A program made the translations under genes and the position numbers. A DNA stretch of 64,000 bases from the NCBI GenBank assembly GCA_020629635.1, contig JAHDCX010000017.1, positions 1-64,000 on the forward strand, read 5' to 3'. Source of the DNA: Acidimicrobiales bacterium (GTDB taxonomy: Bacteria; Actinomycetota; Acidimicrobiia; Acidimicrobiales; SHLQ01). Position 1 is the stretch's first letter. Each line of letters opens with the position of its first letter. The notes under the pieces are model-generated. The model searched no databases and was not told where the DNA came from. It saw only the letters and a program-made list of their open reading frames with translations. Shown here in pieces: positions 1 to 64,000 of the stretch.

Positions 1-2602
1 TCAGTGCGGTGAGCAACCCGTAGGCGGCGAAGAGCGGCATCGGAGCGAAGGCGAGGATGCCGAAGCCGATGGCCGAACTGATCGCCGAGGCGACGAGCGC
101 CAGGCCCGTGCCCTCGCCGGCGATCCGTACGGCGTCATCACGGCTGCCGGTGCGGTCGAGCTCTTCGCGGTATCGGGCGATGAAGTGGATGGCGAAGTCG
201 ATGCCGATGCCGATCGAGACCGCAGCGATCGTGGCCGTCACGAGGTTGATGGCGTAGCCCGTGGCGTACATGAAGGCGTACAGCCAGGCGACGACCATGA
301 TGATCGGCACGATGGCGGCGAGGCCGTAGCGCAGCGACCGCAAGAAGATGCTGCCGATGAGAAGACAGGCGAGCAGCGCGACGGGGAGCGAGACCTGGAG
401 CGCACGGTTGGTGGCGTCGAGCGACGCTTCCCGGACGAGCGCCGAGCCCGTGACCTCGACGAAGCTGCCGCCCAGATCCTCGGAGAGGTCGTCGGCGATC
501 GGCGCCAATGCATCACGCACGGCGGTGACCGATTCCTGGGCCCGAGAGTCGACGACGCCCATCTGGAACACGGTCCGGCTGTCGGCGCCGTCGAGCCGAA
601 CGACCGTGTTGACGTCGTCGGGCGTCATGGCCAACCGCTCGGCGTCGAACGGGACGCCCATCTGGCTGGCGACGCCGATGAGTGCCTCGATCTGCTCAGT
701 GGTGTCTGGGATGGCGTTGTCGTCCGTGTCGGTGACGGTCACCCCGGTCTGTGCGGCGACGATGTCGAGGAGCGGGCCCTGGGTGAAGGCCGTGTCGAAG
801 ACTTCGAGGATGCCGCCCTCGACGAGCACGTCGCCCGAGTCGTTGCGGGCGAGCGACGGGGTGTCGAGCGCCTCGATCTCGTCGATTCGAGTGGCGATCG
901 CGGCGAGCGCCATCGGGTCGGTGAGGTCGCCCTCGATGTAGAGCTGGGCGGGCTCGCCACCGCGATCGCCGACGTGGGTGTCGAGCTGGTCGAGGCCGAT
1001 CACGAAGTCGGTGTCGGCAGAGAAGAAGTCTTCGACGTCGAACTCAGCCGGCACCTGAATGGCGAAGACCGCGGCGGCAGCGGTGATCACGACCGCCGCC
1101 GGAATGACGAGGGCTGGCCGGGTGGCCAGTGCGGCGACGCCGCGGCCGAGCGGCTTGGCGAGACGGGATTCGGCGCCGTCGAGATCGACGTCGCCGACCC
1201 GCTCGCCATCCTTGCGGCGCTGGATCATCCACGGCACCACGAGAGTGGCGACGACGGTGACGACCGAAAGGATCGCGCCGAGCCAGGGGAGGACGAACAC
1301 CAACAACAGCACCGACGCCATCGCCATCTGTCCGGCGAGCACGGCACCGAGGACCCGCAGGGCGGTGGATCGGCGGCCGACGGCCGGAGTCGGGACGTCG
1401 GCTTCGATCTTGGCGATGATCATCGGGGCGACGACGCCGAGCAGCAGATACGCCGAGGCCAACGCGATGGCGGCGCCGATGCCGAACTGGTTGATCGATT
1501 CGATCCCGGAGGTCAGGTTGGCGAGGAACGCCGTGGCATCCGAAGCGAGCGCGAGCAGCAAAGCTCCGGACACGGCCGTCATGCCTGCGACGAACGCGGA
1601 GGCCGAGCGGCGACCTTCGGCGCGTTCCTCTCGGTAGCGACCGATCGCGTGGAAGGCGAAGTCGACACCGAAGCTCACCATGGCGATCGGCACGATCAGC
1701 GAGAGGACGAGGTCGTCCTTGAGGCCGATCAGATTGGAGATGCCCTTCAGCCAGATGATCAGCGCCAGGAAGCTGGCCGACACGGTCGCCATCACCCAGT
1801 AGCTGCGGAACGTGAGCCCGACGAGGATCAGGACCGCGAGGATGGTGAAACCGATGAACGGGCCGGCCACGGCACCCTGCTCTTGTGAGGTCAGGTTGAC
1901 GTCGATGGCCACGCCGTTTGCCTGCCAACCGTCGACGCGGAACGCCTCTTGGATCTCCCGGTCGAACTCTTCTGCCTCGGTTCCGCTTCCGAGGGTGACC
2001 GAGGTGTTGCCGAAGCCGAGGGCGTCGTTGTCGGAGAGGACCGCGATGAACAGGGCCGGCACGGTCCACCCGTCGGCCCCACGTGTGGATTGGGCCGAGA
2101 TCCCGAGGACGGTCGAGCGTTCGCCGAGCTCGTCGATGATCGCGGAGCCGACGCTTTGGATCTGCTCGTCGGTGGCGCTGGCGATGCCGTCGACGCCTCG
2201 AGCCCGAAGTTCGGCGTCGGCGAGATCGGCCAGCGTCAACACGCCGTCGACCTCGGTCGTGGTCTCGGTGTCGAAGAACGAGAAGAGGGTCGAGCCGAGC
2301 TCTGGGTCGGCCCGGAGTGCGTCTTCGGCGGCGAGCAGGCTGCCGAGCGCTTCTGCGGTCAGGACGTTGCCCGATTCGTGTTCGACGATGATGCCGGTGG
2401 GGTGCACGGATGACACGAAGGTCTCGTCGATGAGGTCGCGAGCCAGGAACACGTCGCCCTCGGGTTCGGGCGAGGCGGATTCGGTTGGGGCCATCGTCAG
2501 GAACGGCACGAGGAGGAGGGCCGTCAGGGCGATGACGGCCGAAACGACCCGCCCGGGGTGGCGCTGGAGATGTTCGTAGGTGTTGGTCAGTCGATCGGTC
2601 AT
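1..2602 (-). CDS. MMPL/RND-family exporter, 3' end cut by window edge
   Basis: The reverse strand is open from an ATG at 2602 to the window edge (867 codons, no stop), so the C-terminus is missing. An N-terminal membrane segment lies at about residues 18-35, followed by a periplasmic domain, a membrane block, a second periplasmic domain and a second membrane block: the internal duplication of RND transporters. The motif SFGVDFAFHAIGRYREER recurs as SIGIGIDFAIHFIARYREE in the second half; the Asp-Phe pairs sit where MmpL proteins carry the proton-relay Asp-Tyr. A GGAGG ribosome site lies 8 nt before the ATG. The family exports lipids or hydrophobic compounds across the inner membrane; the substrate here is unknown. 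The gene is divergent from a TetR gene and shares its operator, so repression by that protein is likely. Confidence 0.9.
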   Translation of the reverse strand, partial: MTDRLTNTYEHLQRHPGRVVSAVIALTALLLVPFLTMAPTESASPEPEGDVFLARDLIDETFVSSVHPTGIIVEHESGNVLTAEALGSLLAAEDALRADPELGSTLFSFFDTETTTEVDGVLTLADLADAELRARGVDGIASATDEQIQSVGSAIIDELGERSTVLGISAQSTRGADGWTVPALFIAVLSDNDALGFGNTSVTLGSGTEAEEFDREIQEAFRVDGWQANGVAIDVNLTSQEQGAVAGPFIGFTILAVLILVGLTFRSYWVMATVSASFLALIIWLKGISNLIGLKDDLVLSLIVPIAMVSFGVDFAFHAIGRYREERAEGRRSASAFVAGMTAVSGALLLALASDATAFLANLTSGIESINQFGIGAAIALASAYLLLGVVAPMIIAKIEADVPTPAVGRRSTALRVLGAVLAGQMAMASVLLLVFVLPWLGAILSVVTVVATLVVPWMIQRRKDGERVGDVDLDGAESRLAKPLGRGVAALATRPALVIPAAVVITAAAAVFAIQVPAEFDVEDFFSADTDFVIGLDQLDTHVGDRGGEPAQLYIEGDLTDPMALAAIATRIDEIEALDTPSLARNDSGDVLVEGGILEVFDTAFTQGPLLDIVAAQTGVTVTDTDDNAIPDTTEQIEALIGVASQMGVPFDAERLAMTPDDVNTVVRLDGADSRTVFQMGVVDSRAQESVTAVRDALAPIADDLSEDLGGSFVEVTGSALVREASLDATNRALQVSLPVALLACLLIGSIFLRSLRYGLAAIVPIIMVVAWLYAFMYATGYAINLVTATIAAVSIGIGIDFAIHFIARYREELDRTGSRDDAVRIAGEGTGLALVASAISSAIGFGILAFAPMPLFAAYGLLTAL

Positions 2603-2656
2603 TTCGGTCCTCCGGACTCCGGCCGCAGTTGCCAGTGTCAAGTTGCTGGTGAGTGC

Positions 2657-2685
2657 ACCGTACGAATGCGTCTTTCCACTGTCAA
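2657..2685 (-). promoter_or_regulatory. Promoter of the MMPL exporter
   Basis: On the reverse strand TTGACA (2685-2680) is followed after 17 nt by TACGGT (2662-2657), leaving a leader of about 50 nt before the ATG at 2602. The -35 box lies inside the left arm of the operator palindrome, so a bound repressor would block it. Confidence 0.6.
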
Positions 2686-2703
2686 GAGAAAATCTTGACA
2701 GTG
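2677..2703. promoter_or_regulatory. Palindromic operator, probable TetR binding site
   Basis: Perfect 11-bp inverted repeat CACTGTCAAGA-N5-TCTTGACAGTG in the gap between the divergent MMPL and TetR genes. Each arm contains the TTGACA -35 box of one of the two genes. Size and position fit a TetR operator giving repression of the exporter and autoregulation. The binding itself is inference. Confidence 0.75.
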
Positions 2704-2725
2704 GCAGCGTTGTCTCGTTTACATT
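2695..2725 (+). promoter_or_regulatory. Promoter of the tetR gene, leaderless type
   Basis: TTGACA at 2695-2700 is followed by TTTACATT at 2718-2725. The TACATT reading ends 6 nt before the GTG start at 2732, so the transcript probably begins at or next to the start codon. The -35 box overlaps the right arm of the operator. Confidence 0.6.
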
Positions 2726-2731
2726 GGGGGT

Positions 2732-3346
2732 GTGGCTGTGAAGGAATCCTCGACGAAGACCCCGTATCACCACGGAGATCTGCCGTCTGCGCTCCGTGCG
2801 GCAACCGCAGAGCTCGTGGCAGAACGGGGGCCGAGCGGGTTCTCGCTCCGTGAGGTTGCTCGTCGTGCGGGGGTGTCCCACGCCGCACCGGCTCACCACT
2901 TCGGTGATTCGAAGGGGCTGCTCACCGCAGTAGCCGCCGACGGCTTCGGGCAGCTCAACACGGCGTTTGCCGCAGCCGGGGAAGGCGTCGACGATCCGAT
3001 CGAGCGGCTCAACGCCATGGGCAAGGCCTACGTCCGAACCGCGTTCGACTTTCCCGGACATTTCGGTGTCATGTGCAGCGGTGACCTGATCGACCACGAC
3101 AACGAGACCTTCAGTCACAACGCCGAGCGGGCCTACGAGACGCTGCTTCAGGCCATCCGTGATGTCCGTGACGCGGTCAATCCGAACCTCGACGTCGACG
3201 CAGCGGCGACCTTGACGTGGTCAATGGTTCACGGATTCGCCGTGCTCAGCCTCGGCGCCGACAACAAGGTCGACGGAATCGAGCATCTCGACCACCGCAT
3301 CGACCAGTTCACGCAGCTGCTGATCAACGGCTATGCCGCCCGCTGA
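2732..3346 (+). CDS. TetR/AcrR-family transcriptional regulator
   Basis: 204 residues. The N-terminal helix-turn-helix is clear at about residues 30-58 (FSLREVARRAGVSHAAPAHHF), and the C-terminal ligand-binding half carries a TWSMVHGFAVL stretch like the WHG subfamily. The GTG at 2732 is chosen because a -10 box ends 6 nt upstream and no Shine-Dalgarno site is present. It is divergent from the MMPL exporter with one palindrome between them, so it most likely represses exporter and itself, with a hydrophobic ligand as inducer. The ligand is unknown. Confidence 0.9.
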   Translation: MAVKESSTKTPYHHGDLPSALRAATAELVAERGPSGFSLREVARRAGVSHAAPAHHFGDSKGLLTAVAADGFGQLNTAFAAAGEGVDDPIERLNAMGKAYVRTAFDFPGHFGVMCSGDLIDHDNETFSHNAERAYETLLQAIRDVRDAVNPNLDVDAAATLTWSMVHGFAVLSLGADNKVDGIEHLDHRIDQFTQLLINGYAAR

Positions 3347-3443
3347 GGACACAATCAGGTGCGGAGCGCCTGCCCGCTGAGCTCCTGAGCGACGATCATT
3401 TCACCCTTGCCAGAATCGCGCTGCTTCATTACCGTCGTCGTCG

Positions 3444-3618
3444 TGCGGTGAGAGAAGGTCACCGCGACCTGCCGAAGGTGCAACGCTGTCGGTCCTGCCC
3501 GGATCGGTGACGGAAACTCTCAGGCTCCAGGATCGCCGCACGCACAACTCTGGAAAGCCGCTCACCTCCGGGTGAGCGCACCAACGGGGCTCAATCTCTC
3601 AGGTTCGAAGACAGAGGA
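3444..3618 (+). ncRNA. Tandem glycine riboswitch upstream of gcvT
   Basis: Two successive aptamers can be read. Each has the glycine-aptamer core: aptamer 1 has CGGTGAGAG, GCCGAAGGTGCAA and AACTCTCAGGC (about 3444-3525), aptamer 2 has CTCTGGAAAG, a variable hairpin, CCAACGGGGC, ATCTCTCAGG and a closing ACAGAGG (about 3545-3618). The start of gcvT lies 47 nt downstream. In known examples glycine binding turns on the cleavage operon. The two-aptamer layout is seen directly; the ON-switch behaviour is family knowledge. Confidence 0.9.
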
Positions 3619-3665
3619 CAGTCGGGCACACGCCGCCACGAGCGGACGACACCACTGGACCTCGC

Positions 3666-4778
3666 ATGACCGAATCAGCACCCCAGCCCCTGCACACGAC
3701 CGCACTCCATGACTGGCACGTCGACCACGGAGGCCGCATGGTCGACTTCGCCGGATGGTCCCTACCCGTCTTCTACGAGACGGGCGCCATCGACGAACAC
3801 CACGCCACTCGCCGATCGGTCGGACTCTTCGACATCGACCACATGGGACAGATCACCGTCGCCGGCCCCGGCGCCGTTGATGCTGTCGATCGTCTCGTGA
3901 CCTCCGACATCGTCGGGCTGCAGGTCGGCGCCGCCCGGTACGGGCTGCTGTGCGCGGAGGACGGTGGCGTGATCGATGACGTCATCGTGTACCGCACCGA
4001 GGTCGAGACGTACATGGTCGTGGTCAACGCGGCCAACCGCGAGACCGACTTCGCCCACATCACGGCCTCGACGTCTGGCGTCGACGTCGTCGACCGTTCC
4101 GACGAACTCGCGATGATCGCCGTGCAGGGACCTGAGGGGATCGCGCTGCTCGACGCCTGCACGGGTGGCGCCGCATCGGCGACCGAGCGATTCCACTCGT
4201 CGCCGGTCGCGTTGTTCGGCCAGACGGCGTTGTTCGGTCGCACCGGCTATACCGGTGAGGACGGTGGCGAGTTGTACATCTCGGGCGACGTCACCGCTGT
4301 CTGGACGGGTCTGATTGCCGCCGGCGCGGACCACGGCATCGACGTGACGGCGGTCGGGCTCGGTGCCCGTGACAGCCTTCGGTTCGAACCCGGCTATCCG
4401 CTCTATGGGCACGAGCTCAGCCGGTTGATCAACCCCTTCGAGGCGCGCCTGAGCTGGGCGGTCGACCTCGACGGCGCTGACTTCATTGGCCGAGATGCGC
4501 TTGTTGCGATCAAGGAGGCCGGTGTCGCACGCCGGCTCGAAACAATCGTGCTCGACGAACGCGGTGTCGCCAGGGAGGGGGCACACGTGCTCGATGTCGA
4601 CGGCGACGAGCTCGGTGTCGTCGTGTCTGGCATGTTCTGCCCGACCGTCGATCTGTTCGCCGCGAACGTCTTCTTGCCCCGCAGCCATGGTGCCGTCGAT
4701 ACCGACGTGATCGTCGACATCCGAGGACGCACCAAGCGCGCCCACGTCGCCACCCGACCCCTCTACCGGAGGACCTGA
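3666..4778 (+). CDS. gcvT: Glycine cleavage system T protein (aminomethyltransferase)
   Basis: 370 residues, the normal size. It transfers the methylene carbon from the aminomethyl-lipoyl arm of GcvH to tetrahydrofolate, releasing ammonia. The N-terminal HGGRMVDFAGWSLPVFY block, the central FGRTGYTGEDGGELYI folate-domain motif, and GLGARDSLRFEPGYPLYGHEL are all typical of GcvT. It is the first gene of gcvTPH, 47 nt after a glycine riboswitch. Its TGA overlaps the gcvP ATG (TGATG), so translation is probably coupled. Confidence 0.97.
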   Translation: MTESAPQPLHTTALHDWHVDHGGRMVDFAGWSLPVFYETGAIDEHHATRRSVGLFDIDHMGQITVAGPGAVDAVDRLVTSDIVGLQVGAARYGLLCAEDGGVIDDVIVYRTEVETYMVVVNAANRETDFAHITASTSGVDVVDRSDELAMIAVQGPEGIALLDACTGGAASATERFHSSPVALFGQTALFGRTGYTGEDGGELYISGDVTAVWTGLIAAGADHGIDVTAVGLGARDSLRFEPGYPLYGHELSRLINPFEARLSWAVDLDGADFIGRDALVAIKEAGVARRLETIVLDERGVAREGAHVLDVDGDELGVVVSGMFCPTVDLFAANVFLPRSHGAVDTDVIVDIRGRTKRAHVATRPLYRRT

Positions 4779-7639
4779 TGGAATCCGTGAACCGAACCTT
4801 CGCCGACCGCCACATCGGCCCCGATCCCACCGAGATCGACAAGATGCTCGCGACGATCGGCGTCGAGTCGATCGACGACCTGATCGACCAGACCATCCCC
4901 GACGACATCCGATTCGACGTCGACGGACGACGCCTTGATCTGGCCCCTGCCGTCTCCGAGGTCGAGGCACTCCGCCAGCTCGCGGAGATGGCCGCGAAGA
5001 ACCGGGTGGTTCGATCGCTGATCGGGCTCGGGTACCACGACACGGTCACGCCGCCGGTCATCTTGCGCAACGTGCTCGAAGATCCGGGCTGGTACACCGC
5101 CTACACGCCGTACCAAGCCGAGATCGCGCAGGGCCGCCTCGAAGCGCTGCTGAACTTTCAGACGATGGTCGCCGACCTCACCGGACACGAGATCGCCAAT
5201 GCATCCCTGCTCGACGAGGGCACCGCGGCCGCCGAGGCGATGACGATGGCGCGCCGCATGAAGGGTCGGCGCACGAGGGCACACCGGTTCGTCGTCTCCG
5301 ACTCCTGCCACCCCCAGACGCTCGCCGTGCTGGCCACCCGAGCCGAACCGCTCGGCATCAGCCTCGAGGTCGGACCGATCGACGAAACCACACTCGACGC
5401 GCTCGATGACGACGTCTTCGGGGTGATGGTTCAGTACCCCGACACCGTCGGTGGCCTCGCGGCACCCGCAACTGGCGCAGCCGAACTCGCCGACTGGGAA
5501 CGGTTCGCGTCACGGGTCCACGACGCCGGCGCGGTCGTCGTCGCCGCCACGGACCTCCTCGCCTGCACGACCATCGTTCCGCCGGGGGAGTGGGGCGCAG
5601 ACCTCACTGTCGGAAGCTCCCAACGCTTCGGCGTCCCGATGGGCGCCGGTGGCCCCCACGCTGCGTTTCTCGCCACCGCCGAGGCCAACGCCCGCAACCT
5701 CCCCGGGCGGCTCATCTCGCAATCCGTCGACGCGCACGGCAACCCGGCCCTGCGGATGGCGTTGCAGACGAGAGAGCAACACATTCGACGCGACTCTGCG
5801 ACGTCGAACATCTGCACGGCGCAGGTCCTCCTCGCCGTGATCGCCTCGATGTACGCCGTCTACCACGGCCCTGAGGGGCTTCGGGGCATCGCCGCCTCGG
5901 TCCATCGACAGGCCCGCCGGTTCGCCTCGACCGCAGTGGCAGCCGGATACACGGTTCGCCATCGGGCAGGATTCGACACGGTCGTGCTCGATGCCGGAGC
6001 GGCTCTGGGATCCCTGATCGAGAACGCGCTCGCCGCCGGCTTCAACCTTCGGGCGTTGGACTCCGGCGCGGTTGGTGTTGCGTTCGACGAGACGATCACC
6101 GACGCCGACCTCGACGCGCTCTGCCAGGCCTGCTTCGGACAATCAGCGGCGGAGACGACCGACGGGTTCGACATGCCAGAGTCGCTGCAACGGGCGACAC
6201 CGTTCTGCACGCATCCGGTCTTCAACAGTCATCACTCCGAGACCCGGATGCTTCGCTACATCACGGCGCTGCGCAACAAGGATCTCTCGCTCGCCCACTC
6301 GATGATCCCGCTCGGGTCGTGCACGATGAAGCTGAACGCGACCACCGAGATGATTCCGGTCACGTGGGAGAACATCGGACGCCTCCACCCGTTCGCGCCC
6401 GCCGACCAGCTCGCCGGCACAGCCGAGCTCGTCTCTCGGGTCGAAGCTCAACTCGCCGAGATCACCGGCTTCGCTGCCACCACGGTCGAGCCGAATGCGG
6501 GATCGCAGGGCGAGTACGCCGGTCTCTTGGCGATCCGGTCGTACCACGCATCACGCGGGGACGCCGATCGCACGATCTGCCTGATCCCGTCGTCCGCACA
6601 CGGGACCAATCCGGCGAGTGCGGTGATGGCCGGCATGGACGTCGTCGTCGTGGCTACCGACGACGACGGCAACATCGACGTCGACGACCTCTGGGCGAAA
6701 GCGGCCGAGCACGCCGCGACCCTCGGCGCCTTGATGATCACCTACCCGTCGACCCACGGCGTCTTCGAGACGTCGATCCGGACCGTCTGCGAGATCGTGC
6801 ACAAACACGGCGGCCAGGTGTACCTCGACGGCGCCAACCTCAACGCCCAGGTCGGGCTCTCCCGCCCCGGGGACTACGGCGCCGACGTGTGTCACCTCAA
6901 TCTGCACAAGACGTTCTGCATCCCCCACGGTGGAGGCGGGCCCGGCGTCGGGCCGATCTGCGTCGCCGAGCACCTCCGCGACCACATACCGACCGGCGTC
7001 AGCGCAGCGCCATGGGGATCGGCGTCGATCCTGCCGATCTCGTGGGCGTACATCGCGATGATGGGTCCGGATGGTCTTGCCGACGCGAGCCGCCTGGCCG
7101 TGCTCAACGCCAACTACATGGCCGCAAGGCTCGAGCCGCACTTCCCGGTGCTGTACCGAGGCGCTGATGGCCGGGTGGCCCACGAGTGCATCATCGACAT
7201 CCGTGACTACCGCGAAATCGCCGACGCTGAAGACATCGCCAAGCGACTGATCGACTATGGATTCCACGCGCCGACCATGTCGTGGCCGGTGGCGGGCACG
7301 CTCATGATCGAGCCGACCGAGAGCGAAGACCTCGACGAGATCGACCGGTTCTGCGATGCGCTGATTTCGATCCGCGACGAGATTCGTGAGGTCGAGACGT
7401 CCGGCGTCGACCCCGAGACCAGCGTGCTACGGCATGCGCCGCACACGGCGGCAGCCGTCAGCGCGGAGGACTGGGATCGGTCATACACGAGGACCCAGGC
7501 CGCCTGGCCGGCGCCCTGGTCGGCGGCTCGAAAGTTCTGGCCGTCGGTCGGACGCGTCGACAACGCCTTCGGCGACCGCAACCTCCAGTGCACCTGCCCA
7601 CCCCTCTCCAGCTACACCGATCAACCCGAGGAGAACTGA
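4778..7639 (+). CDS. gcvP: Glycine dehydrogenase (decarboxylating), P protein
   Basis: 953 residues: the fused homodimeric form with N- and C-terminal halves in one chain. It decarboxylates glycine with PLP and passes the aminomethyl group to lipoyl-GcvH. The start FADRHIGPDPTEIDKML and the PLP site HLNLHKTFCIPHGGGGPG (Lys about 711) are diagnostic. The start overlaps the gcvT stop by one base, with GGAGGA just upstream inside gcvT. gcvH begins one base after the stop. Confidence 0.98.
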   Translation: MESVNRTFADRHIGPDPTEIDKMLATIGVESIDDLIDQTIPDDIRFDVDGRRLDLAPAVSEVEALRQLAEMAAKNRVVRSLIGLGYHDTVTPPVILRNVLEDPGWYTAYTPYQAEIAQGRLEALLNFQTMVADLTGHEIANASLLDEGTAAAEAMTMARRMKGRRTRAHRFVVSDSCHPQTLAVLATRAEPLGISLEVGPIDETTLDALDDDVFGVMVQYPDTVGGLAAPATGAAELADWERFASRVHDAGAVVVAATDLLACTTIVPPGEWGADLTVGSSQRFGVPMGAGGPHAAFLATAEANARNLPGRLISQSVDAHGNPALRMALQTREQHIRRDSATSNICTAQVLLAVIASMYAVYHGPEGLRGIAASVHRQARRFASTAVAAGYTVRHRAGFDTVVLDAGAALGSLIENALAAGFNLRALDSGAVGVAFDETITDADLDALCQACFGQSAAETTDGFDMPESLQRATPFCTHPVFNSHHSETRMLRYITALRNKDLSLAHSMIPLGSCTMKLNATTEMIPVTWENIGRLHPFAPADQLAGTAELVSRVEAQLAEITGFAATTVEPNAGSQGEYAGLLAIRSYHASRGDADRTICLIPSSAHGTNPASAVMAGMDVVVVATDDDGNIDVDDLWAKAAEHAATLGALMITYPSTHGVFETSIRTVCEIVHKHGGQVYLDGANLNAQVGLSRPGDYGADVCHLNLHKTFCIPHGGGGPGVGPICVAEHLRDHIPTGVSAAPWGSASILPISWAYIAMMGPDGLADASRLAVLNANYMAARLEPHFPVLYRGADGRVAHECIIDIRDYREIADAEDIAKRLIDYGFHAPTMSWPVAGTLMIEPTESEDLDEIDRFCDALISIRDEIREVETSGVDPETSVLRHAPHTAAAVSAEDWDRSYTRTQAAWPAPWSAARKFWPSVGRVDNAFGDRNLQCTCPPLSSYTDQPEEN

Positions 7640-7640
7640 C

Positions 7641-8042
7641 ATGTCCGAGACCAACAGCCCGACCGACCTGCGCTACAGCACCGACCACGAGTGGGTACGC
7701 ATCGAGGAGGGCGCCGACGGACCCGTCCTGCGCATCGGAATCACGGACTACGCCCAGGACGCCCTCGGCGACGTCGTGTTCGTCGAGTTGCCCGCGGTCG
7801 GGTCGACGATCACCTCCGGGGACAGCGTCGGCGAGGTCGAGTCGACCAAGTCGGTGAGCGACATCTACGCGCCGGTGACCGGTCGGGTCGTCGAGGTGAA
7901 CGAGGCTCTGGCTGACGAACCGTCTGCGATCAACTCGGACCCCTACGGCGGCGGATGGCTGTGTGTGGTCGCCGACTTCGATCCGACTGCGGTGGAGGCA
8001 CTCATGGATGCTGCCGCATACACCTCATTGATCGCCGAATAA
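7641..8042 (+). CDS. gcvH: Glycine cleavage system H protein (lipoyl carrier)
   Basis: 133 residues, full length. It carries the lipoyl arm that shuttles between GcvP, GcvT and the L protein. The lipoylation site is VESTKSVSDIYAPV with Lys70; the N-terminal RYSTDHEWVR and the C-terminal NSDPYGGGWL are conserved. The ATG at 7641 is chosen over an upstream in-frame extension because AGGAG lies 6-10 nt before it and the extension would overlap gcvP. The L protein (lpd) is not in the window. Confidence 0.97.
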   Translation: MSETNSPTDLRYSTDHEWVRIEEGADGPVLRIGITDYAQDALGDVVFVELPAVGSTITSGDSVGEVESTKSVSDIYAPVTGRVVEVNEALADEPSAINSDPYGGGWLCVVADFDPTAVEALMDAAAYTSLIAE

Positions 8043-10358
<2,316 letters not shown>

Positions 10359-10361
<3 letters not shown>

Positions 10362-10616
10362 TTTTCGCTGCGAGTTCGCGCCCTTCGGGCGCTCATGCGC
10401 AGATTGCCGGAGGCCCACTCCCGCACGGACCGGCCGAGCCGGCTCCGTGCTGATTTTCGCTGCGAGTTCGCGCCCTTCGGGCGCTCATGCGCAGATTGCC
10501 GGAGGCCCACTCCCGCACGGACCGGCCGAGCCGGCTCCGTGCTGATTTTCGCTGCGAGTTCGCGCCCTTCGGGCGCTCATGCGCAGATTCTCGCTGCGAG
10601 TTCGCGCCCTTCGGGC
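10359..10616. repeat. 92-bp tandem repeat after icd
   Basis: Two identical 92-bp units (10359-10450 and 10451-10542), a third truncated unit (10543-10589, first 47 bp) and a fourth short copy of the core (10591-10616). The first unit starts exactly on the icd stop codon. Each full unit holds two hairpins: GCGCCC-TTC-GGGCGC, and a longer imperfect stem with arms ACGGACCGGC and GCCGGCTCCGT. It separates convergent genes, so terminator function is possible. 92 is not a multiple of three, so the open frames through it are not a repeated protein. Confidence 0.9.
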
Positions 10617-10625
10617 TTGCCGCGG

Positions 10626-11246
10626 TCAGTCGTCGTCTGTGGACTCCTCGTCTGCTGAGTCGTCCTCTTCGGGTTCGTCCTCGTTGGACGCCGTTTGCTC
10701 AGGCGAGTTCAGCGAGCGCCGCCGGGCGAGGATGTACCACTCCCGCGCAGCCATCGAGCCGAAGCTGAAGCCGAACGGGGACGCCAGAAGCAGGCCGGTG
10801 AGGAACCAGGCGAAGCGACTCGGCACGACCGACAGACCGAAAATCGATTGAGGACGGAGCCGTTCGGTCCACGAGTTGGGCGCACCCGGATCGAACACCC
10901 ACGCTTCGGGGCCGCGGGTGAGCAGCCACCACGCCCCGATCGCCGCAACGATCACCCAGAGGCCCTCGACGATCTCGCCGCCATCGGGGATCAGCGCCTT
11001 CTTGAAGGGGCCGAGCCTGCCGCGCTGATGCACACGTCGCGTCCACGCGGCACCGAGCAGCCCAAGGACCCCAAAGGAGATCACGACACCCGTGAGCAAC
11101 CAGCTGCCGCCGCTCCCGACGGAGCACGTGCCCGTGTCGCAGAGCACCTGCTCGTCACCGGCGCGGCCATGGACGATCCGAAGCCCGATGCCGATGGCCA
11201 CGAGGGTGATGAGCGGTGCGAGTACCCAGAATCGACGCACCGTCAC
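10626..11246 (-). CDS. Membrane protein of unknown function with acidic tail
   Basis: 206 residues; no family recognised. Four hydrophobic segments are visible, near residues 7-22, 48-65, 94-110 and 144-164. The last 35 residues are strongly acidic (EDEPEEDDSADEESTDDD), probably a cytoplasmic tail. Its ATG overlaps the stop of the upstream rhomboid gene (ATGA), so the two are co-transcribed and translationally coupled. It could be a partner or modulator of the protease, which is only inference from position. Confidence 0.75.
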   Translation of the reverse strand: MTVRRFWVLAPLITLVAIGIGLRIVHGRAGDEQVLCDTGTCSVGSGGSWLLTGVVISFGVLGLLGAAWTRRVHQRGRLGPFKKALIPDGGEIVEGLWVIVAAIGAWWLLTRGPEAWVFDPGAPNSWTERLRPQSIFGLSVVPSRFAWFLTGLLLASPFGFSFGSMAAREWYILARRRSLNSPEQTASNEDEPEEDDSADEESTDDD

Positions 11247-12097
11247 CGCCCCGACAACCAGGCGGGCGCCTGCCCGTCCTGGAGAACTTCACGTCCGCCG
11301 TACCGCTTGTCCCACGGGGCTCCCGGGTTCTCGGTTCGATACTTGTGCTCCCAGAGCTGGGTCCGGAACGACTCGCTCTGCCTCGCCACCATTGCGACCG
11401 CCGCACCGAAGACGAAGCCTCCGACGTGTGCGAGCCAGGCGATGCCGTCGGACGGGCTGATGAAGAACTGACTGACGAACCAGAACGCCAGCACGATCCA
11501 TGCCTTGAGGTTGAGCAACATGATGAGGGCGATGGTTTTGATTCTCGCCCAGGGAAACCACACCGCGTACGCACCCATGACGCCGGCCACGGCCCCCGAC
11601 GCACCGACGACGGGAATGATCGAGTCCGGATCGCCCGCCACGTGGGCGATGGTCGCGACGACTCCAGCCAAGACGTAGAAGATCATGTACTTCAGGCGAC
11701 CCAAGTGGTCCTCGATGTTGTTGCCGAAGACCCACAGGAACAACATGTTCCCGCCGAGGTGCATCAGCCCGCCGTGGAGGAACATGGACCACACGGCAGC
11801 GAGGTAGACGTTCTTCTCCGGGAATCGTGCGGTGTCGGCGCGAGGCGCATCGCAGACGTCGCTTCCGGCGATCGCCGTGAAGGACTCGGGCCGGATGACC
11901 GAGCAGTACTCGGTTTCGGTCAGCGGCTCGCCCGAGGTGAGCTCGTCGGGGATCGCCGCGGTGCCGAACGTGAAGTCGGTGCCGGCATCGAACTCGACGG
12001 GCTGCACGAGGAAGTAGACGAGCACGTTGATGACGATCAGCGCGATCGTGACGATCGGGGTTCGCATCGTCGGGTTCTCGTCCTTGAGCGGGAACAC
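11243..12097 (-). CDS. Rhomboid-family intramembrane serine protease
   Basis: 284 residues from a GTG at 12097. The catalytic serine motif is VVGASGAVAGVMGAY, the histidine is in AWLAHVGGFVFGA, and GGLMHLGGNMLFLWVFGNNIED is the conserved HxxxN helix. The family cleaves membrane-protein substrates within the bilayer. The N-terminus VFPLKDENPTMRTPIVT matches the usual rhomboid start, and a TAGTGT box ends 7 nt before this GTG, so the start is preferred over an ATG 21 nt upstream. An insert of about 50 residues between the first helix and the active-site core faces outward. Confidence 0.92.
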   Translation of the reverse strand: MFPLKDENPTMRTPIVTIALIVINVLVYFLVQPVEFDAGTDFTFGTAAIPDELTSGEPLTETEYCSVIRPESFTAIAGSDVCDAPRADTARFPEKNVYLAAVWSMFLHGGLMHLGGNMLFLWVFGNNIEDHLGRLKYMIFYVLAGVVATIAHVAGDPDSIIPVVGASGAVAGVMGAYAVWFPWARIKTIALIMLLNLKAWIVLAFWFVSQFFISPSDGIAWLAHVGGFVFGAAVAMVARQSESFRTQLWEHKYRTENPGAPWDKRYGGREVLQDGQAPAWLSGR

Positions 12098-12171
12098 GGC
12101 GATGACACTAGGGCACATCGGCGCTCGGTCGAATTCCGGGGTCGAACGCGTGAGCGAAGGACTGCCGAACC

Positions 12172-12187
12172 GCTAGTCTGCGCGGCC
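12172..12187 (+). promoter_or_regulatory. -10 box of folD
   Basis: TAGTCT at 12172-12177 lies 10 nt before the folD ATG, with no Shine-Dalgarno site between them. This predicts a leaderless or nearly leaderless folD transcript. Confidence 0.45.
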
Positions 12188-13045
12188 ATGACTGCTCAGT
12201 ATCTGGCCGGTGGACCGGTGGCCGAATCCATTCTCGACGATCTCCGTGGACGTGCGGCCGCACTCGCCGACAAGGGCGTCCGTGTCGGATTGGGCACGAT
12301 CCTGGTTGGCGACGACGGGCCGTCGGCGTCCTACGTGAAGAAGAAGCACGAAACGTGCGAACAGGTCGGCATCGTGTCGCATCACAAGGCCATTCGTGCC
12401 GAAGAGGGTCAGGAGGCGCTGGTCGCCGCGCTCGACGAGTTCAACAACGACCCCGAGGTCCACGGCTACATCCTGCAGCTGCCGCTCCCCGACGGATTCG
12501 ACGCGAGCGAAGCTCTGGCGATGATCGATCCGGCCAAGGATGCCGATGGCCTGCACCCCGAGAACCTGGGCAAGCTCGTCCTGATGGAGGACGGCCCGCT
12601 GCCGTGCACCCCAGCGGGGATCGTCGAAATGTTCCGGTACTACGACATCGACGTGAAGGGCAAGAACGTCGTGGTCGTCGGTCGGGGAACGACGCTTGGC
12701 CGGCCGATGGCACTGCTGCTCACCACCAAGCAGAACGGTGCAAACGCGGCGACAACGGTCGTCCACACCGGTGTGCCCGACATCGAGCATTACACGAGAG
12801 AGGCCGACATCATCGTGGCGGCGGTCGGCCGTCCGGGCACGATCACCAAGGACATGGTGAAACCGGGTGCGGTCGTGGTTTCCGGCGGCATCAGCTGGGA
12901 GGGTCGCAAACTTCTCCCTGACGTGAACGAAGACGTCGAAGAGGTGGCGTCGTGGATCACGCCTCGTCTCGGCGGGGTCGGACCACTCACCGTGGCGATG
13001 TTGCTGTCGAACACCGTCGCTGCGGCCGAACGCGCCCACTCCTGA
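12188..13045 (+). CDS. folD: Methylenetetrahydrofolate dehydrogenase / methenyltetrahydrofolate cyclohydrolase
   Basis: 285 residues, the normal bifunctional size. It interconverts 5,10-methylene-THF, 5,10-methenyl-THF and 10-formyl-THF using NADP. Conserved blocks are SASYVKKKHETCEQVGI (catalytic Lys), GYILQLPLPDGFD, DADGLHPENLGKL, the nucleotide loop VVGRGTTLGRPMALLL, and the C-terminal TPRLGGVGPLTVAMLLSNTV. It processes the methylene-THF made by the glycine cleavage system encoded about 4 kb upstream. The ATG at 12188 is set by the family N-terminus; an open frame further upstream is antisense to the rhomboid gene. Confidence 0.97.
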   Translation: MTAQYLAGGPVAESILDDLRGRAAALADKGVRVGLGTILVGDDGPSASYVKKKHETCEQVGIVSHHKAIRAEEGQEALVAALDEFNNDPEVHGYILQLPLPDGFDASEALAMIDPAKDADGLHPENLGKLVLMEDGPLPCTPAGIVEMFRYYDIDVKGKNVVVVGRGTTLGRPMALLLTTKQNGANAATTVVHTGVPDIEHYTREADIIVAAVGRPGTITKDMVKPGAVVVSGGISWEGRKLLPDVNEDVEEVASWITPRLGGVGPLTVAMLLSNTVAAAERAHS

Positions 13046-13136
13046 CTTCTCGGGTTGGCGTCGCCTGTGGAGGGCCACAAGGCTTGACGAGTCAGCGAAC
13101 GTCGCTGGCATCGAACTCCAGGGGGAGCTTCACCAC

Positions 13137-13397
13137 ATGGGATTCATTGCAGCGATAATCGGCGCCATCATCGTCGGTGCGATCATCGGGTTCGGCGCAC
13201 GCGCCATTCTGCCCGGCGGTCAAGACATCGGCCTTCCGAAGACGATCGGTCTCGGCATCATCTCGAACCTCGTCGTCTCGGTCCTCTTCCAGGGACTTGC
13301 CGACAACCCGATCATCTCCATCGTCGTCGCGGCCTTCGTCGGCGCGGGCATCCTGTGGCTCGCGATCCGTCAGGGTTGGCTGAGCTCGACGTCATGA
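13137..13397 (+). CDS. GlsB/YeaQ/YmgE-type stress membrane protein
   Basis: 86 residues with three membrane helices (about 3-22, 36-53 and 60-76). It starts with GFIAAIIGAIIVGAIIGFGARAI and ILPGGQDIGLPKTIGLGIISN, matching the small GlsB/YeaQ/YmgE family (transglycosylase-associated proteins). The family is stress-linked but its biochemical role is not known. GGGGGAG lies 9 nt before the ATG. The stop overlaps the ATG of the next membrane-protein gene. Confidence 0.85.
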   Translation: MGFIAAIIGAIIVGAIIGFGARAILPGGQDIGLPKTIGLGIISNLVVSVLFQGLADNPIISIVVAAFVGAGILWLAIRQGWLSSTS

Positions 13398-13888
13398 TCC
13401 CGCGACTGATCGGCGCGCTGAAGGGCGACGTCGCAACATTCGAAGAGGTCGAACACGACGAAGCGGCAACGATGCAGGCGGCGATCGTCGTGGTCATCGC
13501 GGCCGTGCTCGGTGGTATCGGTGCAGGCTTGAACACCGGCATCCTCGGTGGCGATGATGCGCCGAGCTTCGGCGGAGCCCTCATCACCACGATCATCGGC
13601 ACGTTGCTGGGTTGGCTCGTCTGGTCGGCCATCACCCACTTCATTGGTTCGTCGCTCTTTGGCGCTCAGTCGTCGATTGGCGAGATGCTTCGGGTGATCG
13701 GCTTTGCCCACGTGGCATTGTGGTTGACGGTCATCCCCGTCGTTGGAGGGCTCGCTGGGCTGTGGTTTCTCTGGGTGGCGTTCAAGGCGGTTCGCGCCGG
13801 ACTCGACATCTCGTCGGGCAAGACGGTTCTGGTCATTCTGATCGGCTTTGTCATCCGGGTGATCCTCTCGATCCTGCCCGGCTTGTAG
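13394..13888 (+). CDS. Yip1-like multi-pass membrane protein
   Basis: 164 residues with five or so hydrophobic segments. The layout (an acidic amphipathic N-terminus [15 protein letters not shown], then paired helices and a final [15 protein letters not shown]) resembles bacterial Yip1-domain proteins, but the match is by general pattern only. It overlaps the preceding GlsB-like gene by 4 bp (ATGA) and is probably translated with it. Confidence 0.65.
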
Positions 13889-13952
13889 AACCCGGGCGTC
13901 GGCGACGCGTACGGGTAACCTGAGCGACGTTTCCCAACCACGAGGAGCGATC

Positions 13953-14939
13953 GTGAAGGACCCCGTACGCGTCACCGTCACCGGAGCAGCCGGACAAATC
14001 GGCTACAGCCTGTTGTTCCGGATCGCCTCCGGCGAGATGCTCGGCGCTGATCAGCCGGTCATCCTTCAGATGCTCGAGATCACTCCCGCGCTCGCTGCGC
14101 TCGAGGGCGTTTCGATGGAGCTCGACGACTGTGCGTTCCCGCTCCTCGCCGGAACGGTGCAGACCGACGACGCAAACGTCGCGTTCGGGGATTCGGACTA
14201 TGCGCTCTTGGTCGGCGCGATGCCGCGCAAAGACGGCATGGAACGTTCTGACCTGCTCGAGGCGAATGGCGGCATCTTCGGACCGCAGGGCAAGGCGATC
14301 AACGACAACGCCAGTCGGGGCGTCAAGGTGCTTGTGGTCGGCAACCCGGCCAACACCAACGCGTTGATCGCCCAGTCGGCGGCCCCCGACATCGATCCGC
14401 GCCAGTTCACGGCGATGACGCGGCTCGATCACAACCGGGCGCAGACCCAGGTTGCCCAAAAGACCGGTACGACGGTCAATGACGTCACGAACATGACGAT
14501 CTGGGGCAACCACTCGGCGACGCAGTACCCCGACCTGTTCCACACGATGGTCGACGGCCAGAACGCGGCTGCGATGATCGACGACCAGGATTGGCTCGAG
14601 AACACGTTCATCCCGACGGTCCAGAAGCGAGGCGCGGCGATCATCAAGGCCCGCGGGCTTTCGTCGGCGGCGTCTGCGGCGAACGCGGCCATCGATCACA
14701 TGCGCGACTGGGCGCTCGGGACACCGGACGGCGACTGGGTGTCGATGGCCATCCCGTCCGACGGCAGCTACGGCGCGCCGGAGGGGATTATCACCTCGTT
14801 CCCATGCACGTGTGCTGACGGCGAATATTCGATCGTTCAGGGACTCGAGATCGACGAGTTCTCCCAATCGAAGATCGATGCGTCGAACGACGAACTCGTC
14901 TCCGAACGCGACACGGTTGCCAGCCTCGGACTGATCTGA
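13953..14939 (+). CDS. mdh: Malate dehydrogenase
   Basis: 328 residues; oxidises malate to oxaloacetate with NAD in the TCA cycle. The N-terminal [25 protein letters not shown] is the dinucleotide-binding loop of the actinobacterial/cytosolic MDH group. [11 protein letters not shown] and [12 protein letters not shown] (catalytic His) follow, then [29 protein letters not shown] sits 6 nt before the GTG start. It is monocistronic by spacing. Confidence 0.97.
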
Positions 14940-15024
14940 GACATCGGTCACGCGCGACCTCTGGCCCCGCCAAGGCGTCCACCCTGGGTAAAACGGCCGA
15001 TGGCCATGCATCACCGAGAGTCGA

Positions 15025-15058
15025 TATTCTCGGTGCGTTCACCACGTGGAGGTACGTC
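15025..15058 (+). promoter_or_regulatory. -10 box and ribosome site of the first LAGLIDADG-like gene
   Basis: TATTCT at 15025-15030 is a good -10 box, and GGAGG about 6 nt before the GTG at 15059 is a good ribosome site. Unlike many genes here, this one is expected to have a short leader. Confidence 0.4.
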
Positions 15059-16489
15059 GTGGTCCTGTCCCGCATCGCGAGAATTCTCATGGTCGCCTTC
15101 GCGTCCGTGATCGCCCTCATCGTCTTTGTCGTCGCGCAGCCGACCAACCGCGCAGATGCTGCGGTCGGCGATCCGTCCATCGCCGACACCGCCCGACTGC
15201 TCGGCTACATGTTCGGCGACGGAGAAGAGACCGACGGCGTCTGGGACGTCAACGGACCGAGCGGGGCCTCCAACCTGATCGAGTATCTCGTCGAACTGCA
15301 CGGCGGCGAGTGGGTCGACCGCGGAAAGCTTCGCTTTACCTTGGCCGCCCCCTACGACTTTGCTCATTGGAAGACGGGACTTCCCGACGACGACGCCCGC
15401 ACGATGGAGGCAGTTCGAAACCACCACTTCTTGGCGGCTCTGCTCGAGGCTGAGGGCGGGATCGACGGGCTGGTGTACGACCAGAGCGCATGTTGCGTGC
15501 CCGGCTACACGATCGGCCGGTTGACCGAGCTGCGCGACCTGTTGCGAGAGGTCGGCTTCGAGACCGCGGCGCTCGTGCGATACAACAACGTCGACAGCGG
15601 CAAGATCACGATCGGTGCGAGCGAGTTTGCCGAGCTGCGCGCCGCGCGTCGATTCGTCTGTCCGGTCCGCGATTCTGACGTCCGGATCCCGGGTGGCACC
15701 GACTATGGCCGGTACGGCGATCTTCGCTGGTTCGGCGACGGGACTCGGTGGTCCTCGCACGTCCGCACGGACTGCACCCAAGGCCAGGCCACCCCCGCTC
15801 CGCAGGCGCCGGTTGGAACGTGCTCGGTCTCGGCCGACGGCAATCAGGTGACGGTCACCTGGTCGTTCTCGATCGGCGATGTCGTCGTTCGCCGCAATGG
15901 CGGGTACGTCACCGACGTTCCGGCCCGTCAGGTGCAGTACACCGAGAGCCGACCCGACGGAACACACACCTACGACCTCCGGGTGTACGCGTTCGGTGAA
16001 CGAGGCGACGCAAACTGTGGCTCGGTCACCGTGGGCGGTGATGGCGGGGGCGGGAACGATGGACCCTGCACGGTCCGCGAAGTGGCAGGCGGCATCCAGC
16101 TGACGTGGGACGACTTCGGCCGCTCCTCCTACTCGGTCCGTCGAAACGGCTCGTGGGTCGCCTCGGTGACCGGCACCAGCTACACGACGAACATCGGATC
16201 CGTCGACGATGCATGGACGATTCGCTATCGCCAGGATGGGCAGCGAATCGACGTGGCCTGCGGCGGCGACGGCGGCGGTGAAGGTCCGTGCTCGGTCAGT
16301 GCTGCAGCTGGCGGCGTGCGACTGGACTGGGACGCCGTCGCCGGCGTCAGCACCTATCAGGTCCGTGTCGACGGAGGCTGGAAGGCTTCGGTGACCGGCA
16401 CCAGCTGGACCGGATCGGGCGACACGAACGGCAACTGGACCGTCCGCTACCGACTCAACGGCTCGACAGTCGACCTCGCGTGCGACTGA
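15059..16489 (+). CDS. Secreted protein: LAGLIDADG-like double domain plus three Fn3-like repeats
   Basis: 476 residues. A signal peptide is visible (RIAR, hydrophobic 9-26, ADAA cleavage near 35). The next 170 residues carry two nonamers that align with LAGLIDADG: LLGYMFGDG (47-55) and LAALLEAEG (125-133), each followed by a helix-strand pattern like a homing endonuclease repeat (LRDLLREVGFETAALVRYNN). Both keep the acidic residue that binds metal in the endonucleases. Three repeats of about 65-75 residues follow, each running from Cys to Cys and separated by GGDGGG linkers; they look like Fn3-type beta sandwiches. The next gene encodes a paralog and overlaps by 10 bp. A nuclease is hard to reconcile with export, so the fold may serve another use. 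Function unknown. Confidence 0.8.
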   Translation: MVLSRIARILMVAFASVIALIVFVVAQPTNRADAAVGDPSIADTARLLGYMFGDGEETDGVWDVNGPSGASNLIEYLVELHGGEWVDRGKLRFTLAAPYDFAHWKTGLPDDDARTMEAVRNHHFLAALLEAEGGIDGLVYDQSACCVPGYTIGRLTELRDLLREVGFETAALVRYNNVDSGKITIGASEFAELRAARRFVCPVRDSDVRIPGGTDYGRYGDLRWFGDGTRWSSHVRTDCTQGQATPAPQAPVGTCSVSADGNQVTVTWSFSIGDVVVRRNGGYVTDVPARQVQYTESRPDGTHTYDLRVYAFGERGDANCGSVTVGGDGGGGNDGPCTVREVAGGIQLTWDDFGRSSYSVRRNGSWVASVTGTSYTTNIGSVDDAWTIRYRQDGQRIDVACGGDGGGEGPCSVSAAAGGVRLDWDAVAGVSTYQVRVDGGWKASVTGTSWTGSGDTNGNWTVRYRLNGSTVDLACD

Positions 16490-17694
16490 CCACCCGATTG
16501 GCCCGCCTGGGGCTGTCGCTGCTCGCCGCCGCGTTGCTCATCGTCGGCGCGCCCATCACCCCGGACCGGGCCCAGGCGCAAACGTCGCCCGACATCGCCG
16601 AAACCGCCCGCTTGCTCGGCTACCTCTGGGCCGACGGCTCACAGACCGGCGACATGTGGGACGCAACCGCCCCGAGTGGAGGACGCGCCATCATCGAGTC
16701 GCTGGTGGAGCAACACGGCGGAACGTGGGTCGACCGATCGAATCTGATCTTCCGTCTCCCGGCGCCCTACGACTGGAACGACTGGCAGGACGGCCTGCCC
16801 GATGACGACGCACGGACTCGAGAGGCGGTTCGGAACCCGAACTTCCTCGGGGCGGTGATCGAAGGGGAAGGCCTTCCCAACGGGTTGATCTACGACCAGG
16901 ACACGTGTTGCACGGCCGGCTTCACACGGGGACGGATGACCGAGCTCCGCGCACTGCTCGTCGAGATGGGAATGACCTCGGCCCGCATCGAGCAAACCTC
17001 CGATGTCGACTCCGGGCGGGTCTGGATCGACCCGGCGGACTTCCGGGTGCTTCGCCAGATCACTCGCTACGTCTGCCCGTGGGCGGGTGTGGCGATTCGA
17101 GTGCCCGGCGGCGAGGACTATGCCGCACACGGGCCCATCCGTTGGTTCGGCCCGGACACCCGGTTCGCCGCGTTGGTCCGAGACGACTGCCGAGAAGGCG
17201 CGCCGATCGATGGGGGAGACCCCGTGGCCGTTCCGACATGCCGTGGTATGGACGCCACGATCGTGGGCTCCGACGGCCCGGACACGTTGACGGGGACCGA
17301 CGGGGCGGACGTCATCTACGGCGGCGACGGCGACGACCTCATCGTCGGATTGGGCGGCAACGACGTTATTTGCGGCGGGAGCGGAGACGACGAGATCCAC
17401 GCCGGCGAGGGGGATGACATCGTCGGCGGCGATGCCGGCGACGACATCATCTTCGGTAGCGCTGGCGCAGATCTGCTGATCGGGGCAGAAGGCGACGACT
17501 GGATCGACGGCGGCTCCCACCGTGACCACATCAACGGCAAGGACGGCAACGACGTCCTGCGCGGAGGCCGTGGTCGAGATCGTATCGACGGTGGACGAGG
17601 TGCGGATTCGATCAGCGGCGGCGTCGATCGCGATCGATGCATCGGCGGCAACGGACCCGACCGGCTCGGGCAATGTGAGGTGCTGCTCGGCTGA
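16480..17694 (+). CDS. Secreted LAGLIDADG-like paralog with RTX calcium-binding repeats
   Basis: 404 residues from a GTG at 16480, chosen because it opens a clean signal peptide (hydrophobic 8-24, AQA cleavage near 33). The N-terminal domain is a paralog of the preceding protein, with the nonamers LLGYLWADG (45-53) and LGAVIEGEG (123-131) and the shared GLPDDDAR, YDQ.TCC and RYVCP blocks. The C-terminal half is different: about fourteen GGxGxDxxx nonapeptides of the haemolysin-type calcium-binding kind (residues about 265-395). The pair shows one N-terminal domain joined to two alternative surface modules. It overlaps the upstream gene by 10 bp, so they form an operon. Confidence 0.8.
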   Translation: MRLTTRLARLGLSLLAAALLIVGAPITPDRAQAQTSPDIAETARLLGYLWADGSQTGDMWDATAPSGGRAIIESLVEQHGGTWVDRSNLIFRLPAPYDWNDWQDGLPDDDARTREAVRNPNFLGAVIEGEGLPNGLIYDQDTCCTAGFTRGRMTELRALLVEMGMTSARIEQTSDVDSGRVWIDPADFRVLRQITRYVCPWAGVAIRVPGGEDYAAHGPIRWFGPDTRFAALVRDDCREGAPIDGGDPVAVPTCRGMDATIVGSDGPDTLTGTDGADVIYGGDGDDLIVGLGGNDVICGGSGDDEIHAGEGDDIVGGDAGDDIIFGSAGADLLIGAEGDDWIDGGSHRDHINGKDGNDVLRGGRGRDRIDGGRGADSISGGVDRDRCIGGNGPDRLGQCEVLLG

Positions 17695-17721
17695 GGTCGA
17701 GCCCCGGTCACCGCGCCGTCG

Positions 17722-18564
17722 TCACTTCAAGAACTTCGAGGTGGTGTTGTCGGCCAGCACCTTGCCGTTGGTCTGACAGGTCGCGCAGTAGTTGACCTGG
17801 TAGCGCGAGTAGGCGACCTCACGAACGGTGTCGCCACATCGAGGGCAGTCCTCGCCGGTTCGGTTGTGGACGGCCGAGGGTCGCTTGCCCGAAGCCACGA
17901 TCTCGGACTGCGCTCGTTCGAACTCGAGCGAGCGGTCGATGCAGGTCCGGATCGCCTCGAGGAGTGCCGAACGTTGGTCGGGGTCGAGCTTGGACGCATT
18001 GGCGAACGGGCTGAGACGGGCCTCGTGGCAGATGTCGTTGGCGAGTCGACGACCGACCCCCGCAAGAATGCGTTGTTTGCGGAGGAGTCCGTGCACCCGC
18101 ATCGAGTGCTCATCGAGCAAACCATCGAGCGTGGCCTGATCGAGCGCGTCCGCGTTCGGGCCCAGCTCGGAGAGCGGCTCGGCAGCGAGCGGGTCGGTGT
18201 CCGCGTCGAACACCCAGACGCCCGTGCTCTTGTCGGACCCGGCTTCGGTCAACAGGAGCGCCGATCCGTCGTCGAACGTCCACCTCGCCTGTCCGCCCCG
18301 CGGCTTCGCCGACTGTTTCGGGTCGGGCCGCAGCCGGCCGCCTTGCATCAGGTGAACGACGAATCGATGGCCGCCGAACACCATGATCATGAACTTCCCT
18401 CGCGTCTCGACGGCGTCGAGCGTCGCGCCGACTGCGTCGGAGGGATCGGGGGCGAAGGTCTTCAGGATGTGGAAGGTGATCGGGCGAAAGGCTGCGAGCC
18501 TCCGTCCGCCGAACTCCTCGGCGACCCGCTCCGCGTGCGCCTGAATCTCGCCGATCTCGGGCAT
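17722..18564 (-). CDS. Fpg/Nei-family DNA glycosylase / AP lyase
   Basis: 280 residues. The mature N-terminus starts Pro-Glu (MPEIGEIQAHAERV), so the catalytic Pro2 and Glu3 are present, and Lys in TRGKFMIM matches the conserved beta-hairpin lysine. A helix-two-turn-helix region (AGVGRRLANDICHEARLSPF) and a C-terminal zinc finger with four cysteines (CPRCGDTVREVAYSRYQVNYCATC) complete the fold. The family removes oxidised bases. The start is MPEIGE rather than MPELPE, so substrate preference cannot be assigned. It follows the SCP2-like gene by 6 bp. Confidence 0.9.
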   Translation of the reverse strand: MPEIGEIQAHAERVAEEFGGRRLAAFRPITFHILKTFAPDPSDAVGATLDAVETRGKFMIMVFGGHRFVVHLMQGGRLRPDPKQSAKPRGGQARWTFDDGSALLLTEAGSDKSTGVWVFDADTDPLAAEPLSELGPNADALDQATLDGLLDEHSMRVHGLLRKQRILAGVGRRLANDICHEARLSPFANASKLDPDQRSALLEAIRTCIDRSLEFERAQSEIVASGKRPSAVHNRTGEDCPRCGDTVREVAYSRYQVNYCATCQTNGKVLADNTTSKFLK

Positions 18565-18570
18565 TGCCGG

Positions 18571-18930
18571 TCAGCCTCGCCCGGCGAGGACCCGACTCAG
18601 CGCGGTCAACGCGTCGGCGTTTGCGGTGAGCACAGCCGGGTCGCCGACGATGGTGAGCTCGCCCGTGAGGAAGGCGTGTTGAGCGTGTCGTTCGCCCGAA
18701 CGGAGAGAGCGAGCGACGTCGTCGTTCTGGATGAGCGTCACTTCCGCCGGGCGATCGGGGTCGGGATCGACGACGCGGGCCGCACCTTCGGCGAACTCGA
18801 CGACGTAGTGCTCGATGACGGCGCCGTCCGAGACGATCTTCTGTCCGATCCGAACCGACAACGCCGTTGAGTCGTCGGGCGCCTCGAGCGCGGCGAGACT
18901 CGCCTCGGTGCTGGAGCGGAACGACGTCAT
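18571..18930 (-). CDS. SCP2 sterol-carrier-like small protein
   Basis: 119 residues. The pattern of a single alpha/beta lipid-binding domain is visible: GAVIEHYVVEFAEGAARVV, VTLIQNDDVARSLRSGE, HAFLTGELTIVGDPAVLTAN and a C-terminal helix, as in SCP2-domain proteins. It probably binds a hydrophobic ligand. The ATG at 18930 is preferred; longer in-frame extensions run antisense to the next gene. It is the first gene of a two-gene unit with the Fpg/Nei glycosylase. Confidence 0.75.
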   Translation of the reverse strand: MTSFRSSTEASLAALEAPDDSTALSVRIGQKIVSDGAVIEHYVVEFAEGAARVVDPDPDRPAEVTLIQNDDVARSLRSGERHAQHAFLTGELTIVGDPAVLTANADALTALSRVLAGRG

Positions 18931-18987
18931 GGGGTCAGTTTGCCACCGGATCGAGCGAGCGGCATCGGCCGCCGACAGACTGCTGGG

Positions 18988-19776
18988 GTGACGCTGCCGA
19001 TCGGGTCCGAAGCCCTGCACGACTCGACGGGACACCCGGACTGGGTGGAGGTGTGGGATCAGTGGTTCGTGATCCCCGAAGAACGTCAGGGCGGCTACGT
19101 GCGTCTCACCATCCGGCCGCACGACGGGGTGTGTTGGTATTGGGCAGCGTTGGTCGGGCTCGGTCGTCCGCTCGTCTCGGTGCTGGCCGACGACGTTCCG
19201 CTCCCCAAGGGAACGTCGATGGAGATGCGCGGTCCCGGCATCTGGACCGAGACCACGGTGCTCCGGCCGTTCGAGCACCTCACGACCGACCTCGAAGCCT
19301 TCGGCGTGTCGGTCGATCCCGCGACGGACGTGTGGCGGGGAGCCTGGGGAGATCGGGTCGCCGTAGGACTCGAGCTCGACTGGGACAGCGAAGGTGAGCC
19401 GGGGCCCTCACCCGTCCCGGGGACCTCGGGGTACCGGTTGGTCGGCTCGATGCACGGGGAGGTCTTGCTCGACGATGCCCGGTGGGAGATCCGCGGAATC
19501 GGTGTTCGTGACCATTGGTGGGGCCTCGAGCCGGAGGTGCCGGTGTGGCGCGGATGGGCGAGCCGCGACGGCGAGTTGATCACGAGCGATCTCGGCGCCG
19601 TGAACGACGAGCGTCGACCGTCGATCGACGCCATCGTCGAGGCGCTTCCGGTTGGAGAGATCGAGCGCGGCGTCGACGTGGTGGGTTGGGCCCCAGCGGC
19701 CGGTGGAGGCCGCCGTCATGCGCGAGCACTGGTCGCCGGAGAACGCGGCGCGGGGTGGTTCGAGATCATCACCTGA
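18988..19776 (+). CDS. Conserved-looking protein of unknown function
   Basis: 262 residues, no signal peptide or membrane segment. It is rich in Trp and acidic residues, with a beta-strand-rich pattern (VRLTIRPHDGVCWYWAALVG, WTETTVLRPFEHLTTDL, IGVRDHWWGLEPEVPVWRGW). The HDGVCWYW and RDHWWG motifs recall lipocalin-like or hydroxyneurosporene-synthase-like beta barrels, but this is not firm. The GTG at 18988 is used. It is divergent from the SCP2-like gene and convergent with the DUF368 gene. Confidence 0.65.
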   Translation: MTLPIGSEALHDSTGHPDWVEVWDQWFVIPEERQGGYVRLTIRPHDGVCWYWAALVGLGRPLVSVLADDVPLPKGTSMEMRGPGIWTETTVLRPFEHLTTDLEAFGVSVDPATDVWRGAWGDRVAVGLELDWDSEGEPGPSPVPGTSGYRLVGSMHGEVLLDDARWEIRGIGVRDHWWGLEPEVPVWRGWASRDGELITSDLGAVNDERRPSIDAIVEALPVGEIERGVDVVGWAPAAGGGRRHARALVAGERGAGWFEIIT

Positions 19777-19784
19777 CCGACTGA

Positions 19785-20699
19785 TCAGGCGTGTTCGTCG
19801 CTCGGCTGGACCAGGTTGGAGACCACGATCACGACCGCGGCAGAAATGACGGCGAGAACGATCGGAAGTACCCAGGGCGCGCCATCCGGTAGACCGAGGC
19901 CCGTTCCCGAGATGGTCTCCTCGGCCTCCCGTTCGATGATCCCGACGCCGTTGGGCCACGGCCACAGCACCCGCAACGATCCGAGCATCAACCCGATCAG
20001 GGCCGCCATGACGACGTCGTGATAGCGATCGATGAGCAGATTGAGCAGCGAGCTGAACAGCGCCAGTCCGATCGTCGCGCCGATGCCGACGAGCGCAATG
20101 TCGAGGAACGCTCGGTCGGTGATCGTGCCGAGCACCGCGGCGTACATGCCGATCATCAACAGAATGAACGAACCGGAGATCCCCGGGAGAATCATGGCGC
20201 AGATGGCCAAGGACCCGGCAGCGACGAGTTGGATCGGACTCGGATCGAGGACCGGCCCGCTCTGGAACCCAAGCAGGACGAAGAGGACGGCCCCGACCGC
20301 GAGGGCGATCAGCAGATGCTGAGGCTCGGGCTGGTGAAGGAGCTGGCGGGCGACGACGATCGAGCCGATCACGAGCCCGAAGAAGAGCCCGGCCATGGCT
20401 TCGGGGTGGTCGTGGAGTGCGGTCTCGATGATGCCGGCGAGAAGAACCACGGCGGCGCCCATTCCCGCAGCGAGAGGGAGCAGGAACACCCAGTCGACCT
20501 GCTTGAACCGGTCGATCATGCCTCCGACGTCACCCCGGACGAGCCGGCCGAGGGCCTTGGACCCGATGCCGATGTTGGCGATCAGATCGTTGTAGATCCC
20601 GAGGACGAGCGCGATCGTGCCCCCGGAGACGCCGGGGACCACGTCGGAGGCCCCCATGGCGAAACCACGGGCGAGTTGAGCGCCGATTCGTTGCAGCAT
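19785..20699 (-). CDS. DUF368 (PopT-like) polyprenyl-phosphate transporter
   Basis: 304 residues, the usual DUF368 size, with about eight to ten membrane helices. The N-terminal ARGFAMGASDVVPGVSGGTIALVLGIY is the signature of this family, repeated in weaker form as ICAMILPGISGSFILLMIGMY in the second half. Some DUF368 proteins (PopT) return undecaprenyl phosphate across the membrane for cell-wall synthesis; that role is family knowledge. The ATG at 20699 gives the family start; longer extensions run antisense to the next gene. Confidence 0.88.
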   Translation of the reverse strand: MLQRIGAQLARGFAMGASDVVPGVSGGTIALVLGIYNDLIANIGIGSKALGRLVRGDVGGMIDRFKQVDWVFLLPLAAGMGAAVVLLAGIIETALHDHPEAMAGLFFGLVIGSIVVARQLLHQPEPQHLLIALAVGAVLFVLLGFQSGPVLDPSPIQLVAAGSLAICAMILPGISGSFILLMIGMYAAVLGTITDRAFLDIALVGIGATIGLALFSSLLNLLIDRYHDVVMAALIGLMLGSLRVLWPWPNGVGIIEREAEETISGTGLGLPDGAPWVLPIVLAVISAAVVIVVSNLVQPSDEHA

Positions 20700-20760
20700 C
20701 GGGTGGAGTACCTCCGGGGCGAGACAGCCAATGAACCTATCGGTCGGATTGAATGGGAGC

Positions 20761-21627
20761 GTGAAGGAATATGCCCGGCTTGTTCGAGCCGGCGAGCCCG
20801 AACTGTGGACCTGGTCGTGGCGGACTGGTGAGCCGGATCGCGCGGCGGTGCTGTTGTTGTCGCCTGCCGAAGCGCCGAGCTCTCGTTGGCCGTACCAACT
20901 TTTGGCGACGATCGGCGCTGTCGCGGACGTGATCGGATTCGACACCCGAGATGCGGGATCGAGCGGGGATGCGACTGAGCCCTATCTCCTGGACGATCTC
21001 GTCGCCGATGCGTTGGCTGTGCTCGACTTCTACGACGTCGAGTCGACACACGTGATCGGTGCCTCGATGGGCGGGATGATCGCACAGAAGCTCGCGCTCG
21101 TTCGACCGTCGCGCGTTCGTACGCTGACGTTGGTCGCCACGTCGGCGGGGCCTCGCGACGACCTGCCGGGGCCGGAACCATGGCTCGTCGAGCGCATGGC
21201 CGAACGGCTCTTCGCCGACCCGCCGACGGATCCGATCGAGCAGGTCGACTATCTCGTCACGCAACAGGAGTGGTTCTCGGGTCGGGATGGCTTTGACCGC
21301 TTGGCTGCGGAACGAACAGCTGCCTCGGAGGTTTCTGCACATTGGCGAACCGTGACCGGCCATGGGCACGCAGTGGTCGAGGCGGGGGAGTGGTGGGGTT
21401 CGCTTTCCGAGATCGACATACCGACCCGGGTCGTCCACGGGACCCACGACCCGGTGTACCCGGTCGAGCACGGGATCGAACTCGCAAACCGGATTCCGAA
21501 TGCGACGTTGGAGATGATCGATGGCCTCGGGCACGAGATCACGATTCCGCTCGCGGAGAAACTCGGCCGAGAGATCCGGCGCACCGTCGTACTTCCCGAA
21601 AACCCGAAGGACCCGCCGTCCCCGTGA
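20761..21627 (+). CDS. Alpha/beta hydrolase
   Basis: 288 residues from the GTG at 20761 (an in-frame ATG at 20731 would add 10). The nucleophile elbow is HVIGASMGGMIAQKLAL; the acid is in VVHGTHDPVYPVEH and the base in GLGHEITIPLAEK. The layout resembles the esterase/haloperoxidase group with an N-terminal strand reading AVLLLSPAEAPSSRWPYQL in place of the common HG oxyanion motif. Substrate unknown. The stop codon lies inside a strong hairpin. Confidence 0.85.
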   Translation: MKEYARLVRAGEPELWTWSWRTGEPDRAAVLLLSPAEAPSSRWPYQLLATIGAVADVIGFDTRDAGSSGDATEPYLLDDLVADALAVLDFYDVESTHVIGASMGGMIAQKLALVRPSRVRTLTLVATSAGPRDDLPGPEPWLVERMAERLFADPPTDPIEQVDYLVTQQEWFSGRDGFDRLAAERTAASEVSAHWRTVTGHGHAVVEAGEWWGSLSEIDIPTRVVHGTHDPVYPVEHGIELANRIPNATLEMIDGLGHEITIPLAEKLGREIRRTVVLPENPKDPPSP

Positions 21628-21634
21628 CGGCGGG
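21612..21634 (+). terminator. Hairpin over the stop codon of the hydrolase gene
   Basis: Perfect 9-bp stem CCCGCCGTC with loop CCCGT and GACGGCGGG; the TGA stop is at the loop/stem edge. There is no T-run, as is common for actinobacterial terminators. Confidence 0.5.
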
Positions 21635-21858
21635 CCCTTGGAAACCGGAACGTCGGTCGTTGACTCGTCTCACTTGCGTTCCCGGATGGCGCAACCGGCA
21701 CATCGGTGCCTCTGTCTGCCTCGTGGTGAGAGAACGTGAGGGGATCGGTCACGATCCTTGGTTCGGTTGTGGCTGTCGTGGCTGTCAGTTTCCCCCTTCA
21801 GGTGCCTGCGCAATCAGCCGGTGAATGTCACGCCCGAGTCCCGGAATCGAAGCCCCGT

Positions 21859-21892
21859 GTGACTCCGGTCACGGCTTGGTGACTGACGTCAC
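21859..21892. promoter_or_regulatory. Two CRP/FNR-like palindromes 20 bp apart
   Basis: GTGAC-TCCG-GTCAC at 21859-21872 and GTGAC-TGAC-GTCAC at 21879-21892. The first, with its flank, reads TGTGA-N6-TCACG, one base from the TGTGA-N6-TCACA site of Crp/GlxR proteins; the second is a weaker match. They start exactly 20 bp apart, about two helical turns, and lie 80-113 bp upstream of the synthetase promoter, a fitting place for an activator. Confidence 0.5.
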
Positions 21893-21971
21893 TCTCGCGC
21901 CTCGGGCCGGTCGAGTCAAGCCCGTTCGTCATTCTCCACTCCGGACGACTCCCCGAATCGAGCGCATCCGG

Positions 21972-21984
21972 TACTGTCGGCGCC
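21972..21984 (+). promoter_or_regulatory. -10 box of the acyl-CoA synthetase, leaderless type
   Basis: TACTGT at 21972-21977 is followed by seven bases and then the ATG at 21985, with no ribosome site. This spacing predicts a transcript starting at the ATG. Confidence 0.5.
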
Positions 21985-23532
21985 ATGCCATACACCTCGA
22001 CTCTCCCCGATGTCGAGATCCCTTCGGGCATCTCGATCACCGACTACGCGCTGCGGATGGCCGATGAACTCGGTGACAAGCCGGCGATCATCGACGGTCC
22101 CTCGGGGCGGACCCAGACCTTCAACGAACTCAAGTCCGGCATCCAGCTGATCGCCGGAGCGCTCGCCGAGCGCGGATTCGGTCCGGGATCGACGCTTGCC
22201 CTGATGGCGCCCAACATTCCCGAGTACGCGTCCTTCTTCCATGGAGCGGCCTATGCCGGGGGCACCGTCACCACGATCAATCCCACGTACACCGCCGACG
22301 AGGTCCACCACCAGCTCGAGGATTCGGGGGCGACGATCCTCGTCACGATCTCGATGTTCCTCGAAACGGCCAAGGCTGCCGCCGAAGGCACCGCCGTCAC
22401 CGACATCGTCTCGATCGACCCGGTCGAAGGCGAGCAGTCGATGTTCGACTTCCTGACCAGCGAGCCGCTGACCGAACAGGTTCCGGTCGACACCGACTCC
22501 ACCCCCGTCGTCCTGCCGTACTCGTCGGGCACAACCGGCCGCAGCAAGGGCGTGATCCTGAGCCACGACAACCTCACCGCCAACATCGAGCAGTGCCGGC
22601 ACGTGCTCAGCTACGGCTCCGACGACGTCGCACTCGCCGTGCTGCCCTTCTTCCACATCTACGGCATGCAAGTCCTCATGAACGGCCTGCTCGCCAACGG
22701 GGTCACCGTCGTGACGATGCCGCGGTTCGATCTCGAACAGGCGCTCACCATCGTGCAGGACCACAAGGTCACGTGGTTCTTCGCCGTGCCGCCGATCGTG
22801 CTCGCTCTGGCGAAGCACCCGATGGTCGACGAGTACGACCTGTCCTCGGTGCAGGTGATCTTCTCGGGAGCTGCGCCGCTGTCGGCCGAGCTCGGCGAAG
22901 AAGCCGCTGCCCGGCTCGGCTGCTCCGTCATCCAGGGCTACGGCATGACCGAATTGTCGCCGGTGAGCCACGCGACGATCCCGGGCGAAGGCAAGGCCGG
23001 CTCCTCGGGTATCACGGTCTCCAACACCGAGTGCCGCATCGTCGACCCCGAAGGCAACGACCTTGCGGTCGAGGAGGACGGCGAGCTGTGGATCCGTGGA
23101 CCACAGGTCATGAAGGGCTACCTCAACAATCCGGAGGCGACGGCGGCCACCATCGACTCGGAGGGTTGGCTGCACACCGGTGACGTGGCGCACTTCGATG
23201 CCGACGGCCACATCTACATCGTCGATCGCATCAAGGAGCTCATCAAATACAAGGGGTTCCAGGTGCCGCCAGCCGAACTCGAAGGGCTGCTGCTCACGCA
23301 TCCGGCGATCGCTGATGCCGCCGTGATCGGCATCCCTGACGATGAGGCGGGAGAACTGCCGAAGGCGTTCCTCACCCTCAAGCCCGGTGCCGAGGCGACC
23401 GCCGAGGACGTTCAGAATTTCATCGCCGATCAGGTCGCCAGCTACAAGCAGGTGAGACTCGTCGAGTTCATCGATGAGATCCCCAAGTCTGCCTCCGGGA
23501 AGATCCTCCGACGTGAGCTCCGGGACCGCTGA
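21985..23532 (+). CDS. Acyl-CoA synthetase, 4-coumarate-CoA ligase type (ANL superfamily)
   Basis: 515 residues. It activates a carboxylic acid as acyl-AMP and then acyl-CoA. The P-loop is LPYSSGTTGRSKGVILSH (about 172-189); QGYGMTELSPVSH is motif A5; YIVDRIKELIKYKGFQVPPAELE and the catalytic lysine region PKSASGKILRREL close the C-terminal domain. Sequence pattern is closest to 4-coumarate-CoA ligase-like enzymes, but the substrate may be a fatty or aryl acid. Two CRP-like palindromes upstream suggest control by carbon status. Confidence 0.92.
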   Translation: MPYTSTLPDVEIPSGISITDYALRMADELGDKPAIIDGPSGRTQTFNELKSGIQLIAGALAERGFGPGSTLALMAPNIPEYASFFHGAAYAGGTVTTINPTYTADEVHHQLEDSGATILVTISMFLETAKAAAEGTAVTDIVSIDPVEGEQSMFDFLTSEPLTEQVPVDTDSTPVVLPYSSGTTGRSKGVILSHDNLTANIEQCRHVLSYGSDDVALAVLPFFHIYGMQVLMNGLLANGVTVVTMPRFDLEQALTIVQDHKVTWFFAVPPIVLALAKHPMVDEYDLSSVQVIFSGAAPLSAELGEEAAARLGCSVIQGYGMTELSPVSHATIPGEGKAGSSGITVSNTECRIVDPEGNDLAVEEDGELWIRGPQVMKGYLNNPEATAATIDSEGWLHTGDVAHFDADGHIYIVDRIKELIKYKGFQVPPAELEGLLLTHPAIADAAVIGIPDDEAGELPKAFLTLKPGAEATAEDVQNFIADQVASYKQVRLVEFIDEIPKSASGKILRRELRDR

Positions 23533-25183
23533 CGACCTGGGGGGACTGCGGTCGGCGCTGAGCGGCGTCGACTTCAGGTTGGGGCTTGCGGGGGCCGACG
23601 ACGCCGCCCGCGAGTCGTCCGAACTCGTCGACCAGATCGACGACTATCTGCTGCCGCGACTCCAGCGGCTCGACGCGCCGCTGCTCGCCGTTCTCGGAGG
23701 CTCCACAGGGGCCGGGAAGTCGACGATCACCAACAGCATCATCGGCGATGACGTGAGCCAGGCGGGCGTGCTCCGCCCGACCACGCGAGCTCCAGTTCTG
23801 GTGTGCAATCCGGCTGACGCCGACTGGTTCTCCGATCCCGATGGCGTGCTCGCCGGCCTGCCTCGGACGACCGGCGTCGCCGGCACGGCCTCGAGCGGAC
23901 TTCGGATCGTCACCAACGACGGACTTGCGCCAGGTCTGGCGATCCTCGACGCACCCGACATCGACTCGGTCGAGGTCGCCAACCACGATCTCGCCGCTCA
24001 GCTCCTGGGTGCGGCCGACCTGTGGGTGTTCGTGACCACCGCAGCGCGTTACGCGGACGCCGTTCCGTGGGAGTACCTCGGCATGGCCCAGGAGCGGTCG
24101 GCGGCACTGGCCGTCGTGATCAATCGGATCCCGCCCAGCCATGAGGCGGAGGTGGAGTCGCACTTTCGTGACATGCTCGCCGAGCGGGGTCTGCGCGGCG
24201 TCGAGGTCTTCTCGATCCCGGAGGACGAGCTCACCGATGGACGAATGCCGGCGCGCATCGAACCGGTGAGGTCGTGGCTCGCGTCGATCGCCGCAAACGC
24301 GGAGGCTCGCCAGACGCTCGTGCGCTCCACGCTCGACGGTGCACTCGCCTCGATTCCGGCGCGGGTCGACCGCATCGCTTCAGCGATCGAGCACGAAGCG
24401 GGTAGCCGGGCCGAGCTCGAATCGGTGATGCGACGACGGTTCGCCCAAGCCGTGGTCGACATCGACACCGAGCTCGACCGCGGCACGCTGTTGCGCGGCG
24501 AGGTGCTCGACCAGTGGCGCGAGTTCGTCGGAACGGGCGAGTTCATGTCGCGGCTCGAGGCGGGGATCTCTCGGATCCGTGACCGAGTCGGTGGGTTGTT
24601 CCGCACCGGACCGAGCACGGATCAGGCGGTGACCGGAGAGCTCGAATCCAACCTCGTGGTGGTCGCCCGTGACGCAGTCGATCGCGCTGCGATCGACACG
24701 GTGGAACTCTGGGAATCGATGCCTGGCGGTCGTCGAGTCCTCGTCGATGCGCCACGAGGCATCGAACGCGCAGGCCGGCAGCTCGGCGATGACGTCGAGC
24801 GAGCGCTGAACGCCTGGGAACAGGTGGTCCTCGACCTCGTCCGCGAGCAGTCGGGCGACAAGGTGACGATCGCGCGGACGATCACGACGGGGATCAACGG
24901 GATTGGCGTGGCGTTGATGATTGCCGTGTTCAGCCAGACCGGTGGCATCACCGGTGGCGAAGCCGCCGTTGCCGGAGGCACGGCTGCCGTTTCCCAGACC
25001 GTGCTGACGGCCGTGTTCGGCGAGCAGGCTGTCCGCGATCTCGCTCGGCAAGCACGAGAAGACCTCATGGGTCGCCTCGAGGACGTGATCACCCGGGACC
25101 GGGGTCGTTTCGACGAACTCATCGCCGACGACGAGACGGATCCAGCCGAGCTGCGGGCTCTCGCCGCTCGGATCGGTGGCTGA
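23513..25183 (+). CDS. Dynamin-like/YfjP-type GTPase, first of a pair
   Basis: 556 residues from the GTG at 23513, which overlaps the synthetase gene by 20 bp. The P-loop is VLGGSTGAGKSTITNSI (about 52-68), the switch II region ILDAPDIDSVE, and the usual TKxD is replaced by VINRIPPS. A long helical region follows, with an alanine/glycine-rich hydrophobic patch (about 465-515) that could insert in membrane. The next gene encodes a second GTPase and overlaps by 8 bp, so both are likely made together as a hetero-complex. Biological role unknown. Confidence 0.8.
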   Translation: MSSGTADDLGGLRSALSGVDFRLGLAGADDAARESSELVDQIDDYLLPRLQRLDAPLLAVLGGSTGAGKSTITNSIIGDDVSQAGVLRPTTRAPVLVCNPADADWFSDPDGVLAGLPRTTGVAGTASSGLRIVTNDGLAPGLAILDAPDIDSVEVANHDLAAQLLGAADLWVFVTTAARYADAVPWEYLGMAQERSAALAVVINRIPPSHEAEVESHFRDMLAERGLRGVEVFSIPEDELTDGRMPARIEPVRSWLASIAANAEARQTLVRSTLDGALASIPARVDRIASAIEHEAGSRAELESVMRRRFAQAVVDIDTELDRGTLLRGEVLDQWREFVGTGEFMSRLEAGISRIRDRVGGLFRTGPSTDQAVTGELESNLVVVARDAVDRAAIDTVELWESMPGGRRVLVDAPRGIERAGRQLGDDVERALNAWEQVVLDLVREQSGDKVTIARTITTGINGIGVALMIAVFSQTGGITGGEAAVAGGTAAVSQTVLTAVFGEQAVRDLARQAREDLMGRLEDVITRDRGRFDELIADDETDPAELRALAARIGG

Positions 25184-26741
25184 CGTGCAAGACCGGGTCG
25201 ATGCCTTGGGTGACGCAGCGGCGTTGGCTCGAGGAGTGCACGACGACCAGCTCGTCACCGACATCGAAGCGGTCGTCGCTCGGGCGAGAGATCGCCTCGG
25301 GCACGGCACGTCTCACACCGTCGTCGCCATCGCGGGAGCGACCGGCTCGGGCAAGTCCTCCATCGTGAACCGCCTCGCCGGAAGCGACGTGTCGACGGCG
25401 AGCGTGCGGCGGCCGACCACCTCGATGACGCACGCTGTCGTGTGGGGAAACGACGATGCGAGCGCACTGCTCGACTGGCTCGAGGTGCCCCGACGGAGAG
25501 CGCCCGATCCGTCCCGTGTGGATCCGGCACTCGACGGACTGGTCCTGCTTGATCTGCCCGACCATGACTCGACCGCCGTGGAGCACCGGCTCGAAGTCGA
25601 CCGGCTCGTCGAACTCGTCGACGTGCTGATCTGGGTGACGGACCCGCAGAAGTATGCCGACGAGGCGCTTCACGCGGGCTACATCCGTCCCCTCGCCGCC
25701 CATCAGTCGACGCTGCAGTTTGTGCTCAACCAGGTCGATCGGCTCGACGACGACGGCGTGGAGGTGGCCCGAGACCTCGAGCGGCTGCTACGTGAGGACG
25801 GCATCGATGATCCGGCCGTGCTGTCCGTGTCGGCGTTGACCGGCGCAGGCTTCGAATCGCTTGGTGGGCTGCTCACCGAGACGATCGATGCCCGCGAGGC
25901 AGTCCTCGCCCGAATCGACAACGACCTCCGCGATGCCGCCGGTCATCTCGGGGGAGCCGGCGCCGCCGAGTCTGGCCGAGCACTCGAACGTCTCGACGAT
26001 CAGCTCGTCACGGAGCTTGCCCAGGCTGCAGGCAGTCAGGCGATCGGCGACGTGGCCGCTCGCCATCACACCCGGCAGGGCTCCTTGGCGATGGGCTGGC
26101 CCTTCACCCGGTTCCTTCGTCGGCTGGCTCGCAAACCGCTCGCTGATCTGCCCGGGCCCGGCCGAGACGGTGCCTCCGAACCACGAACCGACCTCGCCAT
26201 TCGTGACTACGCCGAAGCTCGCGCCGGGACCCTGCGAGCTCCGTGGCCGAACCGGGTGCGCGAAGCGGCCTTCGCCGAGCGCGACGCACTGGTCGACGAC
26301 CTCCGCAAGACCGTCGGTCGAGCCGCAGTGGGCGCAGGGTCGCGACCTCGATGGTGGACCGTCATCGCCTGGCTGCAACGTGCGCTTGCCGTGGTCGCCG
26401 TCGTCGGCCTCGTTTGGCTCGTGGCGGTCGCCGTCCTCGGTGGCTTCTTCCGATTCGACATCGAGCCGCTGCTTCCCGACACGCCGGGCCTGGAGTGGAG
26501 CCCGCTCCCGACGACGATGTTGCTGGGCGGTGCTGTCCTCGGGATGTTGGTTGCGCTCCTCATGCGACCATTCCTCGCTGCAGGAGCGGCGCGGCGCGGC
26601 GCAGCCGCCCGAAAGACCGTCGAGGCGGCGGTTGTCGATCTCGCCGGATCACGAGTGGTGGCACCGGTGAATCTTGTCCTCGACCAAGAACGCTCCCTGA
26701 ACGCCCTTCTTGCGATCGCTTCTGGTGAGGCCGCCGCCTGA
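25176..26741 (+). CDS. Membrane-anchored dynamin-like GTPase, second of a pair
   Basis: 521 residues. The P-loop is AIAGATGSGKSSIVNRLAG (about 48-66), switch II LLDLPDHDSTAVE, and the base-specificity motif LNQVDRLDD. Two membrane helices near the C-terminus (about 402-424 and 445-468) anchor it, unlike its partner. The 8-bp overlap with the preceding GTPase gene points to coupled translation. Paired GTPases of this type with membrane contacts recall bacterial dynamin pairs that remodel membranes, but that is inference. Confidence 0.8.
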   Translation: MADVQDRVDALGDAAALARGVHDDQLVTDIEAVVARARDRLGHGTSHTVVAIAGATGSGKSSIVNRLAGSDVSTASVRRPTTSMTHAVVWGNDDASALLDWLEVPRRRAPDPSRVDPALDGLVLLDLPDHDSTAVEHRLEVDRLVELVDVLIWVTDPQKYADEALHAGYIRPLAAHQSTLQFVLNQVDRLDDDGVEVARDLERLLREDGIDDPAVLSVSALTGAGFESLGGLLTETIDAREAVLARIDNDLRDAAGHLGGAGAAESGRALERLDDQLVTELAQAAGSQAIGDVAARHHTRQGSLAMGWPFTRFLRRLARKPLADLPGPGRDGASEPRTDLAIRDYAEARAGTLRAPWPNRVREAAFAERDALVDDLRKTVGRAAVGAGSRPRWWTVIAWLQRALAVVAVVGLVWLVAVAVLGGFFRFDIEPLLPDTPGLEWSPLPTTMLLGGAVLGMLVALLMRPFLAAGAARRGAAARKTVEAAVVDLAGSRVVAPVNLVLDQERSLNALLAIASGEAAA

Positions 26742-26744
26742 CGA

Positions 26745-27473
26745 TCAACCCGATCCGCGTGCGGCCAACGAAGCCGAGATCGGTGTCCAGATCAGATCGG
26801 TCATGTAGCGGTATCCCGTCGGGCCGGGGTGCCAGCCATCTGCGCCCACGCCGTCCCGGCTCGGCCAGTCCCACGGCCAGAAGAGATGGAACGGTCGTTG
26901 TTCGGCGTTCGACTCGATGATCCCGGTGAGGTGTCGTGCCATGAAGCTGTTGATGGGTGACGCCACCCCGATTCGCCCGACCACGCTGTGGTCGGGCAGG
27001 GCGTCGAGGATACGGCGGAGGGTCGGCGGCAGAGAGAACGGCCGAGGCAACGTCATCAGGTCGTTTGCTCCGGCGAGGTGTGTGATGAGCTGGGCGCGAT
27101 TGCCTGCAGCCTCGATCTCGGCCAGGCGCGGGAGCTGAATCGTCTCCACGTCGGCAAGGCGGGCGCCCGTGATCGAAAGGTTCAGGACTCGCCACGGCTC
27201 GCCGGTTTCGTTGCGGAGCCGGTCGCGCATCTGAGGCACCCAGCCGTCCAGCGGATCCGGTGCACCGATGCCCTGCGACGTCGAATCGCCCAGCACGACC
27301 CACAGCGGGCCGTCCGTTTTGGCCGCATCTCGATTCCACTCGTCCCAGAACGCCGCGTGAGACTCGCGTGTTGCCTCGACTCGCCGGACGCCATCGGCGA
27401 CGACTGACAGGCCACGAGCGAGTAGGCCGGTGCGTCGCCGTGGCATCGGGGCAAAGTCCACGACGACCATCAT
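26745..27473 (-). CDS. SGNH/GDSL-type hydrolase
   Basis: 242 residues. Block I is WVVLGDSTSQGIGA (nucleophile Ser), block III HLAGANDLMTLP (Asn), and block V DGWHPGPTGYRYM (Asp and His), so all SGNH residues are present. It is an esterase or lipase-like enzyme with unknown substrate. There is no signal peptide. The start is uncertain: the ATG at 27473 is used, but ATG or GTG codons follow within 30 bases. It is convergent with the GTPase pair. Confidence 0.85.
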   Translation of the reverse strand: MMVVVDFAPMPRRRTGLLARGLSVVADGVRRVEATRESHAAFWDEWNRDAAKTDGPLWVVLGDSTSQGIGAPDPLDGWVPQMRDRLRNETGEPWRVLNLSITGARLADVETIQLPRLAEIEAAGNRAQLITHLAGANDLMTLPRPFSLPPTLRRILDALPDHSVVGRIGVASPINSFMARHLTGIIESNAEQRPFHLFWPWDWPSRDGVGADGWHPGPTGYRYMTDLIWTPISASLAARGSG

Positions 27474-27498
27474 GCCAAGTTCGAATTCGGGCTCCGAC

Positions 27499-27511
27499 TA
27501 CCGTCGGGGCC
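27499..27511 (+). promoter_or_regulatory. -10 box of the CitE-like gene, leaderless type
   Basis: TACCGT at 27499-27504, then seven bases, then the ATG at 27512, with no ribosome site. Confidence 0.5.
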
Positions 27512-28339
27512 ATGTCGAGTCGCTCCATGTTGTTCGGTCCCGCCAACCGGCTGGACTTCGTCGACAAGTTCGTTCGCTCGGGCGCCGACATCGGCGTGCT
27601 CGACCTTGAGGACGGCACGGCCGAAGCCTCCAAGGATGCCGCTCGCGCCGGTGTCGCCGACTTGGACATGTCGGGTGTCGAGCTGGGGTCGATGCGGCTG
27701 TTCGTCCGAGTCAACGCGATCGGTACACGACACTTCGCCGATGACCTCGACGCCGTCGCGGCGTCGGGAGTGCACGGCGTGATCGTGCCGAAACTCGAGA
27801 CGGACCGACAGGTCGAAGAAGTCCGGGAGGCACTCGTCCGTCGCCGCTTCGGCGGGCAACTCTGCGGCGGCATCGAGTCGGTGGCTGGGGTCCATCGAGC
27901 GGTCGAGATCTCGGGCGCAGGTGTCGATCTGGTCTACTTCGGCGCCGAGGACTACATCGCCGACCTCGGCGGAGTCCGTACGACGTCGAACACCGAAGTG
28001 CTCTATGCCCGCTCCCAGGTCGGCATTGCGGCGCGTCTCGCCGGGATCGACGCGCTCGATCAGATCGTTGCCGACTACGGCGATACCGAACGGTTCTCTG
28101 CCGAGGCAGCGGTTGCTCGGAGTCTGGGTTTCGCCGGAAAGCTCTGTATCCACCCGAACCAGGTTGCGCTCGCCAATGCGGCGTTCACGTCGACCGCCGA
28201 AGAGGTCGAGTGGGCGCGCGGCGTGATCGCGGCAGCCGAAGCGGGCGAGGCCGAGGGCAGCGGCGTGGTCAGCTACGAGGGAACCATGGTTGACGCCCCG
28301 ATCATCCGGCGAGCTCGAGCGATTCTCGACCGGGCCTGA
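27512..28339 (+). CDS. CitE/HpcH-HpaI-family lyase (malyl-CoA-type)
   Basis: 275 residues. The TIM-barrel signatures are SMLFGPANRLDFVDKFVRSGADIGVLDLEDGT at the N-terminus (metal-linked Glu/Asp), VIVPKLET, GGIESVAGV (second Glu), VYFGAEDYIADLGG and GKLCIHPNQV. The family cleaves or hydrolyses acyl-CoA esters such as malyl-, citramalyl- or citryl-CoA. Standing alone without citrate lyase alpha and gamma subunits, it is unlikely to be a true citrate lyase. The ATG is set by the leaderless promoter. Confidence 0.88.
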   Translation: MSSRSMLFGPANRLDFVDKFVRSGADIGVLDLEDGTAEASKDAARAGVADLDMSGVELGSMRLFVRVNAIGTRHFADDLDAVAASGVHGVIVPKLETDRQVEEVREALVRRRFGGQLCGGIESVAGVHRAVEISGAGVDLVYFGAEDYIADLGGVRTTSNTEVLYARSQVGIAARLAGIDALDQIVADYGDTERFSAEAAVARSLGFAGKLCIHPNQVALANAAFTSTAEEVEWARGVIAAAEAGEAEGSGVVSYEGTMVDAPIIRRARAILDRA

Positions 28340-28409
28340 ACCACCCTCCGCGCGACTCCTGGGTCGTCCGGCCCGTGCGGCCAGCCGCAATTCTGCCGAT
28401 GGTGAAGCG

Positions 28410-29654
28410 ATGAGCGCTGTCACCACCCCGACCCGCGATCGCGCTGCCGCCGACGAGAGGACCGACGGTGTACGCGCGCCCCGCCGAGGTCGGGTGCATC
28501 GCATCGCCGTCGCCGTGCTCATGGGCCTGACGGTGGCCTTTGTTGGGGCCGTCGTGATGGGCGCAGGGCTGGACGCGGAACCGGGGACGGGGCCGCGTCT
28601 CGGCGGTGACTTCCCCGCGTTCTACGGCGCCGGTTCGATCGTGTGGGATGGCGACCTCGATCGGCTGTACGACGCGGATCGTCAACAACAGGCGCAGGAA
28701 GGACTCGGCGTCGACGGATACCTTGCGTTCGCGTACCCGCCGCACGTGGCGCTCGGATACGCGCCGTTCGGTGCGCTGGATTTCCGCGTTTCGTACGCGC
28801 TCCATTCGCTGCTCACGACTGCCGCACTCGTGCTTGCACTCGGCCTCCTCCGCCCTGTCGTGCCGGCGTTGAAGAACCACTTCGTTCCGGTCGTCGCAGC
28901 CGCCATCACGTTCTTTCCGCTCTTCACGGCCCTCGGCGGAGGTCAGAACACCGGGTTCACGGTGCTTGCGTTCGCCGCAGTCTGGCGAGCCCTCGACGAC
29001 GACCAAGAGGTGGTGGCAGGTCTGGTGATCGGGCTGCTCCTGTACCGGCCGCAATATGCCCTTCCGCTCGGTGGCCTCGTTCTGCTGCGCGGCCACGGGC
29101 TCGCGACGGTCACGGCGGCGACGACGGCGCTGATCACCTGGGCGGGGACGTCGGTGATCATGGGCCGAAGCTGGCTCGTGGAGTGGTTGGATCAGGTGCG
29201 TCCATTCATCGAACGCGATGCCGAGGTCAACGCCGCGAACTCGATCTCGGTGCTCGGATTCCTGCATGCGCTCTTCGGCACGGAAGACACGCTTGTCAAC
29301 GTCGTCGGATTTGTCGGCGCTGGCGCGGTCGTCGCGATCTTGATGCGACTCTGGTGGCGTGGGCACGTCCCGCTCGCACAGGGGATCGGGGCTGCTGCGG
29401 CCGGCGTCCTGCTGATCAGCCCGCACACGATGTTCTACGACGCCGGTCTGCTCGTCATCGCCGTGCTCGCCGTTGCGGCACCTGGCACCGAGGCTGCGCA
29501 ACGTTTTGCACTCTTGTTGGGCGTCGCCGTCTGGTTGACGGCCTGGGTGCATCTGAGCAACGACGCGCTCGGAGCGACGCCGCTCATCCTCGTGGTGGCG
29601 TCGGTGTTTGCGATCTCCGTGCGTCCGGACCTTTCGACGAGGCTCGCCCGATGA
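28410..29654 (+). CDS. GT87-type (DUF2029) membrane glycosyltransferase
   Basis: 414 residues with about ten membrane helices. GGDFPAFYGAGSIVWDGDLDRLYD after the first helix contains the acidic pair typical of GT-C enzymes that use polyprenyl-phosphate sugars, and LLLYRPQYALPLGGLVLLRG is typical of the GT87 family. It would add mannose or another sugar from a lipid-linked donor outside the membrane. The ATG at 28410 is used. Its stop overlaps the start of the GT2 gene, whose product could make the lipid-linked donor. Confidence 0.82.
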   Translation: MSAVTTPTRDRAAADERTDGVRAPRRGRVHRIAVAVLMGLTVAFVGAVVMGAGLDAEPGTGPRLGGDFPAFYGAGSIVWDGDLDRLYDADRQQQAQEGLGVDGYLAFAYPPHVALGYAPFGALDFRVSYALHSLLTTAALVLALGLLRPVVPALKNHFVPVVAAAITFFPLFTALGGGQNTGFTVLAFAAVWRALDDDQEVVAGLVIGLLLYRPQYALPLGGLVLLRGHGLATVTAATTALITWAGTSVIMGRSWLVEWLDQVRPFIERDAEVNAANSISVLGFLHALFGTEDTLVNVVGFVGAGAVVAILMRLWWRGHVPLAQGIGAAAAGVLLISPHTMFYDAGLLVIAVLAVAAPGTEAAQRFALLLGVAVWLTAWVHLSNDALGATPLILVVASVFAISVRPDLSTRLAR

Positions 29655-30421
29655 CCGATCTTTCGATCATCATCCCGGCGTACAACGAGGCCGACCGGAT
29701 CGTCGAGACGCTCGATTCGATCGCCGCGTTTCTGGCCGAGCGGCGCGCCTTGGGATACGACGACGAGCTGATTGTCGTCGATGACGGATCGACCGACGAG
29801 ACCATCGCCGTCGTCGAATCGAAGCGAGGAGACTTTGACCGTCTGGTCGTGCTCCCGACGCCCCGCAACATCGGCAAGGGCCACGCGGTTCGTGCCGGAA
29901 TGTTGCATGCCAACGGCGACCTGCGACTGTTTCTCGACGCCGACAACTCGACCGATGTGCGCGAGTTCGACCGGCTGATGTCGGCTGCTGCGGCTGAGCC
30001 GATCTTTCCTGCGGTCGTCATCGGGTCGGTGGCGGTCGAGGGAGCGAACGTCACGGTGCGCCAGCCGGGCCTTCGGTCTCGCCTCGGCGCGTTCGGCAAC
30101 CGGATCATCCAACGACTCGTCCTCCCGGGGATCGCCGACACGCAACGGGGGTTCAAGGTGTTCACCGGTGAGGCAGGAGACGCGATCTTCCGTCGGTGTG
30201 CGACCGACGGCTGGGCGTTCGACGTCGAAGCACTGGCGATCGCTCGATCGCTCGGCTATCACGTCCTCGAAGTCCCGGTGACCTGGGAACATCGAGAGGA
30301 CAGTCGAGTCAGCCACTCGGCGTACCTGACGACGCTGCTCGAGGTATGGCGGATACGACGAGAGGTACGGGCCGAATCCGACGGTGCTCGCTACGCTCGC
30401 TCCGGTGACGGTCACTCCTGA
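29651..30421 (+). CDS. GT2 glycosyltransferase, dolichyl-phosphate sugar synthase type
   Basis: 256 residues. The nucleotide-sugar fold reads LSIIIPAYNEADRIVETL, ELIVVDDGSTDET, NIGKGHAVRAGMLHANG and FLDADNSTDVREFDRL (DxD). DTQRGFKVFTGEAGDAIF and WAFDVEALAIARSLGYHVLEVPVTW are typical of DPM1/Alg5-like enzymes, which load a sugar on polyprenyl phosphate. It overlaps the GT87 gene by 4 bp (ATGA), so the pair probably makes and uses one lipid-linked sugar. Confidence 0.88.
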   Translation: MTDLSIIIPAYNEADRIVETLDSIAAFLAERRALGYDDELIVVDDGSTDETIAVVESKRGDFDRLVVLPTPRNIGKGHAVRAGMLHANGDLRLFLDADNSTDVREFDRLMSAAAAEPIFPAVVIGSVAVEGANVTVRQPGLRSRLGAFGNRIIQRLVLPGIADTQRGFKVFTGEAGDAIFRRCATDGWAFDVEALAIARSLGYHVLEVPVTWEHREDSRVSHSAYLTTLLEVWRIRREVRAESDGARYARSGDGHS

Positions 30422-31604
30422 GCAGATCGATGCGGCGCGCGTCCGCCTCGCCGACGTCATCCCCGTCACGCCGTTCACCCGCTCACAGACGCTGAGCGAC
30501 ATTTGCGGTGCCGACGTCCACCTCAAGTTCGAGAACCTCCAGTACACGGGCAGCTTCAAGGGCCGGGGTGCCCGGAATCGGCTGCTCGAGGTCACCCCGG
30601 GACGCGGGGTGATCGCCATGTCGGCCGGCAACCACGCGCAGGGTGTGGCCTACCACGGCTCGCTGCTCGGCCTGCCGACAACGATCGTGATGCCCGAGCA
30701 CACCCCGTTCGTGAAGGTGGCTCGGACCCAGGAGCACGGCGCAGAGGTGGTCCTCGTCGGCGCCGACGTTGCCGAGTCGGCGGCGCACGCCCGCCAGCTC
30801 GCCGAAGAGCGGGACCTCGAGTTCATTCACCCCTACGACGATGCGGCGGTCATCGCCGGACAAGGAACCATTGCGCTCGAGATGCTCGACGTGGTGCCGC
30901 AGCTCGACTGTTTGATCTCGGCAGTCGGCGGTGGAGGGCTCGCGTCTGGCCTCGCCATTGCCTGCCACGGTCGCGGCGCGCGCACTCGGGTGATCGGCGT
31001 GCAGTCCGAGCGGTACCCCGCGATGACGGACCTCCTCGCCGGACGTTCCACCACGGCGACGTCGGGGAGCACGATCGCCGAGGGCATCGCCGTGAGCGAA
31101 CCCGGGGTGCTCACCGAGCAGATTCTGCGAGAACACGACGTCGAGATGCTCGTCGTCAGCGAGGCCGCGATCGAGGCGGCGATTGCGATGCTGCTCGAAA
31201 TCGAGAAGACGGTCGTCGAGGGCGCGGGAGCGGCGGCGCTCGCCGCCTGCCTCGAACACCCCGACCGCTTCGCCGGCTCGACGATCGGGTTGGTTCTGTG
31301 CGGCGGAAACATCGACCCCCGAACGCTGGCACAGGTGACCCTCCGCGGGCTCGCCAACCAGGGGAGGTTGTCGCGGTTGCGAGTCGAACTCGATGACACG
31401 CCCGGCAGGCTTGCCCTCGTCTCCCAGGTGATCGCCGCGGCAGCGGCGAACGTCGTTCAGGTGGATCACGACGGTCTCGGGTCGACCGGGGCGCGCAGCA
31501 CGATTCTCGAGCTCCGTATCGACACGCTCGACGCCGACCATGCCCAACGAGTCCTCGAAGCGCTACGTGCCGAGGGGCTTCGTGCAACGCTCGTCGATTG
31601 GTGA
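30384..31604 (+). CDS. ilvA: Threonine ammonia-lyase with ACT domain
   Basis: 406 residues. The PLP lysine is in LQYTGSFKGRGARNRLL, the phosphate cup in AVGGGGLASGLAIA, and SAGNHAQGVAYHG is conserved. The C-terminal 75 residues (RLRVELDDTPGRLALVSQVIAAAAANV) form one ACT domain. It deaminates threonine to 2-oxobutyrate. One ACT domain and this length fit the TdcB-like/ilvA group rather than the long two-domain IlvA. The GTG at 30384 overlaps the GT2 gene by 38 bp; a GTG at 30405 is an equal alternative. Confidence 0.9.
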   Translation: MLATLAPVTVTPEQIDAARVRLADVIPVTPFTRSQTLSDICGADVHLKFENLQYTGSFKGRGARNRLLEVTPGRGVIAMSAGNHAQGVAYHGSLLGLPTTIVMPEHTPFVKVARTQEHGAEVVLVGADVAESAAHARQLAEERDLEFIHPYDDAAVIAGQGTIALEMLDVVPQLDCLISAVGGGGLASGLAIACHGRGARTRVIGVQSERYPAMTDLLAGRSTTATSGSTIAEGIAVSEPGVLTEQILREHDVEMLVVSEAAIEAAIAMLLEIEKTVVEGAGAAALAACLEHPDRFAGSTIGLVLCGGNIDPRTLAQVTLRGLANQGRLSRLRVELDDTPGRLALVSQVIAAAAANVVQVDHDGLGSTGARSTILELRIDTLDADHAQRVLEALRAEGLRATLVDW

Positions 31605-31633
31605 GCCCCGCTCGATTGGCTAGGGAAGACTGA

Positions 31634-32170
31634 TTAGGGAAGACGACCGACGTGGGCCAGCGCTCGTCGGACGAGCTTCTCATGGCCCGGAGACAGCTCT
31701 GCGGCGACCGTTGGGCTGACAACTTCGTCGGGCCGGAGCCATACGAGATCGAGTGCATCCTGGGACGGCTCGCAGTCACCCTCGACCGGGACGACGTAGG
31801 CGAGGCTCACCGCGTGCTGGCGGGGGTCGTAGAAGCCCGTGATGTCCGGGTTCGGGAAGTACTCGACCACGGTGAAGGGCTGCGGCGATGGCGGGATCCG
31901 TGGAAGGGCAAGCGGTCCGAGGTCTTTCTCGAGATGTCGGAGCAGCGCATCTCGGACACGCTCGCCGTAGAGCACCCGTCCGGACACGACCTCGCGGTTG
32001 ACCTCGCCCGTTGCATCCAGGCGGAGCAGCAGCCCGAGGTGGCTGACGACGCCGAGGTCGTCGGTGCGAACCGGGATGGCGTTCACGTAGACGATCGGCA
32101 TCTTGCCGCGCATCGTCTCGATGTCGTCGTCGGACAACCAGGAACTCTGCGTGTCGGTGAGGTCGCTCAT
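31634..32170 (-). CDS. NUDIX-like protein of the DUF4916 type
   Basis: 178 residues. The fold pattern is NUDIX-like (PIVYVNAIPVRTDDLGVVSHLGLLLR, GRVLYGERVRDALLRHLEKDLG), but the catalytic GX5EX7REUXEEXGU box is degenerate: GRVLYGERVRDALLRHLEKDLG keeps Gly and some acids but lacks the REUXEE core. It resembles the actinobacterial DUF4916 group. TACCGT lies 8 nt before the ATG, predicting a leaderless transcript. Activity is uncertain. Confidence 0.78.
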   Translation of the reverse strand: MSDLTDTQSSWLSDDDIETMRGKMPIVYVNAIPVRTDDLGVVSHLGLLLRLDATGEVNREVVSGRVLYGERVRDALLRHLEKDLGPLALPRIPPSPQPFTVVEYFPNPDITGFYDPRQHAVSLAYVVPVEGDCEPSQDALDLVWLRPDEVVSPTVAAELSPGHEKLVRRALAHVGRLP

Positions 32171-32224
32171 CGCCCCTGACGGTACTCGGCCGAGACGATG
32201 CGGGCGAACGTCACCGCTGAGGCG

Positions 32225-33139
32225 CTACGACGTGGAGGCGAGGTGCTGATCGAACCACGCTGTCAGGTGGTCGATCGCCGGCTCGACGAACTTGGGGTTG
32301 TCGTACAAGTCGATGTGGTTGGTGGTGTCGAGCCAGCGGATTTCGGCGTTGTCGCCGGACCGTTCGACGATCCGGGCGGCCGCCTCGGGTGAGCAGAAGT
32401 CGTCGGTGCGGCCGTGGACCACGAGGAACGGGGTTTCGCCCAGGAAGTCGGCGCCTTTGGCGGCGTCGAACGTGAGGAGCTCGCGGATGGAGAGCCTGGT
32501 GATCTGGTTGCGCCAGCCAGGCGCGGCCGAGCGATCCGTGCCGTAGTAGTCGAACGGTTCTTGACCGGGCATCGCCGCCGCAACATCGGGGTTCTCGGAC
32601 ACGGCATTGATGTACTCGATTTCGCCCGACTCGACTTCGGCGGCGGCGACCTCCGCGAGGTCGGCCATCACGGCTCGGTAGCCGTCGGTGCCCATCCCGG
32701 CTTGCATGTCTGCTGGGTCGTTGAACGCCGCAGCGACGACACCGAGCGCTTTGACTCGAGGATCGAACGCAGCGTGGCGCAGGGCATAGCCCCCTCCCAT
32801 GCAGACGCCGACGACGCCCACCCGTTCGGCGTCGACGTCGGGGTGTTCGGCCAAGGCGCTCGTGGCGGCGAGGAGGTCGTCGAGTTTGCCCATGGCGTCC
32901 TCGTGCTGTCGCCGAGCCCCGCCGCTCGCGCCGAAGTTCCGATGGTCGAAGGTGAGAGTCGCGTACCCGCGCTCGGCGAGCGCGGTGGCGTAGATCGCAA
33001 CCACCTGCTCTTTGACCCCGGTGAAGGGCCCGGTGAACACGAGCCCTGGGTGCGGCCCGGATCCGTGCGGCAGTCGGAGCTCGCCAGCGAGTGGGATGCC
33101 GAAGGCGTTGATGGTGAGGGGATGGGTTTCGAGGGTCAT
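32225..33139 (-). CDS. Dienelactone-hydrolase-like alpha/beta hydrolase
   Basis: 304 residues. The nucleophile elbow reads VGVVGVCMGGGYALRH, with Cys in place of Ser, as in dienelactone hydrolases. The acid is in LVVHGRTDDFCSPEAA and the base in TTNHIDLYDNP. GPFTGVKEQVVAIYATALAERGYATLTFDHRNFGASGG is typical of this hydrolase group. Substrate unknown. It lies about 50 bp downstream of the redoxin gene on the same strand. Confidence 0.87.
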   Translation of the reverse strand: MTLETHPLTINAFGIPLAGELRLPHGSGPHPGLVFTGPFTGVKEQVVAIYATALAERGYATLTFDHRNFGASGGARRQHEDAMGKLDDLLAATSALAEHPDVDAERVGVVGVCMGGGYALRHAAFDPRVKALGVVAAAFNDPADMQAGMGTDGYRAVMADLAEVAAAEVESGEIEYINAVSENPDVAAAMPGQEPFDYYGTDRSAAPGWRNQITRLSIRELLTFDAAKGADFLGETPFLVVHGRTDDFCSPEAAARIVERSGDNAEIRWLDTTNHIDLYDNPKFVEPAIDHLTAWFDQHLASTS

Positions 33140-33189
33140 GGGTGAGGAATCCCCATTCGATTCTCAGTCATTCCCAAAAGCGCCACACG

Positions 33190-33660
33190 TCACTTCTGTT
33201 GCTCGAAGATCACTTTGCGAATCACTTCGCTGGCGGTGAAGCGGCCGATCGGACCGGACGAATAGACCGAGATCGAGACGGTGCCGTCTGGAGCGAGCAA
33301 GAAGCCAGTGGCATGCAAGAACGTCTTGTCGCCGGTCTGGATCATGGCCCCGGTCGCCTCGGCGACCGCGTGGGCGTCGAGCTCACCGGCCATCGGAAAC
33401 CCGACGTGCAGCCCAGAACGAAGCGCGGCGGTGGACTCGACCGAATCGACCGACGCGCCGATGACCTTCACGCCGAGGTTCTTGAGCGGGAGTCCGTGTA
33501 CTGCGAAGTCAACCAACTGGTGACGGCAATACGGTCACCAGTCGCCTCGGTACAGCAGGATCGCCGCCCAATGGCCAGCGACCGAGGCGGTCAGGTCGAT
33601 CGGCTCACCATCGTGAGTGCGCCCCATGATCGAGGGCATCGTGTCACCGGTCTGAAGCAT
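33190..33660 (-). CDS. Peroxiredoxin-like redoxin with in-frame TGA at the UxxC site, probable selenoprotein
   Basis: Reading through one TGA gives 156 residues from the ATG at 33660. The TGA (33537-33535) is codon 42, in the motif YRGDW-U-PYCRHQL, exactly where redoxins of this group have the first cysteine of CxxC. Homology-like sequence continues on both sides in the same frame: the N-terminal GDTMPSI start, and the downstream LGVKVIGASVDSVESTAALRSG and ATGFLLAPDGTVS blocks. The frame downstream is intact for 114 codons, not decayed. A stem-loop with a bulged U and an AGUU loop follows the TGA at the spacing of bacterial SECIS elements. The alternative is a nonsense mutation or sequencing error. 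No sel genes are in the window. Confidence 0.72.
33508..33537 (-). promoter_or_regulatory. Candidate bacterial SECIS element
   Basis: In the mRNA, the UGA is followed by 10 nt, then the stem GUCACC / GGU-U-GAC (six pairs, one bulged U) with loop AGUU. The loop begins 16 nt after the UGA, at the short end of the known 16-37 nt range, and has G at loop position 2. A competing 9-bp hairpin, ACTGGTGAC / GTCACCAGT (33542-33516), would bury the UGA in its stem. Confidence 0.5.
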
Positions 33661-33700
33661 GGAACGAACCTAGCAATCGGCGGCTGCCCGATTCGAGTGC

Positions 33701-33711
33701 CAGAATCAGGC
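33701..33711 (+). promoter_or_regulatory. -10 box of surface paralog 1, leaderless type
   Basis: CAGAAT at 33701-33706, five bases, then the ATG at 33712; no ribosome site. It lies about 40 bp from the divergent redoxin start. Confidence 0.45.
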
Positions 33712-35169
33712 ATGGCGAACTCCGGCGGCTCGAGCGTCGTGATCGAACTCCACGACGGAGACTCGACTTCGCCCGTCGTCGACCCCCGGCCGCCCGGACG
33801 GGGTCGGGGGTGGGTGCCGGTGGTGCTCCTGTGGGCGATCGTGGCAGTTGGCGTGCTCGCCGTCGTCCGGCCGGGGGGCGGGGATCCGGAACCCGACGAC
33901 GTCGTCACCCCATCAACCACCACGATCACGACCCCGAGTGAGGCAGAGGTGACCGCACGCGTCGAACGGGTCGATGGCGCCCGGGACTTCAGCGCCATCG
34001 TCGATGCGGGCAACGGCTACCTCGCGCTGCGGTGGAAGAGCGACGACGGACTCCCGAAGCTGCATCGATCCCTGGACGGCACCGACTGGAAGACACTGCG
34101 CATCACCGGCGATCGACTCGTCGATCCAGAGATCGACTACGTGACGACCTTCGGGCCGCTCACCGTCACGCCCGAGGGTTGGGCGCTCATGGCCACCCGC
34201 AGGATCGGTGCGGTGACGACGGCGGCGATCGACCGTCTGGAGTCTCGGGACGGCCTCGACTGGCGGCTCGATCCGGACTTCGTGTGGGATGTCGCCGACG
34301 GGCAGACGACCATTCTCGAACACGATGCGTCCACGGTCGTGCTTCTCGAACGACGCCAGACCGGCTCACCGCTCCTTGCCGAGTTGCTCGACGACGCGCT
34401 CGCGGACCAACTCGCTGGTCAACCGTGCGCCGTCAACTCGGTCGGGTCGACGCTGCTTGTGGAGTTGTGCCGCGGTGGCGGGACACGAGTTTCTGCCGAG
34501 GACACCGTCGCACCCGAGCTATTCGACGAGGTACGCCTTTGTGCCGCCCATCTCACGGCACGGCCGGGCGGCTGGTCGAACATCGTTGTGCTCCACGACA
34601 TCGCCACCGCAACGTCGGTACGCCATGACATCTCCGACACCGCGTTCACCGGTTCCAACCTGGTCGAGGGAGGGGTGGTCATCCTGGACACGGCCCGATC
34701 AGCGTCGGACGACATCGGCACCGCATGCGACGGGTTGGTCGATATCGCGCCCTCACCTCCGCCACGGGCAATCTTCGTCACCGTCGATGGGCGCACAGAC
34801 GTCGAGCTGCCCGTCGCCGAGTCCGTCGAGTACCTCCCAACGGCCTCGGTCGGTCGTGGGGATTCGGTCGTGTGGTGGGACGGCAAGACGTTGTGGGAGG
34901 TATCGCCGAGCGGTGAGTCGACCGTTCTGCTGGAGCGCCCTGACGACGTCGCACCCGGCCGGATCGCCATCCTGTCTGACGACGCAACCTCGCTCGTTCT
35001 CCAAGACTGGGATGGGCTGGCCGTCGCCCACCTCGACGGACCGACACCACGTTGGCAACAGGTCATCTTCGACGACGTCCTGCCCAATGCGTCGTTGTTC
35101 GAGGTCGACGACCGAAACATCTTCCTGACGAACGGCGTCTCGTTGTTCCGAGTCGAGGTCACCCAGTGA
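33712..35169 (+). CDS. Membrane-anchored Asp-box surface protein, paralog 1
   Basis: 485 residues, function unknown. A cytoplasmic tail with VVIELHDGD is followed by one membrane helix (about 33-52), a Thr-rich linker, and a long extracytoplasmic domain. The domain has two S-x-DG-x-x-W motifs (SLDGTDW and SRDGLDW) like Asp-box hairpins of beta-propellers, and four conserved cysteines shared with three paralogs in this region (pair at about 240 and 255, then one in VRLCAAHL and one in GTACDGLVDI). The stop overlaps the next paralog's GTG (GTGA), so the two are one operon. Confidence 0.75.
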   Translation: MANSGGSSVVIELHDGDSTSPVVDPRPPGRGRGWVPVVLLWAIVAVGVLAVVRPGGGDPEPDDVVTPSTTTITTPSEAEVTARVERVDGARDFSAIVDAGNGYLALRWKSDDGLPKLHRSLDGTDWKTLRITGDRLVDPEIDYVTTFGPLTVTPEGWALMATRRIGAVTTAAIDRLESRDGLDWRLDPDFVWDVADGQTTILEHDASTVVLLERRQTGSPLLAELLDDALADQLAGQPCAVNSVGSTLLVELCRGGGTRVSAEDTVAPELFDEVRLCAAHLTARPGGWSNIVVLHDIATATSVRHDISDTAFTGSNLVEGGVVILDTARSASDDIGTACDGLVDIAPSPPPRAIFVTVDGRTDVELPVAESVEYLPTASVGRGDSVVWWDGKTLWEVSPSGESTVLLERPDDVAPGRIAILSDDATSLVLQDWDGLAVAHLDGPTPRWQQVIFDDVLPNASLFEVDDRNIFLTNGVSLFRVEVTQ

Positions 35170-36641
35170 CGGACGTGTCGGACCACCAGGTCCGGGTCGA
35201 GCTTGACGGCGCCCCGACAGCGGCGGGCGAACCGGGTCGGCCGCCGCGCCGGACCACGACGTGGCTGGCCGTCGCCGTTGTGGGTCTCGTTGCGGCGTTG
35301 CTGTTTGGTGTTGCGTTGCGGGGCGGCCACGAGGGAGACGATGCGGGTTCGGCGGCAGTGCCGACAACGATCCTGCCGACAACGTCGGTCAGCGGGGATG
35401 AACCGGCCTCGGCGGATCTGGAGCTGGTGGTCCAGGAGGCGACCGGTCCCGAGCATCCCGTCGATTGGCTCGTGCGAGCCGATGTCGGATTTCTCGGACT
35501 CGTATCGCCGGCCGACGTCGATGGTGCACCGCAGGTCGTGCGTTCGGTCGACGGTGTCGCCTGGTCGAGCGTGGATGTGGCCGGACCGTTTGCCAGTGAC
35601 ATCTTGCTCCGCAAGGTCGACTACTCCCATCTCGTCGCGGCCGACGATGAGTTCGCCATGCTTCGCTCGACGCTCATCGCCACCGAGGACGGTGGTTCGT
35701 TTCTCGAGCTGGACCGGTTCGTCTCGGCCGATGGCGCGACGTGGAGCATCGATCCCCAGGTCGGCACTCGACGGCTGTCTCGACAGAGCTGGATCACCCA
35801 TCACGACGCCGAGCGACTGCTCGTGGCCGAACTCCGGTCCGACCCGAATCCGGCATTGGTCGAACTCGTTGAACAAACCCTCCTGGCGCCGACCGATCGC
35901 CTGCCGTGTTCTGCGGCGCCGGTGCCCGACGGCGTCGTGGTCCAGTGGTGTGACGGCGAGTCCCAACAGTTTCGGGCAGAGGACTTCGTCGACCCGGACA
36001 CGGTCACCGATGTCGGACGTTGCGCCGACCACGTCGGCGAGGAGTGGCAGCGCGGGTACACCGTGTCGATCATCTCCACCGACGGTCTTCCCGAAACGGA
36101 GGTCGACATTGCGCCTGGTCTGACCGCGATCGTGCCGGCGACGGATGCCCTCTTTGGCTTCGACTTTGGCGCACGCTTTGCGTTCGACGTTTCGTCGTGC
36201 GATCCGTGGTTGGACCTCGCCGCTCCAGTGCCGGCTGCGGTGGTCCGTCACGACTTCGACGGTTCGGTGACCCGATTCGACGTCCCGATGACGACGTTTG
36301 GCGCTCCGCCGCAGCTCTTTGCCTTCGAGGGTTCCGTCGCCTTCTGGGACGGCCGGGTGCTGCGGATCCTCGATCCGGGCACGATGGCGTTGATCGATCG
36401 AGTCGAAGTCACCGACGGAGGCGAGCTCGGGTGGCGAGCGGCGCTCCACGCCGAGTCATCGACGTTCGCGATCGTTCAGGGAGCCGAGCTCTTCCTCGCC
36501 GACCTCGACGGCGGAAGCTGGAGGCGGGTCGAGCTTCCGGTTCGGCGTTACGACGGCGGTGTCGTCTATCTCGACGACGCGGCCGCCTACCTGCTCTCGG
36601 GGTTCGACCTGTTTCGGGTCGATCTCATGATCGACGAGTGA
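35166..36641 (+). CDS. Membrane-anchored Asp-box surface protein, paralog 2
   Basis: 491 residues from a GTG overlapping the previous stop. Layout as in paralog 1: a tail with VRVELDGAP, one helix (about 35-55), a Thr/Pro linker (PTTILPTTS), and an outer domain with SVDGVAW and SADGATW. The four cysteines fall in LPCSAAP, VQWCDGE, VGRCADHV and SSCDPWLDLA. It also ends in repeated FWDGRVLRILDPG and YLLSGFDLFRVDL blade-like strands that match the ends of the paralogs. Function unknown. Confidence 0.75.
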   Translation: MTDVSDHQVRVELDGAPTAAGEPGRPPRRTTTWLAVAVVGLVAALLFGVALRGGHEGDDAGSAAVPTTILPTTSVSGDEPASADLELVVQEATGPEHPVDWLVRADVGFLGLVSPADVDGAPQVVRSVDGVAWSSVDVAGPFASDILLRKVDYSHLVAADDEFAMLRSTLIATEDGGSFLELDRFVSADGATWSIDPQVGTRRLSRQSWITHHDAERLLVAELRSDPNPALVELVEQTLLAPTDRLPCSAAPVPDGVVVQWCDGESQQFRAEDFVDPDTVTDVGRCADHVGEEWQRGYTVSIISTDGLPETEVDIAPGLTAIVPATDALFGFDFGARFAFDVSSCDPWLDLAAPVPAAVVRHDFDGSVTRFDVPMTTFGAPPQLFAFEGSVAFWDGRVLRILDPGTMALIDRVEVTDGGELGWRAALHAESSTFAIVQGAELFLADLDGGSWRRVELPVRRYDGGVVYLDDAAAYLLSGFDLFRVDLMIDE

Positions 36642-36670
36642 ACACCACCATCTCAGAAGGGACCTCACAC

Positions 36671-37066
36671 ATGGACGCCTGGCATCGCGAGATCGTCGAG
36701 CTGCACGAACACTTCGAGGCATGGTTCCTCGGGACCGAAGACGACAACGATCGAGTCGAGGTCGCGCTCGCCGAGGACTTCACCATGGTTGGCCCCACCG
36801 GGGAGACCGCGGATCGAGCGGCGACCGTGCAGGCCATCGTTGCGGGTCGGGCACACACCGACTCGCTCACGATCGAGATCCGTGAGCCGTCGCTCGTGGC
36901 GGAAACGACGGAGCTCGTCATCGCCGAGTACATCGAGACTCACGTGTTGCGGGAACGCACGAACCACCGCCGCACCACCGCAGTGTTCCGCAAGCACGAC
37001 GGCGCCCCGAACGGTCTGCGGTGGCTGCGGGTCCACGAATCGTGGATCGACCGTGGTCTCGGCTGA
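36671..37066 (+). CDS. SnoaL/DUF4440-like protein (NTF2 fold)
   Basis: 131 residues. The pattern of an NTF2-like cone is clear: an N-terminal helix HREIVELHEHFEAWFLG, FTMVGPTGETADRAATVQAIVAG, then strands LTIEIREPSLVAETTELVIAEYIETHV and RRTTAVFRKHDG. Such small proteins are enzymes or ligand binders; no catalytic residues could be assigned. AGAAGGGA lies about 10 nt before the ATG. It follows paralog 2 by 29 bp and may be in the same operon. Confidence 0.8.
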   Translation: MDAWHREIVELHEHFEAWFLGTEDDNDRVEVALAEDFTMVGPTGETADRAATVQAIVAGRAHTDSLTIEIREPSLVAETTELVIAEYIETHVLRERTNHRRTTAVFRKHDGAPNGLRWLRVHESWIDRGLG

Positions 37067-37081
37067 CTGTCGACAGGTTGG

Positions 37082-37241
37082 ACTCTGTCACTAACGACAG
37101 AGTAGCGATCGGGTACGACACCGTTGCCTGGCACCGCGGCGCCGAACTCGACCGACGCTGCGAGTCCCGCGGGACCTGGCACCGCGGTGCCAGCGGTCGA
37201 TGTCACACGCCCTCGCTACTCTGTCGGCACGCCCGACAGAG
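37082..37241. repeat. Cluster of palindromes between convergent genes
   Basis: P1, ACTCTGTC-N6-GACAGAGT, is at 37082-37103, just past the SnoaL-like gene. P2, CTCTGTCGG-N5-CCGACAGAG, is at 37219-37241 over the stop of the opposing gene. The arms are related: CGACAGAGTAGCG (37095-37107) and CGCTACTCTGTCG (37214-37226) form a 13-bp inverted repeat. Between them CCTGGCACCGCGG occurs twice (37127, 37175), the second inside a perfect 18-bp palindrome CTGGCACCGCGGTGCCAG (37176-37193). P1 and P2 could be matched terminators for the two converging genes. Confidence 0.75.
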
Positions 37242-38301
37242 CGGCACGGTCCTCCAGGCGTTTGGACACGTCGGCGATCGTGTCGGCCAATTCGCTCTCC
37301 GCCTCGCACGCAAGGTCGGCCTCGACGATCTGTCGTTCTCGTCGCAGGAGCTCGTTGAGCGCAGGCACGACGGCCGACGTTCGTGGGTCGGTGCCGAGTT
37401 CGACTGCTTGGAGGATCGACCTCAGCTCGAGGTGGAGTTCGTTGATCACCTCGCCGCGCGAATCTGCTGGGAAGCCGGCCTGCTGCATGCACCGGATCCA
37501 GGCGGACTTCGCCTCGATCACCTTCGGGTCGGAGTGGAGTTCGACATCGATTGTCACGAGCTGGTCGGCGCGCCAAAGCGGCACCTCGTCGGGAAGCGGA
37601 GTGCGACTCTGGGCAAGACGCGTGCAGCGTTCGTGGTCTATCGCCAGGACCATCAACTGAGCCTCATCCATACCGGTCATGTCGAACGCCGGACGGTCAT
37701 CATTCTCACTGACAGTTCGATGCGAATCGACCATGGCCGACAAGCCGTAGCCGTAGCTTTCCAGCACCGAAACCGAGCTGGTTTCGTCCACGAACTCTCC
37801 GGCGCTGGGAGCGCGAGGTGATCGCTCGGTCCATTCGTGTCCCGCCTCGCGCATGCACGCAGTGATGTCACTCGCCCACGTCTCGTATGCGTGGGCATAG
37901 CCCGCAGCCAACATCGCTGGATCAGTGATGGTCACGTCACTCTGCCCAACAGCATCTTCACTTGCGGGGGGCAGGTTTGACGAAGACGTGGTCGCCAGCT
38001 CGACGGTGGTGGTCGTTGACTCAGAGACAGCTCGGTCGTCGGAATCGAGCGTCAACGGCGAGACGCTGTCGACAGGATCGGCGGTCTCCACGACGTCTGG
38101 CCGACTGGCAACGCTTGTGCCTGCAAGAACCACGAGGAGAACGGACACGACGAACACTCCGGAAGCGATGACTTGGCGGCGCGCACGGCGCTTTGCCAAA
38201 CGGCGTCGGTGTACCACCTCAACGGCGGGAGCGTGCAGTGTGTCTGCGAGTCTTTCGATCAGCTCGGCAATTTCGGCATCGGTGACCTGGTCAGTAGTCA
38301 T
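37216..38301 (-). CDS. Membrane protein paired with ECF sigma factor, possible anti-sigma
   Basis: 361 residues from the ATG at 38301. A cytoplasmic segment of about 45 residues (TDAEIAELIERLADTLHAP, then a basic RRRLAKRRARRQ), one membrane helix (about 44-64), a Ser/Thr-rich linker, and a mostly helical outer domain. The outer domain has ACMREAGHEW and RCMQQAGFPAD, a duplicated Cys-Met motif common in actinobacterial surface proteins. The start overlaps the sigma gene by 11 bp. There is no zinc-binding HxxxCxxC, so anti-sigma function rests on position and topology only. Confidence 0.7.
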   Translation of the reverse strand: MTTDQVTDAEIAELIERLADTLHAPAVEVVHRRRLAKRRARRQVIASGVFVVSVLLVVLAGTSVASRPDVVETADPVDSVSPLTLDSDDRAVSESTTTTVELATTSSSNLPPASEDAVGQSDVTITDPAMLAAGYAHAYETWASDITACMREAGHEWTERSPRAPSAGEFVDETSSVSVLESYGYGLSAMVDSHRTVSENDDRPAFDMTGMDEAQLMVLAIDHERCTRLAQSRTPLPDEVPLWRADQLVTIDVELHSDPKVIEAKSAWIRCMQQAGFPADSRGEVINELHLELRSILQAVELGTDPRTSAVVPALNELLRRERQIVEADLACEAESELADTIADVSKRLEDRAALSGVPTE

Positions 38302-38782
38302 TGCGCCCAATCGCTTTCATCTCCTTGGCGAGATTCCGTTTCGCGTGATGGATCGTCGCTGCAGCGGTGCCAGGAGCGATCCCGAGCTCGCGGGCGACTT
38401 CGCCTTGCGTGAGGCCTTCCACGTAGCGCAGCACGAGGGCGTCGCGCTGTCGGCGAGGCAGACGTTCGATCGCAGCGATCAGGTCGAGATCGACCTCAGC
38501 GAAGGGCTCCGGCGTCGTGGCAGCGCCGAGGGACTCGAGGGCATGGCCGCGTCGTGAACGCTTCCATCGTCGACGCGACTTGTTCAGCGCGACTTGGATC
38601 GTCCATCCGATGGGGCTGGACATGGCTGAGACGTCCGACCATCGATCAAGCGCAACGACGAAGGCTTCGACCGTGGCGTCCTCCGCCGAACCCCGATCGC
38701 CTCCCGTCGACAGCAGAACAGCTGCCAAAACACGCGGGTACGCCTCGGCGAACCAGTCGTCAAAGGCTGCCTGTCGGTCCAT
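38291..38782 (-). CDS. ECF-type RNA polymerase sigma factor
   Basis: 163 residues. Region 2 reads FDDWFAEAYPRVLAAVLLSTGGDRGSAEDATVEAFVVALDRW and region 4 IERLPRRQRDALVLRYVEGLTQGEVARELGIAPGTAAATIHHAKRNL, with a short linker as in ECF factors. It probably directs transcription of a surface regulon; the flanking Asp-box paralogs are obvious candidate targets. It is followed by a membrane protein gene overlapping by 11 bp. The ATG at 38782 is used; a GTG one codon upstream is possible. Confidence 0.9.
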   Translation of the reverse strand: MDRQAAFDDWFAEAYPRVLAAVLLSTGGDRGSAEDATVEAFVVALDRWSDVSAMSSPIGWTIQVALNKSRRRWKRSRRGHALESLGAATTPEPFAEVDLDLIAAIERLPRRQRDALVLRYVEGLTQGEVARELGIAPGTAAATIHHAKRNLAKEMKAIGRNDY

Positions 38783-38836
38783 CACATCCGTAAAGGCACT
38801 GAAGACGGCGAATTGTTTAGCGCTTCGGTGAGGGGT

Positions 38837-39013
38837 TCATCGACGTCGACCGGCATGGAACGACGCCGAACCGAAGAGCAACAAGATGGTGATCCCGGCG
38901 GCCGCCGGTCCGAAGAGCCACCAGGCGAGACCTGCGGCGATCAGCGTGCCCAGCAGCGACGACCCGAAGATGACCCACTGGTCGGGCCCATCTGACGCAC
39001 GGTCACTGCTCAC
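38837..39013 (-). CDS. Small membrane protein of unknown function
   Basis: 58 residues from a GTG at 39013. Two hydrophobic segments (VIFGSSLLGTLIAAGLAWWLF and AAAGITILLLFGSASF) with a basic end HAGRRR. It lies just upstream of the sigma gene on the same strand and 25 bp from the divergent paralog 3. The start is a guess between this GTG and a TTG/ATG further upstream. Confidence 0.55.
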   Translation of the reverse strand: MSSDRASDGPDQWVIFGSSLLGTLIAAGLAWWLFGPAAAGITILLLFGSASFHAGRRR

Positions 39014-39021
39014 CCACCAAC

Positions 39022-39038
39022 GATGACACAATTTCTCT
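39022..39038 (+). promoter_or_regulatory. Conserved leaderless promoter of surface paralog 3
   Basis: GATGACACAAT with -10 box CACAAT at 39027-39032, then six bases, then GTG at 39039. The same 11-mer with the same spacing precedes paralog 4, so the two genes are likely read by the same sigma factor. Confidence 0.55.
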
Positions 39039-40448
39039 GTGCATCACCCCCAACACGAAGAACCTGCGCGGAAGCCCAGCTCACGGTGGATGTGGTTTGC
39101 GATGAGCACCGTGGCGCATGTTGCGATTGCCGTTGTCTTCGTCGTCACCTCCGATGACAACGAAGAGCCAGGCGAGCCGGAGCAGGCCGCGACGACCAGC
39201 ACTGCGGCAGCCCCGGCGACGACAGTGACGCCTCGCGAGGCATCGATCGGGATGGTGACCGGGCTACCGCGTGGGCACCTGAGCGTCGTGCGAACCGAGG
39301 CTGGTCGACTGGCCTACGATGCGTCCAATTCGGGTGATCTGCAGGTGTATCGGTCGTTTGATGGGATTTCGTGGGAGCAGGTCGCGGTCGAACTGCCAGC
39401 GCTCTCGACGGACGCCGATACCGAGTTCACGCGCTACTCGGGGCCGATCGAGACTGCCGGTGGACTCATGATGTTGCACCTCACGCAATACGCCGACGAC
39501 GCATCGGCACCGGATGCGTCGTTCGAGGTCGATCTGCTCGTGTCGGTCGACGGCATCGTTTGGGAGCGCGGCCCGATCTCTCCGGTTCTTGCCGGCTCCG
39601 GCCGAATATGGACCACCGATCTTCACGATGCCGAACGCGTCGGCTTCATCGTCTTCCGGAGCGGGAATGCGCTGTTCAGGTCTTTGCTGCGCTCTGCAGT
39701 GGTCGAAGGTGTCCCCGTTCCGGCATCGGCCTGTGGGATGGAGGTGTCTCCGGGCGGTGTGAGTGTCGACGATTGTCATGGCGACAGTGTCACCATCACG
39801 CAGGCGCAGCTTCGTCCCGGCCTGGAGCCTGCGACCCTGCAGAGCTGTGCTGAGGCCGCCGCCCGCTATCCACTCGGGGCCCTCACTGTCTCGATCGCCG
39901 AGGTGTCGGATGGAACGGTCGTTGACTACGAGATCGATCACCGTGAGATCGATCAAGTCGCTGCCGTCGATGGCGACGTGTACCTGCTCGATCGAGGCGA
40001 CAAGCAGTTTGGAGCGCTCCCAGCGGACTGCGAGCGGCTGTTGGAGGCCGTCGTTCGCTCCGCTGCACTCGTCCAATACTCAGATGATTCCCACGTGCGA
40101 ATCGACCTCCCCGACCTGTCCGATCCGTCCCTGTGGAGTGATGGAACGCGTGTGGGCATCTGGAATGATGAACAGCTCGCCCATCTTCGGCCCGATGGTC
40201 AGTGGGAGGTATTGCTCGAGGTCCCCGACGACCTGCGCACGGCGTCGGCTTCCGTCCGATTCAGCCATGACAACACGCTCATGGGGTTCCTCACGCCCGA
40301 AACGTTGGCGATTGGAGACGTCGACGACGGTAGTTGGGAGATCGTCTCGCTCGACGAGAAGGGTCGAGAGTCGATGCTGCTTCATGTGGAGGACGACGGA
40401 GCGCTGATTTCGACCGCGACCCGAACGATCTGGGTCACGCTGTCGTAG
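39039..40448 (+). CDS. Membrane-anchored Asp-box surface protein, paralog 3
   Basis: 469 residues from a GTG. A short tail, one helix (about 18-38), a Thr/Ala-rich linker (TTSTAAAPATTVTP), and an outer domain with SFDGISW and SVDGIVW. The conserved cysteines fall in ASACGMEV, DDCHGD, LQSCAEAA and PADCERLL. The cytoplasmic tail lacks the VxVELD motif seen in the other three. It starts at a leaderless promoter shared with paralog 4. Function unknown. Confidence 0.75.
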   Translation: MHHPQHEEPARKPSSRWMWFAMSTVAHVAIAVVFVVTSDDNEEPGEPEQAATTSTAAAPATTVTPREASIGMVTGLPRGHLSVVRTEAGRLAYDASNSGDLQVYRSFDGISWEQVAVELPALSTDADTEFTRYSGPIETAGGLMMLHLTQYADDASAPDASFEVDLLVSVDGIVWERGPISPVLAGSGRIWTTDLHDAERVGFIVFRSGNALFRSLLRSAVVEGVPVPASACGMEVSPGGVSVDDCHGDSVTITQAQLRPGLEPATLQSCAEAAARYPLGALTVSIAEVSDGTVVDYEIDHREIDQVAAVDGDVYLLDRGDKQFGALPADCERLLEAVVRSAALVQYSDDSHVRIDLPDLSDPSLWSDGTRVGIWNDEQLAHLRPDGQWEVLLEVPDDLRTASASVRFSHDNTLMGFLTPETLAIGDVDDGSWEIVSLDEKGRESMLLHVEDDGALISTATRTIWVTLS

Positions 40449-40464
40449 ATGACACAATCTGGTC
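40448..40464 (+). promoter_or_regulatory. Conserved leaderless promoter of surface paralog 4
   Basis: GATGACACAAT with CACAAT at 40453-40458, six bases, then GTG at 40465. Its first base is the last base of the paralog 3 stop codon. Confidence 0.55.
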
Positions 40465-42009
40465 GTGTACGGCGACGAGAAGGCGGACGGCGACGAGTCG
40501 GTGAGGGTCGAACTCGACCACCACGCCCCGTCACCCGAAGACGACGGAAGCCCTTCGGATTCGCACGGGCGAAGGAGCACCGTTCTCATCACCGGAATCG
40601 CCCTCGTGTCGGTGATCGCCACGGCGTTGCTGCTACGGCCACCCGAGGGCCAGACCGCAGCGGGAACGCCGCGGACGACCGTGCCCGACACGGCCGAATC
40701 CACCCCAACCGAACCGCACGTCGAGGCGCAAGACGTGGGGTCGTTTCCCGTCGTCGGGCTCGACGTGCGACGGGTCGACTCGATGGCCGAATCCAACGGA
40801 CGCCATCTCGCGCTGATTCACGGCGATGCCTCAGAGGCGGCACCTCTGCTGCTCGCTTCCGCCGATGGAATCACCTGGGATTCCGTCGAGCCGACGTTGA
40901 CCGGACCAGCCTCGGTCGACGTGAGCGCTTCGGCCCGGTTCTCCCACCTGCGATCGACCCCGGAAGGCTTTGCGCTCCTGATGTGGTCGCTGACGACCGA
41001 AGCGGTCGACGAAGAGGTCGGTGAAAGCACCCGAGTCGTCCCTCGCCGCACCTTCGGATCTCTCCGCCAGCTCGTCTCCAACGATGGTGTGCGATGGAGA
41101 TCGCGCACGGCCGAACCCATCGTGGCCGACCACGAACGATCGCAGAGGTTCATCGCCTTCCACGGAGACAACCACGTCGTCCTGGCTCATTGGCGCCCGT
41201 CGCCGTGGCAAGCTGAGCTGCTCGCGAAGGCGGTGCGGCCCGGCCTCGTCCCGTCGGATGCATGCGATGTGCGCTGGGAGGCGTCTCGTCTCATCGTCTT
41301 CCCGTGCGACGACACGACGAGCTCCATTCTGGAGGCCGACGATCTGGTCGACGCTGAGCGCTACGACTCGTTTCGGGCCTGTGGTGATTCCCTTCGATGG
41401 GTTCCCTCGGTGAGCTACACGATTGCCCACCTCGACGCCGGGGTGGTCGGCACGCTCGACGATCCGACGCTGAGCCCGGGGAGCTGGTCCAGCCATGGAG
41501 ACGACCTCCTCGTGGTCGACGCCGGAGACACGTTCGCCTCTGAAGTGGTCGATGCGTGTGCAGGAATCGTCGACATCGAGTTCCCCGAACCGTCGATCCT
41601 CCGATTGACCCCAGGTGGCGAGACCGGCCGGCTACCGCTCGCCACCGTCGACGGAGCCGGTGTGCTGGGCACGCTCTTCAGCCACGGCGGAGAGATCACG
41701 CAGTGGGTCGATGACGAGCTCCTGGTCCTGGATGAAGGTGCTCGACAATGGCGTACCGCCCTGGCTGCACCGACGGCCGCTCCGCGCACGAGTCTCGCTC
41801 GGCGATCGTCGGGCGGCGACGTGGTGGCCCTCCTCGGCCCCGGTCAGGTCTGGATCGGACGAGTCTCGACGGGTGAGTGGGCCACCGCCGCCATCAGAGA
41901 ACTGACCGACGAACGAGACGTCGTTCACGTCGACGACTCGGTCGTGCTCGTCGCAGACAGCTGGGAGGCGCGGGCAATCCCCACGCCCGGCACGGATGCC
42001 TCGTCATGA
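40465..42009 (+). CDS. Membrane-anchored Asp-box surface protein, paralog 4
   Basis: 514 residues from a GTG. A cytoplasmic tail with VRVELDHHAP, one helix (about 38-55), a linker rich in Thr and Pro, and an outer domain with SADGITW and SNDGVRW. The cysteines are in SDACDVRW, FPCDDTT, FRACGDSL and VDACAGIVDIEFP. It starts 16 bp after paralog 3 but has its own promoter. A terminator-like hairpin lies 22 bp after the stop. Function unknown. Confidence 0.75.
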   Translation: MYGDEKADGDESVRVELDHHAPSPEDDGSPSDSHGRRSTVLITGIALVSVIATALLLRPPEGQTAAGTPRTTVPDTAESTPTEPHVEAQDVGSFPVVGLDVRRVDSMAESNGRHLALIHGDASEAAPLLLASADGITWDSVEPTLTGPASVDVSASARFSHLRSTPEGFALLMWSLTTEAVDEEVGESTRVVPRRTFGSLRQLVSNDGVRWRSRTAEPIVADHERSQRFIAFHGDNHVVLAHWRPSPWQAELLAKAVRPGLVPSDACDVRWEASRLIVFPCDDTTSSILEADDLVDAERYDSFRACGDSLRWVPSVSYTIAHLDAGVVGTLDDPTLSPGSWSSHGDDLLVVDAGDTFASEVVDACAGIVDIEFPEPSILRLTPGGETGRLPLATVDGAGVLGTLFSHGGEITQWVDDELLVLDEGARQWRTALAAPTAAPRTSLARRSSGGDVVALLGPGQVWIGRVSTGEWATAAIRELTDERDVVHVDDSVVLVADSWEARAIPTPGTDASS

Positions 42010-42030
42010 AAGATCGATTGGCAGGACTTC

Positions 42031-42047
42031 GAGCGTCGCTGACGCTC
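42031..42047. terminator. Hairpin between paralog 4 and sdhB
   Basis: GAGCGTC-GCT-GACGCTC, a 7-bp stem with a 3-nt loop, located between the converging paralog 4 and sdhB and touching the sdhB stop. It could act in both directions. No T-run. Confidence 0.5.
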
Positions 42048-42821
42048 AGGTGCTCTGACCGGCGAGCTTTCGGTTCTTGATCTTGGCCTTGACGTAGTCG
42101 CGGTTCAGGAACGCGATGAAGTCCAGGCTGATCTCCTTCGGGCACGCCTCATGGCATTCGCCGTGGTTCGTGCAGGTGCCGAAGAAGTCCTCCATCGTGT
42201 CGACCATCGCCTCGGTGCGCATCCATCGTTCGGCCTGCCCCTGCGGCAACAGGTTGAGGTGCTGCACCTTGGCCGCCGTGAAGAGCTGCGCCGCCGAGTT
42301 CGGGCATGCCGCAACGCACGCGCCACAGCCGATGCACGCCGCCGCGTCGAACGCCATGTCCGCGGCTTCTTTCGGCACCGGTGTCAGGTTGGCGTCGGGA
42401 GCCGACCCGGTCGACACGGTCACGTAGCCGCCGGCCTGCTGGATCTTGTCCATGGCCGCCCGGCTGACTGCCAGGTCCTTGATCACGGGGAAGCTCGTCG
42501 CCCGGAACGGTTCGATCGTGATGTGATCGCCGTCAGAGAACGTGCGCATGTGCAGCTGGCACGTGGCCTGTCCCTTGTTGGGGCCATGCGCCTGCCCGTT
42601 GATCATCAGCGAGCACGTGCCGCAGATGCCTTCGCGGCAATCGGACTCGAAGGTGATCGGCATGACCTCGTCGTCGACGAGACGCTCGTTGACGAGGTCG
42701 AGCATTTCGAGGAACGACGCGTCGGGGCTGATCCCCTTCGCTTCGTACGTCTCGAAACGGCCCTCCGAAACGGGGCCGTCCTGGCGCCAGACCTCGAGGG
42801 TGACATTGATGGTTTGCTCGC

Positions 42822-42825
<4 letters not shown>
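42046..42825 (-). CDS. sdhB: Succinate dehydrogenase iron-sulfur subunit
   Basis: 259 residues from a GTG at 42825. It passes electrons from SdhA to the quinone site. The [2Fe-2S] cluster residues are in [17 protein letters not shown], and the other clusters in [12 protein letters not shown] and [16 protein letters not shown] lies 7 nt before the GTG, and the start overlaps the sdhA stop by 4 bp (GTGA). It is the last gene of the sdhCAB operon. Confidence 0.95.
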
Positions 42826-44777
<1,952 letters not shown>

Positions 44778-44778
44778 G

Positions 44779-45630
44779 TCAGGCCTCTTTTTTCTCGATC
44801 TCGTGTTCGAAGCACTCCATCGCACCTTCTTCGGTGGTTTCGGCTGCGCACGGGTTGCTGTCATTGTCGATCACACCCGCCTGGGTGAGGATCGGGAAAC
44901 TCAGGTTGCCCACAAGGATGACACCTGCGAGGCCGGCGGCGAGACCCCTACGGGCCGCGTTGTATTTCGGATTGTTGATGCCGAGGCTCTGGAACATCGA
45001 CCATGCGCCGTGGAAGATGTGGATCGACAGCGCAACGTTGGCCACGATGTACACGATCGCGACGGGGAGGTTGCCGAGGCTGTTGGCGAGGTTGCCGTAC
45101 GGGTCGCCACGCACATAGTCGGTGTGTGGCAGCCAACCCCAGGTGAGATCGGCGAGGTGAAACACGAGGTACAGCGAGATGATGGGGCCCGTCCAGCGCA
45201 TCGTCCGGCTGGCGTAGTTGGCGGCGATGTAGTCGCGGCCGCCGGGGTAGCTCTTCTGCCCGTCCATGAAGTTGGCGCCCTCGGAGGCCGACCGACTGAT
45301 TTCCTTCGTCGTGTACGCCGCGGCGATGTGCAGTCCAAACATTGCAATCAGCCCGAAGCGAAGGATCCACAGCAACCAGGTGCGTGGCACGAGACCGCCA
45401 CCGAGATCTCGGAGGAGTTCGGCGTACTCGTGAAGCGACACCGGGCCCTGGTACACCTTCAGATTTCCGAGCATGTGGGCAATGACGAAGCCGATCAGGC
45501 CAGCGCCCGTGACCGCCATCACCCACTTGCGCCCGACCGCCGATTGCCAGATGTTCAGCGGGAACGGCAGGTCCTTCTTGCGTGACCGGATCGGCTGGGG
45601 GTCACGCAGATTGGGCATCGTCGAGGCCAT
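44779..45630 (-). CDS. sdhC: Succinate dehydrogenase cytochrome b subunit, fused type
   Basis: 283 residues with five membrane helices, as in the type B single-subunit cytochrome b that replaces separate SdhC and SdhD. Histidines suited to haem ligation lie in [30 protein letters not shown] and SIHIFHGAW. The order sdhC-sdhA-sdhB with overlaps of 1-4 bp shows one operon. A long hydrophilic end ([29 protein letters not shown]) is unusual for this subunit and carries two cysteines. Confidence 0.92.
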
Positions 45631-45671
45631 GGGTGCTTCCTTGGTCGTGTCGTCTCGGGGATCGATGACTG

Positions 45672-45691
45672 GGGCACGAAGAACCGTGCCC
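45672..45691 (-). promoter_or_regulatory. Hairpin in the sdhC leader
   Basis: GGGCACG-N6-CGTGCCC, a 7-bp stem about 45 bp before the sdhC ATG. A TAGGTT box lies further upstream on the reverse strand (about 45723-45718). The hairpin could be an operator or a leader RNA structure. Confidence 0.35.
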
Positions 45692-45784
45692 TTCCATCAT
45701 CGGCCACGTTGCCTTCGAACCTAGTGATCGGCCGAAGAGATGGCACAACCAACGTGACGCCTGTGACAGACGCCCGCCGCCTCG

Positions 45785-47881
45785 TCAGATCGCCCGGAAG
45801 TGTCGTTCGTTGGTCGCGATCGGGTCGCCGGCATTTCCCGGCGCCCGAACCTCGAGGCGAACCGTGGCGATGTCGCCGATCCGTCCACCCCGAATCGTGA
45901 GCTCGGCGACGTAGCTCACCTCGTCGGCGGTGGCCCGTCCTGACCACACTTGGGTCCGTTCGCCGCGTTGGTCGACGATCGTCGCCCACAGTTCGAAATC
46001 GGTGTCGTCGTGAGAGTCGTTGCACAGGTGAACGGAAACCCGGCTCGTCGTCCGCGACGGGATGTCGGGCAGCGGTGGATAGACGACGGGGTGGATTGGT
46101 TGGATGCCGCGCCGCACGGCGTCGAGGACCGGCCGGGGTGTCCCGTCGTGGTCGAACAGTCCTCGGTGCAGACCTGGTCCGGGTGCTTTCCACAGTCCGG
46201 CGAAGAACCCTCCGCACGGCCGGTACTTCAGGACGCGGAGGATGTCGAGCGTGGTGGCCATCACCTCTGCCTGGTACCAGCGCGAGGCGTCAGCCCACTC
46301 ATCGACCGTGTCGAAGCTCGCTGGCGGCAACTGTGCCCGGAGGGCGTCGGCCTCAGCGCCCGGGGCGCTGAGCAGCGCATCGAGCCCGCCCGAGAGGTCG
46401 GCGGGGAGCGCCTGTGCGCCGAGGTCGGTCGCGAATCGCACGAGCCTTGGCAGCGTCGCCGCGAATTCGACGAGATCGGCGGCGTCCCCATCGAGCCAAC
46501 CGAAGTGCAGGGCCACGTCGGAGCCAGCGAGCCGCGGAACGTGGGGTGCGACGTCGGAATGCGACACGCACGGCCGGGACGGATCGGACTTGCGGAACTC
46601 CCGAGAGATTGCCCGGTCGATCACCGTGCGGTTCCACGACGGCCACTGTTGTTGGCGGAGGTTGGGTGCGGCGGTCGTTCGTGGCTCGTTGGTGTGTGGC
46701 CGCATGTGCGCGCCCCACACGACGATCGATGGGCGATGGCCGTGCAGGTCGACGAGCTCGCGGACGTGCTGTTCGGCTCGTGCCGTTGCTCTGCGCTCCA
46801 GCAGCCCGACGAGTGGTAGGTCCTGCCAGACGAGCAAACCGAGTTCGTCGCACGCATCGAGGAACTCTCGACGGGTGACATGGCTGCGGATCCGGACCAT
46901 CGTGAACCCGGCGTCTCGGATGGCCCGTGCTTCGGCGTGGAGCTCGTCAGCCGTCGCATTGGCCAGGTCGGGACGGAACGGCGCGACATTGACTCCGGCA
47001 CAAAAGATGCGGCGCCCGTTCACCCGCACGATGAAGTCGGTCATCGACGTCGTCCGGAAGCCGATACGTCTCGCCACCCGGTCCGAGATCGAGCCACGCT
47101 CGGTCAGGACCGTGACTCGCAGATCGTGCAGTGCCTGGTCGCCGTGGCCGTGCGGCCACCACAGCACGGGGTCGGCAACGTCGACGGTCCACTCGAGTCG
47201 GTTCTCGCCCGCGGCGACGACCTGCTCGGTCGTGTCGTGGTGCCCGCATACCTCCGTCTGCAGGGTGATCGTCCCGGGTTCGGCAGCCAGCACGATGGCG
47301 CGAAGCTGAAGGGTGGCGCGTTTCGCGTCGGCGTCGGCGCAGATCGCTCGGAAGTGACGGATCGCGATCGGGCCGGTGTCGCTGCATTCGACCGAACCCC
47401 AGATCCCGGCGGGGTTCCAGGACGCCGGCATTGCTGGTGCGTCGGTGAACCACCCGGTCAGTGACCGTTTCGGGCCGTCGGGACGAACGTTGGGGGCCGC
47501 CACCTCAACGGCGAGCACGGAGGTGCCGGCGTACTGGGCGAGATCGGTGATCTCGAATCGATGCGTGGTGTAGTAGCCGTCCGTGGGGCCGAGATACACG
47601 CCGTCGAGGAACACGTCCGCGGCGTCGCACAGGCCCCGGAATCGAATCCACCGGCGCTGACCGTCGCCGAGTCGGGGCACGGTCAGGTCGGCTCGGTGAA
47701 GAAGCGTTCCGTCGTGATCGGCGAAGGCGCGTTCGGTCTGCCAGTGGCCGGGAACGGTGACGGGGGCCCAGTCGGAGTCGTCGTAGTCGGGGTCGCTGAA
47801 CTGACGGAGTAGCCGCTCATTCGCGGGCGAGGCTCGCCAGTTCGCCACACCGAACGAGGTCGGTCCTTCACCTTCGGGCAT
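45785..47881 (-). CDS. GH2-like (beta-mannosidase-like) protein with altered active site
   Basis: 698 residues. The GH2 layout is visible: an N-terminal sugar-binding domain (WAPVTVPGHWQTERAFADHDG, DAADVFLDGVYLGPTDGYYTTHRFEIT), a beta-sandwich, and a TIM-barrel with RRIFCAGVNVAPFRPDLANATAD and DAGFTMVRIRSHVTRREFLDACDELGLLVWQDLPL. In beta-mannosidases the acid/base lies in WxGNNE and the nucleophile in SEFGxQ; here the places read WGAHMRPHTNEP (about 387) and TDLGAQALP (about 484), so the nucleophile Glu is Asp and the acid/base is displaced or lost. It may be inactive or act differently. TACCCT ends 6 nt before the ATG. Confidence 0.82.
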   Translation of the reverse strand: MPEGEGPTSFGVANWRASPANERLLRQFSDPDYDDSDWAPVTVPGHWQTERAFADHDGTLLHRADLTVPRLGDGQRRWIRFRGLCDAADVFLDGVYLGPTDGYYTTHRFEITDLAQYAGTSVLAVEVAAPNVRPDGPKRSLTGWFTDAPAMPASWNPAGIWGSVECSDTGPIAIRHFRAICADADAKRATLQLRAIVLAAEPGTITLQTEVCGHHDTTEQVVAAGENRLEWTVDVADPVLWWPHGHGDQALHDLRVTVLTERGSISDRVARRIGFRTTSMTDFIVRVNGRRIFCAGVNVAPFRPDLANATADELHAEARAIRDAGFTMVRIRSHVTRREFLDACDELGLLVWQDLPLVGLLERRATARAEQHVRELVDLHGHRPSIVVWGAHMRPHTNEPRTTAAPNLRQQQWPSWNRTVIDRAISREFRKSDPSRPCVSHSDVAPHVPRLAGSDVALHFGWLDGDAADLVEFAATLPRLVRFATDLGAQALPADLSGGLDALLSAPGAEADALRAQLPPASFDTVDEWADASRWYQAEVMATTLDILRVLKYRPCGGFFAGLWKAPGPGLHRGLFDHDGTPRPVLDAVRRGIQPIHPVVYPPLPDIPSRTTSRVSVHLCNDSHDDTDFELWATIVDQRGERTQVWSGRATADEVSYVAELTIRGGRIGDIATVRLEVRAPGNAGDPIATNERHFRAI

Positions 47882-47887
47882 CGGTCG

Positions 47888-47893
47888 AGGGTA
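47888..47893 (-). promoter_or_regulatory. -10 box of the GH2-like gene, leaderless type
   Basis: TACCCT on the reverse strand (47893-47888), six bases before the ATG at 47881; no ribosome site. Confidence 0.4.
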
Positions 47894-47916
47894 ATCGAGG
47901 GCGTCCACCCGATGGC

Positions 47917-47929
47917 TAGTGTCGAAGGC
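47917..47929 (+). promoter_or_regulatory. -10 box of the luciferase-like gene, leaderless type
   Basis: TAGTGT at 47917-47922, seven bases, then the ATG at 47930. This favours 47930 over the ATG at 47912, which would lie upstream of the box. Confidence 0.5.
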
Positions 47930-48985
47930 ATGCTGGTCGAAACGCTCCTTCCGCTCGGCAAGCTCGATCCCGGTCTCCGTGAGCCGGACACGCCGCTCGA
48001 CAGCCGTGAGTTTGCGACACTGGCGCAGCGCGCCGAGTCGGTGGGTCTCGACGCAGTGCTGGTCGAGGAAACGAAGGACGACCCGTTCCAGTTGCTCGCG
48101 CTCGGCGCCGCTGCGACCGAACGCATCGGCGTCGGGACGTCGGTGTCGATGGCGTTTCCCCGAAGCCCGACGGTCACGGCGATGTCGGCCTGGTCGCTCC
48201 AAAAGCTGTCGAACGGTCGGGCGATCCTGGGGCTCGGAACGCAGGTGCGGGCCCATGTGGAGCGAAGATTTGGGCTGCCGTGGCGGGCGCCAGCGCCATG
48301 GATGCGCGACTACATCGGCGCAATGCGTGCGGTGTGGCAGACCTGGCAGACTGGCGAGACGCTGCGCTTCGAGAGCGAGCACTACTCACTCGACCTGATG
48401 GTTCCGCTCTTCGACCCCGGTCCGATCGACCATCCCGAGATCCCGGTCCACGTCGCCGCAATCGGCCCGAACATGTGCGCCATGGCCGGCGAGGTCGCGG
48501 ACGGTGTGCGGCTCCATCCGGTCTGCACGCCGCGGTTCATCGACGAAGCAGTGCTGCCTGCCGTCAGTCGTGGTGCGGCCCGATCTGGCCGGAGTCTCGA
48601 TGGGTTCGAGGTGTGCATGAAGCCGCTCGTCGGCACGGCGGAAACACCCGCCGCGCTCGATTCGGTGATCAGAACCGTTCGAGCTCGCGTGGCCTTCTAT
48701 CTCTCCACGCCGTCGTATCGACGGACGTTTGCGCTGCATGGGTGGGAGGGCATCGCCCGAGAGGCCTCCACCTTGTCTCGGGAGAAGCGGTGGGACGAGC
48801 TGCCCGACCTCGTGCACGACGAGATGTTGCACACCGTCGCCACGATCGGATTGCACGACGAGATCGGCGACCTGCTTCGGGACCGCTATCTCGGCCGATG
48901 CGACCGGATCGAGTTCTCGATCCCGGTCACCAGCGAGGACGACGCGGGCCGCCTCCGCGCCATCCTCGACGAGATCCGTCGCTGA
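47930..48985 (+). CDS. F420-dependent luciferase-like oxidoreductase
   Basis: 351 residues. The TIM-barrel pattern of the LLM family is clear: VETLLPLGKLDPG at the start, AQRAESVGLDAVLVEET, RIGVGTSVSMAFPRSPTVTAMSAWSLQKLSNGRAILGLGTQVRAHVERRFG, and IPVHVAAIGPNMCAMAGEVADGVRLHP. Enzymes with this pattern in actinobacteria use coenzyme F420; the FMN-dependent alternative cannot be excluded by eye. Substrate unknown. It is divergent from the GH2-like gene. Confidence 0.88.
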   Translation: MLVETLLPLGKLDPGLREPDTPLDSREFATLAQRAESVGLDAVLVEETKDDPFQLLALGAAATERIGVGTSVSMAFPRSPTVTAMSAWSLQKLSNGRAILGLGTQVRAHVERRFGLPWRAPAPWMRDYIGAMRAVWQTWQTGETLRFESEHYSLDLMVPLFDPGPIDHPEIPVHVAAIGPNMCAMAGEVADGVRLHPVCTPRFIDEAVLPAVSRGAARSGRSLDGFEVCMKPLVGTAETPAALDSVIRTVRARVAFYLSTPSYRRTFALHGWEGIAREASTLSREKRWDELPDLVHDEMLHTVATIGLHDEIGDLLRDRYLGRCDRIEFSIPVTSEDDAGRLRAILDEIRR

Positions 48986-48994
48986 CCCAGCTCG

Positions 48995-50131
48995 TCAGGG
49001 GCAGTTGACCGCGTCGTCGAGTCTGCAGTCGTCGGTTCCGGGACCGCCGTTTCCGGTGTCTCGAGCAGGTCCGCCCCGCAGGATGTCGTCGCCGTTGTCG
49101 CCGTGGAGCTCGTCGCGTCCGGCGTTGCCGAACATCGTGTCGCGCCCGGCTCCGCCGTGGAGGACGTCGTTGCCGGCGCGTCCACGGAGGCGATCGTGGC
49201 CTCGGCCGCCGTGGAGGAAATCGTTTCCGGTGCCGCCGACGACGTGGTCTTTGCCGTCCTCGCCAAAGACTCGATCGTCATCCTTGGAGCCGAAGAGCTG
49301 GTCTCGGCCGCCACCACCGAAGACCACGTCATCGCCGCGACCACCGTCGATGTGGTCGTCGTCGCCGGTGATGCCGTCTTCGGGCAGGTCGCCGACGAGC
49401 AGATCGTTGCCGCCATCGCCGTAGATGGTGTCGGCACCCATCCCGCCGACGATCAGGTCAGCCCCGTCGAGCCCACAGACGGTGTCGTTGCCGCCCAGCC
49501 CGTCGATGAAGTCGTCGAAGGGTGTGCCGAGGATGACGTCGTCGCCCTCCGTCGGCTGTTCGCCGGCCGCGATGTCGACCGTGGGTTCGAACCCGTTGCA
49601 GGGCCGTGGCGTCGTGATGTGCGCCATCTTGGACATCTCGATGTCGAGGAAGTTGAGCGTCGGACCCCACCATTCGCCATCGGTGAGCGTGAACGCATCC
49701 TGTGTCCAATCCCAGGTTCGAGCGTCGTTGTCGGTGTCCTCGAGGATCATCCCGGAGAGGTCTTGGCGTCCGGGGCCTCCGACGACGGTGATCGTGACGT
49801 CGAAGGTCCACCGAGACGTCCAGTCGATCGAGTGGGTGATTGCCGGCGTGTAGTCGGGCCCGAAGAAGAAGGTGAGTGCGCTCACGTTGGTCGGCTGGCG
49901 ATCGTCCAGCTCGACCGTGACGACGAGCTTGTCGTACTGGACGAACTCCGAGATCGGGGCATCGGGCGGACGGGAGTCGGGATGCCATTGCGGCACGATC
50001 CGCGAGATGTCGGGGATCTCGCTGTCGTTGGCTTGCGCGCCGGCGGTTGAGACGCTCAAGAGCGCTGCGAGTAGGCCGGTGATTGCCGCGATGGCGAGCT
50101 TGCCTCGACGGCTCGGGCGAGTCGGGTGCAT
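48995..50131 (-). CDS. Secreted RTX-type calcium-binding protein
   Basis: 378 residues. A signal peptide (RRGKLAIAAITGLLAALLSVSTAGAQA) is followed by a beta-rich domain of about 160 residues (VVTVELDDRQPTNVSALTFFFGP, WDWTQDAFTLTDGEWWGPTLNFLDI). From about residue 215 come some 15 GGxGxDxxx repeats of the haemolysin type (DGLGGNDTVCG, GGRGDDVVFGG), which fold as a calcium-filled beta roll. It ends CRLDDAVNCP. No protease or haemolysin domain is present, and no type I secretion genes adjoin; export is probably by Sec. Confidence 0.87.
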   Translation of the reverse strand: MHPTRPSRRGKLAIAAITGLLAALLSVSTAGAQANDSEIPDISRIVPQWHPDSRPPDAPISEFVQYDKLVVTVELDDRQPTNVSALTFFFGPDYTPAITHSIDWTSRWTFDVTITVVGGPGRQDLSGMILEDTDNDARTWDWTQDAFTLTDGEWWGPTLNFLDIEMSKMAHITTPRPCNGFEPTVDIAAGEQPTEGDDVILGTPFDDFIDGLGGNDTVCGLDGADLIVGGMGADTIYGDGGNDLLVGDLPEDGITGDDDHIDGGRGDDVVFGGGGRDQLFGSKDDDRVFGEDGKDHVVGGTGNDFLHGGRGHDRLRGRAGNDVLHGGAGRDTMFGNAGRDELHGDNGDDILRGGPARDTGNGGPGTDDCRLDDAVNCP

Positions 50132-50316
50132 GTCGGTCCTCTCGGTGACGATCCGCCGATCCGGTCCATCCAGAACCGATCGTCTGGACTATGGATCGGA
50201 CATCCAGAAGGTGACTTGACGAAATTCACCCGTTGCCGCGTGAAATCGGCTCGCCGGGCGGAATACGCTTGATGAAGAATCGTTGAAGAAAGCTCGCGAT
50301 CAAAGGAGAGGGTGTC
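50132..50316. other. Divergent gap between RTX and PAP2 genes
   Basis: 185 bases with no gene. It must carry both promoters. GGTGA at about 50208 and TCACC at about 50226 form a weak 5-bp inverted repeat. Nothing else stands out. Confidence 0.4.
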
Positions 50317-51117
50317 GTGGCGGCGACGACGACGTGTGGAGATGAGGTGCGCGCCGGGGCTGGCGACGTCGCGCTCCAGGTCGGCGTGCTCGCTGGCGCG
50401 CTCGGGCTCTACCTGGCAACGCGCCGCGTCACGATGGGCTCGATCGAGCAGGCCGAGCAGAACGCATTCGACATCTTGGCGTTCGAGGCGCGTTTCGGAC
50501 TCGACTTCGAGGCAGGTGCTCAGGCGCTCATCATCGACAACCCGGTCATGGTCACGCTCATGAACTGGGTGTACGTGTGGGGTCACTGGCCCGTGCTCGG
50601 CGTGACCGCCGTCTGGTTGTTCCTCAATCGCCGCGAAACCTTTGCCCGGTACCGGAACGCACTCGTGTTGTCGGGCCTGATGGGACTCGTGGTCTTCGCG
50701 CTGTACCCGGTCGCACCGCCACGCCTGCTCGACATCGGCATGGTCGACACCGTCCACGACCTGTCGAGCTCATATCAGATCCTTCAACCGCCGTCGCTCG
50801 TCAACCAATACGCGGCCATGCCGAGTTTCCACGTCGGGTGGAACGTGCTGGTCGCGATCGCGGTGTACCACGCCTCCCGCAACCCCGAACTCCGCTTCTT
50901 CGCGGCGGCGGGCCCGGTACTGATGATCGCGTCGGTCGTGTTGACCGCCAATCACTACATCCTCGATGCGGTGGCTGGCATCGCGCTGGTGGTCGTGGCG
51001 TGGGAGATCGGCGATCGTTTGGCCATTTGGACTCAGAGTCGACGGTGTGACGATCGATACACTAGAGACGATGACCACCGTCGAACGATTGCCTCTCACG
51101 CGTCAGCGGATCGCTGA
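50317..51117 (+). CDS. PAP2-superfamily membrane protein (inositolphosphotransferase-like)
   Basis: 266 residues from a GTG with AAGGAGAGG 5-12 nt upstream. About six helices. The PAP2 signatures are ALYPVAPPRLL, AAMPSFHVGWNVLVA (catalytic His) and TANHYILDAVAG (second His), as in the Aur1/Ipt1-like branch. It may move a phospho-group on a lipid. The last 15 codons overlap the start of the next gene by 47 bp, and those residues (RYTRDDDHRRTIASHASADR) do not look conserved. Confidence 0.87.
   Translation: MAATTTCGDEVRAGAGDVALQVGVLAGALGLYLATRRVTMGSIEQAEQNAFDILAFEARFGLDFEAGAQALIIDNPVMVTLMNWVYVWGHWPVLGVTAVWLFLNRRETFARYRNALVLSGLMGLVVFALYPVAPPRLLDIGMVDTVHDLSSSYQILQPPSLVNQYAAMPSFHVGWNVLVAIAVYHASRNPELRFFAAAGPVLMIASVVLTANHYILDAVAGIALVVVAWEIGDRLAIWTQSRRCDDRYTRDDDHRRTIASHASADR
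51058..51070 (+). promoter_or_regulatory. -10 box of the second tetR gene, leaderless type
   Basis: TACACT at 51058-51063, seven bases, then ATG at 51071. The promoter lies inside the end of the PAP2 gene. Confidence 0.5.
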
Positions 51118-51718
51118 CGCCGCAATCGAGCTCGGCGACACCGAGGGCCTCGAGGCGCTCACCATGCGACGGGTGGGAGCCGCGCTCGGGGTCGAGGCGA
51201 TGTCGCTCTACAACCACATCGCCAACAAGGAAGACCTCTTCGACGCCATGGGCGAGGTGCTCTACGGCGAGGTCATGGACGAGTTTGAGATCGACGAGTC
51301 TCTCCGTTGGCGTGAGAACGCGTTCGTGCTGGTCCGGGCCTACTACGACGTCGCCATGCGGCACCCGAACCTGTTCCCACTGATTTCGGATCGACCGTTC
51401 CCGTCGGGCACGAAGATCGAGTTCCTGCGAACGGTCTACGAGATCTTCGTCTCGGCCGGTTTCTCCAACGATGAAGCGGGCCTCATGTTCTCGATCGCAT
51501 CCAACTGGCTGACCGGCACGGTCCGGTCAGAGTTGGGGCTCATGCGACGCCTCCAAGAAGACGGCATCCAGATCAGCAAAGACGATGTCCCTACGGAAAT
51601 GCACTCGACGATCGACTTCATGGAGGCGTGCAGTGCATGGACTCCCGAGGATCGCCTGACACGCGGCTACGACATGTTGATCGCCGGCATCGAGATGGAA
51701 CTCCAGAAGCGATCCTGA
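51071..51718 (+). CDS. TetR-family regulator with TetR_C-type ligand domain
   Basis: 215 residues. The N-terminal HTH reads LTRQRIADAAIELGDTEGLEALTMRRVGAALGVEAMSLYNHIANKEDLFDAMGEVLYGEV, typical of the TetR class with a TetR_C-type domain. The next gene, on the other strand, is an MMPL exporter; TetR genes often control such exporters. The TTAC-N3-GTAA boxes upstream of the exporter are not repeated at this gene's own promoter, so autoregulation by the same sites is not evident. Confidence 0.88.
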   Translation: MTTVERLPLTRQRIADAAIELGDTEGLEALTMRRVGAALGVEAMSLYNHIANKEDLFDAMGEVLYGEVMDEFEIDESLRWRENAFVLVRAYYDVAMRHPNLFPLISDRPFPSGTKIEFLRTVYEIFVSAGFSNDEAGLMFSIASNWLTGTVRSELGLMRRLQEDGIQISKDDVPTEMHSTIDFMEACSAWTPEDRLTRGYDMLIAGIEMELQKRS

Positions 51719-51769
51719 GCCGTCACCGCCGAACGTCGTGCGCTGAGCTGCGGCGGGGGAGCGGTTCGT

Positions 51770-53914
51770 TCAGACGACGAGCGCGTGATCGGGCTCGATT
51801 GCGTCGGGTGCTGACGCTGGTGCCGGCGTGCTTGGAGGCTCGTGCAGGCCGAACCGGTCGTGGAAGCGACGGAGGGGAGCGGGCGCCCACCAGTTCCATT
51901 CGCCCATGAGCTTCATGGCGGCAGGCACGAACAGCGAGCGCACGATCGTGGCGTCGAGCAGGATCGCCACGGCGAGGCCGACGCCGAGCACCTTGATGTC
52001 GATCGATTCGCCCGTGGCGAAGGCACCGAACACAAGGGCGATCAGCAGTGCTGCCGAGGTGATGACCCGGCCCGTGCGCTGCAGGCCCTGGACGACGGCT
52101 TCGTCGTTGTCGCCGGTCTCGTCGTGGATCTCCTTGATCCGGGACAGGAGGAACACCTCGTAGTCCATGGAGAGGCCGAAGGCGAGGAAGAACAGGAGGA
52201 ACGGGTTCCAGAGCCCGATGTAGCCGTTGGTCTCGAAGTCGAGCAGGCCACCGAGATTTCCGTCTTGGAAGCCCCAGACCATGAGCCCGAACGTGGCGGT
52301 AAGCGACAGCATGTTCATCGCCAAGGCCTTGAACGGCATGATCACCGACCCGGTGAGCATGAACAGCAGGATGATCGTCGAGGTGATCACGAAGGCAAGC
52401 GCCCACGGGGTGCGCTCGAACAACGCGTCGCGCTGGTCGATCAGCATGGCTGCGGGCCCGCCGACAGACGTCTCGAAGCCGGGCTCGAGCGAGCGAAGAT
52501 CCTGGACCACGTCCTCGGCGACCGATCCCTGTGCGGGTCCGTCGGGGAGGATGTCGATCACGGTGAGTTCGGTGGCGCCGATCGGACGGACCTGGGCGCC
52601 GAGCACCCCGTCGGTCGCCGACACGGTGGCGAGGTAGGTCTCGATCGCCGCAGGGTCCGCGGTCTCGGCAATGACCGTGATCGGCTCTTCGCCACCGATG
52701 GCGAATCGTTCGTCTCGCACGTCGAGCAACTGGCGCGTCTCGAGCGACTCGGGCAGTTGGTCGGCGCCGGGAATCTGCAGGCGGACGCCGGCGAAGGGGA
52801 GTGCCAGTGCGATGAGGCCGGCGGCCACGACGACGGCCACGAGGAGCGCCCGTCGTTGGACGAAGCGGGCGACCCGTCCGAAGAACGCGCCGGACTCCTT
52901 GGTGCGATCGGCCGGGGCGATCTTTTCGCCGATCAGCATGAGCAAGGACGGCAGCAGCGTGATGGCGGCGGCCATCGCCAAGAAGACCACGCCGATGGCA
53001 CCCATGCCGATCGAGGGGAACACGTTGCCGTTCATCATCAGGAAGCCGCCGAGTGCGAGGGCGACCGTGATGCCAGAGAACAACACGGTGACGCCCGCAG
53101 TCTTGACCGTTCGGGTTGTCGCTGCGGTGACGTCGAGTCCGGCCGCACGTTCCTCTCGGAAGCGATAGACGACGAGGAGGGCGTAGTCGACGGCCAGTCC
53201 GATACCGAGCATCGTCGCGGCGTTGAGGGCGAAGAGCTGAACGTCGGTGACGTACGTGAGGCCCCAGAGAATGAAGAGCGTGCCCGGCACGGCGACCGAC
53301 GCGACGGCGAGGGGGAGGCTCGCCGCCCGGAGGCCACCGAAGACGAACAGCGCGACGATCAACGTGACGGGCAGTGTCAGCAACTCCGCCCGCTGGATGT
53401 CCCGTTCGTTCTGCTCGACCGACTCTCGGTCGAGCACGGCGATGCCGCCTACCAGGACCTCCGGAGCCTCAACAGCCCGAAGCTCGGCTTCGACTTCCTC
53501 GACGAGCTCGGTGAACTCGTCTTCGGGGAGGTCTCGGTCGAGAACCACCGAGATGATGGTCGCCCGTTCGTCGATCGACGTGAAGAGCGGGCCCTCGTCG
53601 TAGGTGTGGAGGACCGTTCGTACATGAGCATTGCGTGAAAGTCGGTCATCGGTGTTGCGCACCTCCTGTGCGAATTGGGGGTTGGTGAGATCGATCCCGT
53701 CGTAGAGCGCCACGACGTCGGCGGCGCTCGCGCCGTACTCGGCGAGGGTCTCGTCGACGATCGCCGACTCGGTGTTCGTGTCACCCTCGGCAACGGTTTC
53801 GAATCGTTCGACGGCGTTGCCGCCGAAGACGACGGCGATGGTGACGAACGCAAGCCAGGCCGCAAGCACGGTCTTGGGGCGGTGGACGACGGCGTTGGCG
53901 AGTCGGCTGAACAT
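51770..53914 (-). CDS. MMPL/RND-family exporter
   Basis: 714 residues, complete. Twelve helices in two blocks, each preceded by a periplasmic domain. The proton-relay motifs are GIGLAVDYALLVVYRFREER and GLSMDYEVFLLSRIKEIHDE, both with Asp-Tyr as in MmpL3, unlike the Asp-Phe pairs of the exporter at the left window edge. The tail after the last helix is short and Pro/Ala-rich. Substrate unknown; lipids and drugs are typical. The upstream region carries an array of palindromic operator boxes. Confidence 0.93.
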   Translation of the reverse strand: MFSRLANAVVHRPKTVLAAWLAFVTIAVVFGGNAVERFETVAEGDTNTESAIVDETLAEYGASAADVVALYDGIDLTNPQFAQEVRNTDDRLSRNAHVRTVLHTYDEGPLFTSIDERATIISVVLDRDLPEDEFTELVEEVEAELRAVEAPEVLVGGIAVLDRESVEQNERDIQRAELLTLPVTLIVALFVFGGLRAASLPLAVASVAVPGTLFILWGLTYVTDVQLFALNAATMLGIGLAVDYALLVVYRFREERAAGLDVTAATTRTVKTAGVTVLFSGITVALALGGFLMMNGNVFPSIGMGAIGVVFLAMAAAITLLPSLLMLIGEKIAPADRTKESGAFFGRVARFVQRRALLVAVVVAAGLIALALPFAGVRLQIPGADQLPESLETRQLLDVRDERFAIGGEEPITVIAETADPAAIETYLATVSATDGVLGAQVRPIGATELTVIDILPDGPAQGSVAEDVVQDLRSLEPGFETSVGGPAAMLIDQRDALFERTPWALAFVITSTIILLFMLTGSVIMPFKALAMNMLSLTATFGLMVWGFQDGNLGGLLDFETNGYIGLWNPFLLFFLAFGLSMDYEVFLLSRIKEIHDETGDNDEAVVQGLQRTGRVITSAALLIALVFGAFATGESIDIKVLGVGLAVAILLDATIVRSLFVPAAMKLMGEWNWWAPAPLRRFHDRFGLHEPPSTPAPASAPDAIEPDHALVV

Positions 53915-53956
53915 GGGTCTGCGTACGCTCCAGGTGGAAGGGACTTACTCCGCAAA

Positions 53957-54003
53957 CTTACGAAGTAAACTTATATCGTAAGTCGTACAGACTTACACAG
54001 TAA
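53957..54003. promoter_or_regulatory. Operator array upstream of the second MMPL exporter
   Basis: Two copies of TTAC-N3-GTAA (53958-53968 and 53993-54003, 35 bp apart) and a perfect GTAAGTC-N5-GACTTAC (53978-53996) overlapping the second. CTTACGA / TCGTAAG also pair across the first half. The segment is AT-rich against the genome, and on the reverse strand TATAAG and TTGACG offer promoter boxes. TetR-type control is likely. Confidence 0.65.
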
Positions 54004-54076
54004 GCGTCAAGTGGATCGCGTCGATTTCTGGTGTGACGTCGGCCTCAGCCCCGACGAAACCGGCGGCGAAAGAGCG

Positions 54077-55330
54077 CTAACGCGTCGGGGAGTGGAGAAT
54101 CGTCTCGTCGACGACGGGGCCTTCCGGGACGCGGAAGAACGCGGCCAGGACGAATGCGGCTGCTGCGCCGATCGTGAGGAGTGCGCCCAGCGACGTTGCT
54201 TCGGCGAACGGGCCCCCGAGCAGGTTGGCGAACGGAACGACGCCACCGAAGGACAGCACCCAGATCGCGGCGACCCGGCCGCGGATGGACGAGTCGACGT
54301 GTTCCTGCCAGGCGACGGCCAACGCGGTGGGGAGCGTGAAGTAGAAGAGGGCGACGAGGAAGATGGCGACGTACGCAATGCCGATCGAGCGGATCGTCGA
54401 CAGCCAGAAGAGGCTCAGGCCAAAGCCGATGAGCGTTCCACGGATCACGAGCATCCGAGGCGCCCGCAAGAGCACCGTTCCTACCATCAACGCGCCCAGC
54501 AACGCTCCCGCCCCGAAGACCGCATAGAAGCGGCCGTACTCGCTGCTGCGCGAATCGACGCCGAGGTTGACCTCGGCGATCGCGGGCAGCTGCCCGATGA
54601 AGGGCAGGCAAAAGAAGGCGAACAGCGCCATCAGCCCGAGTGGTCGGCCGACCTGCGGTGCCCGGTGCGCGACCCGCAGTCCGCCGAGCATTCGGTCGGA
54701 CAAGGACCGCGAGACCGCCGTGGCCGGCGGAAGGTCGAGTCGAGAGATGGCGACGATCACCACGAGGTAGAGGAGCGCATTGAGCGCAAACACTTCGGCG
54801 AAGCCGAACGTGGCCGTCAGGACGCCACCGATGGCCGGACCGATGATGCGCGAGCCATTCGTCTGGACCGAGTTGAGCGAGACCGCCGCCTTCAGGTTTG
54901 CTTCGCCCGCCACGAGCGGCAGGACCGACGTGAACGCGGGTGCATACAGACCCTGGCCGAGACCGATCACAAAGACGAGCAGAAGGAGCAGCGACTCGCT
55001 GATGCCGTCGTCGATGAGGAAGCCGGCCAGCACGAACGTGAACGCCATCTGCCAGATCTGGGTCGACATGAGCAGCGTGCGTCGGTTGGCCGTGTCGGCG
55101 AGCGATCCACCGATCAGGCTCAAGAAGCCGAGCGGGCCGAGTTGGGCGAAGATGATGTACCCGAGAAACGCGTTCGATTCGGTGAGCTCCCAGCCGAGCA
55201 CGCCAAGCGCGGCGAACTGCATCCAGCGGCCAGAGTTGGAGATCAGCGAGGCGATGAAGAGCAGGCGGAAGTCCGGCACCGAAAGCGCATCGCGGGCAGA
55301 GCCGGTCTGCTGTGGTGGTGCCGATGCCAT
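54077..55330 (-). CDS. MFS transporter, EntS/MFS_3 type
   Basis: 417 residues with twelve helices. The start DALSVPDFRLLFIASLISNSGRWMQFAALGVLGWELT and the loop SLADTANRRTLLMSTQIWQM fit the MFS_3 group that includes the enterobactin exporter and drug exporters. The ATG at 55330 is chosen because TACGGT ends 7 nt upstream; a GTG three codons earlier lies too close to that box. Substrate unknown. It lies upstream of the MMPL exporter on the same strand, with the operator array between them. Confidence 0.88.
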   Translation of the reverse strand: MASAPPQQTGSARDALSVPDFRLLFIASLISNSGRWMQFAALGVLGWELTESNAFLGYIIFAQLGPLGFLSLIGGSLADTANRRTLLMSTQIWQMAFTFVLAGFLIDDGISESLLLLLVFVIGLGQGLYAPAFTSVLPLVAGEANLKAAVSLNSVQTNGSRIIGPAIGGVLTATFGFAEVFALNALLYLVVIVAISRLDLPPATAVSRSLSDRMLGGLRVAHRAPQVGRPLGLMALFAFFCLPFIGQLPAIAEVNLGVDSRSSEYGRFYAVFGAGALLGALMVGTVLLRAPRMLVIRGTLIGFGLSLFWLSTIRSIGIAYVAIFLVALFYFTLPTALAVAWQEHVDSSIRGRVAAIWVLSFGGVVPFANLLGGPFAEATSLGALLTIGAAAAFVLAAFFRVPEGPVVDETILHSPTR

Positions 55331-55403
55331 CTCTCGCACCGTACGAGGGTGCCCCTCGGTTGCTGTCGACGTGTGACCGAAACGTCGACGCAGGCTCGTC
55401 AGG

Positions 55404-56003
55404 TCAGCCGAGAGAAAACAGTCGGTACGGAGCGTCGTCTTTTTCGTACTGCATGATGAACCGCTCTCGGTGCCCTCTGCTCTCCACGACCTCGATCTGT
55501 TGGGTCAGTGGTTCGGAGACTGACCAGAGGACGCCGTCGAAGTCCCATGCGTCGGTGAACCACGGTTCGATGACGTCGAGCAGGCGGTGGTCCATGCCGT
55601 CCGCGAGTCGAGAGGTCCGGATCCAGAACGAGATGACGACTTCGTAGTCCTCGTACCGGTGGTCGCTCGTGGGCGTCACCGTCGTCTTGGTGAAGTACCT
55701 CGAGGTGATCGGGAAGAGGTAGGTGCAGCCGAGACAGGTGGTGTTGGCCGCGTCGAACACGGTGAAGGTGAACCCCTCGCGCCTGATGTGCTCCTGCTCG
55801 TGGCGGTCGAGGTCTGCATAGTTGCCGTCGAGCGTGAAGTCATCGGCCGGCCACGTCGACTGTTCCCACACGCGCAGGAAGTCCTTCGACTCCATGACCG
55901 CCTCGTAGTCCGGCTCAACGTCGCCGACGGTCAACGGGCGGATCGTGAACTCGTCGGTCGAGATCCCATCAGGGATGCGCGCGTCAGGATTCCAAAAGAT
56001 CAT
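55404..56003 (-). CDS. GNAT-like acetyltransferase-fold protein
   Basis: 199 residues from the ATG at 56003. FTIRPLTVGDVEPDYEAVMESKDFLRVW at the start, CLGCTYLFPITSR in the middle and YEVVISFWIRTSRLADGMDHRLLDVIEPWF follow the GNAT strand-helix order, but the acetyl-CoA loop (RxxGxG/A) is not clear. The DYEVV / WIR pattern is seen in uncharacterised actinobacterial GNAT-like proteins. It lies just downstream of a 27-bp palindromic element. Confidence 0.65.
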   Translation of the reverse strand: MIFWNPDARIPDGISTDEFTIRPLTVGDVEPDYEAVMESKDFLRVWEQSTWPADDFTLDGNYADLDRHEQEHIRREGFTFTVFDAANTTCLGCTYLFPITSRYFTKTTVTPTSDHRYEDYEVVISFWIRTSRLADGMDHRLLDVIEPWFTDAWDFDGVLWSVSEPLTQQIEVVESRGHRERFIMQYEKDDAPYRLFSLG

Positions 56004-56018
56004 GCCCTCACCATTATC

Positions 56019-56086
56019 GGGGTCAAGTCTCAACAAGTAACAGGTCGGGGGCGGGCAGCACCTGTTACTTGTTGAGACTTGACCCC
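56019..56086. repeat. Perfect 27-bp inverted repeat (REP-like element)
   Basis: Arms 56019-56045 and 56060-56086 are perfect reverse complements over 27 bp, with a 14-nt G-rich spacer. The outer ends read GGGGTCAAGTCTC and GAGACTTGACCCC. The right arm contains the TAA stop of the neighbouring hydrolase gene. The form matches palindromic REP elements mobilised by REP-associated tyrosine transposases, which often end in similar GACNTGACCCC sequences. No transposase is present here. It may also act as a strong terminator. Confidence 0.85.
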
Positions 56087-56814
56087 ACGAAGTTGGCGAA
56101 GGCGGTGGGGTGGCTGCGATGGGCGCCGTGGCCGGCGTTGGGGATCGTGATCACGCTGGCGTCGGGGATTTCGTCGGCCAACTCGTCGACGGCGCGGATG
56201 TGTTCGGGCATCGACGCATCGCCTTTGCCGAGCGCGACCTTCGCCGTGATGTCGAAGGGCTCGAACGGTGCCGCCCGGCGACCAGCGGCCAGGTCGATCT
56301 GCAGCGCAGGGCCCTCGGCGAGGTACATCGCTCGAACCGACTCCGTCGTCCCCTCCCACGCGGCTCGCCCGATGATCACGTCATGGAATCGGCGCACGCT
56401 CTGCTCTGGCGTTTCGCCGTCGAGCAGGCAGAGATCGTCGGGCCACCAGTCCTTCCATCCGGTCGGAGGTTCGAACGCACCGATCGACGCAAATCGCTCC
56501 GGCGCCACGGACGCCGCCGTCAAGGTGGTGAGGGCGCCGATCGAATGGCCAACGACGGTCGCAGGTTTGTCGGGCGACACCTCGTCGACGATCGTCAACA
56601 GGTCGGCGACGTGGCGTTCGAAGTCGCGTGGTGGGCCCACGTCGAGTGACTTGTTGTAGCCGCGCCGGTCGTAGAGCACCGACGAGATGCCGTCGTCGGC
56701 CAATCGGCGGGCGACGCGGCGGAAGGAGTTGTGCCGGTCGAGCGCGCCGTGGACGAGGATGACCGTTGCGGTGGGGTCGGCGGCGTCGATCCGCTGGAGG
56801 TGGAGGTCGCTCAC
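56065..56814 (-). CDS. Alpha/beta hydrolase
   Basis: 249 residues from a GTG at 56814. The oxyanion motif is VILVHGALDRHNSFRRVA, the elbow VVGHSIGALTTLTAAS with a Ser nucleophile, and the base NAGHGAHRSHP. RRGYNKSLDVGP is typical of lipase/epoxide-type hydrolases. The start comes 4 nt after the stop of the aminotransferase gene, so both are in one operon. The last residues (SSLNK) and the stop fall in the arm of the palindromic element, which may have replaced the original 3' end. Confidence 0.87.
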   Translation of the reverse strand: MSDLHLQRIDAADPTATVILVHGALDRHNSFRRVARRLADDGISSVLYDRRGYNKSLDVGPPRDFERHVADLLTIVDEVSPDKPATVVGHSIGALTTLTAASVAPERFASIGAFEPPTGWKDWWPDDLCLLDGETPEQSVRRFHDVIIGRAAWEGTTESVRAMYLAEGPALQIDLAAGRRAAPFEPFDITAKVALGKGDASMPEHIRAVDELADEIPDASVITIPNAGHGAHRSHPTAFANFVGSSLNK

Positions 56815-56818
56815 CTCG

Positions 56819-58030
56819 TCAGGCGGTGGCGGTGAGCGCCGTCTGCATCGTGTCGAGCATACGGGCGATCTCCTCGTCGGTGATCACGAGTGGCGGGCAC
56901 ATGGCCAGGCGGGTGATGACCGGCCGGACGATCACTCCGTGCTCGAGCATCAGGTCGCGAACCGGGGTCGTGTCTCGGCCAACTTCGGCGCCCCACACGG
57001 CACCCGCACCGCTGAACGAGTGGATCAGCCCGTCGTCCTGCATCGCCTGCAGGCCAGCGCTCATCTGCTCACCGATCTCGCGCGACCGTTCGACGAGGCC
57101 TTCACGTTCGATGATGCCGATGTTCTCGATCACCGCAGCCATGCCAGCGGGGTGGCCCGAGTACGTGTAGCCGTGGCGAAGCATCGCGCCGCGACCCTCG
57201 AGTTCGGCCGAGACGTCACGGCTCACCACCACGCCCGAGACCGGCTGATAGCCCGAGGTGACGCCCTTGGCGAAACTCATCATGTCTGGCGTGACTCCGA
57301 ACGTCTGGCTGCCGAACCACTCGCCGGTCCGCCCGAACCCACAGATCACTTCGTCGTGCAACAGCAGCGCGCCGTGATCGTCGCACAGTCGGCGGAGCGA
57401 CTCGAGGTAGCCCTCTGGCGGCGGAAAGACGCCGCCGGCTCCTTGGAGTGGCTCGGTGAGGACGGCGGCGATGCGCGGGCCGTGCTCCGAGAAGATCGAC
57501 GCCATCGCTTCGATGTCGTCGGCGGGTGCCTCCATGAAGTGGGGGACGAGGTCGCCCCAACCGGTGCGGTTCGGCTCGATCCCCTGGGCGGACGTGCCGC
57601 CGAAGTTCGTGCCGTGATAGCCCCGGGTTCGACGGACGATGATCTGCTTGTCGTGGTGGCCGCGTTCTTGCTGGACGAGGCGCGCGAACTTCAGCATCGT
57701 GTCGATCGCCTCGGAGCCCGAGCAACCGAAGAAGACGCGTCCGTCCGGATGAGGCGACACTGCAGCGACCGCCTCGGCCGCACGAGCAGCGACGTCGTTC
57801 GTGAACGGGGCGAACGTGTTGTAGGTGGCGAGCGTGCCGAGCTGGTCGGTGATCGCCTTGATCAGATCTTCGTGGCCGTGCCCGACCTGGCAGTACCAGA
57901 GACTCGCCAACCCGTCGATGTAGTCCTTGCCGGTGTCGTCCCAAAGGGTCGACCCCTTCGCTCGGACGACGTTGATGAAGTCCCCCTCGGCCTGCGCGGG
58001 ATCCGAGAAGGGATGCAAGAAAGCAGTCAT
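56819..58030 (-). CDS. Class III PLP aminotransferase
   Basis: 403 residues. The PLP lysine is in FAKGVTSGYQPVSGVVV, the cofactor Asp in LLLHDEVICGFGRTGEWF, and GCSGSEAIDTMLKFAR and TRGYHGTNFGGTSAQG are typical of the omega-aminotransferase/adenosylmethionine-8-amino-7-oxononanoate type. It moves an amino group from an omega-amino donor such as beta-alanine, putrescine or a polyamine derivative; the exact donor is not clear. It is followed at 4 nt by a hydrolase gene. Confidence 0.9.
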   Translation of the reverse strand: MTAFLHPFSDPAQAEGDFINVVRAKGSTLWDDTGKDYIDGLASLWYCQVGHGHEDLIKAITDQLGTLATYNTFAPFTNDVAARAAEAVAAVSPHPDGRVFFGCSGSEAIDTMLKFARLVQQERGHHDKQIIVRRTRGYHGTNFGGTSAQGIEPNRTGWGDLVPHFMEAPADDIEAMASIFSEHGPRIAAVLTEPLQGAGGVFPPPEGYLESLRRLCDDHGALLLHDEVICGFGRTGEWFGSQTFGVTPDMMSFAKGVTSGYQPVSGVVVSRDVSAELEGRGAMLRHGYTYSGHPAGMAAVIENIGIIEREGLVERSREIGEQMSAGLQAMQDDGLIHSFSGAGAVWGAEVGRDTTPVRDLMLEHGVIVRPVITRLAMCPPLVITDEEIARMLDTMQTALTATA

Positions 58031-58064
58031 GCCAAATCATGCCACGCGGGCTCCCTCACCGGGA

Positions 58065-58109
58065 TCTGTGGACGCCCAGCCCCGAATGGCCGGGCTGAGC
58101 GTCCACAGA
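58065..58109. repeat. Palindromic intergenic element, copy 1
   Basis: Arms of 18 bp (58065-58082 and 58092-58109, one mismatch) begin TCTGTGGACGC and end GCGTCCACAGA, with a 9-nt loop. The right end, GAGCGTCCACAGAAGCC, is found again in the element at 60764-60818. It lies between the converging ends or starts of two operons on the same strand. Confidence 0.75.
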
Positions 58110-58115
58110 AGCCCG

Positions 58116-58934
58116 TCAGAACGAGGCGAAGGCCGCGGGGATGTCGGACGGGCCGGCGACCCGAGCGAGGCGGGCGCCGATCGTCGAGGCGAAGTCGATG
58201 GCGTCGGCGTCGTCGTCGGCCGGAGCGATGATCAGGACGTCGTCGACCGCCCGAAGCGCGACGACGGGGTCAGACCCCGAGGTCACGCGGCAATCCGACA
58301 GCACGACGATGTGGCGGCGTTGAGCACCGGTGCGGTCGAGCTGGTCGCACGCGGTCTTCAACGCAAGCGCCAGGTTGGTCTGCCCCGATCCGCGCATCCC
58401 CAAGATGTCGTCGACGGTCTCGTCGATGCGCCGGCGGTCGCTCGGGCCGCACACCACCACGGCCTCATCATTGAACGCGACGATCGTGTGGTGCTCCGGC
58501 GCGCGGTGTGCTGCGGCTGCGGTGGCCACGGCTGCAGTCGCCAGGCGTGCACCAGACATCGATCCGCTCCGGTCGATGACGAGGGCAACCGCGGTGTCGG
58601 GTGCTGCCCATCGACGAACGAACAGCTCCGACGTCGTCGGTGGGGTCTTGGTGGCTCGGGCTCGAAGAATCCCGTCGAGGCTCGCATCGATGTCGAGGTC
58701 CGATCCGTCGTGGTCGAGGCGAGCCGTTTCGATCCGGCCGACGCCTCGCCGCGGTGCGCCCCGTGGGCGGCCGAGGTCGAGTGCGATGCGGCCGGCGAGG
58801 GCACGAGCGAGCGCTCGCAGCCTTTCGTCGGTCGCCGTGGACATCGCCGCCAGAAGGGCGAGCGTGGCGTCAGGGTCCTGAGCCAGGGCCTCTTCGACGG
58901 CGGTCTCGTCGAGCTCGCCGACCTCGGGGGACAT
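58116..58934 (-). CDS. von Willebrand A domain protein paired with MoxR ATPase
   Basis: 272 residues from the ATG at 58934. The MIDAS site reads VALVIDRSGSMSGARL (DxSxS), with Thr in GSGQTNLALALK and Asp in VVLSDCRVTSG. Such proteins work with MoxR AAA ATPases to assemble or activate metal- or cofactor-enzymes. The reading frame stays protein-like upstream to the MoxR stop (a GTG at 58952, then only a CTG at 59066), and that stretch, RTTPRSQLRAVEGFDA, looks conserved, so the true start may be a rare CTG. GGAGGG before the ATG supports 58934. Confidence 0.82.
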   Translation of the reverse strand: MSPEVGELDETAVEEALAQDPDATLALLAAMSTATDERLRALARALAGRIALDLGRPRGAPRRGVGRIETARLDHDGSDLDIDASLDGILRARATKTPPTTSELFVRRWAAPDTAVALVIDRSGSMSGARLATAAVATAAAAHRAPEHHTIVAFNDEAVVVCGPSDRRRIDETVDDILGMRGSGQTNLALALKTACDQLDRTGAQRRHIVVLSDCRVTSGSDPVVALRAVDDVLIIAPADDDADAIDFASTIGARLARVAGPSDIPAAFASF

Positions 58935-59062
58935 TGCGTCGAAGCCCTCCACCGCACGCAGTTGGCTGCGGGGTGTGGTCCGCGATTGCTCGTCAGCCAG
59001 CTGCTCGCGGGCGGACGGGCCCTCGTGCGTACGGCCGCTGTCGTCGCCCCCGCCCGGAGGGC

Positions 59063-59962
59063 TCAGGCTTTTCCCGGGTCGTCCGGAGAAGCGGGGTCTT
59101 CGTCGGTGCGTGGGCGGGTGGCGGCCCACAGCTCGGCGACGATCTCTTCGGCGGTGCGAGGCGACGACTCGAGCACTCGGATCCTTCCGCTCAGGGCCAT
59201 GAGCGCCGCGTCGAGACCGATCGCTTCGGTGTGGGCGTCGGGCCGAAGTGCGGCGAGCTCGTCGGCGATCAGGACCAGGTCGATGGCGCCTCTGACCGAC
59301 GACCCGATCCGGATCTCGGGGTGGTCGCGGGTGGCGCGGGTCGCCTCGACGGCTCGTGCGGCGAGCAGCCCGGACTGGTTCGTCTCTTGCGCGACCACGT
59401 CGAGCTCGTCGTCTTCGGACTGATAGTCGAAGGCCAACCGGCAGACCCGGTCGTACACCGCGCCGGAGATGCGGGCGGTGCCGACCGCGTCGAACGGATT
59501 CATCGCAGCGACGAAGCGGAAGCCGGGGTCGGCCACGATCGTGCCCATGCGCGGGACGGTGATCTCGCCCTCGCTCATCACGGTGATCAACAGGTTGAGG
59601 GTCTCCTCGGGGATTCGATTGATCTCTTCGACGTAGAGCACGCCGCCTCGCTGCATCGCGTCGACGAGCGGTCCGGGCACGAAGACCTCCGGGTCGTACC
59701 CGGCGTCGAGAACCCGGGACGGATCGAAGTGACCGGCGAGGCGCGCCGGGGTGAGTTCGGCGTTGCCTTCGACGAACACGAGCGGCGTGTCGCCGCCGGC
59801 ACACAGGGCCCGAAGCAGCGTCGTCTTGCCGGTGCCGGGCGGACCTTCGAGCAGGACATGACGGCCGGCCGCCAGCGCGGCGACGACGAGCTCGATCTCT
59901 CGACGGCGCCCGACCACACGGAGGCTCGACCATTCGACGATTGCCGTGTTCCAGTCGCTCAT
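59063..59962 (-). CDS. MoxR-type AAA+ ATPase
   Basis: 299 residues. Walker A is LLEGPPGTGKTTLLRAL (about 32-48), Walker B VLYVEEINRIPEETLN, sensor 1 FVAAMNPFDAVG, and the lid helix region follows. MoxR ATPases remodel client proteins and are usually paired with vWA proteins, as here. The ATG overlaps the stop of the SDR gene (ATGA), placing the ATPase in one operon with a mycofactocin-type oxidoreductase. Confidence 0.92.
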   Translation of the reverse strand: MSDWNTAIVEWSSLRVVGRRREIELVVAALAAGRHVLLEGPPGTGKTTLLRALCAGGDTPLVFVEGNAELTPARLAGHFDPSRVLDAGYDPEVFVPGPLVDAMQRGGVLYVEEINRIPEETLNLLITVMSEGEITVPRMGTIVADPGFRFVAAMNPFDAVGTARISGAVYDRVCRLAFDYQSEDDELDVVAQETNQSGLLAARAVEATRATRDHPEIRIGSSVRGAIDLVLIADELAALRPDAHTEAIGLDAALMALSGRIRVLESSPRTAEEIVAELWAATRPRTDEDPASPDDPGKA

Positions 59963-60744
59963 CAGACTCCCGTCGTCATGCCCGCGTCCACCGGGATCAC
60001 CGCGCCGGTGATGCCCGACGCATCGGGCCCACACAACCATGCGATCGATCCGGCCACCTCGTCGGACGAAAGCAAACGGCGGTTGAGGTGATGTGTGGCG
60101 AACTCGTGTGGTGACGCGAGTCCGTAGATGCGAGCGCTCTCGGCCAACATTGCCGTGTCGGTCGATCCCGGGCTGACGGCATTGGCCGTGACGCCCGAGT
60201 CGGCGAGGTCGGCGGCCAATCCGCGGGTGAGCCCGACCACGGCCGCTTTCGAGGCGTTGTAAGCGGCGATGCCCGGATTGCCGGTCTGGGCCGCCGCCGA
60301 GGCCACCAGCACGACGCGGCCATCGCCGGCGTCGAGCATGGGCGGGACGACGGCGCGGATCAGGTTTCGGGCGCCGCCGACGTTGATGTCGAACTGGACG
60401 TTCCACGCCTCGTCGCTGGTCTCCCAGATCGGTTGACCGCCGGCGATGACCCCGGCGGCATGGATCGCCGCATTGAGCCGACCGAAGCGGTCGAGGCCGA
60501 CGTCGACCGCCGCCGCAACATCGTCCGGTGACCGGACGTCGCCAACGTGGTCGATGCCGTCGAGTGCTGCAGCAAGCGTCCGGAGCTCGGCACCCGTCGC
60601 GAGTGGATAGCCGAGCGCGTCATCGTCTGCGCAGCGATCGACCAGGACGACGGCCCATCCGTCGCGGGCGAGCCGACGGGCGGTCGCCGCACCGATCCCG
60701 CGTGCCGCACCCGTGATGAGCGCAACCGGACGTTCTTCAGCCAT
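59962..60744 (-). CDS. Mycofactocin-associated SDR-family oxidoreductase
   Basis: 260 residues. The cofactor loop is ALITGAARGIGAATARRLA, the catalytic Tyr-Lys in GIAAYNASKAAVVG, and SPGSTDTAMLAESARIYG follows. An insert after the first strand-helix (DRCADDDALGYPLATGAELRTLAAAL) is the mark of SDRs that hold their NAD tightly and depend on mycofactocin for turnover. The pattern, plus mftA and mftF 3 kb away, supports that role. TAGGGT ends 6 nt before the ATG. The next gene, a MoxR ATPase, overlaps by one base. Confidence 0.88.
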   Translation of the reverse strand: MAEERPVALITGAARGIGAATARRLARDGWAVVLVDRCADDDALGYPLATGAELRTLAAALDGIDHVGDVRSPDDVAAAVDVGLDRFGRLNAAIHAAGVIAGGQPIWETSDEAWNVQFDINVGGARNLIRAVVPPMLDAGDGRVVLVASAAAQTGNPGIAAYNASKAAVVGLTRGLAADLADSGVTANAVSPGSTDTAMLAESARIYGLASPHEFATHHLNRRLLSSDEVAGSIAWLCGPDASGITGAVIPVDAGMTTGV

Positions 60745-60763
60745 GCCCAGACCCTACGCAACC

Positions 60764-60818
60764 CGGCTTCTGTGGACCCGGAGCCGCGCCATGTGGGCCT
60801 GAGCGTCCACAGAAGCCG
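60764..60818. repeat. Palindromic intergenic element, copy 2
   Basis: Perfect 14-bp arms CGGCTTCTGTGGAC (60764-60777) and GTCCACAGAAGCCG (60805-60818) with a 27-nt interior. It shares GAGCGTCCACAGAAGCC with the element at 58065-58109. It lies between the divergent SDR and alcohol dehydrogenase genes. Two copies within 2.7 kb suggest a dispersed repeat of this genome. Confidence 0.75.
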
Positions 60819-60854
60819 AGATGCGATTGCACGGATTCTCAATCTCGTGGGAAT

Positions 60855-60874
60855 GTTGTGACCGAGGACACAAC
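60855..60874. promoter_or_regulatory. Palindrome before the mycofactocin-type alcohol dehydrogenase
   Basis: GTTGTG-N8-CACAAC, a perfect 6-bp inverted repeat, 21 bp before the ATG. The size fits a TetR or GntR-type operator. No regulator gene for it lies in the window. Confidence 0.45.
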
Positions 60875-60895
60875 AGGGGAAAGAAGGACTCGGAC

Positions 60896-62011
60896 ATGCC
60901 AATTCAGACACGTGGTGCCGTCATGCCAGAGATCGGCGGCGATTGGGAAGTGGTCGACATCGAGTTCGACGACCCACAGCAGGGCGAGGTGGCGATCGAG
61001 ATGACCGCCTCGGGGATGTGCCACTCCGATGACCACGTGAAGACCGGCGACATCCCGGTGGCGATCTATCCCTTCATCGGCGGGCACGAGGGTGCGGGCG
61101 TGGTGAGCGCCGTCGGACCGAACACCCCGGGCTTCGAGGTCGGCGACCACGTCGTCATGTCGTTCCTGCCTGCGTGCGGCAAGTGCCGCTGGTGCTCGTC
61201 GGGCATGCAGAACCTGTGCGATCTCGGCGCAACGCTGCTCGCTGGCTCCCGCGCCGACGGCACCATGCGTGCTCGGGTCGACGGCAACGAGGTCGGGCAG
61301 ATGTGTGGCATTTCGACGTTCTGTGAAACGACCGTGACCGCCGTGGATTCAGTCGTGAAGGTCGCCAAGGACATTCCGCTCGACAAGGCGTGCCTCGTTG
61401 GATGTGGCGTGGGTACCGGTTGGGGTTCGGCGGTCAACTCGGCAGAAATTCGCCCTGGTCAGACCGTCATCGTGATGGGCATCGGCGGCATCGGCATCAA
61501 CGCCGTGCAGGGAGCGAAGCACTCGGGTGCGATGAACATCATCGCCGTCGATCCAGTGGAGATGAAGCGCGAGACCGCCGAGCAGCTCGGTGCCACGCAC
61601 AGCTTCGACAACATGGCCGCTGCGACCGAGTTCGCTCAGTCGGTGACCAACGGTCAGGGCGCCGACTCGGTCATCGTCACGACCGGCGTGCTGCAGAACG
61701 AGCACGTCCAAGAAGCGTTCACCGCCACCCGCAAGGCCGGCACGGTGGTCGTGACCGGCCTCGGCAACCTCATGGAATCGAAGGTCGACATCCCGGCCGC
61801 CGAACTCACCCTCTTCCAGAAGCGCATTCAGGGCTCGATCTACGGCGCCTCCAACCCGCACCGCGACATCCCCTGGATGCTCGACATGTATCAGGGCGGC
61901 ATGCTCAAGCTCGACGAGCTCGTCACCCAGACCTACACGCTCGACCAGATCAATGAGGGCTACGCCGCCATGCACTCCGGTGAGAACATCCGCGGCGTGA
62001 TCATGTACTAG
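60896..62011 (+). CDS. NDMA-dependent (mycofactocin-coupled) zinc alcohol dehydrogenase
   Basis: 371 residues from the ATG at 60896 with AAGGA 10 nt upstream. The catalytic zinc site is GMCHSDDHVKTGD and GGHEGAGVV; structural zinc cysteines are CGKCRWCSSGMQNLC; the NAD loop is VIVMGIGGIGINAVQGA. The RGAVMPEIGGDWEVVDIEFDDP start and QMCGISTFCETTVTAVDS are typical of the NDMA-dependent group, which keeps its NAD bound and passes electrons to mycofactocin. The nearby mftA and mftF support this. Confidence 0.92.
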   Translation: MPIQTRGAVMPEIGGDWEVVDIEFDDPQQGEVAIEMTASGMCHSDDHVKTGDIPVAIYPFIGGHEGAGVVSAVGPNTPGFEVGDHVVMSFLPACGKCRWCSSGMQNLCDLGATLLAGSRADGTMRARVDGNEVGQMCGISTFCETTVTAVDSVVKVAKDIPLDKACLVGCGVGTGWGSAVNSAEIRPGQTVIVMGIGGIGINAVQGAKHSGAMNIIAVDPVEMKRETAEQLGATHSFDNMAAATEFAQSVTNGQGADSVIVTTGVLQNEHVQEAFTATRKAGTVVVTGLGNLMESKVDIPAAELTLFQKRIQGSIYGASNPHRDIPWMLDMYQGGMLKLDELVTQTYTLDQINEGYAAMHSGENIRGVIMY

Positions 62012-62016
62012 CGCAG

Positions 62017-62433
62017 CTATTCGGACTCGTCGGTGCGGTCGTCGAGTTCGGCGGCTCGCTTGTCGAGCTCGGCTTCCCACTCCTGGAGACGACGTTCTCT
62101 GGCGGCCTGCGACTCCGACGATGGCTCACTCGGTTGGGTCGTCGCACGCCACGCATCGGAGTCCTCGATACCGCGAGGCGCGGGTTTGCGGTCCTGGTAG
62201 GTGAGCGTTGGTCGGGTGCTGGTCGATCCGGGACTGAAGCCGGCGTTGGCCGGTCGCCCGAGGGCGACCCACGCCACTCCGCCGACGGTCGGGAAGATGA
62301 GCACGAGGAAGAGCCAGGCCATCTTGTCGAGGTTGCGGATCAGGATCCGGTCCGTGGCGATGACGTCGAGCACGGCCCACACCCAGAACGCGAGCGCCGC
62401 CAATCCGAAGAGACCTGGAGCGAAACGAACCAT
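62017..62433 (-). CDS. PLDc_N-domain membrane protein
   Basis: 138 residues. Two helices (FGLAALAFWVWAVLDVIA and KMAWLFLVLIFPTVGGVAWVALG) form the small PLD-N-type membrane domain; the PLD nuclease domain itself is absent. The C-terminal half is charged and helical (ESQAARERRLQEWEAELDKRAAELDD), likely a coiled coil. CACACT lies 5 nt before the ATG. The gene is 3 bp from the stop of mftF on the same strand. Role unknown. Confidence 0.8.
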   Translation of the reverse strand: MVRFAPGLFGLAALAFWVWAVLDVIATDRILIRNLDKMAWLFLVLIFPTVGGVAWVALGRPANAGFSPGSTSTRPTLTYQDRKPAPRGIEDSDAWRATTQPSEPSSESQAARERRLQEWEAELDKRAAELDDRTDESE

Positions 62434-62436
62434 GTC

Positions 62437-63795
62437 TCAGTGTGTCGGATCTTCACCCCGCCCGCTTGATCGAGACACCGTGACCGGGAGAAGGGGGCCG
62501 AGGGTCCGCTCGGTCGCGCAGCCTCGCCAGACCCCGACTCCGTAGCTGAGGTCGTCGACAAGGTGGAGCGCGGTCCACTGGAGCGGATCGAGCTTGGGTC
62601 GTTGTTGGACCCAGTCGACCGCAACTGGCAGCAGGGCCGCAAGCGCCGTCACCTGGGCGCGACGACTGAACACCGAAGCCACCGCGAGGATCGGCCACCA
62701 CTCGCGACGAGCTGCGTGGGCCACCCACCGACCGGCGTTGGCGTGACCGGTGAGCCCGAGGCGGACGGCGACCCGAGGGTCCTCGGCGTGTTCGCCGATC
62801 TCACGCCGGAAACGCCAGAGCGAGATCGCCAGCGGCAACAGCGCGAGCAGGCGACCTCGTCCTCGTGCGAGCGCGGCGACCGACCAGACCGCTGCGCTCC
62901 AACCATGGACCCGGAGCGGGGCGACGGCATCACCATGGCGGCTATGCAGGGAAGCTGCTGAGGAGCCGTAGCCGACGCGCTGTCGTGCGAACGCCATGAG
63001 ACCTCGACGATTGGCGTGGCCAGCCTGGACGGTCGGTTCGTACCGAACGGATCCCCCGGCGCCGACGAGCCGCCAGATCAGGTCGACGTCTTCGCCGAAG
63101 CGGAGGTTCTCGTCGAATCCGCCAACGGCATCGAAGGCCGAACGGCGCACGGCGAGCACCGCGGCAGGAACGTAGGAGGGCGCCCCGCCGGGCCGGACGT
63201 TGCCGGGCCGATCTCCCATGTCGAGTGGCGAGCGAACGGTTTCGTAGTTGTCGATCACCGACGGTGAGTCACGTTGGTGTCTGACCGCGATGCGACTGGA
63301 TCGGACTCGGGGGGCGGCGGCGGCGACGTCGGGGTCGGCGAAGTGGCGGAGGAGGGCGTCGATGGAGGCCTTGTCGATGGTGGCGTCGTCGTCGACGAAC
63401 ACGATGACGTCGGCCGTCCCTCGGGCGGCGCCGCGGTTTCGGGTGGCGGCGGGCCCGGTGCGGTCGGGGTCGTGCTCGACGATGCTCCGCTCGATGACCG
63501 GCTGATGGGTGGCGTCAGTCGTCGGTACGACGATGTCGTAGTTCGGTGGGGTCGCATCCGAAGGAGGAAGTGGGTGGGCCGCCGCGGCGTCGACAAGGGT
63601 GCGAGCGACCCGGCCGTCGAGCTCGTCGGCGACCAACTCGCCCCCGAGGAGGCGCTGTGCACGTTCGAAGGCGCCCGGCGCGAGTCGCAGGATCCGAAGG
63701 GGTACGCCGCCGATCATCGTGCGGTGTGTTGCGTCCACGCGCAGGCCGTCGGCCGCCGAGATGCCGTAGTCTCGGGGCAGCGGAGTCGTCGCCAT
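62437..63795 (-). CDS. mftF: Mycofactocin system glycosyltransferase
   Basis: 452 residues from the ATG at 63795. It has a GT2 fold with YDIVVPTTD, TRNRGAARGTADVIVFVDDDATIDKASIDALLRHF (DxD), FDAVGGFDENLRFGEDVDLIWRLV and a C-terminal part with hydrophobic helices. This is the layout of MftF, which adds beta-1,4-glucose units to premycofactocin. It is divergent from mftA with a 52-bp gap, so it is not in the usual mftA-F order. TATACT lies about 10 nt before the ATG. Confidence 0.88.
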   Translation of the reverse strand: MATTPLPRDYGISAADGLRVDATHRTMIGGVPLRILRLAPGAFERAQRLLGGELVADELDGRVARTLVDAAAAHPLPPSDATPPNYDIVVPTTDATHQPVIERSIVEHDPDRTGPAATRNRGAARGTADVIVFVDDDATIDKASIDALLRHFADPDVAAAAPRVRSSRIAVRHQRDSPSVIDNYETVRSPLDMGDRPGNVRPGGAPSYVPAAVLAVRRSAFDAVGGFDENLRFGEDVDLIWRLVGAGGSVRYEPTVQAGHANRRGLMAFARQRVGYGSSAASLHSRHGDAVAPLRVHGWSAAVWSVAALARGRGRLLALLPLAISLWRFRREIGEHAEDPRVAVRLGLTGHANAGRWVAHAARREWWPILAVASVFSRRAQVTALAALLPVAVDWVQQRPKLDPLQWTALHLVDDLSYGVGVWRGCATERTLGPLLPVTVSRSSGRGEDPTH

Positions 63796-63847
63796 GCGGA
63801 GGCCGAGTATACGTTTCCGCGGATAACGTTTCTCTCGGGAGGACACC
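63796..63847. promoter_or_regulatory. Divergent mftF/mftA promoter region
   Basis: Only 52 bp. On the reverse strand TATACT (63811-63806) serves mftF. On the forward strand ATACGTTT and ATAACGTTT form a near-direct repeat (63809-63831), and GGGAGG (63837-63842) is the mftA ribosome site. The two promoters must overlap, so joint regulation is likely. Confidence 0.5.
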
Positions 63848-63997
63848 GTGGACCAGTTCGACACCCCCCAGGCCGACATCGAAGAACCACTCGCAGAGGC
63901 CACCGACACCGTCGACGGTGACGTGACCGCCGACGAAGAGATCGATGACGTGCTTGTCGAGGAGATCTCGATCGACGGGATGTGCGGCGTCTACTGA
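63848..63997 (+). CDS. mftA: Mycofactocin precursor peptide
   Basis: 49 residues from a GTG with GGGAGG 5 nt upstream. The C-terminus is ISIDGMCGVY, the MftA signature; the final Val-Tyr pair is the part that MftC, MftE and MftD turn into the redox cofactor. The rest is the acidic leader (DVTADEEIDDVLVEEI) that MftB binds. The window ends 3 bp after the stop, so mftB, mftC, mftD and mftE, expected next, cannot be seen. Confidence 0.95.
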   Translation: MDQFDTPQADIEEPLAEATDTVDGDVTADEEIDDVLVEEISIDGMCGVY

Positions 63998-64000
63998 CGC

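Follow-up and report, generated by a model that had tools for sequence, protein, structure and literature searches.

The window, the whole 64,000-nucleotide stretch of Acidimicrobiales DNA analysed here, carries on its minus strand, from 33660 to 33190, a frame of 156 codons whose sole internal stop is a TGA at codon 42, within the motif RGDW-U-PYC (Table 1). The frame continues for 114 sense codons beyond this TGA, and the Pfam AhpC-TSA profile runs straight across it (residues 5-128, E 3.9e-18, 66 bits against a cut-off of 26). Translation thus agrees with a sequence-only reading of this DNA, which had described a single in-frame TGA at codon 42 of RGDW-U-PYC, redoxin-like sequence on both sides of it and 114 undamaged codons downstream. 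That reading also held that a standard gene call would report only a truncated TTG-start fragment from 33516, and under the standard code the only open reading frame left is indeed a TTG-start fragment of 108 amino acids at 33190-33516. A GTG-start open reading frame on the plus strand (33142-35169) lies antiparallel over the redoxin gene; its true start is probably an ATG at about 33712. No match to the probable alpha/beta hydrolase gene that comes next downstream was found beside the redoxin in the relatives' loci. A NUDIX-like gene, named by eye and matching window positions 31634-32170 with 86-88% identity, adjoins the redoxin in three relatives only (L023, L025 and L026); in the window the probable hydrolase separates the two. 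As the neighbourhood is not conserved, no function is drawn from the neighbours.

Table 1. Features of the redoxin locus, in window coordinates
Feature	Position	Strand	Remarks
Predicted gene of a 156-residue selenoprotein, a Prx-like UxxC redoxin	33190..33660	-	begins with ATG at 33660 and ends in TGA at 33190-33192; single internal TGA; AhpC-TSA along its length; shared by 29 genomes
Candidate UGA codon for Sec42	33535..33537	-	TGA in 29/29 orthologs; Cys in 10/10 remote homologs compared
Cys45, partner cysteine of UxxC	33526..33528	-	invariant in both alignments inspected
SECIS-like stem-loop, lower stem and upper hairpin	33498..33532	-	right behind the UGA; 37 nt after the UGA fold with MFE -13.3 kcal/mol; near-frozen synonymous sites
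Core hairpin GUCACC-AGUU-GG(U)UGAC, 17 nt	33508..33524	-	six pairs in 28/28 orthologs; G at second loop position; loop starts 16 nt past the UGA
Probable alpha/beta hydrolase gene (named by eye)	32225..33139	-	open reading frame; next gene downstream, 50 bp off

The internal TGA is a shared feature of a group of related genes. A full-length ortholog is present in 13 of 19 genomes of the family, the source genome included, and each has exactly one TGA, in the identical column every time, and ends in an ordinary stop (TAG, TAA or TGA). Among 297 genomes of the order the TGA form occurs in 24, of which 16 lie outside the family search. The total is therefore 29 genomes (13 of the family and 16 further ones of the order), all with one TGA in the same column and no other stop, at identities that reach down to about 40%. 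The motif is U42-P-Y-C45 in the window, and one ortholog, L073, has USFC. A search of genome contigs for related loci yielded a single true ortholog, from an Acidimicrobiales MAG (L049), which reads identical to the ortholog L056 of order genome G264. In genome G017 a second redoxin fragment, TGA included, sits at the end of contig C2 (L036/L079) besides the full copy and is probably an assembly duplicate.

Stop-free relatives are remote. Five of the 297 order genomes carry a form with TGC or TGT at column 42, and in 396 genomes of the phylum two Cys forms are the only other strong matches. All ten remote homologs compared have Cys at the Sec column, making the motif CxxC. In a tree of the 29 Sec and 10 Cys rows a single branch separates the two forms (support 100/99, recovered in 200 of 200 bootstrap trees); the order of Sec and Cys events is uncertain because the tree is long-branched and only midpoint-rooted. 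Four other loci from related genomes (L039, L040, L044 and L048, at about 1501-1970) hold frames of approximately 410-477 amino acids with SAVW-U-PPCRTQL or SADW-U-PWCRAQL and one TGA each. These frames probably represent a second UxxC selenoprotein family, of which the source genome has no copy at the threshold used.

The 33 bases that follow the TGA are almost frozen, synonymous sites included. Across 14 sequences the mean synonymous homozygosity of the 11 codons after the UGA is 0.87 versus 0.52 elsewhere in the gene, an excess reached in none of 20000 permutations. In this stretch Arg is CGT in 14 of 14 sequences, Leu is TTG in 13 and Val is GTT in 13, while the adjacent Gln pair is coded CAA then CAG, the first being His in two of the 14. 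The same bases can fold into the hairpin GUCAAC-AGUUG-GUUGAC; the window has the variant GUCACC-AGUU-GGUUGAC with a bulged U. Its six base pairs form in 28 of 28 orthologs tested, as against 2.8% of codon-resampled draws that preserve the peptide. In L073 one stem pair is changed on both sides, from A-U to G-C; covariation alone is thin, as most other stem pairs are invariant. The bSECIS model calls for a loop of 3-9 nt with a G among its first two positions, a stem of 4-16 bp, a loop 16-37 nt after the UGA and an MFE of at most -7.5 kcal/mol (PMC13188914). The window hairpin satisfies this model, having the loop AGUU (G second, U third), six base pairs and one bulge, a distance of 16 nt and an energy of -13.3 kcal/mol. 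In some orthologs the lower stem is slight or missing, and their 37-nt folds of -6.9 to -7.4 kcal/mol fall narrowly short of -7.5. When the window sequence is folded alone and compared with shuffles the hairpin energy is unexceptional (z -1.03), so the case for a SECIS is a comparative one; an Rfam search at the locus gave no match above chance. In E. coli fdhF, taken from the genome, a comparable 17-nt hairpin begins 11 nt past the UGA, compared with 10 nt in the redoxin gene.

The genome (4.45 Mb, 96.5% complete) has the machinery that decoding of this codon would demand. SelD, selA, selB and tRNA-Sec all score above curated cut-offs; selA and selB are adjacent on contig C28, which also holds the tRNA-Sec, confirmed by ARAGORN with anticodon TCA. 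On direct translation SelD (L001:1501-2415, minus strand; genome contig C13:133404-134318) has an in-frame TGA in GAGUGCKL, a position that we take to be the usual Sec site of Sec-containing SelD, and it is probably a selenoprotein itself. Across the order selA is found in 175 of the 297 sampled genomes, namely in 23 of the 24 with the TGA form versus 152 of the 273 without it (Fisher p 4e-5, a value that overstates the case because related genomes are not independent). No selA match was obtained in two of the genomes that have the TGA form, both of them incomplete: G016 (73% complete, family search) and G087 (80%, order search). Six of the 19 family genomes carry selA and lack the redoxin ortholog, hence Sec decoding in the family is independent of the redoxin gene.

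How else could the TGA be read? A nonsense mutation that left a pseudogene, or a Cys codon miscalled through sequencing error, would look just the same in a single assembly with one internal stop. However, the TGA recurs at this column of an otherwise intact frame in 28 further genomes, down to about 40% identity, and these independent occurrences lead us to reject an explanation that we rate as extremely unlikely. The frame would likewise be open if UGA had been reassigned genome-wide, for instance to Trp or Gly, but the redoxin gene itself and several of its orthologs terminate in TGA. Moreover, selA, selB and tRNA-Sec are present, and the homologs have Cys in this column, neither Trp nor Gly. 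With TGA serving as the terminal stop of the very gene in question, reassignment is rejected as vanishingly improbable. The UGA might instead be a true stop separating two products, an N-terminal piece of 41 residues and a TTG-start piece of 108 residues, the latter being the open reading frame that a gene caller would report. Two separate pieces would break the predicted fold apart at its active site, and the Sec machinery and the Cys homologs favour one chain. The conservation of the TTG is accounted for by its being a Leu codon within the hairpin. We regard two products as very unlikely.

Based on these observations, we propose that the product of the gene is a small Prx-like thiol oxidoreductase and that the UGA at codon 42 is almost certainly decoded as Sec, given that 28 related genomes keep both the TGA and the hairpin and that the full Sec machinery is present. 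The sequence-only reading had called a likely selenoprotein, and the conserved TGA, the hairpin, the machinery genes and the Cys homologs all point the same way. The Cys that it expected at this column in related redoxins is there in the ten remote homologs; the four genes that it proposed to look for, selA, selB, selD and tRNA-Sec, were all found; and relatives keep the TGA instead of showing the further stops or frameshifts that it named as evidence to the contrary. Insertion would proceed through selenophosphate supplied by SelD, conversion of seryl-tRNA-Sec to Sec-tRNA by SelA and binding of SelB to the hairpin immediately downstream of the UGA, where SelB would bring the Sec-tRNA and so replace termination.

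An AlphaFold2 model (pLDDT 94.4, pTM 0.90) confidently predicts a peroxiredoxin fold for the redoxin, with the first active-site helix beginning at residue 43, right after Sec42. Among solved structures the model best matches peroxiredoxins of the Bcp, Prx5 and AhpE types, with Z of 19-21 across some 150 residues, and a viral structure library returned generic peroxiredoxin and glutathione peroxidase matches only. In alignment to peroxiredoxins the Cys of TPVC corresponds to Cys45 and the Thr to Sec42, which places a thioredoxin-like UxxC active site on a predicted peroxiredoxin fold. The classical peroxidatic TxxC motif is absent, Sec standing at the Thr position, and no NCBIfam equivalog scores up to its curated cut-off (best of the named peroxiredoxin equivalogs 43.7 bits versus 211). 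We infer that Sec42 is the nucleophile and Cys45 the resolving residue, the reverse assignment being also possible. The Sec42 selenolate would attack a peroxide or disulfide substrate, Cys45 would then resolve Sec42 as a selenenylsulfide, and a cellular thiol system would reduce the latter.

How does the redoxin relate to known selenoproteins? One ortholog, out of 14 members, weakly matches the SelL-related redox protein model NF040769 (7.4e-6); the motif of SelL is UxxU and that of the redoxin UxxC. Sec peroxiredoxin (Prx, TxxU) shares the fold and the Pfam domain, but its Sec is peroxidatic, whereas in the redoxin that site is Cys45, and Sec occupies the Thr position three residues before it. 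Proteins of the 'peroxiredoxin family / redoxin domain' type with CxxC, for example WP_033718792.1 (Mycobacterium kansasii) and WP_264777680.1 (Deinococcus aetherius), are 38-45% identical over nearly the full length and share RGxWCPYC, yet they have Cys in place of Sec and fall on the opposite side of the tree. UxxC Prx-like selenoproteins (pfam00578) were described from Sargasso Sea and GOS marine metagenomes in 2005-2008 (PMC1088965, PMC2398784) and also appear in a review of 2026 (PMC13188914). The redoxin belongs to this published kind, a placement made by described features. Like 'Prx-like 1' of these accounts, it combines an AhpC-TSA domain, Sec as the first residue of a thioredoxin-like UxxC, a SECIS right behind the UGA and common Cys homologs. 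Compared by description, it differs in that its clade is seen in one actinobacterial order only and in that the SECIS sequence is strongly fixed.

The novelty lies in the lineage: every member of the clade has Sec, one SECIS is conserved throughout, and among the genomes sampled the clade is seen only in Acidimicrobiales. The motif strings WUPYC, WUPFC and WUPPC returned nothing relevant in the literature searched, in which selenocysteine is scarcely mentioned together with Acidimicrobiia. We tentatively suggest, as a possibility somewhat short of an even chance, that the clade is an uncatalogued subfamily with one origin in one actinobacterial order, always Sec in the sampled clade and endowed with a near-fixed SECIS of its own; Sec may then be functionally required and not interchangeable with Cys. 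The gene is a clear example of annotation truncating a selenoprotein to a 108-residue fragment. It adds a selenoprotein to an actinobacterial order that carries selA widely and for which such proteins have hardly entered the literature searched, and the all-Sec clade beside the Cys clade provides a defined pair for asking what Sec buys a UxxC redoxin.
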